Assembly (NCBI GenBank): GCA_009692615.1
Contig: SHYW01000049.1
Span: 1 to 34,640 of the forward strand
Origin: Deltaproteobacteria bacterium
GTDB lineage: Bacteria; Desulfobacterota; Binatia; UBA9968
DNA: 34,640 nucleotides
Reading direction: 5' to 3'
Position 1 is the first letter of the stretch. Every line of letters begins with the position of its first letter. Both the position numbers and the translations under genes were made by a program. Shown one piece after another: positions 1 to 34,640 of the stretch. The notes below the pieces were generated by a model, which was not told the origin of the DNA, searched no databases, and saw nothing but the letters and a program-made list of their open reading frames with translations.

Positions 1-135
1 CGACGCACACACTTGGCCTATATCGAACCAACTCCAACAAGGTGGGGTTCCGCTATGGCCAGGTTTCTAACTTACGACCTCAACCCAACGCACTACCCTG
101 ACATAATCGCGTTGCTGTTAACATGACATATTGAC
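1..135. mobile_element. End of an insertion sequence (terminal repeat plus possible transposase tail)
   Basis: Bases 95-133, read on the minus strand, contain ATTATGTCAGGGT, then GCAACG, GTTAAC and a second TATGTCA. The same string in the same order occurs at 34509-34548, just before a transposase start, so this looks like the opposite terminal repeat of a similar IS. On the plus strand a frame open from base 3 runs to a TGA at 99-101 inside the repeat. It could be the last 32 codons of a transposase, but I do not recognise its sequence. The minus strand has no obvious transposase start, which favours this being the right end. The exact outer boundary and any target-site duplication cannot be placed from one copy. 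Confidence 0.5.
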
Positions 136-242
136 GTTGCCACGACAGAGAATTGTCGCGTGGCCGCGCCAATCGCACAGCGGAAAAAGTTCCCGCTATT
201 CCGAGCACGAAATATAAATGTTAGTAATGGGCCGCTAACATT

Positions 243-1941
243 GTGGCAATTCCGAACGCATTCTCGTTCAAAGAATTTCTCTTTGGCAAGGCCAAAGATC
301 CTCTCGACCCCAAAGTCTTTCACCAGATCTCTTTGGTCGCGTTCTTGCCTGGGTCGGTCTAGGCGCCGACGGCTTGAGTTCCTCGGCCTATGGTCCCGAA
401 GAAGCATACCTCGCCCTCGGCCAACATTTCTATCTCGCTCTACCGCTGGCGCTGCTGACCTTGATCACGGTGTTCGTGATCTCGGCGAGCTATTCGCAGA
501 TCATCTAATTGTTCCCCACCGGCGGCGGCGGTTATTTGGTGGCGACCAAACTGTTGGGCTCCAAAGCGGGCTTGGTTTCCGGTTCGGCGCTGGTGGTCGA
601 TTACATGCTGACCATCACCATCTCCATCGCCAGCAGCGCCGATGCCTTGTTCAGTTTTCTGCCGCCATCCTTCATTCATTATAAACTCATCACCGAAGTA
701 CTGCTGATCTTCGGCCTGATTCTGCTCAATCTGCGCGGCGTCAAGGAATCGGTGGTTTTCATGCTGCCGATCTTCTTGCTGTTCATCGTCATGCATCTGA
801 TCGCGATTACTCCCGGCGTGGTGCCCCATAGCCCGGCAAGACTTTGAACGCCAGCCTGTTCACCGGTATCTTTGGCGGCTTCTTCGGCGCCGATTCGTCG
901 GTAACCTCAGTGTTGGTCATCGTCATCTTGATCGCCGAAGCGACGCTGCTGATCGTCGCCGCCCAAGCCGGCTTTCTCGACGGCCCGCGGGTGCTCTCGA
1001 ACATGTCCCTCGATTCCTGGGTGCCGCACCGGCTATCGCACTTGAGCGACCAATTGGTCACCCGCAACGGCGTCTGGTTCATGGGCTTGGCGTCGCTGGG
1101 TTTTTTGCTTTACAGCGAAGGCGAAGTGAAATTGCTGGTGGTCATGTACAGCATCAACGTCTTTCTCACCTTCACGCTTTCCCAGCTCGGCATGTGCCGC
1201 CATTGGTGGGAAGTGCGCCATTCGGACCCAGTGTGGGTGCGCAAGCTTTGTGTCAACGGCGTCGGCCTGCTGTTGACCGGCATGATTCTCTGCGTCACGG
1301 TGATCACCAAGTTCACCGACGGCGGTTGGGTGACCTTAGTCTTCGTCCTCGGCTGCCAGTATGTCCGCTCGCACTACGATCGCGTCAGCGTCGCCTTGAA
1401 AAGTCTCGACGACACGCTGCTGACGATTCCATTTCAACCCGACCTCACCACACCTGTGCCGACAAAGACCGACAACGGCCCCACCGCCGTGCTCATCGTG
1501 CGCGATTTCGACGGCATCTCGGTACATACACTGTTGAACATTCAAAGGCTGTTTCCCAATCATTTTAAAAATATTGCTTTTCTCTCACTCGGCGTCATCG
1601 ACACCGGTCAATTCGAGGGCCATCAAGAAATCGATCGCTTGCGCCGTAAGACCGAAGAGAACCTGCGCAGCTTCGTCGAATACGCCGTTTGCCTCGGTTG
1701 GTACGCCGAGTACCGTTACGAACTCGGCGTCGATTTGATCGCCGAGCTGGAAATCCTTTGTGCGGCGGTCAGCAAAGAATTTCCGCGCACGGTATTTTTC
1801 AGCGGCAAACTGGTTTTCCAACAGGAAAATGTCTTCACCCGCCTGTTGCACAACCACACGCCGTTCACTTTGCAGCAGCGGCTTCAGTTCGCCGGCCGCG
1901 ACATGATGATTTTACCGATCCGGGTTTTCGCCGAGGGCTGA
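243..1941 (+). pseudogene. Decayed APC-family (amino acid/K+-type) permease
   Basis: Reading through three frames gives most of an APC-superfamily permease with a cytosolic C-terminal domain. Recognisable pieces are FKEFLFGKAKDPLDP, GADGLSSSAYGPEEAYLALG, SYSQII, FPTGGGGYLVATKLLG, ALLIVAAQAGFLDGPRVLSNM and YSINVFLTFTLSQLGM. Three lesions are visible. A one-base loss near 346-348 shifts the frame before WVGLGADG. A TAA at 506-508 stands where the family normally has Glu (SYSQIIE). Around 835-850 the frame changes again and roughly 120 residues covering several central membrane helices are missing. The last frame (844-1941) could still make a 365-residue C-terminal fragment. The GTG at 243 is the best in-frame start, but its ribosome site is poor. 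Intact relatives are around 600 residues or more. Loss of function is likely. Confidence 0.85.
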
Positions 1942-2077
1942 TTCTCGCGCCGTCCGGCGATTATCGAACCGGCGTCGATGACGCGAGTTCGATGATCGAA
2001 CTTTACGTCGCCGCAACTAAGACTCATTGGCAACCCGCGCTCTTGCATGGCGAAAAGTTTGCGCGTGCGTTCTTGCC

Positions 2078-2106
2078 TTGACAGCCCAGGGTGAACTTGT
2101 TAAATA
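2078..2106 (+). promoter_or_regulatory. Sigma70-type promoter for the HTH gene
   Basis: A perfect TTGACA (-35) at 2078-2083 is followed after 17 bases by TAAATA (-10) at 2101-2106. It lies 45 bases before the GTG at 2151. The near-consensus spacing makes it the most convincing promoter on the left side of the window. Confidence 0.6.
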
Positions 2107-2150
2107 GGACAAACTTTTTCACCTACAGGTTTGGTTCAGGGGGAAGCATC

Positions 2151-2345
2151 GTGATAGAACGGGATGAAGAATTGCTCAACAGCAAACAAGTCGCGATGAT
2201 CTTGGACATGAGCCCGGATACGGTGAACGAATTCGCCCGCAAGAACATCTTGCCCGCCTTCAAGAAAGGCAAACAATGGAGATTTCGCAAGCGCGACATC
2301 TCAGTTTTCTACAAGAAGCAGCCCAAGGACATCCGCGACACTTAG
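2151..2345 (+). CDS. Small excisionase-family / MerR-like helix-turn-helix protein
   Basis: A 64-residue protein carrying a winged-helix HTH of the type annotated as a DNA-binding domain, excisionase family (HTH_17). The pattern is LLNSKQVAMILDMSPDTVNEFARKNILPAFKKG followed by WRFRKRDISVF, which are the recognition helix and wing with the typical final Trp-Arg-Phe. I chose the GTG at 2151 because GGGGGA lies six to seven bases upstream. An ATG at 2091 is in frame but would precede the plausible transcript start. It ends 28 bases before the methyltransferase gene, so the two may be co-transcribed from the promoter at 2078-2106. Such proteins act either as phage or transposon directionality factors or as small host regulators; nothing nearby fixes the target. 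Confidence 0.75.
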   Translation: MIERDEELLNSKQVAMILDMSPDTVNEFARKNILPAFKKGKQWRFRKRDISVFYKKQPKDIRDT

Positions 2346-2373
2346 CGACCCAGTACCCGCGACTTAGGAAGCA

Positions 2374-3024
2374 ATGGCTGACATCGAGGCACACGAGAGC
2401 AAGCTCTATTCCGAATTTGCCCCCATTTACGATCGCGTATTCGGCAAACTTTTTTACAATCGCATCGAACGCGTCATCGATGATCTCGACATTCCCATCG
2501 GCGCCAAGGTTCTCGAAGTCGGCGCCGGTACCGGCACTTCATTTCCGGCCTATCCCACTCACTGCAACGTCACTGGTGTGGACTTAGCGCCGGACATGTT
2601 GGCCCGAGCGCGGCAAAAGATTGAAGACCATGGCTGGAGTCATCTCCGCGTCATGGAGATGAACGCTCTTGAGTTGGAATTTCCCGACAACAGCTTCGAC
2701 TATGTCATGGCTTTCCACGTCGTCACCGTCGTGCCCGACCCGGTGCGCATGATCAAGGAAGCCAAACGGGTGTGCAAACCGAGCGGCAAGATCGTCATCG
2801 TCAACCATTTTACCAGCGACGTGCCGGTGCTCGGCACTTTGACCCGAGCGATGGATCCGCTGACCCGCTTGCTCGGCTGGCGCACCGATCTCCAGTTGAA
2901 ACCGTTCATCGAAAGCGCCGACCTCACCATCGAGAAGGTTTATAAACTCAGCAAGTCTTCTCTCTACACCGTGGTTCTGGGCCGCAAAGGCAGCAACGGC
3001 CACGTCACCATGCACGAACTCTAG
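2374..3024 (+). CDS. Class I SAM-dependent methyltransferase, PmtA-like
   Basis: A 216-residue Rossmann-fold methyltransferase. Motif I is VLEVGAGTGTSFPAYP (about residues 46-61) and the acidic ribose-binding residue is in VTGVDLAPDML. Motif II/III is FDYVMAFHVVTVVPDP, and the post-motif segment is AKRVCKPSGKIVIVNHF. The overall pattern, with an N-terminal YSEFAPIYDRVFG and the C-terminal DLTIEKVYKLSKSSLYTVVLGRK, resembles Rhodobacter-type phosphatidylethanolamine N-methyltransferases (PmtA), which make phosphatidylcholine. Substrate cannot be proved from sequence; a ubiquinone-type or other small-molecule methylase is the alternative. No signal peptide or membrane helix is seen, consistent with a soluble enzyme acting at the membrane surface. 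It starts 28 bases after the HTH gene. Confidence 0.7.
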   Translation: MADIEAHESKLYSEFAPIYDRVFGKLFYNRIERVIDDLDIPIGAKVLEVGAGTGTSFPAYPTHCNVTGVDLAPDMLARARQKIEDHGWSHLRVMEMNALELEFPDNSFDYVMAFHVVTVVPDPVRMIKEAKRVCKPSGKIVIVNHFTSDVPVLGTLTRAMDPLTRLLGWRTDLQLKPFIESADLTIEKVYKLSKSSLYTVVLGRKGSNGHVTMHEL

Positions 3025-3042
3025 CGTTCACAAGACTTCGCC

Positions 3043-3062
3043 GCGCGTTGATGCCAACGCGC
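3043..3062 (+). terminator. Stem-loop after the methyltransferase gene
   Basis: GCGCGTTG at 3043-3050 pairs perfectly with CAACGCGC at 3055-3062 around a four-base loop, 19 bases past the methyltransferase stop. No T-run follows, so it is at most a weak or factor-assisted terminator. The rest of 3063-3206 holds nothing I recognise. Confidence 0.3.
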
Positions 3063-3206
3063 AACCGGTCGATCACAGAAAATTTTAGGATGGGTAACGG
3101 GCCAAGTGCGGGGAGCCGCCTAGGTCACAGCGGCATTGGATCGCGAACGTTAACTCGCCATCGTGGATTGATGTGAAATCGCGGAACGGAAACACCGGAC
3201 AAAAAT

Positions 3207-3401
3207 TTAGCGCGGCAGATCTTTGGGGTCCTTCTTAGCATCTTTGGCAGGTTCGTCGTCGCCACTCTCGGTAACGCCCTTTTTGAAATCGCGGATCGCC
3301 TTGCCGAGGCCGCTGCCGATTTGCGGCAACTTGCTCGGTCCGAAGATCACCAACGCGATCACTAAAATTACCATCAGTTCTGGTACGCCAAGTCCAAACA
3401 T
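3207..3401 (-). CDS. tatA: Sec-independent protein translocase subunit TatA/E
   Basis: A 64-residue TatA/E-family protein, the pore-forming subunit that moves folded twin-arginine substrates across the inner membrane. It has the full family layout. A short periplasmic N-terminus with Glu (GVPELM) is followed by one membrane helix at about residues 8-21 and the hinge FGPSKLPQIG. Then comes an amphipathic helix (LGKAIRDFKKGV) and a charged, disordered tail rich in Lys and Asp. It begins 11 bases after the stop of the HtrA gene on the same strand, so the two are likely co-transcribed. No tatB or tatC is in the window; many bacteria encode tatC elsewhere with a stand-alone tatA. Confidence 0.93.
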   Translation of the reverse strand: MFGLGVPELMVILVIALVIFGPSKLPQIGSGLGKAIRDFKKGVTESGDDEPAKDAKKDPKDLPR

Positions 3402-3412
3402 GATTCCTCCAA

Positions 3413-4855
3413 CTAACTCTTACGCTTCACGGCGAAGAATACCGCGTTATCGCCCCGCTGCACAAGGAGCAGGATGCGATCGCCGCGCCGCCCTTGGCGC
3501 GTCGCCCGTTCGAATTCCTTAACGTTGGTCACGGCACGCTGGTTTACCTCGCGAATCACGTCGGCCGGTTCGATGCCGACGAGATCGGCAGGACTGCCTG
3601 GTTGAACTTCAACCACTAGCAATCCTCTAGCGGAATTGAGTCCCAAGCGGCGCGCCGCTTCCGGCGTGATGCGCTGCACGCGCAGGCCGAGGTCGGGATC
3701 GCGCGCTTCGGTGGGCTGATTGGCCTCGCTATCTTCATTGAGTTCGCCGATGCGCACGCCGACGCTGGTTTCCTTTTTGTCGCGAAAATATTTTAACGCC
3801 ACTTTCTGGCCCGGCGCGATATCGGCGATGACGCCGGGAAACTCATGGCTCTTGGGCACCGGCTTGCCGTTGAACTCGACGATAATATCGTTGACCTTGA
3901 TGCCCGCCTCGGCGGCCGGACTCTTGTCGGCGACTTCGGTGACCAACACGGTATCGTTGGGATTGCGCACCATGCCCACTGACGAAGCCAAGATCGCGCT
4001 GACATCTTGGGCGCGCACCCCCAGCCAACCGCGAATCACTCGGCCGTTCTTACGCAATTGCTCGGCAACCTTCTTCGCCAGATCCACGGGAATGGCGAAG
4101 CCGATGCCGACATTGCCGCCCGACTGACTAAAAATCGCGCTGTTGACGCCGATCACTTCGCCGTCGGCGTTGATCAGCGGTCCACCGCTGTTGCCGGGAT
4201 TGATCGACGCGTCGGTCTGAATGAAATTATCGTAGGGCCCGGCGCCGATAACCCGCCCCTTGGCGCTGACGATGCCGGCGGTGACGGTGTGTTCGAGACC
4301 GAAGGGGTTGCCGATCGCAATCACCCAGTCGCCGACATCGAGCTGGCTCGAACTACCGAGCTTGGCGAAGGGCAGATTGCCGCCCGAGCGACGGATCTTG
4401 ATCAACGCCAAATCGGTGCGGTCATCCTTGCCGAGCAAGCGCGCTTCATATTCAGTTTGATCGGCGAGTTTTACTTTGATGGTGTCGGCGTTGCGCACGA
4501 CGTGATAATTAGTGAGAATCTCACCGTCCTTGCTGATCAGAATGCCCGAACCCAAACTGCGTTGGCTGTTTTCTTTGGGCGGCGTTTCGCCGAAGAAGCG
4601 GTTGAAAAAATCTTCGATGGGATCGTTGGAACCGGAGCGCGCCGAGCGTTGCGACAGGGTAGAAATGTTGACCACCACAGGCATGGTTTTTTTCGCAATG
4701 GCGGCAAACGACAGCGGCCGGCCGCTACCGTCCAGGGCGCCCAAGCCGGCGGCCTCGAGCGGCGCGGCGCACGCCGTCGCGAGCAGCAACCAAAAGGAGA
4801 TACCAGCCCAGGCAACGGCGCGCCCGCGTCGATCTGCTCGCTTGCGATCCATCAT
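3413..4855 (-). CDS. degP: HtrA/DegP-type periplasmic serine protease with two PDZ domains
   Basis: A trypsin-like protease of the DegP/DegQ/MucD group that degrades or refolds damaged envelope proteins. From the ATG at 4855 it is 480 residues. An N-terminal hydrophobic segment (WAGISFWLLLATACA) is a signal peptide or, through ATAC, a possible lipoprotein signal. The catalytic triad is visible as His in LTNYHVV, Asp in DRTDLALIKI and Ser in GNSGGPL (about residues 118, 148 and 223). The first PDZ domain starts near GWLGVRAQDV and the second near LGLRVQRITPEAA. Their carboxylate-binding ends contain the SPAAEAGI and SPADLVGI motifs. I prefer the ATG pair at 4855/4852, preceded by GAGAGA, to an upstream TTG at 4900. 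It is followed closely by tatA. Confidence 0.93.
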   Translation of the reverse strand: MMDRKRADRRGRAVAWAGISFWLLLATACAAPLEAAGLGALDGSGRPLSFAAIAKKTMPVVVNISTLSQRSARSGSNDPIEDFFNRFFGETPPKENSQRSLGSGILISKDGEILTNYHVVRNADTIKVKLADQTEYEARLLGKDDRTDLALIKIRRSGGNLPFAKLGSSSQLDVGDWVIAIGNPFGLEHTVTAGIVSAKGRVIGAGPYDNFIQTDASINPGNSGGPLINADGEVIGVNSAIFSQSGGNVGIGFAIPVDLAKKVAEQLRKNGRVIRGWLGVRAQDVSAILASSVGMVRNPNDTVLVTEVADKSPAAEAGIKVNDIIVEFNGKPVPKSHEFPGVIADIAPGQKVALKYFRDKKETSVGVRIGELNEDSEANQPTEARDPDLGLRVQRITPEAARRLGLNSARGLLVVEVQPGSPADLVGIEPADVIREVNQRAVTNVKEFERATRQGRRGDRILLLVQRGDNAVFFAVKRKS

Positions 4856-4952
4856 TGCTTCTCTCGAACTAGCGATTGTGCCACCTCCACAGACTAGCAA
4901 ATTTCCCTAGTGGATTTAAAGGTGCGCCCAAAGCGCGGGCGAACGCCAAGAT

Positions 4953-5927
4953 TTAGCTCGCCTTTTGTACCGCCGCTCTGGCCGGCCGCGCCGACCTTTG
5001 CAGCAGGAACAGCACGCCGCCGATCAAACTGTCGAGCACGACGATGAGAAAGAGCAGCAGACCGAAGGCGATGCTTTGTTCGGTGCCGATGCCGATCACC
5101 GCGAGCAAATATATGTAGCCGCCTTCGCGCAGGCCGAGGCCGTTGAGGCTGACGGGAATCGCCGAAAAAGTTCCGACCAACGGATAGACGATGATGCAAA
5201 AAGAAAACGGCAGGTCGAGACCGAGCGCCAACGCCATGATGAAATGCATCCACGATTGAATCAGGTGCACCAGCACCGACAGAGCGCTGGCCGCCGCCGG
5301 CGCGCGCCAGTCGGTGCGATAGCTACGCAGCGCCAGGCGAATTTTCACCACCAGCGGATGGCTACCCTCGGGCAACAGCTGGCGCAGCACTGGAATGAGC
5401 AACACGGCGGCGACAAACCCGCCGGCCATAATCAACGTGATCAAGCGCGCCGTCGACGGCACCGGGTAGTCGGGAAACAGCAACAAGCCCGCGGCGCCAA
5501 GCCAAACCAAGACGATCATGCCGATGGCGCGATCCATCAGCACCGACATCGCCGCGCGAGTCGTGGTCACCGCCCGCCCATGGGCGTGGGCTTCCTCGTC
5601 GCGCACTAGATAAAAAACTCGGCTGACATCGCCGCCCACCGTGCCCGGCGCGAATAAGTTGAAGAACATGCCGATCAGATAGTAGTTGACGAGATTTTTG
5701 AACGGCGTCGCGATGCCGAGCGGCCGCGCCAACACCGTCCAACGCACCGCGCTGATCAGTTGGGCGAAGAGATAAACCACCAAGGCCAAGGCGATCCAGG
5801 AATAGTTCGCCGAGGCCAAAGTATGAATGAATCGCTCGGGATGAACCCGGGAGAAAAAATAGGCGAGCAAGCCGCCGCTGACCAGCAACTTGATCGAGAG
5901 CACGATGAGGGGCTTGGCCTGCTTCAT
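4953..5927 (-). CDS. UPF0104 / lysylphosphatidylglycerol synthase-like integral membrane protein
   Basis: A 324-residue polytopic membrane protein of the YbhN/UPF0104 family (transmembrane part of the aminoacyl-phosphatidylglycerol synthase/flippase fold). About eight hydrophobic helices can be seen, starting with LIVLSIKLLVSGGLLAYFF. Family hallmarks are NYYLIGMFFNLFAPGTVGGD (about residues 80-99), the DR in SVLMDRAIG, and NGLGLREGGY near residue 262. The catalytic lysyltransferase domain of MprF is absent, so it is more likely a lipid or isoprenoid-carrier flippase-like protein than a synthase. Its start overlaps the purN stop by four bases, so it is translationally coupled to the purine genes; the reason for that coupling is not evident. 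Confidence 0.8.
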   Translation of the reverse strand: MKQAKPLIVLSIKLLVSGGLLAYFFSRVHPERFIHTLASANYSWIALALVVYLFAQLISAVRWTVLARPLGIATPFKNLVNYYLIGMFFNLFAPGTVGGDVSRVFYLVRDEEAHAHGRAVTTTRAAMSVLMDRAIGMIVLVWLGAAGLLLFPDYPVPSTARLITLIMAGGFVAAVLLIPVLRQLLPEGSHPLVVKIRLALRSYRTDWRAPAAASALSVLVHLIQSWMHFIMALALGLDLPFSFCIIVYPLVGTFSAIPVSLNGLGLREGGYIYLLAVIGIGTEQSIAFGLLLFLIVVLDSLIGGVLFLLQRSARPARAAVQKAS

Positions 5928-6583
5928 CCGGCCAACGGCGGTTGGACAAGAACCTGCTCGTCCCTGGCGAGACCGTCGACCACTACCTTGCGGCCGACGA
6001 CATGCAAACGATTTTCGGCGTAGAGCTGAATCGCCCGCGGGTAGATCCGATGTTCCTGTTTGAGAATGCGCGCCGCCAAGCTTTCTTCACTATCGTCGGC
6101 GAACACCGGCACGACGGCTTGGATAATGATCGGCCCCTCGTCGCACTCTTCGTTGACGAAATGGACCGTGCAACCGGCGAAGCGCACGCCATGCTCGACG
6201 GCTTTCTTCTGCACATGCAGACCGGGAAAGGACGGCAGCAACGCGGGATGAATGTTCATGATCCGGTTGGAATAAGCTTTGATAAAAACCGGCGAGAGCA
6301 AGCGCATGAAGCCGGCGAGCACGACCAACTCCACGCCGCGCCCATGCAATAAATCCACCACCGCTTGATCGTAGGCTTCGCGACTCGCATAACTCTTGTG
6401 ATCGAGCACTTCGGTTGGAAGGTTATGTTGCCGCGCGCGAGTCAAGCCGAAGGCGTCGGCTTTGTTGCTCAAGACTAATTCAATCTTGGCGTCAAGTTTT
6501 CCCGCTCCGATGGCATCGATGATCGATTGCAGATTGGTGCCGCCGCCGGAAATCAAAACGCCGAGAGAAACTTGCCTGGCCAT
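5924..6583 (-). CDS. purN: Phosphoribosylglycinamide formyltransferase
   Basis: The 10-formyl-THF-dependent GAR transformylase, third step of de novo purine synthesis. It is 219 residues, the normal length. The phosphate-binding loop is SGGGTNLQSII (about 12-22). The catalytic Asn, His and Asp appear as N110 and H112 in NIHPALLPSFPG and D148 in VNEECDEGPIII. The folate loop ALLPSFPGLHVQKKAVEHG is intact. It lies eight bases after purM and overlaps the following membrane-protein gene by four bases, so purM, purN and that gene form one transcription unit. Confidence 0.95.
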   Translation of the reverse strand: MARQVSLGVLISGGGTNLQSIIDAIGAGKLDAKIELVLSNKADAFGLTRARQHNLPTEVLDHKSYASREAYDQAVVDLLHGRGVELVVLAGFMRLLSPVFIKAYSNRIMNIHPALLPSFPGLHVQKKAVEHGVRFAGCTVHFVNEECDEGPIIIQAVVPVFADDSEESLAARILKQEHRIYPRAIQLYAENRLHVVGRKVVVDGLARDEQVLVQPPLAG

Positions 6584-6591
6584 GAGTAATC

Positions 6592-7635
6592 CTACGAGCG
6601 GAGAATCGCGCCGCGCGCGCCGTTTTGAATGGCGCCGACGATGTAGGCTTTTTCGCCCATCGCCTTGAGCGCGGAAATAATACCATCGGCCTGGCGCTTG
6701 CCGACGACGAGAATCATGCCGAGACCGTTGTTGAAGGTAGCGTCCATTTCACTCTGCGCCACCCTGCCGATCTTTTGAATCAACGAAAAAATCACCGGCG
6801 CCGGCCAGCTCTTTCTCTCGATAACCGCGCGTCGTCCAGCCGGCAAGACCCGCGGCAAATTGCCGGTAATGCCGCCGCCGGTAATATGCGCCGCGCCTTT
6901 GATCGAAAACTCACCAAATAGCTTGCGCGTGATCTTGGCATAAATGCGCGTCGGTTCGAGCAGCTCGGCGCCAAGCGAACGGCCGAGCTCGGCAATCCGC
7001 TGCGCCAACTTCAAGCGGCCGCGCTCCAACAAAACTTTGCGCGCTAGGGAATAGCCGTTGCTATGCAGCCCGCTGGAAGGAATTCCGATCAAGACATCGC
7101 CGGCAACAATCGCCGCGGGATCGATAATTTTATTTTTTTCCAAAACCCCGACCACGAAGCCGGCGAGATCGTACTCTCCCTTGGAAAAATCGCCGGGATG
7201 CTCGGCGGTCTCGCCGCCGATCAAAGCGCAGCCAGCTTGCAGACAGCCAGCGGCGATACCGCGCACCACCGCCTCGGTGATCTTCACGTCAAGCTTGCCG
7301 CAGACAAAGTAGTCGAGAAAAAACAGCGGCGCGGCGCCTTGAGTAAGAATGTCGTTGACGCCCATGGCGACCAGATCGATGCCGATGGTGTCGTGAATGC
7401 CGGTTTTAAAAGCGATCTTTAATTTCGTGCCGACGCCATCGGTGGAGGTGACCAGCACCGGCGCGCGATAGCCGCGCGATTTGAGATCGAACAGCGCGCT
7501 AAAGCCGCCGACGCCGGCGAGTACGCCGGGAACTTTGGTTCTTTTCGCGATCGGGCCGATGCGGCGCACCAGTTCGTCACCGGTTTCGATGCTGACGCCG
7601 GCCTTAGCGTAGGTGAGTCGTGCTGGTTTTGTCAT
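6592..7635 (-). CDS. purM: Phosphoribosylformylglycinamidine cyclo-ligase
   Basis: AIR synthetase, the ATP-dependent ring closure giving aminoimidazole ribotide. It is 347 residues, the usual size. Seen are YAKAGVSIETGD at the start, DGVGTK (about 66-71), GIDLVAMGVNDI, the signature GGETAEHPG (140-148; Met is usual where His stands here), and GGGITGNLPRVLP in the C-terminal half. The M-to-H change is at a non-catalytic position and is probably tolerated. It is the first gene of the purM-purN-UPF0104 unit. A candidate promoter and a palindromic repeat occupy the 79-base gap behind the ABC genes. Confidence 0.96.
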   Translation of the reverse strand: MTKPARLTYAKAGVSIETGDELVRRIGPIAKRTKVPGVLAGVGGFSALFDLKSRGYRAPVLVTSTDGVGTKLKIAFKTGIHDTIGIDLVAMGVNDILTQGAAPLFFLDYFVCGKLDVKITEAVVRGIAAGCLQAGCALIGGETAEHPGDFSKGEYDLAGFVVGVLEKNKIIDPAAIVAGDVLIGIPSSGLHSNGYSLARKVLLERGRLKLAQRIAELGRSLGAELLEPTRIYAKITRKLFGEFSIKGAAHITGGGITGNLPRVLPAGRRAVIERKSWPAPVIFSLIQKIGRVAQSEMDATFNNGLGMILVVGKRQADGIISALKAMGEKAYIVGAIQNGARGAILRS

Positions 7636-7657
7636 TTAGATATTATTTTCGAGACGT

Positions 7658-7682
7658 AGAGGCGGGTCGCGACCCGCCCTCT
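7658..7682. repeat. Palindromic repeat GGCGGGTCGCGACCCGCC
   Basis: GGCGGGTC GC GACCCGCC is a perfect palindrome at 7661-7678, extended by AGA/TCT with one bulged base. Together with the similarly built element at 21136-21155 it resembles the short dispersed hairpins (GTAGGGGCG...-type) found in many environmental genomes. It lies between the ABC ATPase stop and purM. On the minus strand it could act as a terminator for the ABC genes, but no clear T-run follows it. Confidence 0.6.
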
Positions 7683-7683
7683 G

Positions 7684-7712
7684 ACTATAATAATAGCGCA
7701 CCGTTGCGCCAA
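7684..7712 (-). promoter_or_regulatory. Candidate promoter for purM
   Basis: On the minus strand TTGGCG (7712-7707) is followed after 17 bases by TATAGT (7689-7684). It would start transcription just before the palindrome at 7658-7682, putting that hairpin in the purM leader. It overlaps only the start of the gap, so purM may alternatively be read from the ABC operon. Confidence 0.35.
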
Positions 7713-7714
7713 TT

Positions 7715-8521
7715 TCACGTCGTCGAGCCGAAAGTAGATTTATTTGTCGAGCCCGGCGCGCCGCCGGCGCCGGCTAACATCGAACGGATCTTCAGCGTGT
7801 ATTCGCCGAATCTCGGCGTGCTCATCATTTCCATGGTTCTGGGCCGGGGCAAATCGATGGCCATTTTTTCGATCAGCCGGCCCGGACGCGCCGACATGAC
7901 GAACACCCGGTCGGAAAGAAACACCGCCTCTTGAATGCTATGAGTGACGAACAGCACGGTCTTCTTGCGCTCTTCCCAGATGCGCATCAATTCGATGTCG
8001 AGATCGTCTCTGGTCATGGCGTCCAACGCGCCAAAGGGTTCGTCCATCAGGAGCAATTGCGGATCGGTGACCAGGGCGCGGCACAACGACGCGCGCTGCT
8101 GCATGCCGCCGGAGAGCTCATGAGGAAACATTTCTTCGAAGCCGTCGAGACCGACCAACTTGATCAGCGCCCGCGCTTTGTCCGTATAGCTGGCGACGTC
8201 GAGTTTGGCGAATTCCACCGGCAGTAAAATATTACCGAGCACCGAGCGCCACTTGAGCAGCACCGGCGCTTGAAACACCATGCCGACGTTCTCCAATGGA
8301 CCGTTGACGCGTTGCCCGTTGACCGAGGCGTTGCCCGAGGAAAGCGGCAGCAGGCCGGAGATAATTTTTAGCAGCGTGCTCTTGCCGCAGCCGCTGGGAC
8401 CGACGATGGAAACGAAATCGCCGGTTTGAATTTCGAAGGAAACCCGCTCCAAGGCGGTGATAGTACGCGCGCCGCCAGTAAAAACTCGCGAGACTTCTTC
8501 GACGGCGATCAGCGGCAGCAC
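7715..8521 (-). CDS. ABC transporter ATP-binding protein (nitrate/sulfonate/taurine type)
   Basis: A 268-residue ATPase subunit of an importer of the SsuB/TauB/NrtD group. Walker A is GPSGCGKST (41-49), the Q-loop Gln is in VFQAP (Q84), the ABC signature is LSGGMQQR (136-143), Walker B is LLLMDEP (156-162) and the switch His is in FVTHS (H194). The AMTRDDLDIELMRIWEE helix after the D-loop is typical of this subgroup. It is the last gene of the set permease, binding protein, ATPase, 22 bases after the binding-protein gene. It would power uptake at the inner membrane. Substrate is not determined by the ATPase; sulfonates, nitrate, pyrimidine precursors or aromatic acids are all known for relatives. 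Confidence 0.9.
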   Translation of the reverse strand: MLPLIAVEEVSRVFTGGARTITALERVSFEIQTGDFVSIVGPSGCGKSTLLKIISGLLPLSSGNASVNGQRVNGPLENVGMVFQAPVLLKWRSVLGNILLPVEFAKLDVASYTDKARALIKLVGLDGFEEMFPHELSGGMQQRASLCRALVTDPQLLLMDEPFGALDAMTRDDLDIELMRIWEERKKTVLFVTHSIQEAVFLSDRVFVMSARPGRLIEKMAIDLPRPRTMEMMSTPRFGEYTLKIRSMLAGAGGAPGSTNKSTFGSTT

Positions 8522-8543
8522 GGCGTGTAACGATCCAGAAAGT

Positions 8544-9545
8544 TTAGCGCTTGATGAACTGGTTGGAATAAACTTCTTTCGCCGTCACTTTACGGCCGAC
8601 ATCGAAGTACTCGTTGGTCACCTTGACGGTTTTCTCCATGATCTCCGGCTTCATGAAACCCAAGCCGACGTTTACCGACTCCAATGGCAAGAACACTTCG
8701 GTCAGGGCATTTTTCAATTGCACAGTGGTCAGCACCGCGTCGAGCTCGGGCTTGGCCTTGAGCAGAATTTTGAGCGATTCTTCCTGATGATCGCGCGAGT
8801 AGCGCAATCCCTCCAGCGTCGCTTCGACGTAGGCGCGCACGAACTCCGGGCGCTTTTTGACGTCCTCGTCTTTGACGATCAAGCTGGTGCCGTAAATGTC
8901 TAGCCCGGTATCTTTCATGAACACCCGAGTGAGTTTGACGCCGACTTTTGCCGCCGCCATCTCGGCGACTTCGTCGTTGGAAGCGCGGAACATGATGATG
9001 AAGTCGGCCTTCTTGGTCGCCAGCGCGGCAGGTTGAATCGGCGCCGCGGTTTCTTGAATCTTGATCGCCTTGTACTCAATCTTGTTGATGCGGCAATAGG
9101 CCGGCATCAAATACCACTGCGCCTGGCCGGGACTGATCGCCAGGGATTTGCCTTCGAGATCTTTAATGCTTTTGATCTGGCCCTCGTCGCGCCACAGAAT
9201 CGTCGCGCCGACGTAACCGAACTGTGCCGCGGCTTGCACCGGCGCGCCGCGGGATTTGGCGACCATCATGGTCGCAATATCGGCGAAACCGAAGTCCGCG
9301 CCACCCGAGCCGATGGTGCGCACGGTGTCGGCCGAACCGGTGCTCGCTTGGATCGTCGCGTTGATGCCGCGCTTGGCGTAGAAACCTTTTTCTAAAGCGA
9401 CGTACCAAGGCGCATGTTTGCCGCCGATGATGAAGTCCATGCGAATATTCGCCGGCGTCAGCTCGGCGGCCTGAGATGAAACGGCGCTCAGCGCCGCCAA
9501 CAAACCCATGGCGCCCATCAATGAATATCGTTTAATCGTAATCAT
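8544..9545 (-). CDS. ABC transporter substrate-binding protein, NMT1/THI5-like
   Basis: A 333-residue periplasmic binding protein of the NMT1/SsuA group. The N-terminus MITIKRYSLMGAMGLLAALSAVSSQA is a Sec signal peptide with a likely AxA-type cut before AELTPA. Family features are the ligand-loop opening FIIGGKHAPWYVALEKGFYAKRG and the segment GSGGADFGFADIATMMVAKS. I chose the ATG at 9545 because GGAGGG lies four bases upstream; an in-frame GTG 15 bases earlier contains that ribosome site itself. It lies between the permease and ATPase genes, so the importer is complete. Ligand is unknown. Confidence 0.88.
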   Translation of the reverse strand: MITIKRYSLMGAMGLLAALSAVSSQAAELTPANIRMDFIIGGKHAPWYVALEKGFYAKRGINATIQASTGSADTVRTIGSGGADFGFADIATMMVAKSRGAPVQAAAQFGYVGATILWRDEGQIKSIKDLEGKSLAISPGQAQWYLMPAYCRINKIEYKAIKIQETAAPIQPAALATKKADFIIMFRASNDEVAEMAAAKVGVKLTRVFMKDTGLDIYGTSLIVKDEDVKKRPEFVRAYVEATLEGLRYSRDHQEESLKILLKAKPELDAVLTTVQLKNALTEVFLPLESVNVGLGFMKPEIMEKTVKVTNEYFDVGRKVTAKEVYSNQFIKR

Positions 9546-9566
9546 CTTCCCTCCGCGCACCCAGAA

Positions 9567-10343
9567 TCAGAACGAACCTTCAACCTCGCGCACCGCCGCG
9601 CTCCACGGCGCGAGCTTCCGCTGTAATAACTCCGCCAGCCAGAATAAACCGAGAGATAGCACCGCCAGGATCAGCAAGATCACCAGCGCGAATGCCGTGT
9701 CTAAACTGTAGTTCGCCTGCAAGACTAAATAGCCCAACCCTTCGTTGGCGGCGACGAACTCGGCGACGATGGCGCCGGTGACCGACAGCACGATGGCGAC
9801 TTTGATGCCCGCGAACATATACGGCAACGAGTTGGGCAAGCGAATTTTCTTGAACACGTCCATCTCAGAGCCGCGGTTGATCCGCGCCAACTCGAGCAGC
9901 TCGGGCTCGACCTCTTTGAGTCCCACCACCGTGTTCACGACGATGGGAAAAAACGCCACGAGGAATGCGATGGCGATTTTCGAGAACAGGCCATAGCCGA
10001 CCCAGATCACCATCAGCGGCGCAAACGCGCTCTTGGGCATGGCGTAGAGAATCACGACCAGCGGATAGATGGTGTTTTGCAGATGGCGCGAGTAGACCAC
10101 CGCCACGGCTAAACCGACGCCTAAAACCAAAGACAAAACAAAGCCGCCGAACGCCTCGATAAACGTGATCCACGCATGGGTGGCGAGCACCGGCATTTTT
10201 TTCACGAAGGCGGTCCACAGATCGCCCGGCGGCGGCAGGATGAAACTCGGAATCTTGATCACTTCGACGAGAATTTCCCAAAGCCCCAAGAGCACGGCGA
10301 AAAACACGATAGGCTCGGCGATATTTTTCCAAGAAGATTTCAC
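9567..10343 (-). CDS. ABC transporter permease (SsuC/TauC type)
   Basis: A 258-residue inner-membrane permease of the BPD_transp_1 family with about six hydrophobic helices. The cytoplasmic EAA-type loop that contacts the ATPase is visible as RGSEMDVFKKIRLPNSLPYMFAGIKVAI. The start is a GTG at 10343 with GGAG seven bases upstream. It is the first gene of the importer operon and lies 21 bases before the binding-protein gene. Confidence 0.9.
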   Translation of the reverse strand: MKSSWKNIAEPIVFFAVLLGLWEILVEVIKIPSFILPPPGDLWTAFVKKMPVLATHAWITFIEAFGGFVLSLVLGVGLAVAVVYSRHLQNTIYPLVVILYAMPKSAFAPLMVIWVGYGLFSKIAIAFLVAFFPIVVNTVVGLKEVEPELLELARINRGSEMDVFKKIRLPNSLPYMFAGIKVAIVLSVTGAIVAEFVAANEGLGYLVLQANYSLDTAFALVILLILAVLSLGLFWLAELLQRKLAPWSAAVREVEGSF

Positions 10344-10361
10344 AGCGACGCTCCGACGCAG

Positions 10362-10390
10362 ACGTTAATGGAAAGCAACCACCCTGTCAA
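10362..10390 (-). promoter_or_regulatory. Candidate promoter of the ABC importer operon
   Basis: On the minus strand a perfect TTGACA (10390-10385) is followed after 17 bases by TAACGT (10367-10362), a moderate -10. Transcription would begin only about 12-14 bases before the permease GTG, leaving just enough room for its GGAG. No operator-like palindrome was noticed. Confidence 0.4.
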
Positions 10391-10429
10391 CAAAACCATT
10401 AGCGCAAAGCGAATCCGACACCGACACGA

Positions 10430-11590
10430 TCACGGTTCATCGAACTCCCGCTTGAGCTGACTGTGTTCGAGCTGCACTTCGCGCTTGCGCTTAATCATCT
10501 CGCGCTCCTGTTCGAGAAAGCGCCCCACGGCGCGGCGGAAATTGCCATCGACGATGTAATGCACGCTGGTGGTGTGCTCGGGGTCGAGACCGCGCAGCTG
10601 TTTGAAGCTGCCGCCGGCACCGGCTTCGAACCGTTCTAGACCGACATGGATCGAATGCTCAATGGCCGAGTAATAGCAGACGTTGAAGTGCAGAAACGGA
10701 TGCTCTTCGAAGCAGCCCCAGTAGCGTCCATACATCGCCGTGTCGTCGCGGACATTGAACGTGCCGGCGATAAACTTGCCGTCGCGTTCGGCCAACATCA
10801 AACAAACATTGGCGGCGAAGCGCCGATGCAGCTCGTCGAAGAACTCTTCGGTCAAATATTGCCGGCCATAGTACAACCTGTCGATGTGGCCTTTATAAAG
10901 CCGAAACATGGTGCGCAGATGCTCCTGGGTCAGCTCCGCGCCTTCGTAAGCGCGAATCGTGATGCCGCGCTCAAGCACTTCGCGCCGTTCGCGTTTGACT
11001 TTATTGCGCCGGTCGCTGCGAAAGCTCGCTAGGTAATCGTCGAAGCAAGTGAACTGACGATTCTGCCAGTGATATTGAATGCCGTGACGCGGAAAGAAAC
11101 CCACCGCTTCAAGCGCCGTGCGCTCGTCATCTAAACAAAAATTGACGTGCACCGATGAAATTTTGTTATCCGTGGCGATCTTCGCCAACGCTTGGCCGAT
11201 GAAGCGGATCAACTGCTCGCGATCTTCACCGATAGCGGTCAAAAAACGCCGGCCGGTGACCGGCGTGAACGGCACGCCGACCAACATTTTCGGATAATAT
11301 TGAATACCCGAGCGCTGCGCCGCATCGGCCCATTCATGGTCGAAAACAAACTCGCCCATGCTGTGGAGCTTCAAATACATCGGACAGGCCGCCACCAACT
11401 TGGCGCCGTTCTCGACGACGATATGATGCGGCACCCAGCCGCTCTCGTCGTTGACGCAACCGGACTGCTCCAAGGCGTCGAGCCAGTCCCATTTGAGAAA
11501 CGGCGACGCCTTGCCGACCAACTCATCCCAGGGTTGGCGCTCGACTTCGGCGATCTTGCGAATGACGCGTAAGGCGATCTGCTCAGCCAT
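10430..11590 (-). CDS. COG3146 / DUF482 GNAT-like acyltransferase
   Basis: A 386-residue protein of the COG3146 family (peptidoglycan-biosynthesis-annotated, FemAB/GNAT-like fold). Hallmarks are SPFLKWDWLDALEQSGCV near the N-terminus, then the YPKMLVGVPFTPVTGRRFL segment around residue 98. The central HWQNRQFTCFDDYLASFRSD and RRNKVKRERREV follow, and the C-terminal part contains YGRYWGCFEEHPFLHFNVCYY and GAGGSFKQLRGL. The real biochemical role of the family is not established. There is no signal peptide. It is followed on the same strand by the ABC importer, 86 bases away with its own candidate promoter, so they are probably separate units. Confidence 0.82.
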   Translation of the reverse strand: MAEQIALRVIRKIAEVERQPWDELVGKASPFLKWDWLDALEQSGCVNDESGWVPHHIVVENGAKLVAACPMYLKLHSMGEFVFDHEWADAAQRSGIQYYPKMLVGVPFTPVTGRRFLTAIGEDREQLIRFIGQALAKIATDNKISSVHVNFCLDDERTALEAVGFFPRHGIQYHWQNRQFTCFDDYLASFRSDRRNKVKRERREVLERGITIRAYEGAELTQEHLRTMFRLYKGHIDRLYYGRQYLTEEFFDELHRRFAANVCLMLAERDGKFIAGTFNVRDDTAMYGRYWGCFEEHPFLHFNVCYYSAIEHSIHVGLERFEAGAGGSFKQLRGLDPEHTTSVHYIVDGNFRRAVGRFLEQEREMIKRKREVQLEHSQLKREFDEP

Positions 11591-11694
11591 CGGGTGACTC
11601 TAGCATGGGCGTTCTTGGCTTTAAACTTTCGGGAAGGATGCGATACTTCAAGTCAGCATTGTCTCGGTTCAAACCAGTGCCGGCCGACGCGCCC

Positions 11695-11723
11695 TTGACA
11701 ATAAGCTCCCCCGACCTTATTCA
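11695..11723 (+). promoter_or_regulatory. Candidate promoter of the DUF1178 gene
   Basis: A perfect TTGACA at 11695-11700 lies 17 bases before TATTCA (11718-11723), a poor -10, and 40 bases before the ATG at 11741. The -35 is convincing, the -10 is not. Confidence 0.35.
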
Positions 11724-11740
11724 ATAGGACGAGCATATCT

Positions 11741-12184
11741 ATGGTGATCTACAATCTTCTCTGCCGCAAAAAGCATAACTTCGAAGGCTGGTTCCCGAGC
11801 TACGAGGACTTTCAGAAGCAGGCCGACAAAAAATTAATATCCTGCCCGACCTGCGGCACCACCAAAGTCGAAAAAATCCCCCACGCTTGCGCCGTGCACG
11901 TCAAGAAAGAGCAGCCGGCGCCGCCGGCCAAGAAGCCGCGGGCGACACCGCCCGCGCCGCCCACTGCCGCCGAGTTCAAAGAGATGCTGCTGCAAGTCCA
12001 TCACTACGTCAAAGCGAATTTCGAAGACGTCGGCCCGCGCTTCGCCCAAGAAGCCAAGCAGATTCACAAAGGCGAAGCCGCCGAGCGGCCGATCCACGGC
12101 ACCGCGACGGTCCAAGAAACCAAAGAGCTCGCCGAAGAAGGCGTGCCCTTCGTCGCCCTGCCCAAACCGGAACTCGACAGCTAA
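11741..12184 (+). CDS. DUF1178 family protein with N-terminal zinc-ribbon-like Cys motif
   Basis: A 147-residue member of the DUF1178 family, whose function is unknown. The conserved start MVIYNLLCRKKHNFEGWFPS is present, with Cys8 and His12. CPTCG at residues 35-39 completes a probable metal-binding set. A Pro/Ala/Lys-rich linker (about 57-75) separates it from the conserved C-terminal helix region EVGPRFAQEA-like (here EDVGPRFAQEAKQIHKGE) and the family ending HGTATVQETKELAEEGVPFVALP. It has its own candidate promoter and a strong terminator, so it appears monocistronic. Soluble; no signal peptide. Confidence 0.88.
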   Translation: MVIYNLLCRKKHNFEGWFPSYEDFQKQADKKLISCPTCGTTKVEKIPHACAVHVKKEQPAPPAKKPRATPPAPPTAAEFKEMLLQVHHYVKANFEDVGPRFAQEAKQIHKGEAAERPIHGTATVQETKELAEEGVPFVALPKPELDS

Positions 12185-12214
12185 TTTTTCGCCATCGTAA
12201 TATTGAGCATCGCT

Positions 12215-12241
12215 AAGCGCCGCCCATGTGCGGCGCTTTTT
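12215..12241 (+). terminator. Intrinsic terminator after the DUF1178 gene
   Basis: AAGCGCCGC (12215-12223) pairs perfectly with GCGGCGCTT (12230-12238) around the loop CCATGT and runs into five Ts. This is a textbook rho-independent terminator, 30 bases past the stop codon. Confidence 0.88.
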
Positions 12242-12312
12242 ATTTCTCCTGCTTGCATTCACCGCGCGACTACGGAATAGAATCGTCATCTCGATTCCAA
12301 GGGGAGAATTTT

Positions 12313-13395
12313 ATGCTGCTGATCAACAATCAAGTCGTCGGACAAATCCTCGACATGAAGGGCTGCATCGAAGCCCTCGACACCGGCTACCGCGATCTGG
12401 TCAATGAACGCGCCAACTATCGCGGCCGCTATGATTTCTTCGTGCCCAATGACGATCCCAAGTTGATGTACCGCTGGGGCACCATGGAAGGCGCCTCCCG
12501 ATCCTTCGAAACCTTCGCGATCAGGATGAAGTCCGACATGCTCGAATGGCCGGACGGCAAAACCGTCGAGAAATATTGTGTCGAGCCCGGCACCTTCTGC
12601 GGCTTCGTCATGGTTTTTTCGACCAAGAACGGCGAACCGTTAGCGATCATCAACGACGGAGTCATTCAGCATATGCGCGTCGGCGCCTGCGCCGGCCTCG
12701 GCGTGAAATATTTATCCCGTGAAGATTCCAAAACCGTCGGCATCTTCGGTTCCGGCGGCATGGCGCGCACCTACTTGCTGGCCTTCAATGAAGTGCGCAA
12801 GATCGAAAAAGTTAAAGTCTACAGTCCGACGAAAAAAAACCGCGACGCTTTCGCCGATGAGATGGGCAAGAAGCTGGGAATCGAAATCATTCCCGTGGAG
12901 AAACCGGAAGAAGTTCCGCGCGGCTCGGACATCGTTGCCACCTGCACCGACTCGATCGAAGTCCTAGTGAGCGATCCCGACCTGATCGAATCCGGCATGC
13001 ATCTCACCTGCGTCAAAGCCAACGAGTGGGCGCCGGCGCTTGTCGAAAATTCCGATGTGGTGATTCGCATGGGCCGGCCGACGGTCAATCTCGACGTCGG
13101 CCAGCTGCGCATCGGCGGCGAAGCCGCCGTGGTCGCCGGCAACGCCGAAGAGATCAAACGCATCGCCAATCCCAAAGTCGATATCTTCTCCAAAGACTAT
13201 CCGGTCCTCACCGACGTAATGTCGGGCAAGCTCAAAGGCCGCACGGATAAAAACCAAGTGACCTTCTTCGCCAACAGCGGCACTCAAGGCTTGCAGTTCG
13301 CATCGACGGCCGGCTACGTCGTGCGTGAAGCGAAGAAAAGAAGATTGGGCCAGGAGATTCCCACTAGTTGGTTTCTCCAAGATATTCGAGACTGA
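12313..13395 (+). CDS. Ornithine cyclodeaminase / mu-crystallin family NAD(P)-dependent enzyme
   Basis: A 360-residue protein of the OCD/mu-crystallin family, which includes ornithine cyclodeaminase, alanine dehydrogenase and ketimine or imine reductases. The Rossmann dinucleotide site is VGIFGSGGMARTYL (about 142-155). The substrate-side region contains RMKSD (Lys73) and QHMRVGACAGLGVKYLS, both at positions expected of the family. Also seen are SDIVATCTDS and the conserved DVGQLRIGGEA-type tail. I chose the ATG at 12313, with GGGGAGAA upstream, over a longer reading that would start inside the preceding terminator. Length is about 40 residues more than a typical 320-residue OCD. The true substrate is unknown. 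Confidence 0.85.
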   Translation: MLLINNQVVGQILDMKGCIEALDTGYRDLVNERANYRGRYDFFVPNDDPKLMYRWGTMEGASRSFETFAIRMKSDMLEWPDGKTVEKYCVEPGTFCGFVMVFSTKNGEPLAIINDGVIQHMRVGACAGLGVKYLSREDSKTVGIFGSGGMARTYLLAFNEVRKIEKVKVYSPTKKNRDAFADEMGKKLGIEIIPVEKPEEVPRGSDIVATCTDSIEVLVSDPDLIESGMHLTCVKANEWAPALVENSDVVIRMGRPTVNLDVGQLRIGGEAAVVAGNAEEIKRIANPKVDIFSKDYPVLTDVMSGKLKGRTDKNQVTFFANSGTQGLQFASTAGYVVREAKKRRLGQEIPTSWFLQDIRD

Positions 13396-13418
13396 TGCGG
13401 GATGCCGAAATATTGCTG

Positions 13419-14030
13419 TTAAATGGCAACTGGTCGAATAAGACCGCGGGCGCTGAGGGTTCGATCGACACGAGCGCGATAGAGTGCCATCAGTTGCGCG
13501 GCCACGTGATCGCCTTCAATAACGCCAAGAGCGCTGGCGATCGCCTGTAGCGTCGCCATTCCCTCCGCTCGGCTCTGCGCGCGCAACTGATACCTCGCAT
13601 CGTTGGGCGTGCTGATTTTTACCCTGGGAATATCTTTTAATTCCTGATGGCGCGAATGAATCTTGCGCGTCTGGCGCCAAGTGCCGTCCGGCACGATGAG
13701 CTGGATCGGCCGCGGATCTTGATCGATGAGTTGACGATTTAATTCGACGGCATCGGCACAGGGATAAAACAGTAAAGTCCGATACTGCGGCGACAACAGT
13801 TCGCTCAAGTCGAGCATCTCCCGGCCGGCGCCGCGCACGCGCAACTCGCAATTGACCAGCGCTCTGAGCGCGAGCAATCCCGTATTGCTGCTGCGCTTGA
13901 GTTCGCGATGATGGATCACCAGCGCAATCTTGGTGCGCAGATCCAAGCGCGGCGCAACGGCGCACATGCACAACCGGCGCGACGCCGCACACACCGGACA
14001 ACGCTCTTTCGCTTTGCCAATTCCTGCCAT
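13419..14030 (-). CDS. DTW-domain tRNA-uridine aminocarboxypropyltransferase
   Basis: A 203-residue DTW-family (TapT/TuaA) enzyme that transfers the 3-amino-3-carboxypropyl group of SAM to uridine (acp3U) in tRNA. Evidence: the N-terminal Cys cluster RCPVCAASRRLCMC (Cys11, 14, 21, 23), HHRELKRSSNTGLLA, and the signature VPDGTWRQTRK, where the D-x-W core appears as DGTW. The C-terminal segment RAEGMATLQAIA is also typical. An in-frame start 30 codons upstream (14120) is open, but the family starts just before the Cys cluster, so I use the ATG at 14030. It is convergent with the OCD-family gene, whose stop lies 23 bases away. Confidence 0.85.
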   Translation of the reverse strand: MAGIGKAKERCPVCAASRRLCMCAVAPRLDLRTKIALVIHHRELKRSSNTGLLALRALVNCELRVRGAGREMLDLSELLSPQYRTLLFYPCADAVELNRQLIDQDPRPIQLIVPDGTWRQTRKIHSRHQELKDIPRVKISTPNDARYQLRAQSRAEGMATLQAIASALGVIEGDHVAAQLMALYRARVDRTLSARGLIRPVAI

Positions 14031-14156
14031 GCCCGTTTTATAACTTTCGCGAGACCACAATACTATGTCGACCAACGATTGCCACGGCAGCGAAGCATGA
14101 TAAATAAGGCTGACTGACACGAATCCAAAAACGTCATCGACGGCGAGGAGTCTTTA

Positions 14157-15383
14157 ATGAAACTCAGCACCGACCGCATTCTCACCACCCATACCGGCAG
14201 CCTGCCGTTGCCGCCGCGGGTGCGCCAAGCTCTCGCGGCTAAGCGCCGCGGCGAGGCCTACGATCAAACCGTAATCGACGCCACGCTGACCAGCGCGATC
14301 GACGAGATAGTCTGGCGCCAAGTCGAAGTCGGCATCGACATCGTCGACGACGGCGAGCTAAGTAAAACCGCGTGGAACGATTACGTCGTTCACCGCGTCA
14401 GCGGCTTGGAGCGAAAACCGCGCTCGCGCGCCCAAAGCGCCGAACCCTGGAGCGTCGCCCAAGGCATCGTCCGGCCGCGTGAAACAGGGTTAGCTAGACG
14501 CGACGACATCGACGGCGCGCCGCGCCACTACCGCACCGACATCGCCGAGTTTCACGATCTGGCGCGCGCCCAGAGCGACGGCCACGACAACGGCGGCTTC
14601 GCGTATGTCTGCACCGGTCCCATCGGCTGGAAGGATTTCGCCGCCGTGAAAACCGATATCGCTCGACTCACTACGGCGGTAAAAACAACCAAGCCGCACG
14701 ATGTTTTCATGTCAGCGCTTTCACCCGGCTGCTTCGTACGTTTTTTTCGCAACGAATATTATCCCAATGAAGAGAGTTACATGCAGGCGGTGGCCGACGC
14801 CATGCGTTTAGAATACCAAGCGATCGTCGACGCCGGCTTCGTCTTGCAACTCGACTGCCCGGACTTAGCTTCCGGCGCCAACACCGACTACGCCGATCTG
14901 AGCGTCAAGCAATTTCGCAGAGTCATCGAGCAACATGTCGAGTGCTTGAATTACGCGCTCAAAAATATTCCGTCTGAACAGGTGCGCATGCATGTTTGTT
15001 GGGGCAACTATGAAGGGCCGCACCATCGCGACATTGCGCTCAGCGACGTCATTGACATCGTGCTCAAAGCCAATGTCACCGGCGTCACCATCGAGTCGGC
15101 CAACCCGCGCCATGGCCATGAATGGAAGATCTGGCAAGAGACTAAATTGCCGGAAGGAAAAATTCTATTTCCGGGCGTCATCGACGACATCAGCATGTTC
15201 ATCGAACATCCGGAACTGGTCGCCGAGCGCATCGTCCGCTTCGCCAAACTGGTCGGCAAAGAAAACGTCATCGCCTGCACCGATTGCGGCCTGCGCCATC
15301 TGCCCGACGCCAGCCTCGCCTTCGCGAAACTCTTCGCACTGACGGAAGGCGCGAAGCTGGCGAGCCAGGAATTGTGGGGATAG
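14157..15383 (+). CDS. MetE C-terminal-like cobalamin-independent methionine synthase family protein
   Basis: A 408-residue protein matching the catalytic (C-terminal) half of MetE, COG0620 type. The MetE N-terminal half is missing, as is usual in this short subfamily. Likely zinc ligands are His279 and Cys281 in RMHVCWGNYEGPHH, Glu313 in VTIES and Cys377 in CTDCGLRH, in the same order as in MetE. The start TTHTGSLPLP is a subfamily hallmark. It has a strong ribosome site (GAGGAG) before the ATG. Short MetE-like proteins may methylate homocysteine with other methyl donors or have unrelated methyltransfer or lyase roles. True methionine synthesis here is served by metH, so a different substrate is likely. 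It stands alone, divergent from the DTW gene. Confidence 0.82.
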   Translation: MKLSTDRILTTHTGSLPLPPRVRQALAAKRRGEAYDQTVIDATLTSAIDEIVWRQVEVGIDIVDDGELSKTAWNDYVVHRVSGLERKPRSRAQSAEPWSVAQGIVRPRETGLARRDDIDGAPRHYRTDIAEFHDLARAQSDGHDNGGFAYVCTGPIGWKDFAAVKTDIARLTTAVKTTKPHDVFMSALSPGCFVRFFRNEYYPNEESYMQAVADAMRLEYQAIVDAGFVLQLDCPDLASGANTDYADLSVKQFRRVIEQHVECLNYALKNIPSEQVRMHVCWGNYEGPHHRDIALSDVIDIVLKANVTGVTIESANPRHGHEWKIWQETKLPEGKILFPGVIDDISMFIEHPELVAERIVRFAKLVGKENVIACTDCGLRHLPDASLAFAKLFALTEGAKLASQELWG

Positions 15384-15416
15384 CCGATTACTTTACCTTC
15401 GCGCAGCAAGACAGCT

Positions 15417-16637
15417 TTACAGCGCCGACAATTTCAGATGCGCGAACCGTTCGCGCCAGCTGATATTCGCTGGAATAGTTTGCGCGAAGGTATCGATGTG
15501 CGGAAAGCAATTTGATGCTGAATCGCGGACGATGTGCGGCGGCTCTTTGCCGTCCTGAAAATCCTTAACCGTGTTGATCAAGTATTTGCGCACGGCGATG
15601 ACCGCCTTGTCGCTCACGCCTAAATGTTCGCGCGAGCGATCGTAGATCGGCCCCATGGTTTCGGTGGCAACCCCGTCGTGATTGAGAAAGTTTTCGATGC
15701 CGGTGTAATCCACGCTCTTCTGCCGTTGGCGATCTTGCAGATAATTGTTGTCTAGGTTGCGAATCCGACGGTAATCGGGGCCGATTTGAGTTTTGCGATT
15801 CCAGTCTTCCACCGTCGGTTTGCGGTCCTGCAAGAAACCGAGATCGTAACGCCACGTGTGTTGGTCATCCACCGGCACATAAATATTTGCCTCGCGGTTG
15901 CGCGCCGGCACCCAGCAGGCGACCGGCATGACGAAGCTCGACACCCGCACATATTGCGTGTCGGGTCCGGCCTTGCGCGTCGCGATCAAGCGTACGCCGA
16001 AGTCGGTCTCCTCGGTTTCGTAGGCGGGCGCCGAGTCGATTGCAAATATCTGGCGGCGGCCGGTGGCGGAAAACTCGCGGTGTAAAAACGACAGATGCGA
16101 CGAATCGCATTCGCCTTCGAGCCCCTGCAAATAATTACACTCTAGCAAAGCCTTGGTGACATAGGTCTGGTCTCTGGGAATTTGCGCCCATTCGTAGTTG
16201 GGAAACAGCGGCATCTTGTCCCGCGGCCCTAAGTAAGCGAAGACCATCCCCGCTGCTTCCTTCGTCGGATAGGCGACATGCTTGAGCTTGGTTTTGAAAT
16301 CGCTCCCAGCCGGTTCCGCCGGCGTGTCGAGCACGTTGCCATCCACGTCGTATTTCCAACCATGGTAAACGCAGCGCAAACCGCATTCCTCGTTGCGCCC
16401 AAAAAACAACGACGTGCCGCGATGCGCGCAGTGCTCTCCCAACAACCCGACGCGTCCCTGGCTGTCGCGATACGCGACCAGCTCTTCGCTGAGAATCCGC
16501 ACCCGCACCGGTGGACAATCCAGCGCCGGAATCTCCTCCGACAACAGCGCCGGAATCCAATAGCGCCGCATAAGATCGCCCATCGGCGTCCCTGCTGAAG
16601 TCCTAGTCAAAAGCTCGTTGTGTTCTTGCGGAAGCAT
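15417..16637 (-). CDS. Rieske non-heme iron oxygenase, phthalate 4,5-dioxygenase-like
   Basis: A 406-residue terminal oxygenase subunit of the phthalate-4,5-dioxygenase / vanillate-demethylase group. The Rieske [2Fe-2S] ligands are C70 and H72 in EHCAHRGTS, and C89 and H92 in CVYHGWKYD. The mononuclear iron site includes H181 and H186 in GECDSSHLSFLH, with the bridging Asp in the same segment. I use the ATG at 16637, preceded by AGAGGTG, because the family begins MLxxEDNELLTR; an ATG 33 bases upstream lacks a ribosome site. No reductase or ferredoxin gene is adjacent, so electrons must come from an unlinked partner. Probable role: hydroxylation or demethylation of an aromatic compound; substrate unknown. 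Confidence 0.88.
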   Translation of the reverse strand: MLPQEHNELLTRTSAGTPMGDLMRRYWIPALLSEEIPALDCPPVRVRILSEELVAYRDSQGRVGLLGEHCAHRGTSLFFGRNEECGLRCVYHGWKYDVDGNVLDTPAEPAGSDFKTKLKHVAYPTKEAAGMVFAYLGPRDKMPLFPNYEWAQIPRDQTYVTKALLECNYLQGLEGECDSSHLSFLHREFSATGRRQIFAIDSAPAYETEETDFGVRLIATRKAGPDTQYVRVSSFVMPVACWVPARNREANIYVPVDDQHTWRYDLGFLQDRKPTVEDWNRKTQIGPDYRRIRNLDNNYLQDRQRQKSVDYTGIENFLNHDGVATETMGPIYDRSREHLGVSDKAVIAVRKYLINTVKDFQDGKEPPHIVRDSASNCFPHIDTFAQTIPANISWRERFAHLKLSAL

Positions 16638-16789
16638 GCTGAATTCACCTCTGGCGAGGAGAATACTCATTCAGGCGGCGGATTTCCAACGATCGAGAAC
16701 TGCGAACGCAAAGCGCTACTCAGAGGAAGCGGAACCAAGCCCCACACTCTCACAGACCCCACCTTTCCCACCTTCTCTTTTCGTGCAAC

Positions 16790-17131
16790 TCAGTTCGATG
16801 GGCGATTGACGCGGATCAGTTGGCCGGTCATGTTCTGTAGATTTTTGACTGAATCATGAATTCGCTCTGCTAACGCCTCAAAGTTGGCATCGAATGTGCA
16901 AACTACGATTCCTTCGTGATGGGGCACATCGGAATGAAGGCGGATGAAATGCCGCCTGTTGAAGGTCACCAGGATTCGGGTTTCCATGATGGCAAATCCT
17001 AAAACGTCAGCATCTGGGATCGCTTGCCCGGCTTTACCATGTTCCGCAGTGGTCAATACGTCATGACCTAAACGTCGCAGTGATTCTACCGCCGCTAATG
17101 GGAAATTCTCATTGGCATAAAACCTTGCCAT
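16790..17131 (-). CDS. DUF5615 PIN-like toxin component (pair 1)
   Basis: A 113-residue protein of the DUF5615 PIN-like / Mut7-C-related family, commonly the toxin-like partner of a DUF433 protein. It starts MARFYANENFPLAAVESLRRLGHDVLTTAEHG, with Asn where many members have the first catalytic Asp (ADEN). The later acidic motif AIPDADVL and the ending LVTFNRRHFIRLH follow. The gene starts three bases after the stop of the DUF433 gene. RNase activity is predicted for the fold but unproven for this family; the Asn substitution could lower activity, although I believe it also occurs in relatives. Confidence 0.8.
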   Translation of the reverse strand: MARFYANENFPLAAVESLRRLGHDVLTTAEHGKAGQAIPDADVLGFAIMETRILVTFNRRHFIRLHSDVPHHEGIVVCTFDANFEALAERIHDSVKNLQNMTGQLIRVNRPSN

Positions 17132-17134
17132 CGA

Positions 17135-17464
17135 TCACGCCGCTTCGTTTGCAGTTATCTGACTTTCTATTTCTAGTTGATGCGCGCGGGCGTAGGCCCA
17201 GGCATTAGCTAGATCTTCCGCACGTAAAGTCGGATAGCTCCGTAATAGTTCAGCTTCGCTCGTCCCCAGCCGTTTCGCCTGAACGAGTAGCCACACGGGA
17301 ACACGTGTACGCACGATACAGGGCTCGCCGCCGCAAACGTCTGGACGGCTTTCAATGCCGGGAAAGGCATCGCCAATATCGCGCGCGACCCACTGCAGCA
17401 GCTGAGCCTTTTCTGATCGAGTCAGCGTCGCGAGAAGATGTTCAATCTCTTGCAGTGGTTGCAT
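17135..17464 (-). CDS. DUF433 antitoxin-like protein (pair 1)
   Basis: A 109-residue protein. A helical N-terminal extension (LATLTRSEKAQLLQWVARDIG) precedes a DUF433 domain: GIESRPDVCGGEPCIVRTRVPVWLLVQAKRLGTSEAELLRSYPTL then EDLANAWAYARAH. This is the HTH-like domain that pairs with DUF5615 proteins. It is the first gene of the pair, with GGGAG eight bases before its ATG and a good TATAAT upstream. As in other toxin-antitoxin operons the antitoxin-like gene leads and probably autoregulates, but no operator was identified. Confidence 0.82.
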   Translation of the reverse strand: MQPLQEIEHLLATLTRSEKAQLLQWVARDIGDAFPGIESRPDVCGGEPCIVRTRVPVWLLVQAKRLGTSEAELLRSYPTLRAEDLANAWAYARAHQLEIESQITANEAA

Positions 17465-17507
17465 CTCTAAGTCTCCCTTCTAGAGTACGGGATTGCACTG
17501 TCGTGTA

Positions 17508-17516
17508 ATTATACCA
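17508..17516 (-). promoter_or_regulatory. Extended -10 promoter of toxin-antitoxin pair 1
   Basis: On the minus strand TGGTATAAT (17516-17508) is a perfect TATAAT preceded by TGG, close to an extended -10. No convincing -35 lies at 16-18 bases. It sits 44 bases before the DUF433 ATG. Confidence 0.5.
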
Positions 17517-17592
17517 CGCAACCTTCGATCCGATAGAGCAATTAGCTGCGATAGGCGGGCTAGGTATTTTTCGCAGTATTAGGTAGCACTGC

Positions 17593-18738
17593 TCACCGAT
17601 ACGCTTCCTCCGGCATATTGAATCCCGCCCCTTCCTTCGCCAACTGCTCTTGAAACATCTTGCGGATGTACGGGTCCTCGTCGCGGTACTCGATGGTGCT
17701 GCCGCCTTCTTTGATGTCGAGGTTCAAGCCGCGCCAATCGACTCCGGGCACGCCCATGACTCGCCGTGGAAAACCGCCGAGAAAAGCGAGCACGCGTAGC
17801 GGTTCCTTCGACGCGCCAAAGTGGCCGTGGAACCAGCCTGAGTCGCCGGGGGCGGCGCTGACGATGCCGCCGTGTTTGTAGTCTTGGCGCTGGACCAAAT
17901 CGCCCTTGCCGTCCTTCCACGGCGTCGTTCCAGCACTGCCTGGCCATGTGATCGTGTAGCCTTTGCCGCCGACGCACAACAACACTGGGCCCGCTTCATG
18001 GTTGTGACAGCGCGAATAGCGGCCTGGCGCGTACTGCGCGATGAATCCCTGAAAACTATTGCCGGACAAGTTCCAAAAAAAAGTTCGATGGCCGACGCCG
18101 CGCTGGCCATCCAATGGCAATTCTACGCGGTCCACGTCCGGGATAATATTTCCGTAGTTACGCGCGCGGCCGTGGCGCGGATCTTTGCCCAGTTCAGATT
18201 GCGCTTTGAAATAATCGGCGCTGCCATCGTAACGATCTTTGAACTGGTACGGATTGTTGAACAGCGAATCTTGGCTGCGGTAAAGGTAAAAAATCGGCGG
18301 CGCATTGGTGACGCCGAGCAGCAACGCCGGGCTGGAAGTGGCGTTGACGATGCGGTGCCAGGTGTTCAGCGGCGGCGAGAATAAACTTCCCTGCTGCCAT
18401 TCGAAGGTTTGCTTCTTACTCGCATCGTCGCTCCAGATCTCCGTCGTGCCGCGTCCCTCAAGCACGTAGAAGATTTCTTCGTACATGTGCTTTTCCGCAG
18501 TGATCACGCCGGCGCTCGGCACTTCGATGACGTACATCCCCTGAAGCCCGCCGCAGCCGTTGAGCTCGATGAACGCACCCTGCGCGCCCATGCGCTTCCA
18601 CGGTGCCAAAGTCAGGTCGCGGATGTCATTAAATCCCACCGTGCCGCGATGGATCGGCAGATTTTGCTCGTCCATGTAAGTTTCATACGGACTCGCCGGC
18701 CGGATCCAGCGTTTGGTACCGACGAAATCTTGCGCCAT
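17593..18738 (-). CDS. Two-domain cupin protein (gentisate/homogentisate dioxygenase-like bicupin)
   Basis: A 381-residue bicupin. Cupin 1 has H84 and E88 in EKHMYEEIFYVLEGRG and a later His at W-H128. Cupin 2 has H245, H247 and E248 in RCHNHEAGPVLLCVGGKGY, with a further His pair in GWFHGHFG (about 304-306). Both sites thus keep metal-binding residues. The layout is like ring-cleaving dioxygenases such as gentisate dioxygenase, but it could also be a non-oxidative cupin. A ribosome site GGAGG lies nine bases before the ATG. It stands alone between two DUF433/DUF5615 pairs and near a Rieske oxygenase, so a role in aromatic breakdown is a reasonable guess, not shown. Confidence 0.75.
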   Translation of the reverse strand: MAQDFVGTKRWIRPASPYETYMDEQNLPIHRGTVGFNDIRDLTLAPWKRMGAQGAFIELNGCGGLQGMYVIEVPSAGVITAEKHMYEEIFYVLEGRGTTEIWSDDASKKQTFEWQQGSLFSPPLNTWHRIVNATSSPALLLGVTNAPPIFYLYRSQDSLFNNPYQFKDRYDGSADYFKAQSELGKDPRHGRARNYGNIIPDVDRVELPLDGQRGVGHRTFFWNLSGNSFQGFIAQYAPGRYSRCHNHEAGPVLLCVGGKGYTITWPGSAGTTPWKDGKGDLVQRQDYKHGGIVSAAPGDSGWFHGHFGASKEPLRVLAFLGGFPRRVMGVPGVDWRGLNLDIKEGGSTIEYRDEDPYIRKMFQEQLAKEGAGFNMPEEAYR

Positions 18739-18937
18739 GTTTCATTGCCTCCGTGAATGTTCAGTTAGTTTTACTCAGAGCCAGCTCAGTGAAAACACGT
18801 GCATAATGCGCAAATCGACAACGCCGGCTGTACAAGACGGATATGCCACCACTGGGCGGTTCCGTGCAAGCGAACAATTGAGCGTCAGAATGAGAGAGAC
18901 AACAGTTAGCGTGAAACGTTACTTCTACGAAAGCAAT

Positions 18938-19291
18938 TTATACCAGCGGAGTAACTGAAGCCCGATCTATTTCTACCAGCGTATGTTGCTCCAAAGCGGT
19001 TTCAATCTCAGACAAATGACGTTCGAAGAGAGCACACAAGTCACTCTTTGACATATTTCCCGTCTTGACCAACAACAGCTTCCATGGCCGACCCAAAAGT
19101 AAATGCGAATAGAAGAAATCCGAATCTTTCGAAATCACGACACGCTGCTCGTCAAGCGAAATCTGAGTGAGGATGTTATCCTTTGTGGCGTTTTTCGCTG
19201 GTAGATCCAGCGTGTGGTTCGCATCGTGGCCGTGGCGCGCCAATACCGCGCAAAGACTCGGCGGCAAGTGCGCATCCACAAAAAACTTCAT
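18938..19291 (-). CDS. DUF5615 PIN-like toxin component (pair 2)
   Basis: A 117-residue DUF5615 protein: MKFFVDAHLPPSLCAVLARHGHDANHT, then NILTQISLDEQRVVISKDSDFFY and LLLVKTGNMSK. Unlike pair 1 it keeps the first acidic residue (Asp6) and the central KDSDF acids, so a PIN-like nuclease site looks complete. Its ATG overlaps the stop of the DUF433 gene by four bases, giving translational coupling. It is clearly diverged from the first DUF5615 protein, so the two pairs are not a recent duplication. Confidence 0.85.
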   Translation of the reverse strand: MKFFVDAHLPPSLCAVLARHGHDANHTLDLPAKNATKDNILTQISLDEQRVVISKDSDFFYSHLLLGRPWKLLLVKTGNMSKSDLCALFERHLSEIETALEQHTLVEIDRASVTPLV

Positions 19292-19527
19292 GTGAGCGGC
19301 AGGTGGATACTCTTCGCGGCTAACATCCGGCGCGCAAACTCATGACAAGCAAGAATATCTTCGCGTTCCAGGTCCGGAAACTCCTTCAGCAAGTCATCGA
19401 TCGTGTCACCGCCGGCGAGATATTCGAGAATCGTCTCAACCGGATAGCGCAAGCCGCGAATACACGGCTTACCATGACAGATCTCCGGATCCACAGTGAT
19501 GCGGGCAAGTAGGTTGTCATTGGACAT
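19288..19527 (-). CDS. DUF433 antitoxin-like protein (pair 2)
   Basis: A 79-residue compact DUF433 protein with the classic opening ITVDPEICHGKPCIRGLRYPVETILEYLAGG followed by DTIDDLLKEFPDLEREDILACHEFA. It lacks the N-terminal extension of the pair 1 protein. No Shine-Dalgarno sequence precedes the ATG, and the likely promoter places the transcript start at or one to two bases before it, so a leaderless message is possible. Confidence 0.86.
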   Translation of the reverse strand: MSNDNLLARITVDPEICHGKPCIRGLRYPVETILEYLAGGDTIDDLLKEFPDLEREDILACHEFARRMLAAKSIHLPLT

Positions 19528-19534
19528 GAAGGGA

Positions 19535-19562
19535 ATTCTACACCGCGGCCCGCAGGTTGCAA
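19535..19562 (-). promoter_or_regulatory. Promoter of toxin-antitoxin pair 2
   Basis: On the minus strand TTGCAA (19562-19557) lies 16 bases before TAGAAT (19540-19535). The -10 ends only seven bases before the DUF433 ATG, which implies a leaderless or near-leaderless transcript. Confidence 0.5.
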
Positions 19563-19660
19563 ACCAGATTCATTAAGGCCTACCGAACTCGGCACAAGCC
19601 CAAATCGCTCCTCAGCCAGGCCTAATGACGCACGCCGCACGGTTGCGACAAAGCGCGCCG

Positions 19661-20062
19661 CTAAATCTTGGCGAAAATATCTTTCTCGACCTGCGAAAGA
19701 CTTTGCGCGATCGCGTGCTGGTCGATGTTCTTCGCAATGTCAGCGTAGCCGGCCTCGGCGACCATCGACGGCAGACGTGTCTTGAGCTGATCGAGCGTCC
19801 AGCGCACCGGATCGGCAATGCCTTCGGCGATCATATCGTGGACCGGACTCTTCGGTGACGCGCCGACATGATAATGCGGCGTCTTGCTGAAGCAGTCGAA
19901 GCGGAGAATTCTGTCGCCCTCTTTTTCACCGGCCACGGTGACATCGAATGTCAGCCCCTCATCGCCGCCAATGCCTTTGCGGTAATCCACCCAAATCCGC
20001 ATCCCCGCCGCTTCGATGACAACCGGATCGCTCTTCTGCCGTAGAGCTTTTTCATTTTCCAT
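19661..20062 (-). CDS. Conserved-looking protein of unknown function
   Basis: A 133-residue soluble protein that I do not recognise with certainty. From the ATG at 20062 (AAGGA nine bases upstream) it opens MENEKALRQKSDPVVIEAAG. A beta-rich part (MRIWVDYRKGIGGDEGLTFDVTV and GDRILRFDCFSKTPHYHVGAS) is followed by a helical C-terminal half (PVRWTLDQLKTRLPSMVAEAGYADIAKNI). The His-Tyr-His string could bind a metal or be a fold signature. It is divergent from the amidohydrolase at 20236 with 173 bases between, so the two may share regulation. Codon use looks like that of its neighbours. Confidence 0.7.
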   Translation of the reverse strand: MENEKALRQKSDPVVIEAAGMRIWVDYRKGIGGDEGLTFDVTVAGEKEGDRILRFDCFSKTPHYHVGASPKSPVHDMIAEGIADPVRWTLDQLKTRLPSMVAEAGYADIAKNIDQHAIAQSLSQVEKDIFAKI

Positions 20063-20183
20063 GGTTCGCATTCCTTCCATGTTTTCAGAATCGACATTCC
20101 GAGCCAGCGCTCCGACACTAACAGCGACCTGGCGATTTGCCAAGAACGTTGAGAGACGGCCCGACAAACCGCTGCCGTTACGC

Positions 20184-20213
20184 TTGAAACCGCTATCGCT
20201 TCAAGTCTAATCT
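20184..20213 (+). promoter_or_regulatory. Promoter with palindromic element before the amidohydrolase
   Basis: TTGAAA (20184-20189) lies 18 bases before TAATCT (20208-20213), 23 bases before the amidohydrolase ATG. CTTGAA at 20183-20188 and TTCAAG at 20200-20205 are perfect inverted half-sites across the -35 and spacer, a good placement for a repressor operator. The regulator is unknown. Confidence 0.45.
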
Positions 20214-20235
20214 GCGAATTACTAGGAGAATAACG

Positions 20236-21135
20236 ATGGCCAAAGCTGGAGAGACAATCTACGAATGGGACAAGCAACCGCGCATGCCGGCTCCACCGCC
20301 GCCGGCGGGGAGCTGCGATTGTCAGTTTCACATCTACGACGATCCCTCCGAGTTTCCGCCGCGGCCGAACCGGCCTTATCCACCGATTGAAAGCGCGACG
20401 TTTAGCGAAGCGCAACGCATGCACAAAGCGATCGGCTTCGCGCGCGGCGTGATCGTCCATAGCGCGATCTACGGCAGCGATCATCGGCTCTTGCTGCACG
20501 AGCTGGAAAACTTGAACGATCCCGACCGCTATCGCGGCATCGGCATTGTCGACGATAAAGTTTCAGACAAGGAACTCGAAAGGTTGCACGCCGCCGGCGT
20601 GCGCGGCGCGCGCTTCAATTTCGTGCGCTTCTTCGCCATGGAGCAGCGTGAGACCGAAGTCCGCCGCTCCATGGCGCGCATTCACGAGCTCGGCTGGCAC
20701 GCGCGGCTGCATGTCAACGGCGAAGACCTGCTGGAGAATTCCGAGCTGCTGCGCTCGTTCAAAGACATCCCGATGGTGATCGACCATTTCGGCCATGTCG
20801 GTTTTGAAGGTGGGATGGACCGGCCGGTGATCCGCTGGGTGCTCGATATGTTGAAGCAAGAAAACTGGTGGATGATGATTTCCAACGGCAACCGCGATTC
20901 AAAGTTCGACGCGGGCTGGGACGACGCGCTACCGTACGGCAAGGCATTTATCGAAGCCGCGCCCGAGCGCACCATCTGGGGCAGCGACTGGCCCCATCCG
21001 CAGTGGACCAAGCGCATGATGAACGATGCCGAAGAAGTAGAGTTGCTCTATCGCTATGTCGACGGCGATGCGGAGTTGCTGCGAAAAATATTAGTAGATA
21101 ATCCGGCGCGGCTGCATGGATTCAACCAACCCTGA
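20236..21135 (+). CDS. Amidohydrolase 2 family (TIM-barrel metal-dependent hydrolase/decarboxylase)
   Basis: A 299-residue enzyme of the amidohydrolase-related PF04909/COG3618 group, which includes lactonases and non-oxidative decarboxylases. Active-site candidates are Asp28 and His32 in CDCQFHIYD, His159 in ARLHVNG, His184 in MVIDHFGH and Asp251 in IWGSDWPHP. The order and spacing are those of the family. A ribosome site AGGAG precedes the ATG. It is followed immediately by a short palindromic repeat. A role in breakdown of aromatic or lactone intermediates is typical for relatives; the substrate here is unknown. Confidence 0.88.
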   Translation: MAKAGETIYEWDKQPRMPAPPPPAGSCDCQFHIYDDPSEFPPRPNRPYPPIESATFSEAQRMHKAIGFARGVIVHSAIYGSDHRLLLHELENLNDPDRYRGIGIVDDKVSDKELERLHAAGVRGARFNFVRFFAMEQRETEVRRSMARIHELGWHARLHVNGEDLLENSELLRSFKDIPMVIDHFGHVGFEGGMDRPVIRWVLDMLKQENWWMMISNGNRDSKFDAGWDDALPYGKAFIEAAPERTIWGSDWPHPQWTKRMMNDAEEVELLYRYVDGDAELLRKILVDNPARLHGFNQP

Positions 21136-21155
21136 GGGCGCGATGAATCGCGCCC
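21136..21155. repeat. Palindromic repeat directly after the amidohydrolase stop
   Basis: GGGCGCGAT (21136-21144) pairs perfectly with ATCGCGCCC (21147-21155), starting one base after the TGA. With CCTACA following, it matches the general form of the dispersed hairpin at 7658-7682. It may end transcription between the two convergent amidohydrolase genes; no T-run follows on the plus strand. Confidence 0.6.
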
Positions 21156-21180
21156 CTACATTCGGAAATCCTCTTGGGAT

Positions 21181-21219
21181 TTTTTGCGTTATTTGCGGCC
21201 AATCCTCCGCTTCCGATTC
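21181..21219. repeat. Dispersed repeat copy A1 (TTTGCGGCCAAT type)
   Basis: This 39-base stretch aligns with 33391-33430 at about 32 positions, including TTTGCGGCCAAT and TCTCCG-like CTCCG blocks. It sits directly at the 3' end of the minus-strand amidohydrolase gene, whose stop is at 21221-21223. Confidence 0.6.
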
Positions 21220-21220
21220 G

Positions 21221-22324
21221 TCAGTTCACCGCCGCATCTAACTTGTAGAACCGCGCCGCGTTGCCGCGCAGCACGGCCTGTTTGGCGGCTTCGCTCATCC
21301 CTTCGCGCTCGCGCAGTTCGTGAATCTCTTTGCCGACGGTGTGAATATTCACTTCGTGGGGAAAGTCCGACGAGAACATGAACGCTTGTTCGCCGGCGAC
21401 TTTGACCGCGTAGGGCAAATCCGACTCGCCGCCTTCGATGCCAACTACCAGGCGCCCCGCCTTGATCAGCCCACGAATGTAATCCGCAATGCTTTGCCCT
21501 TCCGGCAAATGCAGCAGCTCGCCGCGCGGATTGAGCGGAATGCCCGCTTCGTAAGATCGCGAAAGCCGCTCGAATGCCATCAGCAACCACAGCGGGCCGC
21601 CTTCGAGATAAGCCACGCGTAGACCGGCAAAGCGCTCGAATAAATTGTTGAGCAGCATCTCCGACAATGCGATGGCCAGCGACATCGGATGGCCGATGGC
21701 GTTGGCGCCGGTGGAAACGTTCATGGTTTCCATGCCCAAATCCCAATGACCACCGCCATGAACGACGACGGGAATGCCCAAGCGCGCCGCTTCGGCGTAC
21801 ACCGGCCAATAGGGTTTCGCGCCGAGATTCAAATGCACTCCAGTGGCGGGAAATAGCACCGCGGACATGCCCAAGTCTGTATGCGCGTGCTGCAACTCCG
21901 CCAACGCCGCATCGGCATCGTGCATCGGCAAAAGCGCGACGCCTTTGAAACGTTTATCGCGGCGTAGATAAGTTTCGGCCAACCAGTCGTTGTACGCCCG
22001 CGCCGCGCCGCAGGCGTAGTCGCGGTCGACGATGCGGCCGATGCGTTGGCCGGCGGTGGGAAAGAGCACCGTGTAGTCGAAGCCGACTTTATCTAAGAAT
22101 TCGATCCAGCCTTCCGGCCCAGGGTTGACGAAGCGTCCTTCGGCGTTGGTCGCGAAAGCGCCCGGCGGTGTGCGCGTGAGAGAATATTGGATATGGCTGT
22201 TGAGCGGAAACACGCCGCTGCGCAGCTTGCCGCCCGCTGCGGTATAAGGGAAGTGTCGCGCGATGCCGTCGCCGTCTTCAAAAATATGGCCATCGCCATC
22301 GATAATTTTCACTTGCTGAGACAT
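21221..22324 (-). CDS. Amidohydrolase family protein (PF04909-type)
   Basis: A 367-residue metal-dependent hydrolase. It opens with IIDGDGHIFED, where Asp11 and His13 are the expected metal ligands. The barrel continues with GVALLPMHDADAA, IPVVVHGGGHWD (His189), RVAYLEGGPLWLL (Glu241) and MFSSDFPHE near residue 320. These place it with the larger amidohydrolase-2 enzymes related to ACMSD and 2-hydroxy-aromatic decarboxylases. A strong ribosome site GAGGAG precedes the ATG. It is convergent with the amidohydrolase at 20236 and divergent from the gene at 22519. The two PF04909 enzymes are not close relatives of each other. Confidence 0.87.
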   Translation of the reverse strand: MSQQVKIIDGDGHIFEDGDGIARHFPYTAAGGKLRSGVFPLNSHIQYSLTRTPPGAFATNAEGRFVNPGPEGWIEFLDKVGFDYTVLFPTAGQRIGRIVDRDYACGAARAYNDWLAETYLRRDKRFKGVALLPMHDADAALAELQHAHTDLGMSAVLFPATGVHLNLGAKPYWPVYAEAARLGIPVVVHGGGHWDLGMETMNVSTGANAIGHPMSLAIALSEMLLNNLFERFAGLRVAYLEGGPLWLLMAFERLSRSYEAGIPLNPRGELLHLPEGQSIADYIRGLIKAGRLVVGIEGGESDLPYAVKVAGEQAFMFSSDFPHEVNIHTVGKEIHELREREGMSEAAKQAVLRGNAARFYKLDAAVN

Positions 22325-22518
22325 TGAGTGCTCCTCGACCGACTATTTGATTTCATCGTGTCACAAAATTTTGCCGAAGCCTGCGCATCATCTCCGCTTC
22401 AGCCTTTGCCTGATAACACCGAGGGAGAAAGCTTGTCAAATTGACCATGCACAATTTGTTTGCCCGCAACGGACAGAAGCGCTATGTTCCGAGCAAATCG
22501 TATTGAGGAGGATTGACC

Positions 22519-23580
22519 ATGGCCGACGCTAGACCCAACTATTCCACACCGAGCGCGGTTCGCTCGGTGACTTCTTATCCCGCCCGCCGCGGCTTCAAGC
22601 AGGGGCCCGTCGATCCTTCGCTTGATTACGTCATCGGCGTCGATGATTCGATCGACATTCACTGCCACGCCCATGAAGGACAGCAGGATGCCTTCGGCGT
22701 CGCCAAGCTCGCCTCGAAGAGCGGCATGCTGGGGATACTTTACAAGACCATCGTCGGCCGCAAAGATTCGGCGCTAACCGTCGCTGACATCCAAACCGCG
22801 CTTAATTCGTGGTGCGGCGAAAATGGCCACACCCCGGTGCAACTGTGGGCCGGCGCCTCGGTCACTCAAGGTTTTCTTTCTAAGATCGAGCCGGCGTGGT
22901 CGGCGAACAATTTGAAAGCCGGCGTCAAAGGTCTGTGGATGCCCAACAACACTTCGTCGAATACGCTCAACATCGTCGGCGGCAAACCCAGCGCCTGGGA
23001 CAAGAACGCCGATCCGAAAGCGCACACCGAACCATTGTCGTGGGAAGATTCGCTCAAGTACGGCCATTATCAACTAGACGACAAAGGCCGACTGTTGCCG
23101 GCGATCGAAGAGATCTTCCGCATGGCCCATGATTACAACGCCGCGGTGTTCTTCGGCCATCCAACCAAGCCGGAGTTTCGCGCCATGGCGGAATACTGCC
23201 AAAAAATCGGCTTCAAACGCGGCGTCGTCGACCATCCGTTTAGCCCCTTTGTGAGTTTGACCATCGAGGAAATGAAAGAAGCCGCCGACGCGGGTCTATG
23301 GATCAATTTTACTTACGACGAACTGTCGCCGCTGCTCGGCATCGATCCGGGAAATATGTACAAGGCGATCCGCACCGTCGGGGCTGAACACTGCACGCTG
23401 TCATCCGACGCCGGCGAGCCGCTGTTTCCCAATTCGGTGGAATCGCTGCGCCTGCTGCGCGGCCACATGTCGGCGTTCGGCTGCACGGACGATGAAATCT
23501 ACACCATGTGCACGGTCAATCCCGCGTTCATCGTCGGCCTCGAACCGCCGGCCAAGCAGCGAGCGAGCGCTGCACACTAA
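22519..23580 (+). CDS. DUF6282-like, amidohydrolase-related metal-binding protein
   Basis: A 353-residue protein resembling the DUF6282 group of PHP/amidohydrolase-like proteins. The probable metal site is DIHCHAHEG (Asp46, His48, His50). Later candidate ligands are in FFGHPTKPE, GVVDHPFSP and LSSDAGEP. VKGLWMPNNTSSN is also conserved-looking. I use the ATG at 22519, behind GAGGAGG; a TTG six bases earlier is inside the spacer. It is the third metal-hydrolase-type gene in 3.4 kb. The reaction is unknown. It ends in a block of large hairpins. Confidence 0.7.
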   Translation: MADARPNYSTPSAVRSVTSYPARRGFKQGPVDPSLDYVIGVDDSIDIHCHAHEGQQDAFGVAKLASKSGMLGILYKTIVGRKDSALTVADIQTALNSWCGENGHTPVQLWAGASVTQGFLSKIEPAWSANNLKAGVKGLWMPNNTSSNTLNIVGGKPSAWDKNADPKAHTEPLSWEDSLKYGHYQLDDKGRLLPAIEEIFRMAHDYNAAVFFGHPTKPEFRAMAEYCQKIGFKRGVVDHPFSPFVSLTIEEMKEAADAGLWINFTYDELSPLLGIDPGNMYKAIRTVGAEHCTLSSDAGEPLFPNSVESLRLLRGHMSAFGCTDDEIYTMCTVNPAFIVGLEPPAKQRASAAH

Positions 23581-23588
23581 GCGTAACC

Positions 23589-23672
23589 CGTAGGATGCGG
23601 TGAATCCGCGAACCGCATCGTTGCCGCGCAACGTAACAACGATGCGGTTCCCTTCGGTCACCACATCCTACG
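23589..23672. repeat. 84-base dispersed inverted repeat (CGTAGGATG...CATCCTACG)
   Basis: Outer arms CGTAGGATG (23589-23597) and CATCCTACG (23664-23672) continue after one mismatch into GGTGA/TCACC. An inner perfect 13-bp stem joins 23611-23623 to 23637-23649. The whole element folds into a nested hairpin just after the DUF6282-like gene. This type of long palindrome occurs as a non-coding repeat in many genomes. No coding sequence is visible. Confidence 0.7.
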
Positions 23673-23727
23673 AACTCGGATTCGGAAATCCCTCCCGCCA
23701 AGCATGTCCTGAGCTGAGCCGAAGGAA

Positions 23728-23787
23728 CGCAAAGGCGCCAAGCTCGGAATAGATAATTCATTCCTTTCCGAACTTGGCGCCTTTGCG
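23728..23787. repeat. 22-bp stem hairpin between convergent genes
   Basis: CGCAAAGGCGCCAAG (23728-23742) pairs perfectly with CTTGGCGCCTTTGCG (23773-23787); after one mismatch TCGGAA pairs with TTCCGA, leaving a 16-base loop. It sits between the convergent DUF6282-like and chromate-transporter genes and could act as a terminator for both. Its CGCAAAGGCG arm resembles the repeat block at 33431-33470. Just before it, TCCTGAGCTGAGCCGAAGGA (23707-23726) resembles another common short dispersed repeat. Confidence 0.65.
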
Positions 23788-23842
23788 CCTTTGCGAGAGA
23801 TTATCCGAATTTGACTTGTGGTGAACGAAAACAAGTTAACGC

Positions 23843-24370
23843 TCAAACAAACCCTAAAATCCCCGCCAGCGCAGCAGCTCCAAACAGCCAGAGCGGATTC
23901 CACGGCTTGCCGAGCGCCACAACGACGGTGAGCAGCGTGATCGTGTAACCGCGCCAGTCGTGATTCACCGCGCGCATGAGGATCGTCGCGCTAGCGAAAA
24001 CTAATCCGATGGTAATCGGCGTCAGACCGAGGCGAACCGCGCGAAAGATCCGCGCATCGGGATAGCGCTGCTTTAGATGGCCGACGAGCATCGTCAGCGT
24101 CGTCGCCGGCACGAGCAGTGGAATCGTCGTCGCGGCGACGCCCTTCCATCCCGCGAGATACCAGCCGATCAGCGTGACGTACATGACGTTGGGACCAGGC
24201 GCCACCTGGGCCAATGTATAAATCTCGGCGAACTGCCGGTCGGTCAGCAAGTGATGGACTTCAACTAAATAGCGATGAATGTCCGGCAAGATCGTCGACG
24301 GACCGCCGACGGCGACGAACCAGAGCGCGACGAAATGGAAAAACATCGCCGTAAGATCCACGCGTTCCAT
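23843..24370 (-). CDS. chrA: Chromate transporter half-size subunit (second of pair)
   Basis: A 175-residue half-size CHR-family membrane protein. Seen are FVAVGGPSTILPDIHRYLV (about 19-37), QFAEIYTLAQVAPGPNVMYV (46-65) with the diagnostic APGPN, and several hydrophobic helices to GILGFV. The ATG shares its first base with the stop of the first subunit (TGATG), so the genes are translationally coupled. Two half-size subunits form the equivalent of one full ChrA. The family exports chromate or related oxyanions, but many members are unproven. Confidence 0.85.
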   Translation of the reverse strand: MERVDLTAMFFHFVALWFVAVGGPSTILPDIHRYLVEVHHLLTDRQFAEIYTLAQVAPGPNVMYVTLIGWYLAGWKGVAATTIPLLVPATTLTMLVGHLKQRYPDARIFRAVRLGLTPITIGLVFASATILMRAVNHDWRGYTITLLTVVVALGKPWNPLWLFGAAALAGILGFV

Positions 24371-24924
24371 CAAGACTGCTCTTTCCACGCCGCGAATACC
24401 GCCCATGGCGCCAGCGCGCCGACGACCCACAAGAGCGGCCAACGCATAACGCCGACACCGACAAACGCCAACGCGCCGAACAACCACGACTGCCAACGGC
24501 GCGGCAACGCCGTCGCCAACTTGATCACGGTTGCCATAAGCAATCCGGCCGCGACGCTCGACATGCCGGCGAGCGCTTGCTGCACTTGCAGCAACGCGCC
24601 GAAATGTTGATACAGCACGCCCATGCCGACCACCACGAGACAGGGCCAACCCAGGAAGCCGGCAACCGAAGCCGCAGCGCCACTCCAACCGGCGAAGCGA
24701 TGGCCGACCATGACTGTTAAATTGAGAACGTTGGGTCCCGGCAACAATTGTCCGAGCGACAACGCCTCGACAAATTCCCGTTCGCTGAGCCAACCCTGTT
24801 TCTCCACCAGCTGGCGCCGCGTCCAGAAAATCGCGCCGCCAAAACTCGACAAGCTGATGCGGGAAAAAGCTAAAAACAGCGCCAACGGAGTAACGCGCGG
24901 GTTTTGCGATTCGGTTTGTTGCAT
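24370..24924 (-). CDS. chrA: Chromate transporter half-size subunit (first of pair)
   Basis: A 184-residue half-size CHR protein starting at the ATG at 24924 (weak ribosome site). It has ISLSSFGGAIFWTRRQLVEK (about 23-42), FVEALSLGQLLPGPNVLNLT (51-70) with LPGPN, and about five membrane helices. The longer open frame upstream of 24924 is not supported. The two CHR halves here are different sequences, as in heterodimeric ChrA systems. It is divergent from the peroxidase gene at 25051, with 126 bases between. Confidence 0.85.
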   Translation of the reverse strand: MQQTESQNPRVTPLALFLAFSRISLSSFGGAIFWTRRQLVEKQGWLSEREFVEALSLGQLLPGPNVLNLTVMVGHRFAGWSGAAASVAGFLGWPCLVVVGMGVLYQHFGALLQVQQALAGMSSVAAGLLMATVIKLATALPRRWQSWLFGALAFVGVGVMRWPLLWVVGALAPWAVFAAWKEQS

Positions 24925-25050
24925 GTCTTTCGAGCAGTAACACAGAACCGCATTGCGATGCACTTGGCGACCGCGATGACGTTGGCCATGCGGCAATCCT
25001 CGCGCTGGGCGAGTTAATTATGATAGAGAAAGCAGTCAAAGGAGAAAGCA

Positions 25051-25617
25051 ATGATCCATCGCTCGTTCTGCGCCGTGATCATCACCGCGATCGCGCTCTG
25101 CGCCATTGCAACAGCAAGCAGCGCGGCCGAATCGTCCTGCCCCGCGATCCTCGATCATAAGTTCGCCAATCTGATGGACGAGCCGGTTTCGCTCTGCCAG
25201 TTTCGCGGCAAAGTACTGCTCATCGTCAACACCGCCAGTGAATGCGGCTACACGCCGCAATACGACGGCTTGGAAAAACTATATCGCCGTTATCGCGACA
25301 AGGGTTTCGCGGTTTTAGGATTTTCCGCCAACGACTTCGGCGCCCAGGAACCGGGCTCGAACAAAGAGATCGCGCAATTCTGCCAGGTCAATTATGGCAT
25401 CACCTTTCCGGTGTTCGCCAAGACTTCAGTAGTTGGCGTTAAAGCCAACCCGCTGTTTCGCGAGCTGGCGGCCAAGACCAAGAAGCCGCCGCAATGGAAT
25501 TTTCACAAGTATCTTCTCGATAAAGCCGGACAACCGGTAAATGTTTTCGAAAGCGCCGCCGAACCGGAAGACCGACGCATCACCACGGAAATCGAAAAAC
25601 TGCTGCTTGCGCGCTAA
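25051..25617 (+). CDS. Secreted glutathione peroxidase (thiol peroxidase) family protein
   Basis: A 188-residue peroxidase of the GPx/BtuE family with an N-terminal signal peptide (residues 1-26, ending ASSAA), so it should act in the periplasm. Catalytic residues: Cys65 in NTASECGYTPQY, Gln99 in FGAQEPGSNKEI, and Trp149-Asn150 in PPQWNFHKYL. Cys111 in FCQVNYGITFPVF is a probable resolving Cys, suggesting a thioredoxin-type reductant. The usual FPCNQFG has become FSANDFG. Ribosome site AAGGAG lies before the ATG. Divergent from the chromate-transporter pair; a shared role in oxidative or oxyanion stress is possible. Confidence 0.9.
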   Translation: MIHRSFCAVIITAIALCAIATASSAAESSCPAILDHKFANLMDEPVSLCQFRGKVLLIVNTASECGYTPQYDGLEKLYRRYRDKGFAVLGFSANDFGAQEPGSNKEIAQFCQVNYGITFPVFAKTSVVGVKANPLFRELAAKTKKPPQWNFHKYLLDKAGQPVNVFESAAEPEDRRITTEIEKLLLAR

Positions 25618-25691
25618 ATCGAAACTAGTCAAATCGTCGCAATGAAAGATGCAATGTCCCTGCGCATGGTGATCCACTGAGAAAGTTCGTC

Positions 25692-26054
25692 ATGTCCGAT
25701 CCCAGCCCACAAAGCGGTGCAGAGTTTGTCGCAGAACAATTGCGCGACAAGATTGACGCGCTCTACCGCTTCGACTCTCGCCAGATTCTCGCCACCTTGA
25801 TTCGCCTGCTCGGCGATTTCGATCTCGCCGAAGAAGCGCTGCACGAAGCTTTTCGCGCCGCGTTGGAACAATGGCCGCGCGATGGCGTGCCGGCCAATCC
25901 GCGCGCCTGGCTGATTTCCACCGGCCGCTTCAAAGCCATCGACGCGATCCGCAAGCGCGCGCGCTTCGAATCGTTGCCCGACGATATCGCCGAGCGCCTG
26001 ACCAGCGAAAGCGACGATTTAGAATCAACTCGGCATTTCGCGATCGGGGTATGA
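25692..26054 (+). pseudogene. Truncated ECF sigma factor (ECF42-like) with repeat-derived tail
   Basis: The 120-residue frame begins as a normal ECF42-type sigma factor: IDALYRFDSRQILATLIRLLGDFDLAEEALHEAF then AALEQWPRDGVPANPRAWLI and FKAIDAIRKRARFESL. These are sigma region 2 and its linker. After SDDLES (about 26030) the sequence changes to TRHFAIGV and stops, where an intact protein would run on for roughly 300 residues through region 4 and a C-terminal extension. The break coincides with a three-hairpin repeat. Region 4, which reads the -35, is gone, so it cannot act as a normal sigma factor. Confidence 0.85.
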
Positions 26055-26129
26055 ACCCCGCTCGCGACCAAAGGGGATGCTCGCCCCCTTTGGAAACCCC
26101 ATTTAGTTGTGCCCGCCGCAAGCAGCGGG
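26038..26129. repeat. Three-hairpin REP/MITE-like element in the broken sigma gene
   Basis: Three consecutive hairpins lie in 92 bases. The first pairs 26038-26050 with 26055-26067 (12 of 13 pairs, loop ATGA). The second pairs CCAAAGGGG (26068-26076) with CCCCTTTGG (26085-26093). The third is CCCGC...GCGGG (26112-26116 with 26125-26129, with inner GC/GC). No protein is supported. It lies between the end of sigma homology (about 26030) and the start of SRPBCC homology (about 26139). Confidence 0.65.
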
Positions 26130-26138
26130 GAATATTAG

Positions 26139-26346
26139 ATTAAACCGTTCACAGCAACCAACACCACCGAATTCAGCTTCAAGCCCGAAGCTGAAAAAAC
26201 GCTGGTCACTTGGAGCATGTTCGGCGAAAACAATTTCATCGCCAAGGCCTTCGCCTGTTCATGAACATGGACAAAATGGTCGGCGGCGATTTCGAAAAGG
26301 GTTGGCGCAAATGAAATCGCTGGTTGAAGCGGCGCCCAAGCAATAG
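26139..26346 (+). pseudogene. Remnant of an SRPBCC (polyketide-cyclase-like) protein
   Basis: The frame from about 26142 reads KPFTATNTTEFSFKPEAEKT then LVTWSMFGENNFIAKAF, the C-terminal half of the SRPBCC/START-like family found beside ECF42 sigma factors and DoxX. A one-base loss near 26258 ends that frame. In the next frame MNMDKMVGGDFEKG continues, a second loss near 26308 shifts again, and AQMKSLVEAAPKQ ends in TAG at 26344-26346. The N-terminal half is absent. Non-functional. Confidence 0.8.
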
Positions 26347-26375
26347 CACGGCGAAAACAATAACCGGAGAAAAAC

Positions 26376-26747
26376 ATGAACGTTGTACTGTGGATCGCAC
26401 AAACACTGCTCGCCGCGCTATTTTTGTTCGCCGGCGGTTCGAAGCTGGTCATGTCAATCGAAGAGATGACCAAGCAGATGCCGATGCCGGGCTGGTTCCT
26501 GCGCTTCATCGGCGTAGCCGAAGTGTTGGGCGCCGTCGGTCTGATTCTCCCTGGACTTTTGCGTATTCGCCCCAGCTTGACACCGCTCGCAGCGGCGGGA
26601 TTGGTGATCGTTATGATCGGCGCGACGGCGGTTACGCTGATGACCGGCGATGTCGCCACCGCGCTGATGCCGCTCGTGACCGGGCTTCTCACCGCCTTCG
26701 TCGCCTACGGCCGCCGGCGCCTCAAACCATTCTCAACCAAGTCCTGA
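26376..26747 (+). CDS. DoxX family membrane protein
   Basis: A 123-residue four-helix DoxX-family membrane protein: VLWIAQTLLAALFLFAGGSKL, WFLRFIGVAEVLGAVGLILP, LTPLAAAGLVIVMIGATAVTL and a last helix near ALMPLVTGLLTAFVAYG. GGAG lies about seven bases before the ATG. In intact relatives it belongs to the same small operon as an ECF sigma factor and an SRPBCC protein; here it is the only member of the three still intact. Function unknown; links to redox or thiosulfate metabolism exist for some members. Confidence 0.85.
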   Translation: MNVVLWIAQTLLAALFLFAGGSKLVMSIEEMTKQMPMPGWFLRFIGVAEVLGAVGLILPGLLRIRPSLTPLAAAGLVIVMIGATAVTLMTGDVATALMPLVTGLLTAFVAYGRRRLKPFSTKS

Positions 26748-26760
26748 AGAGTGTCGTGAA

Positions 26761-27111
26761 TCAGCTGCGCGAAGCCGCACGTTGCTTGGGCAACATGCGT
26801 ATCGGAGTTTGGGACGGGGCCAGCAGTCTTTTTGCATTCCCCACCATGCCGGAAAGAAAATTATAATCGCACGCCTCACAAATGACTCCCGAGAGCGGCA
26901 GTTGCTCTGCGCAGTTCGGGCACTTTTTTAATGACGGGAGGTGTTGCTCCTCAAACATTCGATCGACGGCGTACTCGTTTGAGAACGCACTTCCCGTCAC
27001 CAACGCCTTGAAAACACCGACTTGCTTCTTGTCCCCTGCAATGGCGATAAGAAACATCAAGATAATTGCCGGGGCAAAAAAATTAACGATATCTAAATTT
27101 TCACCAGTCAT
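26761..27111 (-). CDS. Small membrane-anchored zinc-ribbon protein
   Basis: A 116-residue protein I cannot assign to a named family. An N-terminal membrane helix (about residues 9-25, FFAPAIILMFLIAIAG) precedes a linker and a four-Cys ribbon: CPNC at 64-67 and CEAC at 78-81, followed by DYNF. The tail is short and basic. A strong ribosome site GAAGGAG lies seven bases before the ATG, which supports it as a real gene. It is convergent with doxX (stop codons 14 bases apart). It may be a sensor or scaffold at the inner membrane. Confidence 0.7.
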   Translation of the reverse strand: MTGENLDIVNFFAPAIILMFLIAIAGDKKQVGVFKALVTGSAFSNEYAVDRMFEEQHLPSLKKCPNCAEQLPLSGVICEACDYNFLSGMVGNAKRLLAPSQTPIRMLPKQRAASRS

Positions 27112-27509
27112 GATCTTACTCCTTCCGCCCTACCAGCTTGGCTAGGGCGACAACTCTCTTGCACGTCGCTTTGTGCACGACCTGCTATAGAGCAATGGGA
27201 GTGCCGAAAAATGGATTTTGTCGCTTACGTAAGAACGGCGCGAAGGTGGCAAAGAATGCCGATTGGCACCATCGTGGATTCGCCCCAAACTGGCTCGGCG
27301 ATGGGGCAACGGGCCATTTGGCCCGCGCCACTCAGGGTTAGGTGAAATAACCAAAGCCCGACAACCAGTCTTTAAGCAGCCAGGACTTTCGTCGTTTTAG
27401 GAGATGGTATATTACAGACAAATTCTTTCGTCCATGGTAATTCTTGCGTACCGGGACGCAGGAATCTTGGAAGCGTACTACGCATTGCTTTTGAGGCGTA
27501 AAGCAACTG
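27112..27509. other. Intergenic region with three tandem hairpins, no gene seen
   Basis: No supported gene lies in these 398 bases, between divergent genes. Three small stems follow one another: GCCCCA (27282-27287) with TGGGGC (27302-27307); CGGGCC (27310-27315) with GGCCCG (27320-27325); and GGTTA (27336-27340) with TAACC (27348-27352). A TATATT at 27410-27415 could be a -10 for the gene at 27510 but has no good -35. Open frames across it look random. Confidence 0.4.
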
Positions 27510-28412
27510 ATGATTAACCGCTGGGGTTTAGGAAACAAATTATTACTTGTCGCTGCGGTCTTGCTTTTGCCCCAGCTCGCCTGTGCCGGATCGTTCAAGC
27601 TAGGTTCCATAAGTATATCCCCGGTGGTGGAGACCAGAAAATTTTGGCCCCTTGCCAGCTATCTCGCGCGGCAGTTGCAGTCAGAGGGAATCGACGAAGC
27701 GAAAGTTGTCGTGGCGGAGAGTATTCCGGCGATGTCCTCGTTCTTGCAAACGCGCGGGGCAGATCTTTACATAGATAGTGTTTTCCCTTCGGTGGCTGTG
27801 AGCCGCCTTTCCAACAGCAAACTTCTGCTGCAACGCTGGAAGAAGGGGAAAAGCGATTACCAGTCGATTATCTTCACGCGAAAAGATAGCGGCATCGCTC
27901 GATTGGAGGATATCAAGGGCAAGGTCATCGCCTTTGAGGAGCCCTTCAGTTCGACCGGTTATTTTTTTCCGAAAATGGTTTTATTGAAAAAAGGATTCCG
28001 AATGACGCCCAAGAGACAGGGGAGTGACCCCATAAAATCCGACGAAGTGGGGTATATCTTTAGTCACGGTGACTCGAATACAATTCTCTCGGTGTTGAAT
28101 GGAGTCGTGGCGGCGGGTGCAACCGATAGTCAGAAGTATCTCGCTGTGGCGAAAAACGTTGACAGCTTCAAGATCATTCATGAGACGGTTTCCATTCCGC
28201 GTCAGATAGTCAGCCATCGAGCCGATCTCCCTGCCAAGCTTGTGACGAAAGTAAAGGAAGTTTTAATGAACATGCATCAGACTGCGGAGGGTAGGCAGGT
28301 GCTGCAGGCTTTCGAGAGCACTACCAAGTTCGATGAGATACCGGTTCGAGACATCGACCTTATGGCCGGATTAAAGAAACAGGTCGATGCCGAACTTAAA
28401 CTCCAACGATAG
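27510..28412 (+). CDS. PhnD-like phosphate/phosphonate-type periplasmic binding protein, orphan
   Basis: A 300-residue periplasmic binding protein of the PhnD/phosphite-binding group. Signal peptide: KLLLVAAVLLLPQLACA before GSFKLGSIS. Family features are the domain opening VVETRKFWPLASYLARQL, ADLYIDSVFPSVAVSRLS, LEDIKGKVIAFEEPFSSTGYFFPKMVLL and DSNTILSVLNGVVAAGATDS. No permease or ATPase is in the neighbourhood, so it is either an orphan binding protein or a sensor partner. Phosphate or phosphonate as ligand is inferred from the family only. The ribosome site is weak. Confidence 0.82.
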   Translation: MINRWGLGNKLLLVAAVLLLPQLACAGSFKLGSISISPVVETRKFWPLASYLARQLQSEGIDEAKVVVAESIPAMSSFLQTRGADLYIDSVFPSVAVSRLSNSKLLLQRWKKGKSDYQSIIFTRKDSGIARLEDIKGKVIAFEEPFSSTGYFFPKMVLLKKGFRMTPKRQGSDPIKSDEVGYIFSHGDSNTILSVLNGVVAAGATDSQKYLAVAKNVDSFKIIHETVSIPRQIVSHRADLPAKLVTKVKEVLMNMHQTAEGRQVLQAFESTTKFDEIPVRDIDLMAGLKKQVDAELKLQR

Positions 28413-28574
28413 CCTCGGTTCGCCCGGCTGATGTAAATATTTCCATTCTTCTCTCCGCATTTACAGCAACGGCTTCGAGCGCTAGGATTGAATAGAAGCG
28501 AAACGCGATGAGGTCTCAAACTATCCGACGTAAGTTAATACGAATGGCTGGCACTGTATCCGATCCCAAGCAGT

Positions 28575-29477
28575 CTAAATATCACCCCTTTCCGTCCTAT
28601 CCTTATTTATGATCAATCGATATTTACTGTCATGTTTAAAAGCGCGGTAAATTTTTAGTGGCGGAAAACCAAACGAAGATCGCTCTTTAACGAGATCTTT
28701 CAATTGCTCGACGGTCGCGCTACTAGCGGAACATCCTATGATGATCCCAGAAAGCGCTGCAGAGCGAAAATAAAGTAACTGAGCCGCCGATTCCGGGACT
28801 ATTATTCTACGCTCTTTCTCGTATGCCCAGCCTTGATATTTTCTTAGGAGTACCACCGTTATGCCCTTTGCCTCATTGAGCCAATTTAAGACTGGATAAT
28901 CTTCGCTGTAGTTCACAGGCAATGCCTGGGCAAACGTAGCAATATCCCTGGCGACTTCGAACTGAAGACAAACACCCCTATGGTCTGTTGCATAATGACT
29001 CCACATGAGAATGCTTCGCGGATCACCTCCGAAGGAGCACACACCTACAGCGGCAGTGCTCTCTGCAAACGATATTCTTGCCCGTGACACGACAGAATCT
29101 AAATTTGCCATCATACGGCTTACTTCCCTCTTCCGGGCTTCCCATTTTACCCCTCGTTCTCTAAAGAGCCGGTCTAATTTTTGTCTTATCGCCGCACGCG
29201 GTCCTTCAACGATAATTTTTGCGGCCATATCGTAGGGGTCGTTGAACTCTGTCGGTGACGAAAGGCGCAATCTGGACTGAAAAAGAATATCACGAAGACG
29301 GTCAACGGAGGTACTGTTGGAAGGATCAAATGGTCGGAACTTGTATAAAAAACGACACAGCGATGGCCTAACTTGGCGCCACAGAACCTGTCGTCGTTTA
29401 CGATAGCCAAGGCCATCAAGACGCTTCACAAACCCCTTGAAGTATTCTTCAGGATCTAGACTTTGGGGCGCTTTCAT
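28575..29477 (-). CDS. DUF2971 domain protein
   Basis: A 300-residue DUF2971 protein. Recognisable segments are LYKFRPFDP (about 44-52), RLRDILFQSRLRLSSPTEFNDPYDM (60-84), VGVCSFGGDPRSILMWSHYATDHRGVCLQFE (145-175) and WAYEKERRIIVPE. Conserved polar residues in the last two segments are probably the active or binding site. The family's activity is unknown to me; such genes often occur as scattered accessory genes. The ATG has no good ribosome site. Like the neighbouring PhnD-like gene it appears lower in GC than the core genes, hinting at transfer. Confidence 0.82.
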   Translation of the reverse strand: MKAPQSLDPEEYFKGFVKRLDGLGYRKRRQVLWRQVRPSLCRFLYKFRPFDPSNSTSVDRLRDILFQSRLRLSSPTEFNDPYDMAAKIIVEGPRAAIRQKLDRLFRERGVKWEARKREVSRMMANLDSVVSRARISFAESTAAVGVCSFGGDPRSILMWSHYATDHRGVCLQFEVARDIATFAQALPVNYSEDYPVLNWLNEAKGITVVLLRKYQGWAYEKERRIIVPESAAQLLYFRSAALSGIIIGCSASSATVEQLKDLVKERSSFGFPPLKIYRAFKHDSKYRLIINKDRTERGDI

Positions 29478-29633
29478 ATGACCAGGGAAGAATCCTAATT
29501 GTAAAAATGGAATGGAGTCAGCTCAAGCTGATCCTGCTTTTCTTACCCAGTTCCATTACTAAATCGGCTCAAGCGCAACTCCGCTATCCGCCAACTGCTC
29601 ATAGCAACCGAACGGGATACGGGATTGCCGCGT

Positions 29634-32600
29634 TTACTTTTTCGCCGGGTCGTAACCGAGGATCGGCGACAGCCAGCGTTCCACTTCTGAAACTTTCATC
29701 TCTTTACGCCCGGCGTAGGACTCGACTTGGTCTTTGCCGATCGAGTTGACGGCGAAGTAGTGCGCGTCTTTATGGGCGAAATAGATGCCGCACACCGAGG
29801 CGGCCGGATACATGGCGAAACTTTCCGTCAGCGTGATGCCGGTGGCCTCGCCGGCGTTGAGTAAATCGAATATCAGCGGCTTTTCGGTGTGATCGGGTTG
29901 CGACGGGTAGCCCGGCGCCGGGCGGATGCCGCGATATTTTTCCGCGATCAAATCTTCGACGGTCAACTTCTCATCTTTGCCGTAGCCCCACTCGGCGCGC
30001 GTGCGCTTGTGCAAATATTCGGCGAACGCTTCGGCCAACCGGTCCGCCAAGGCTTTTGCCATGATCGAATTATATTGATCGTTGTCCTTGTCGAACTGTT
30101 CGGCGAGTTCCTGCGTGCCATGGCCGGTGGTCACCGCGAAAGCGCCGAGGTAATCCACTCGGCCGCTCTCGCGCGGCGCGACGAAGTCGGCAAGCGCCAA
30201 CTGCGGTTTGCCGCGCTGATTGTCTTTCTGCTGGCGCAGCGTGTGAAAGCGCGTCAGCTCTTTAGTGCGAGTTACATCCGAATAAATGACAATATCGTCG
30301 CCGTCACTGTTGGCCGGATAGAAACCGTAAACCGCGTTGGCCGTGAACAGCTTTTCATCGACAATCTTTTTCAACAGCTCTTGGGCGTTGGCGAACAAAT
30401 CCCGCGCCGCCGGACCGCGCGCCGGATCTTGCAACAAGTCAGGATAGCGCCCGCGCATTTCCCAAGTGTGGAAGAACGGCGACCAATCGATGTAGGAAAC
30501 CAATTGAGCCAACGAAAACTCTTTGAGCACGCGCCGCCCGGTGAATTCCGGCGTGGCGATATGATGCACATCCCACTCGGTTTGAAGCTTGTGACGTTTG
30601 GCTTCATCATAAGCGAGCAACTGCGTGCCGGCGCGGTTTTCGAATTGCTCGCGCATCTCTTGCTGGTCTTTGCGGTTCTGTGCGTCGAGCGCTTGCCGGC
30701 TTTCCGCTTTCATCAATGCACCCACCACCGGCACGGCGCGCGAGGCATCGATCACGTGAATGGTTTCATGCTTGTACGCAGGAGCGATCTTAACCGCTGT
30801 GTGACGCTTGCTGGTGGTCGCGCCGCCGATCAGCAACGGAATTTTTAATCCGCGCCGGGTCATCTCGCTGGCGACATGCACCATCTCGTCCAAGGACGGC
30901 GTGATCAAACCGCTGAGACCGATGATATCGGCTTTCTCTTCAATCGCCGTGTCGATGATCTTGTCCGCCGGCACCATGACGCCGAGATCGATGACGTCGT
31001 AATTGTTGCAGCCCAGCACCACGCCGACGATGTTTTTGCCGATATCGTGAACGTCGCCCTTGACCGTGGCGAAAACCAATTTGGTGCGCACCGAAGTATC
31101 CTGCGCGCGCAATTTTTCCGCTTCCAGATAGGGCGTGAGATAAGCCACCGCCTTCTTCATCACCCGCGCGCTTTTTACCACTTGAGGCAAAAACATTTTT
31201 CCCGAACCGAACAGATCGCCGACCACGTTCATGCCGTCCATCAGCGGCCCTTCGATGACGCCCAGCGGCTTGCCATGTTTCTGGCGCGCCTCTTCGACGT
31301 CTTGATCGATGAAATCTGTCAGCCCCTTCACCAGCGCGTGGGCCAACCGTTCTTCCACCGTACCGTCGCGCCAGGAATCGTCTTTGACCGCGACCTTGCC
31401 CTTAGTTTTAACCGTGTCGGCGAAGGCGACCAAGCGTTCGGTGGCATCGGCGCGCCGGTTGAGCAGCACGTCTTCGACTAACTCGAGCAAGTCCTCGGGA
31501 ATCTGTTCATACACCGACAGCATGCCGGGATTGACGATGCCCATGTCCATGCCGGCTTTGATGGCGTGGTAGAGAAACGCCGAATGCATCGCCTCGCGCA
31601 CCGGATTGTTGCCGCGAAAGGAAAACGAGATGTTGCTCACGCCGCCCGAGACTTTCGCCAGCGGCAAGTTTTGTTTGATCCAGCGCGTCGCTTCGATGAA
31701 ATTCACCGCGTAGTTGTTATGTTCCTCGATGCCGGTGCCGACGGTGAGAATGTTGGGATCGAAAATAATATCCTGGGGCGGAAAGCCGACGCTTTCCGTC
31801 AGCAGCTTGTAAGCGCGCGTGCACACTTCGATCTTGCGCTCCAACGTGTCCGCTTGGCCGCGCTCGTCGAACGCCATGACGATCACCGCGGCGCCGTAGC
31901 GGCGGATCAGTATCGCCTGGGCGATGAACTTCTCTTCGCCTTCTTTGAGGCTGATCGAATTGACGATGCCTTTGCCCTGCACGCAGCGCAGGCCCGCTTC
32001 GATTACTTCCCACTTCGAGCTGTCGATCATCACCGGCACCCGCGCGATGTCCGATTCGCCGGCGATCAAGCGGAGAAATTTCTCCATCGCGGCTTTCGAA
32101 TCGAGCATGCCTTCGTCCATGTTGACGTCGATGATCTGGGCACCGCCCTCGACCTGCTGGCGCGCCACGCTCACCGCTTTTTCAAAATCGCCGGCGAGAA
32201 TCATCTTGGCGAAGACCGGCGAGCCGGTCACGTTGGTGCGCTCGCCGATGTTGACGAAGTTAGATTCCGGCAGCACCGTCACTCTCTCGAGGCCGCTCAG
32301 ACGCAAATGCGGCTCAACCTCGGGAAGCCGACGCGGCGCTTTGCCTTTCACCGCGGCCGCCAGCGCCGCGATATGCCCCGGCGTCGTGCCGCAACAACCG
32401 CCGACGAAGTTCAGCCAACCGTTGTCGACCCACTCGCGCAACTGCGGCGCCAGCGACTCGGGAGTCTCCGGAAAACCGGTGGGCAGCAATGGATCGGGCA
32501 AGCCGGCATTGGGATGCGTGCTGATATAGATCGGCGCAATTTGCGCCAGCTCTTCGATCAGCGGGCGCATCTCCTTGGGCCCCAGCGCGCAGTTCATACC

Positions 32601-33332
32601 GACGCTGAGCAGCGGCACGTGGGATATGGAATTCCAAAAACCTTCGACGGTCTGACCGGTGACGCCACGATTGCTGGCGGCTTGAATGAAAGTCACCGAC
32701 GCCATCAAGGGAATAGACAGCTGACGTTCGTCAAGAAGCTTGGCAATGGCGAAGAATGCCGCTTTACCATTAAGCGTATCGAAAATCGTTTCGACTAGCA
32801 GAATATCGACGTCGCCGTCCAATAGGCCTCGTGCTTGCTCATAATATGCGTCGACAAGGTCATCAAAAGTCAGACGGCGGCTTGCAGCGCTGTTAACATC
32901 GGTCGAGATCGAACACATTTGAGTGGTCGGCCCCATCGAGCCGGCGACGAAGCACTGCCTCACGGGATCTTTGGCCATGACGCGTTGGGCGGCTATCTTC
33001 GCCGCCCGCGCGCCAGCAACGTTCATTTCATAGACCAGCGATTCAAGCTCGTAATCCGCCATGGACACCGAAGTCGAATTGAAGGTATTGGTCTCAACGA
33101 TGTCCGCACCAGCTTCAAAATACTGCTGGTGAATCTCGGCGATCAGTTCGGGCTGCGTGAGACATAATAGATCGTTGCAGCCCTTGAGATCCTTACCATG
33201 GTTAGTAAACCGCTCGCCGCGAAACTCCTTCTCACCGAGCTCGTGGGCTTGGATCATCGTCCCCATGGCACCATCGAGAATGACAATGCGCTCCGATAGC
33301 AGTTTACGTAAAGTTATTTCAGTCGAGTTCAT
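29634..33332 (-). CDS. metH: Cobalamin-dependent methionine synthase
   Basis: A full-length 1232-residue MetH (E. coli form: 1227), transferring methyl from methyl-THF to homocysteine through cob(I)alamin. The homocysteine domain has zinc ligands Cys248 (GMNCALG), Cys313 and Cys314 (GGCCGT). The folate domain runs from about 355 ([11 protein letters not shown]) through [10 protein letters not shown] to [13 protein letters not shown]. The cobalamin cap starts near 650, and the B12 lower-ligand motif is DVHDIGK (760-766, His762). The C-terminal reactivation domain includes [12 protein letters not shown] (1137-1148), which binds SAM. It follows sahR by 47 bases on the same strand. No cobalamin or SAM riboswitch is visible in that gap. 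Large antisense open frames are shadows. Confidence 0.98.
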
Positions 33333-33379
33333 AAATACTCTTTCGCGATCCCGAAGTAATTCGATCCATGAGTGAAAAT

Positions 33380-34429
33380 TTATTCTGCGCCTTTTGCGCT
33401 TTTTGCGGCCAATTCTCCGACTCCGAGTTCCTTCTTACTTTGCGCCTTTGCGTTCTTTGCGGCCAAGTCCCGTTTCTCCGGCAGACTCGCCCGCGCGACG
33501 AAAATCTCCACCGGCCGATTGCCGTTGCGCGCGACTTTTTCGCCGGCAAAGGAGCCGGTGAGATCGTAATCCACCGACGCCGCGCCGGCTTCGTCAAACC
33601 ATCGTTCGATGACGCCGCGCTCGAAGCCGAGCCAACGGTGCGCCATCTGCTCGCGCATCCACTGCTGTTTGTGCTCGACCAAGTCGACGAGAATCACCGA
33701 ACCGCCGGGCCGCGCGATGCGGCACAATCCGGCAATCGCTGCCGCCGGGTCCGGTAAAAAATGCAGCACCATGACGCAAAACGCCGCATCGACAGTGTGG
33801 GAGGCCAACGGCAGCTTGAGCAAATCGCCCTGACGAAACTCGACGTTGTCGACGCCGCGCTCCTTGGCAACGGCGCGGGCGCGCTTGAGCATCTCGCTGG
33901 AAAGATCGACGCCGATCACCTTGCGCGCGAAGCGCGCCAATTCAAAAGTCAGACTCCCCGTGCCGCAGCCGAGATCGGCCAAGGTCAAATCGTTGGGCAA
34001 GAGTTTTTCGATCGCCAGCGAAGTGACGCGGTCGTCGAAATAGCTTTTGCGAATGCGCTCCCAATCCCCCGCCACCGACTCGAAATACCCTTCCGAGCGG
34101 CGCAACCGACGCCGCCGGCAAGCGACCAAGCGGGCCTGATCTTTCTTGCTGTCAGGAAGTTCGGCGAAACGCGCCTGCAAGGTCTTGAACAATTCCCGCG
34201 CGGGCGCCGCCATATCCCGGCGCGCCGAGAAATAAACGTTGGTGCCTTCCTTGCGGTCGCGCACGAAGCCCGCGTCGCGCAGGATCGCCAGATTGCGCGA
34301 CACCGAAGATTGCACCGATGCCACGGTCTCTTGCACCTCGCCCACGGTCAGCTCTTCCTGAGCCACCGCGGCGAGAATGCGCACGCGCAACGGATCGGCC
34401 AGCGCCTTAAGGGTTCGAACCAAGTCCAT
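33380..34429 (-). CDS. sahR: ArsR-family HTH fused to a SAM-methylase-like domain, SahR-type regulator
   Basis: A 349-residue fusion. Residues 1-90 are an ArsR winged helix ([20 protein letters not shown] then [21 protein letters not shown]). Residues about 115-310 are a class I methyltransferase-like domain with [15 protein letters not shown] (150-164) and the acidic residue in [10 protein letters not shown] (D175). ArsR-methylase fusions of this kind beside metH match SahR, a repressor that releases DNA on binding S-adenosylhomocysteine and controls the SAM cycle in several proteobacteria. No metal-binding Cys set typical of arsenic sensors is evident. About 30 C-terminal residues ([13 protein letters not shown] to AAKSAKGAE) are encoded by a dispersed repeat. 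It precedes metH by 47 bases and probably regulates it together with itself. Confidence 0.82.
33391..33470. repeat. Dispersed repeat copies A2/A3 at the sahR 3' end
   Basis: 33391-33430 matches the block at 21181-21219 (TTTGCGGCCAAT core). 33431-33470 repeats the theme with CTTTGCGCCTTTGCG and TTCTTTGCGGCCAAG. The phrases resemble one arm of the hairpin at 23728-23787. On the minus strand they are translated as the Ala/Lys-rich end of the sahR product. Confidence 0.65.
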
Positions 34430-34447
34430 AGGTATTTAGCAACGATC

Positions 34448-34476
34448 ATTATATGCGAATATTGCGATATTCACAA
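34448..34476 (-). promoter_or_regulatory. sahR-metH promoter with overlapping palindromic operator
   Basis: On the minus strand TTGTGA (34476-34471) is followed after exactly 17 bases by a perfect TATAAT (34453-34448), about 19 bases before the sahR ATG. The palindrome GAATAT-TGCG-ATATTC (34457-34472) fills the spacer and enters the -35; with outer bases TG/CA it reaches 34454-34475. This is the expected place for a repressor of the ArsR family and predicts self-regulation by the sahR product. Confidence 0.75.
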
Positions 34477-34508
34477 CGAACTTGGCTGCCAGGTGTTGTA
34501 GCAAAGTG

Positions 34509-34548
34509 ATTATGTCAGGGGTTAACGGCAACGTAATTATGTCAGGGT
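34509..34548 (+). repeat. IS terminal repeat (left end)
   Basis: Contains ATTATGTCAGGG twice around GTTAACGGCAACGTA. It is the imperfect inverted counterpart of 95-133, and it precedes the transposase start by seven bases. Confidence 0.65.
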
Positions 34549-34554
34549 GGAAGG

Positions 34555-34640
34555 ATGACAACCCTGACAATGAAAGACGAGAAACGACTAGACGTAATTC
34601 AACGAGTATATCGCAGCGAGATCACCGTGGTTGAGGCCGC
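34555..34640 (+). CDS. Transposase, N-terminal fragment cut by window end (ISNCY/IS481-like HTH)
   Basis: From the ATG at 34555 (or the ATG at 34570) the reading is ...MKDEKRLDVIQRV, then SEITVVEAA, running off the window. This is the start of a helix-turn-helix as found in transposases whose N-terminus has the form MKxEKRLEVIQ. Only about 28 codons are present, so the family is a judgement from the start only. It follows the terminal repeat at 34509-34548. Confidence 0.65.
   Translation, partial: MTTLTMKDEKRLDVIQRVYRSEITVVEA

Follow-up and report, generated by a model that had tools for sequence, protein, structure and literature searches.

Described systems exist for both parts of the locus considered here. 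As for the sigma factor, YCII-related proteins have been described near ECF42 in PMC8999054. As for the repeat that interrupts it, the features of REP sequences and their RAYT proteins used for comparison are those given in PMC2817692, and the tetramers GTAG and CGTC are the REP tags named in PMC3733652. Repeats of the RU/ERIC type were compared on the basis of PMC2759123 and of general background.

In the window, that is the whole stretch of 34,640 nucleotides analysed here, about 112 codons of a sigma factor gene lie downstream of an intact glutathione peroxidase gene; next come a 109-bp block of three hairpins, the final third of an SRPBCC gene and doxX, which is intact (Table 1). Comparison with relatives suggests that a stress-type sigma-factor operon has lost about 6 kb here, with one copy of a repeat left as a scar. 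No tRNA was found in the window; a small ORF beside doxX (26761-27111, minus strand) gave a zinc-ribbon-like UPF0547 match of 27.6 bits, against a cut-off of 29 bits.

Table 1. Features of the interrupted locus (positions in the window)
Feature	Position	Strand	Evidence
Glutathione peroxidase gene, intact	25051..25617	+	PF00255, 1.7e-33
ECF42-type sigma gene, first ~112 codons, region 2 only	25692..26024	+	PF04542; 68-72% identity to full-length proteins of closest relatives
Three-hairpin repeat element, ~109-116 bp, exact ends +/- few bases	26025..26138	+	22 genome matches; flank comparison
Hairpin 1	26038..26067	+	Fold; holds four two-sided pair changes
Hairpin 2	26068..26093	+	Fold; core motif count
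Hairpin 3, weakest in fold	26112..26129	+	Fold
SRPBCC gene 3' remnant, two frameshifts	26139..26346	+	Alignment to homologues
doxX, intact	26376..26747	+	PF13564, 1.1e-21

The first-pass annotation had placed the end of sigma homology at about 26030 and the return of SRPBCC homology at about 26139, on either side of three tandem hairpins and upstream of an intact doxX. The hairpins and doxX are as it described them, and both borders proved right within a few bases. The ORF at 25692-26054 matches Sigma70_r2 (PF04542) at 4.3e-10, and in alignments with nine relatives' loci its homology runs as far as 26012-26027 in eight, overall to near 26024; in the ninth (L079) it extends to 26048, where the tail runs into the element. 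The sigma factor has about 415-450 residues in relatives, as against about 112 in the window, where it stops before region 4. SRPBCC homology starts at 26139, and positions 26139-26343 correspond, in three pieces, to residues 111-179 of a 179-aa protein, with two single-base frameshifts relative to four homologues. The sigma fragment gives no dating of the event, because differences fall mostly at third codon positions in every pair compared.

The sigma protein of a sister genome, G003, resembles ECF42 modules in having region 2, region 4, the C-terminal extension past region 4 (DUF6596 and TPR) and YCII genes downstream, whereas the window sigma retains only region 2 and has no such extension. 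The YCII-family neighbour is present in G003 and G004, and none was found beside the sigma of the window. A glutathione peroxidase gene also lies near sigma in these two genomes, as a fragment in G003.

It had been predicted that an intact locus would hold the rest of the sigma gene and probably more genes, and a comparison with other genomes agrees with this. A single contig of G019 (locus L079) carries sigma, ten ORFs, SRPBCC and doxX, all with the same orientation, and the points on it corresponding to the two borders of the break are 6.4 kb apart with ten whole ORFs between them, so that the loss measured against G019 is about 6.4 kb. By reading, these ORFs would be YCII-, VOC-, GFA-, BNR- and MoaD-like, the Pfam search having covered the members in G003 and G004. 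The distance from sigma to doxX is about 3.8 kb in G008 (L080), where no match to SRPBCC turned up, and most of the operon genes of G019 also occur in G003 and G004, on two contigs each. The short form itself did not appear in any of the other four genus genomes compared. The rest of sigma was not found in the genome of the window (G000), which is 98.7% complete and gave otherwise weak hits of 24-25% identity; seven other operon proteins searched together, BNR in part, matched in it only the SRPBCC remnant and BNR paralogues at 24-36% identity.

A unique sequence was rejected for the interrupting block. A search of G000 with the 109 bp, as had been advised, gave 22 matches including the window copy; six are identical (five besides the window copy) and 14 have at least 97% identity over at least 108 of the 109 bases. 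Matches occur in 11 of the 39 genomes searched, its own included, that is in 10 of 38 relatives. The middle hairpin alone reveals a repeat family, with 17 cores in G000 (at most two mismatches) and 193 in the sister G002 (at most three mismatches), while the reversed control gave 0 in both. An exact 35-mer search found 53 stretches, whose carriers are labelled Syntrophobacter sp. SbD2 and Deltaproteobacteria bacterium; all are genomes from metagenomes, and the labels are possibly provisional.

The fold of 26020-26150 has a z of about -4.2 both as DNA and as RNA, with one of 200 shuffles equally stable in each case. In an alignment of 39 of the 49 stored copies (the others being too short, identical or without the core motif), predicted arms pair in 96.8% of cells, compared with a shuffle mean of 91.3% and a maximum of 92.6%, and two-sided changes occur in four of the 20 pairs, every one in hairpin 1. 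This excess only supports the hairpin structure, as kinship alone can beat such shuffles without selection. A known RNA family was rejected, the best Rfam match, P6, reaching 13.3 bits where the gathering score is 50, and a narrow search of the open-access literature gave no description of the element.

Common to the flanks of the copies are TCAAC at the left edge and ATT at the right. No target-site duplication was detected in 24 copies (best score 2.76, with a permutation 95% point of 3.29), and none was visible when the copy L009 was compared with three empty sites. Since the element leaves no detectable duplication, mismatched duplications are useless as a test for recombination.

The surroundings of 13 other copies in G000 were studied by comparing flanking ORFs with the genus, among the matches listed, and by alignment to sister loci; the copy of the window (L005) is the one under study, and the comparison did not extend to L015 and L016-L020. 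Eleven of the 13 look like simple insertions, and for nine the neighbours are found together in a sister, both counts among the matches listed. For L009 and L010 the flanking DNA is contiguous in a sister except for 13 and 18 bp, respectively, and L009 (G000:C22:14662-14770) lies within an ORF whose counterparts of 371-379 aa in G001, G003 and G004 are uninterrupted, so insertion into genes happens. The neighbours of L008 are 1.25 kb apart in G004 with a 402-aa ORF between them, G001 and G002 showing only one neighbour; the left flank of L012 was not found in the sister comparison, and at the empty sites of L011, L013 and L014 the alignment was too poor for reading. Given the eleven cases, simple insertion is the rule among the copies tested and the window copy is exceptional. 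Two copies apparently occupy the same intergenic site in two species (G004:C148:5419-5525 with L006, and L227 in G002:C664 with L013); some insertions may therefore be old, or sites may be preferred.

The same comparison bears on the quality of the assembly. Two distant places could have been joined at the identical repeat, the 6-kb middle being absent from the bin; in keeping with this, five further copies are identical to the one in the window and the genome is in 186 contigs. However, the agreement of the neighbours of 11 of the 13 other copies with the sisters, among the matches listed, indicates that the repeat is usually crossed correctly, searches of the other contigs did not recover the missing genes, and the SRPBCC remnant carries frameshifts besides. 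A misassembly would still require element copies inside both genes, and we consider it improbable. A true deletion associated with the element is instead very probable.

The likeliest way in which this deletion may have come about, to which we give an even chance, is recombination between same-direction copies in sigma and SRPBCC. The ancestor would have had a long ECF42-type operon made of sigma, several YCII and VOC-like genes, BNR, a MoaD/ThiS-like gene, SRPBCC and doxX. One copy of the mobile three-hairpin repeat would have entered sigma and another, with the same orientation, SRPBCC; the two would then have undergone homologous recombination, deleting about 6 kb and leaving a single copy, after which the remaining SRPBCC would have decayed while doxX survived. 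We infer both the existence of the two copies and the role of recombination in the deletion. In favour of this route are the flush borders, the insertion of L009 into an ORF, and a pair of same-direction copies of 99% identity lying 5.05 kb apart on contig C7 of G004; 22 copies spread over 5.05 Mb would by chance give about 0.6 pairs spaced by 6.4 kb or less, roughly half of which would share a direction. The first-pass annotation had suggested a deletion between two repeat copies: the deletion and a multicopy element at the break are well supported, while the two-copy step is inferred, as a parent with both copies did not appear among the loci of the other four genus genomes (one genome per species).

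Next in rank after the two-copy route is a deletion from a single copy, inserted in sigma or in SRPBCC, that extended from one end of the element into the other gene. Some insertion sequences cause adjacent deletions, one insertion would be enough, and both ends of the element are intact and flush. We nevertheless hold it to be unlikely, since no such deletion is seen at 11 of the 13 other copies, among the matches listed, and no transposase could be linked to the element at the two Y1_Tnp loci compared. Misassembly ranks after it, and last comes the late insertion of an element at the junction of an earlier deletion.

The last of these has to be weighed together with the state of the operon in the genus, where four of the five genomes, G000 included, each show what looks like a different form of breakage. 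In G002 (L108, contig C128, 490-1066) a phosphatase gene, which in G004 adjoins sigma, is followed by an element copy at about 819-957 and then by BNR, MoaD-like and doxX genes, operon homology resuming at 998, about 40 bp to the right of the element. When sigma, DUF1428, one VOC, one YCII and SRPBCC were searched together against this genome, which is 93% complete, there was no match at 1e-6. With 193 cores in 4.7 Mb the chance of a copy within 60 bp of a given point is about 0.5%, and it rises to a few per cent for a few hundred bases; for this reason G002 is only suggestive of a second element-associated break, with the sigma half lost, and counts in favour of the two-copy route only as such. 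Against that route, about 330 bp to the left of the G002 element match nothing in the eight loci compared.

In G001 (L117, contig C8, 7514-7936) a 155-aa frame fuses DUF1428 to residues 140-178 of SRPBCC, with no element at the fusion and no close sigma in the genome. G004 has a YCII gene interrupted at residue 46, with its parts at two contig ends (L078 1-140 and L110 1-146); one of these ends is repeated on two further G004 contigs, at three loci of which two share a contig. The recurring end reads like the C-terminus of a transposase, although Pfam gave no hit, and the interrupter is perhaps an insertion sequence. No break was seen within the two operon contigs of G003, a genome that is 67% complete. 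Since the operon is often damaged, without the element in G001 and by another interruption in G004, part of its loss is independent of the element. This speaks against the two-copy route, the operon being prone to loss anyway, and it is also what would favour a deletion from another cause followed by insertion at its junction, given that remodelling such as the fusion in G001 needs no element. With about 22 copies in 5.05 Mb, however, a chance insertion no more than 10 bp from any given junction has a probability of the order of 1 in 10,000, and this sequence of events is very improbable.

On the preferred reading, an element-associated deletion, the event is an ordinary process, repeat-associated gene loss, in a little-studied lineage. 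The short sigma gene becomes a readable scar, and annotators are warned against calling the sigma/SRPBCC pair functional. It is distinctly unlikely that the repeat represents an undescribed class of mobile DNA, with duplication-free insertion at AT-rich targets, a single-strand-type spread and repeated loss of accessory operons in the lineage, the ECF42 operon having been cut at least twice (G000 and G002).

As for known classes, the element shares with REP/BIME sequences and their RAYT proteins (IS200/IS605-like) a palindromic, multicopy and mostly extragenic nature, the absence of target-site duplication and the presence of Y1_Tnp genes in G000. Such genes are found in 35 of the 39 genomes searched, its own included, so their presence alone is uninformative. 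The element differs from REP sequences in that no GTAG or CGTC tetramer was found by eye in 26030-26138 on either strand, and its three-hairpin unit measures about 110 bp, compared with 20-40 bp for a REP unit. A RAYT-driven REP was not supported: among the transposase genes of G000 the comparison covered the two Y1_Tnp loci, which have no significant match to the element and are not flanked by it. At one of them (L142, G000:C78:1000-5000) the Y1_Tnp gene lies between its own 28-nt inverted repeat arms (1171-1198 and 2073-2100), and gene and repeat are possibly a separate REP/RAYT unit. From MITEs the element differs in having no detectable target-site duplication and terminal inverted repeats of about 4 bp at most, the left edge (A)ATCAAC and the right edge AGATT sharing about four inverted bases by eye. 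Like MITE-like repeats and RU/ERIC repeats of 100-170 bp, it is about 110 bp long, non-coding, multicopy, mostly intergenic and hairpin-forming.
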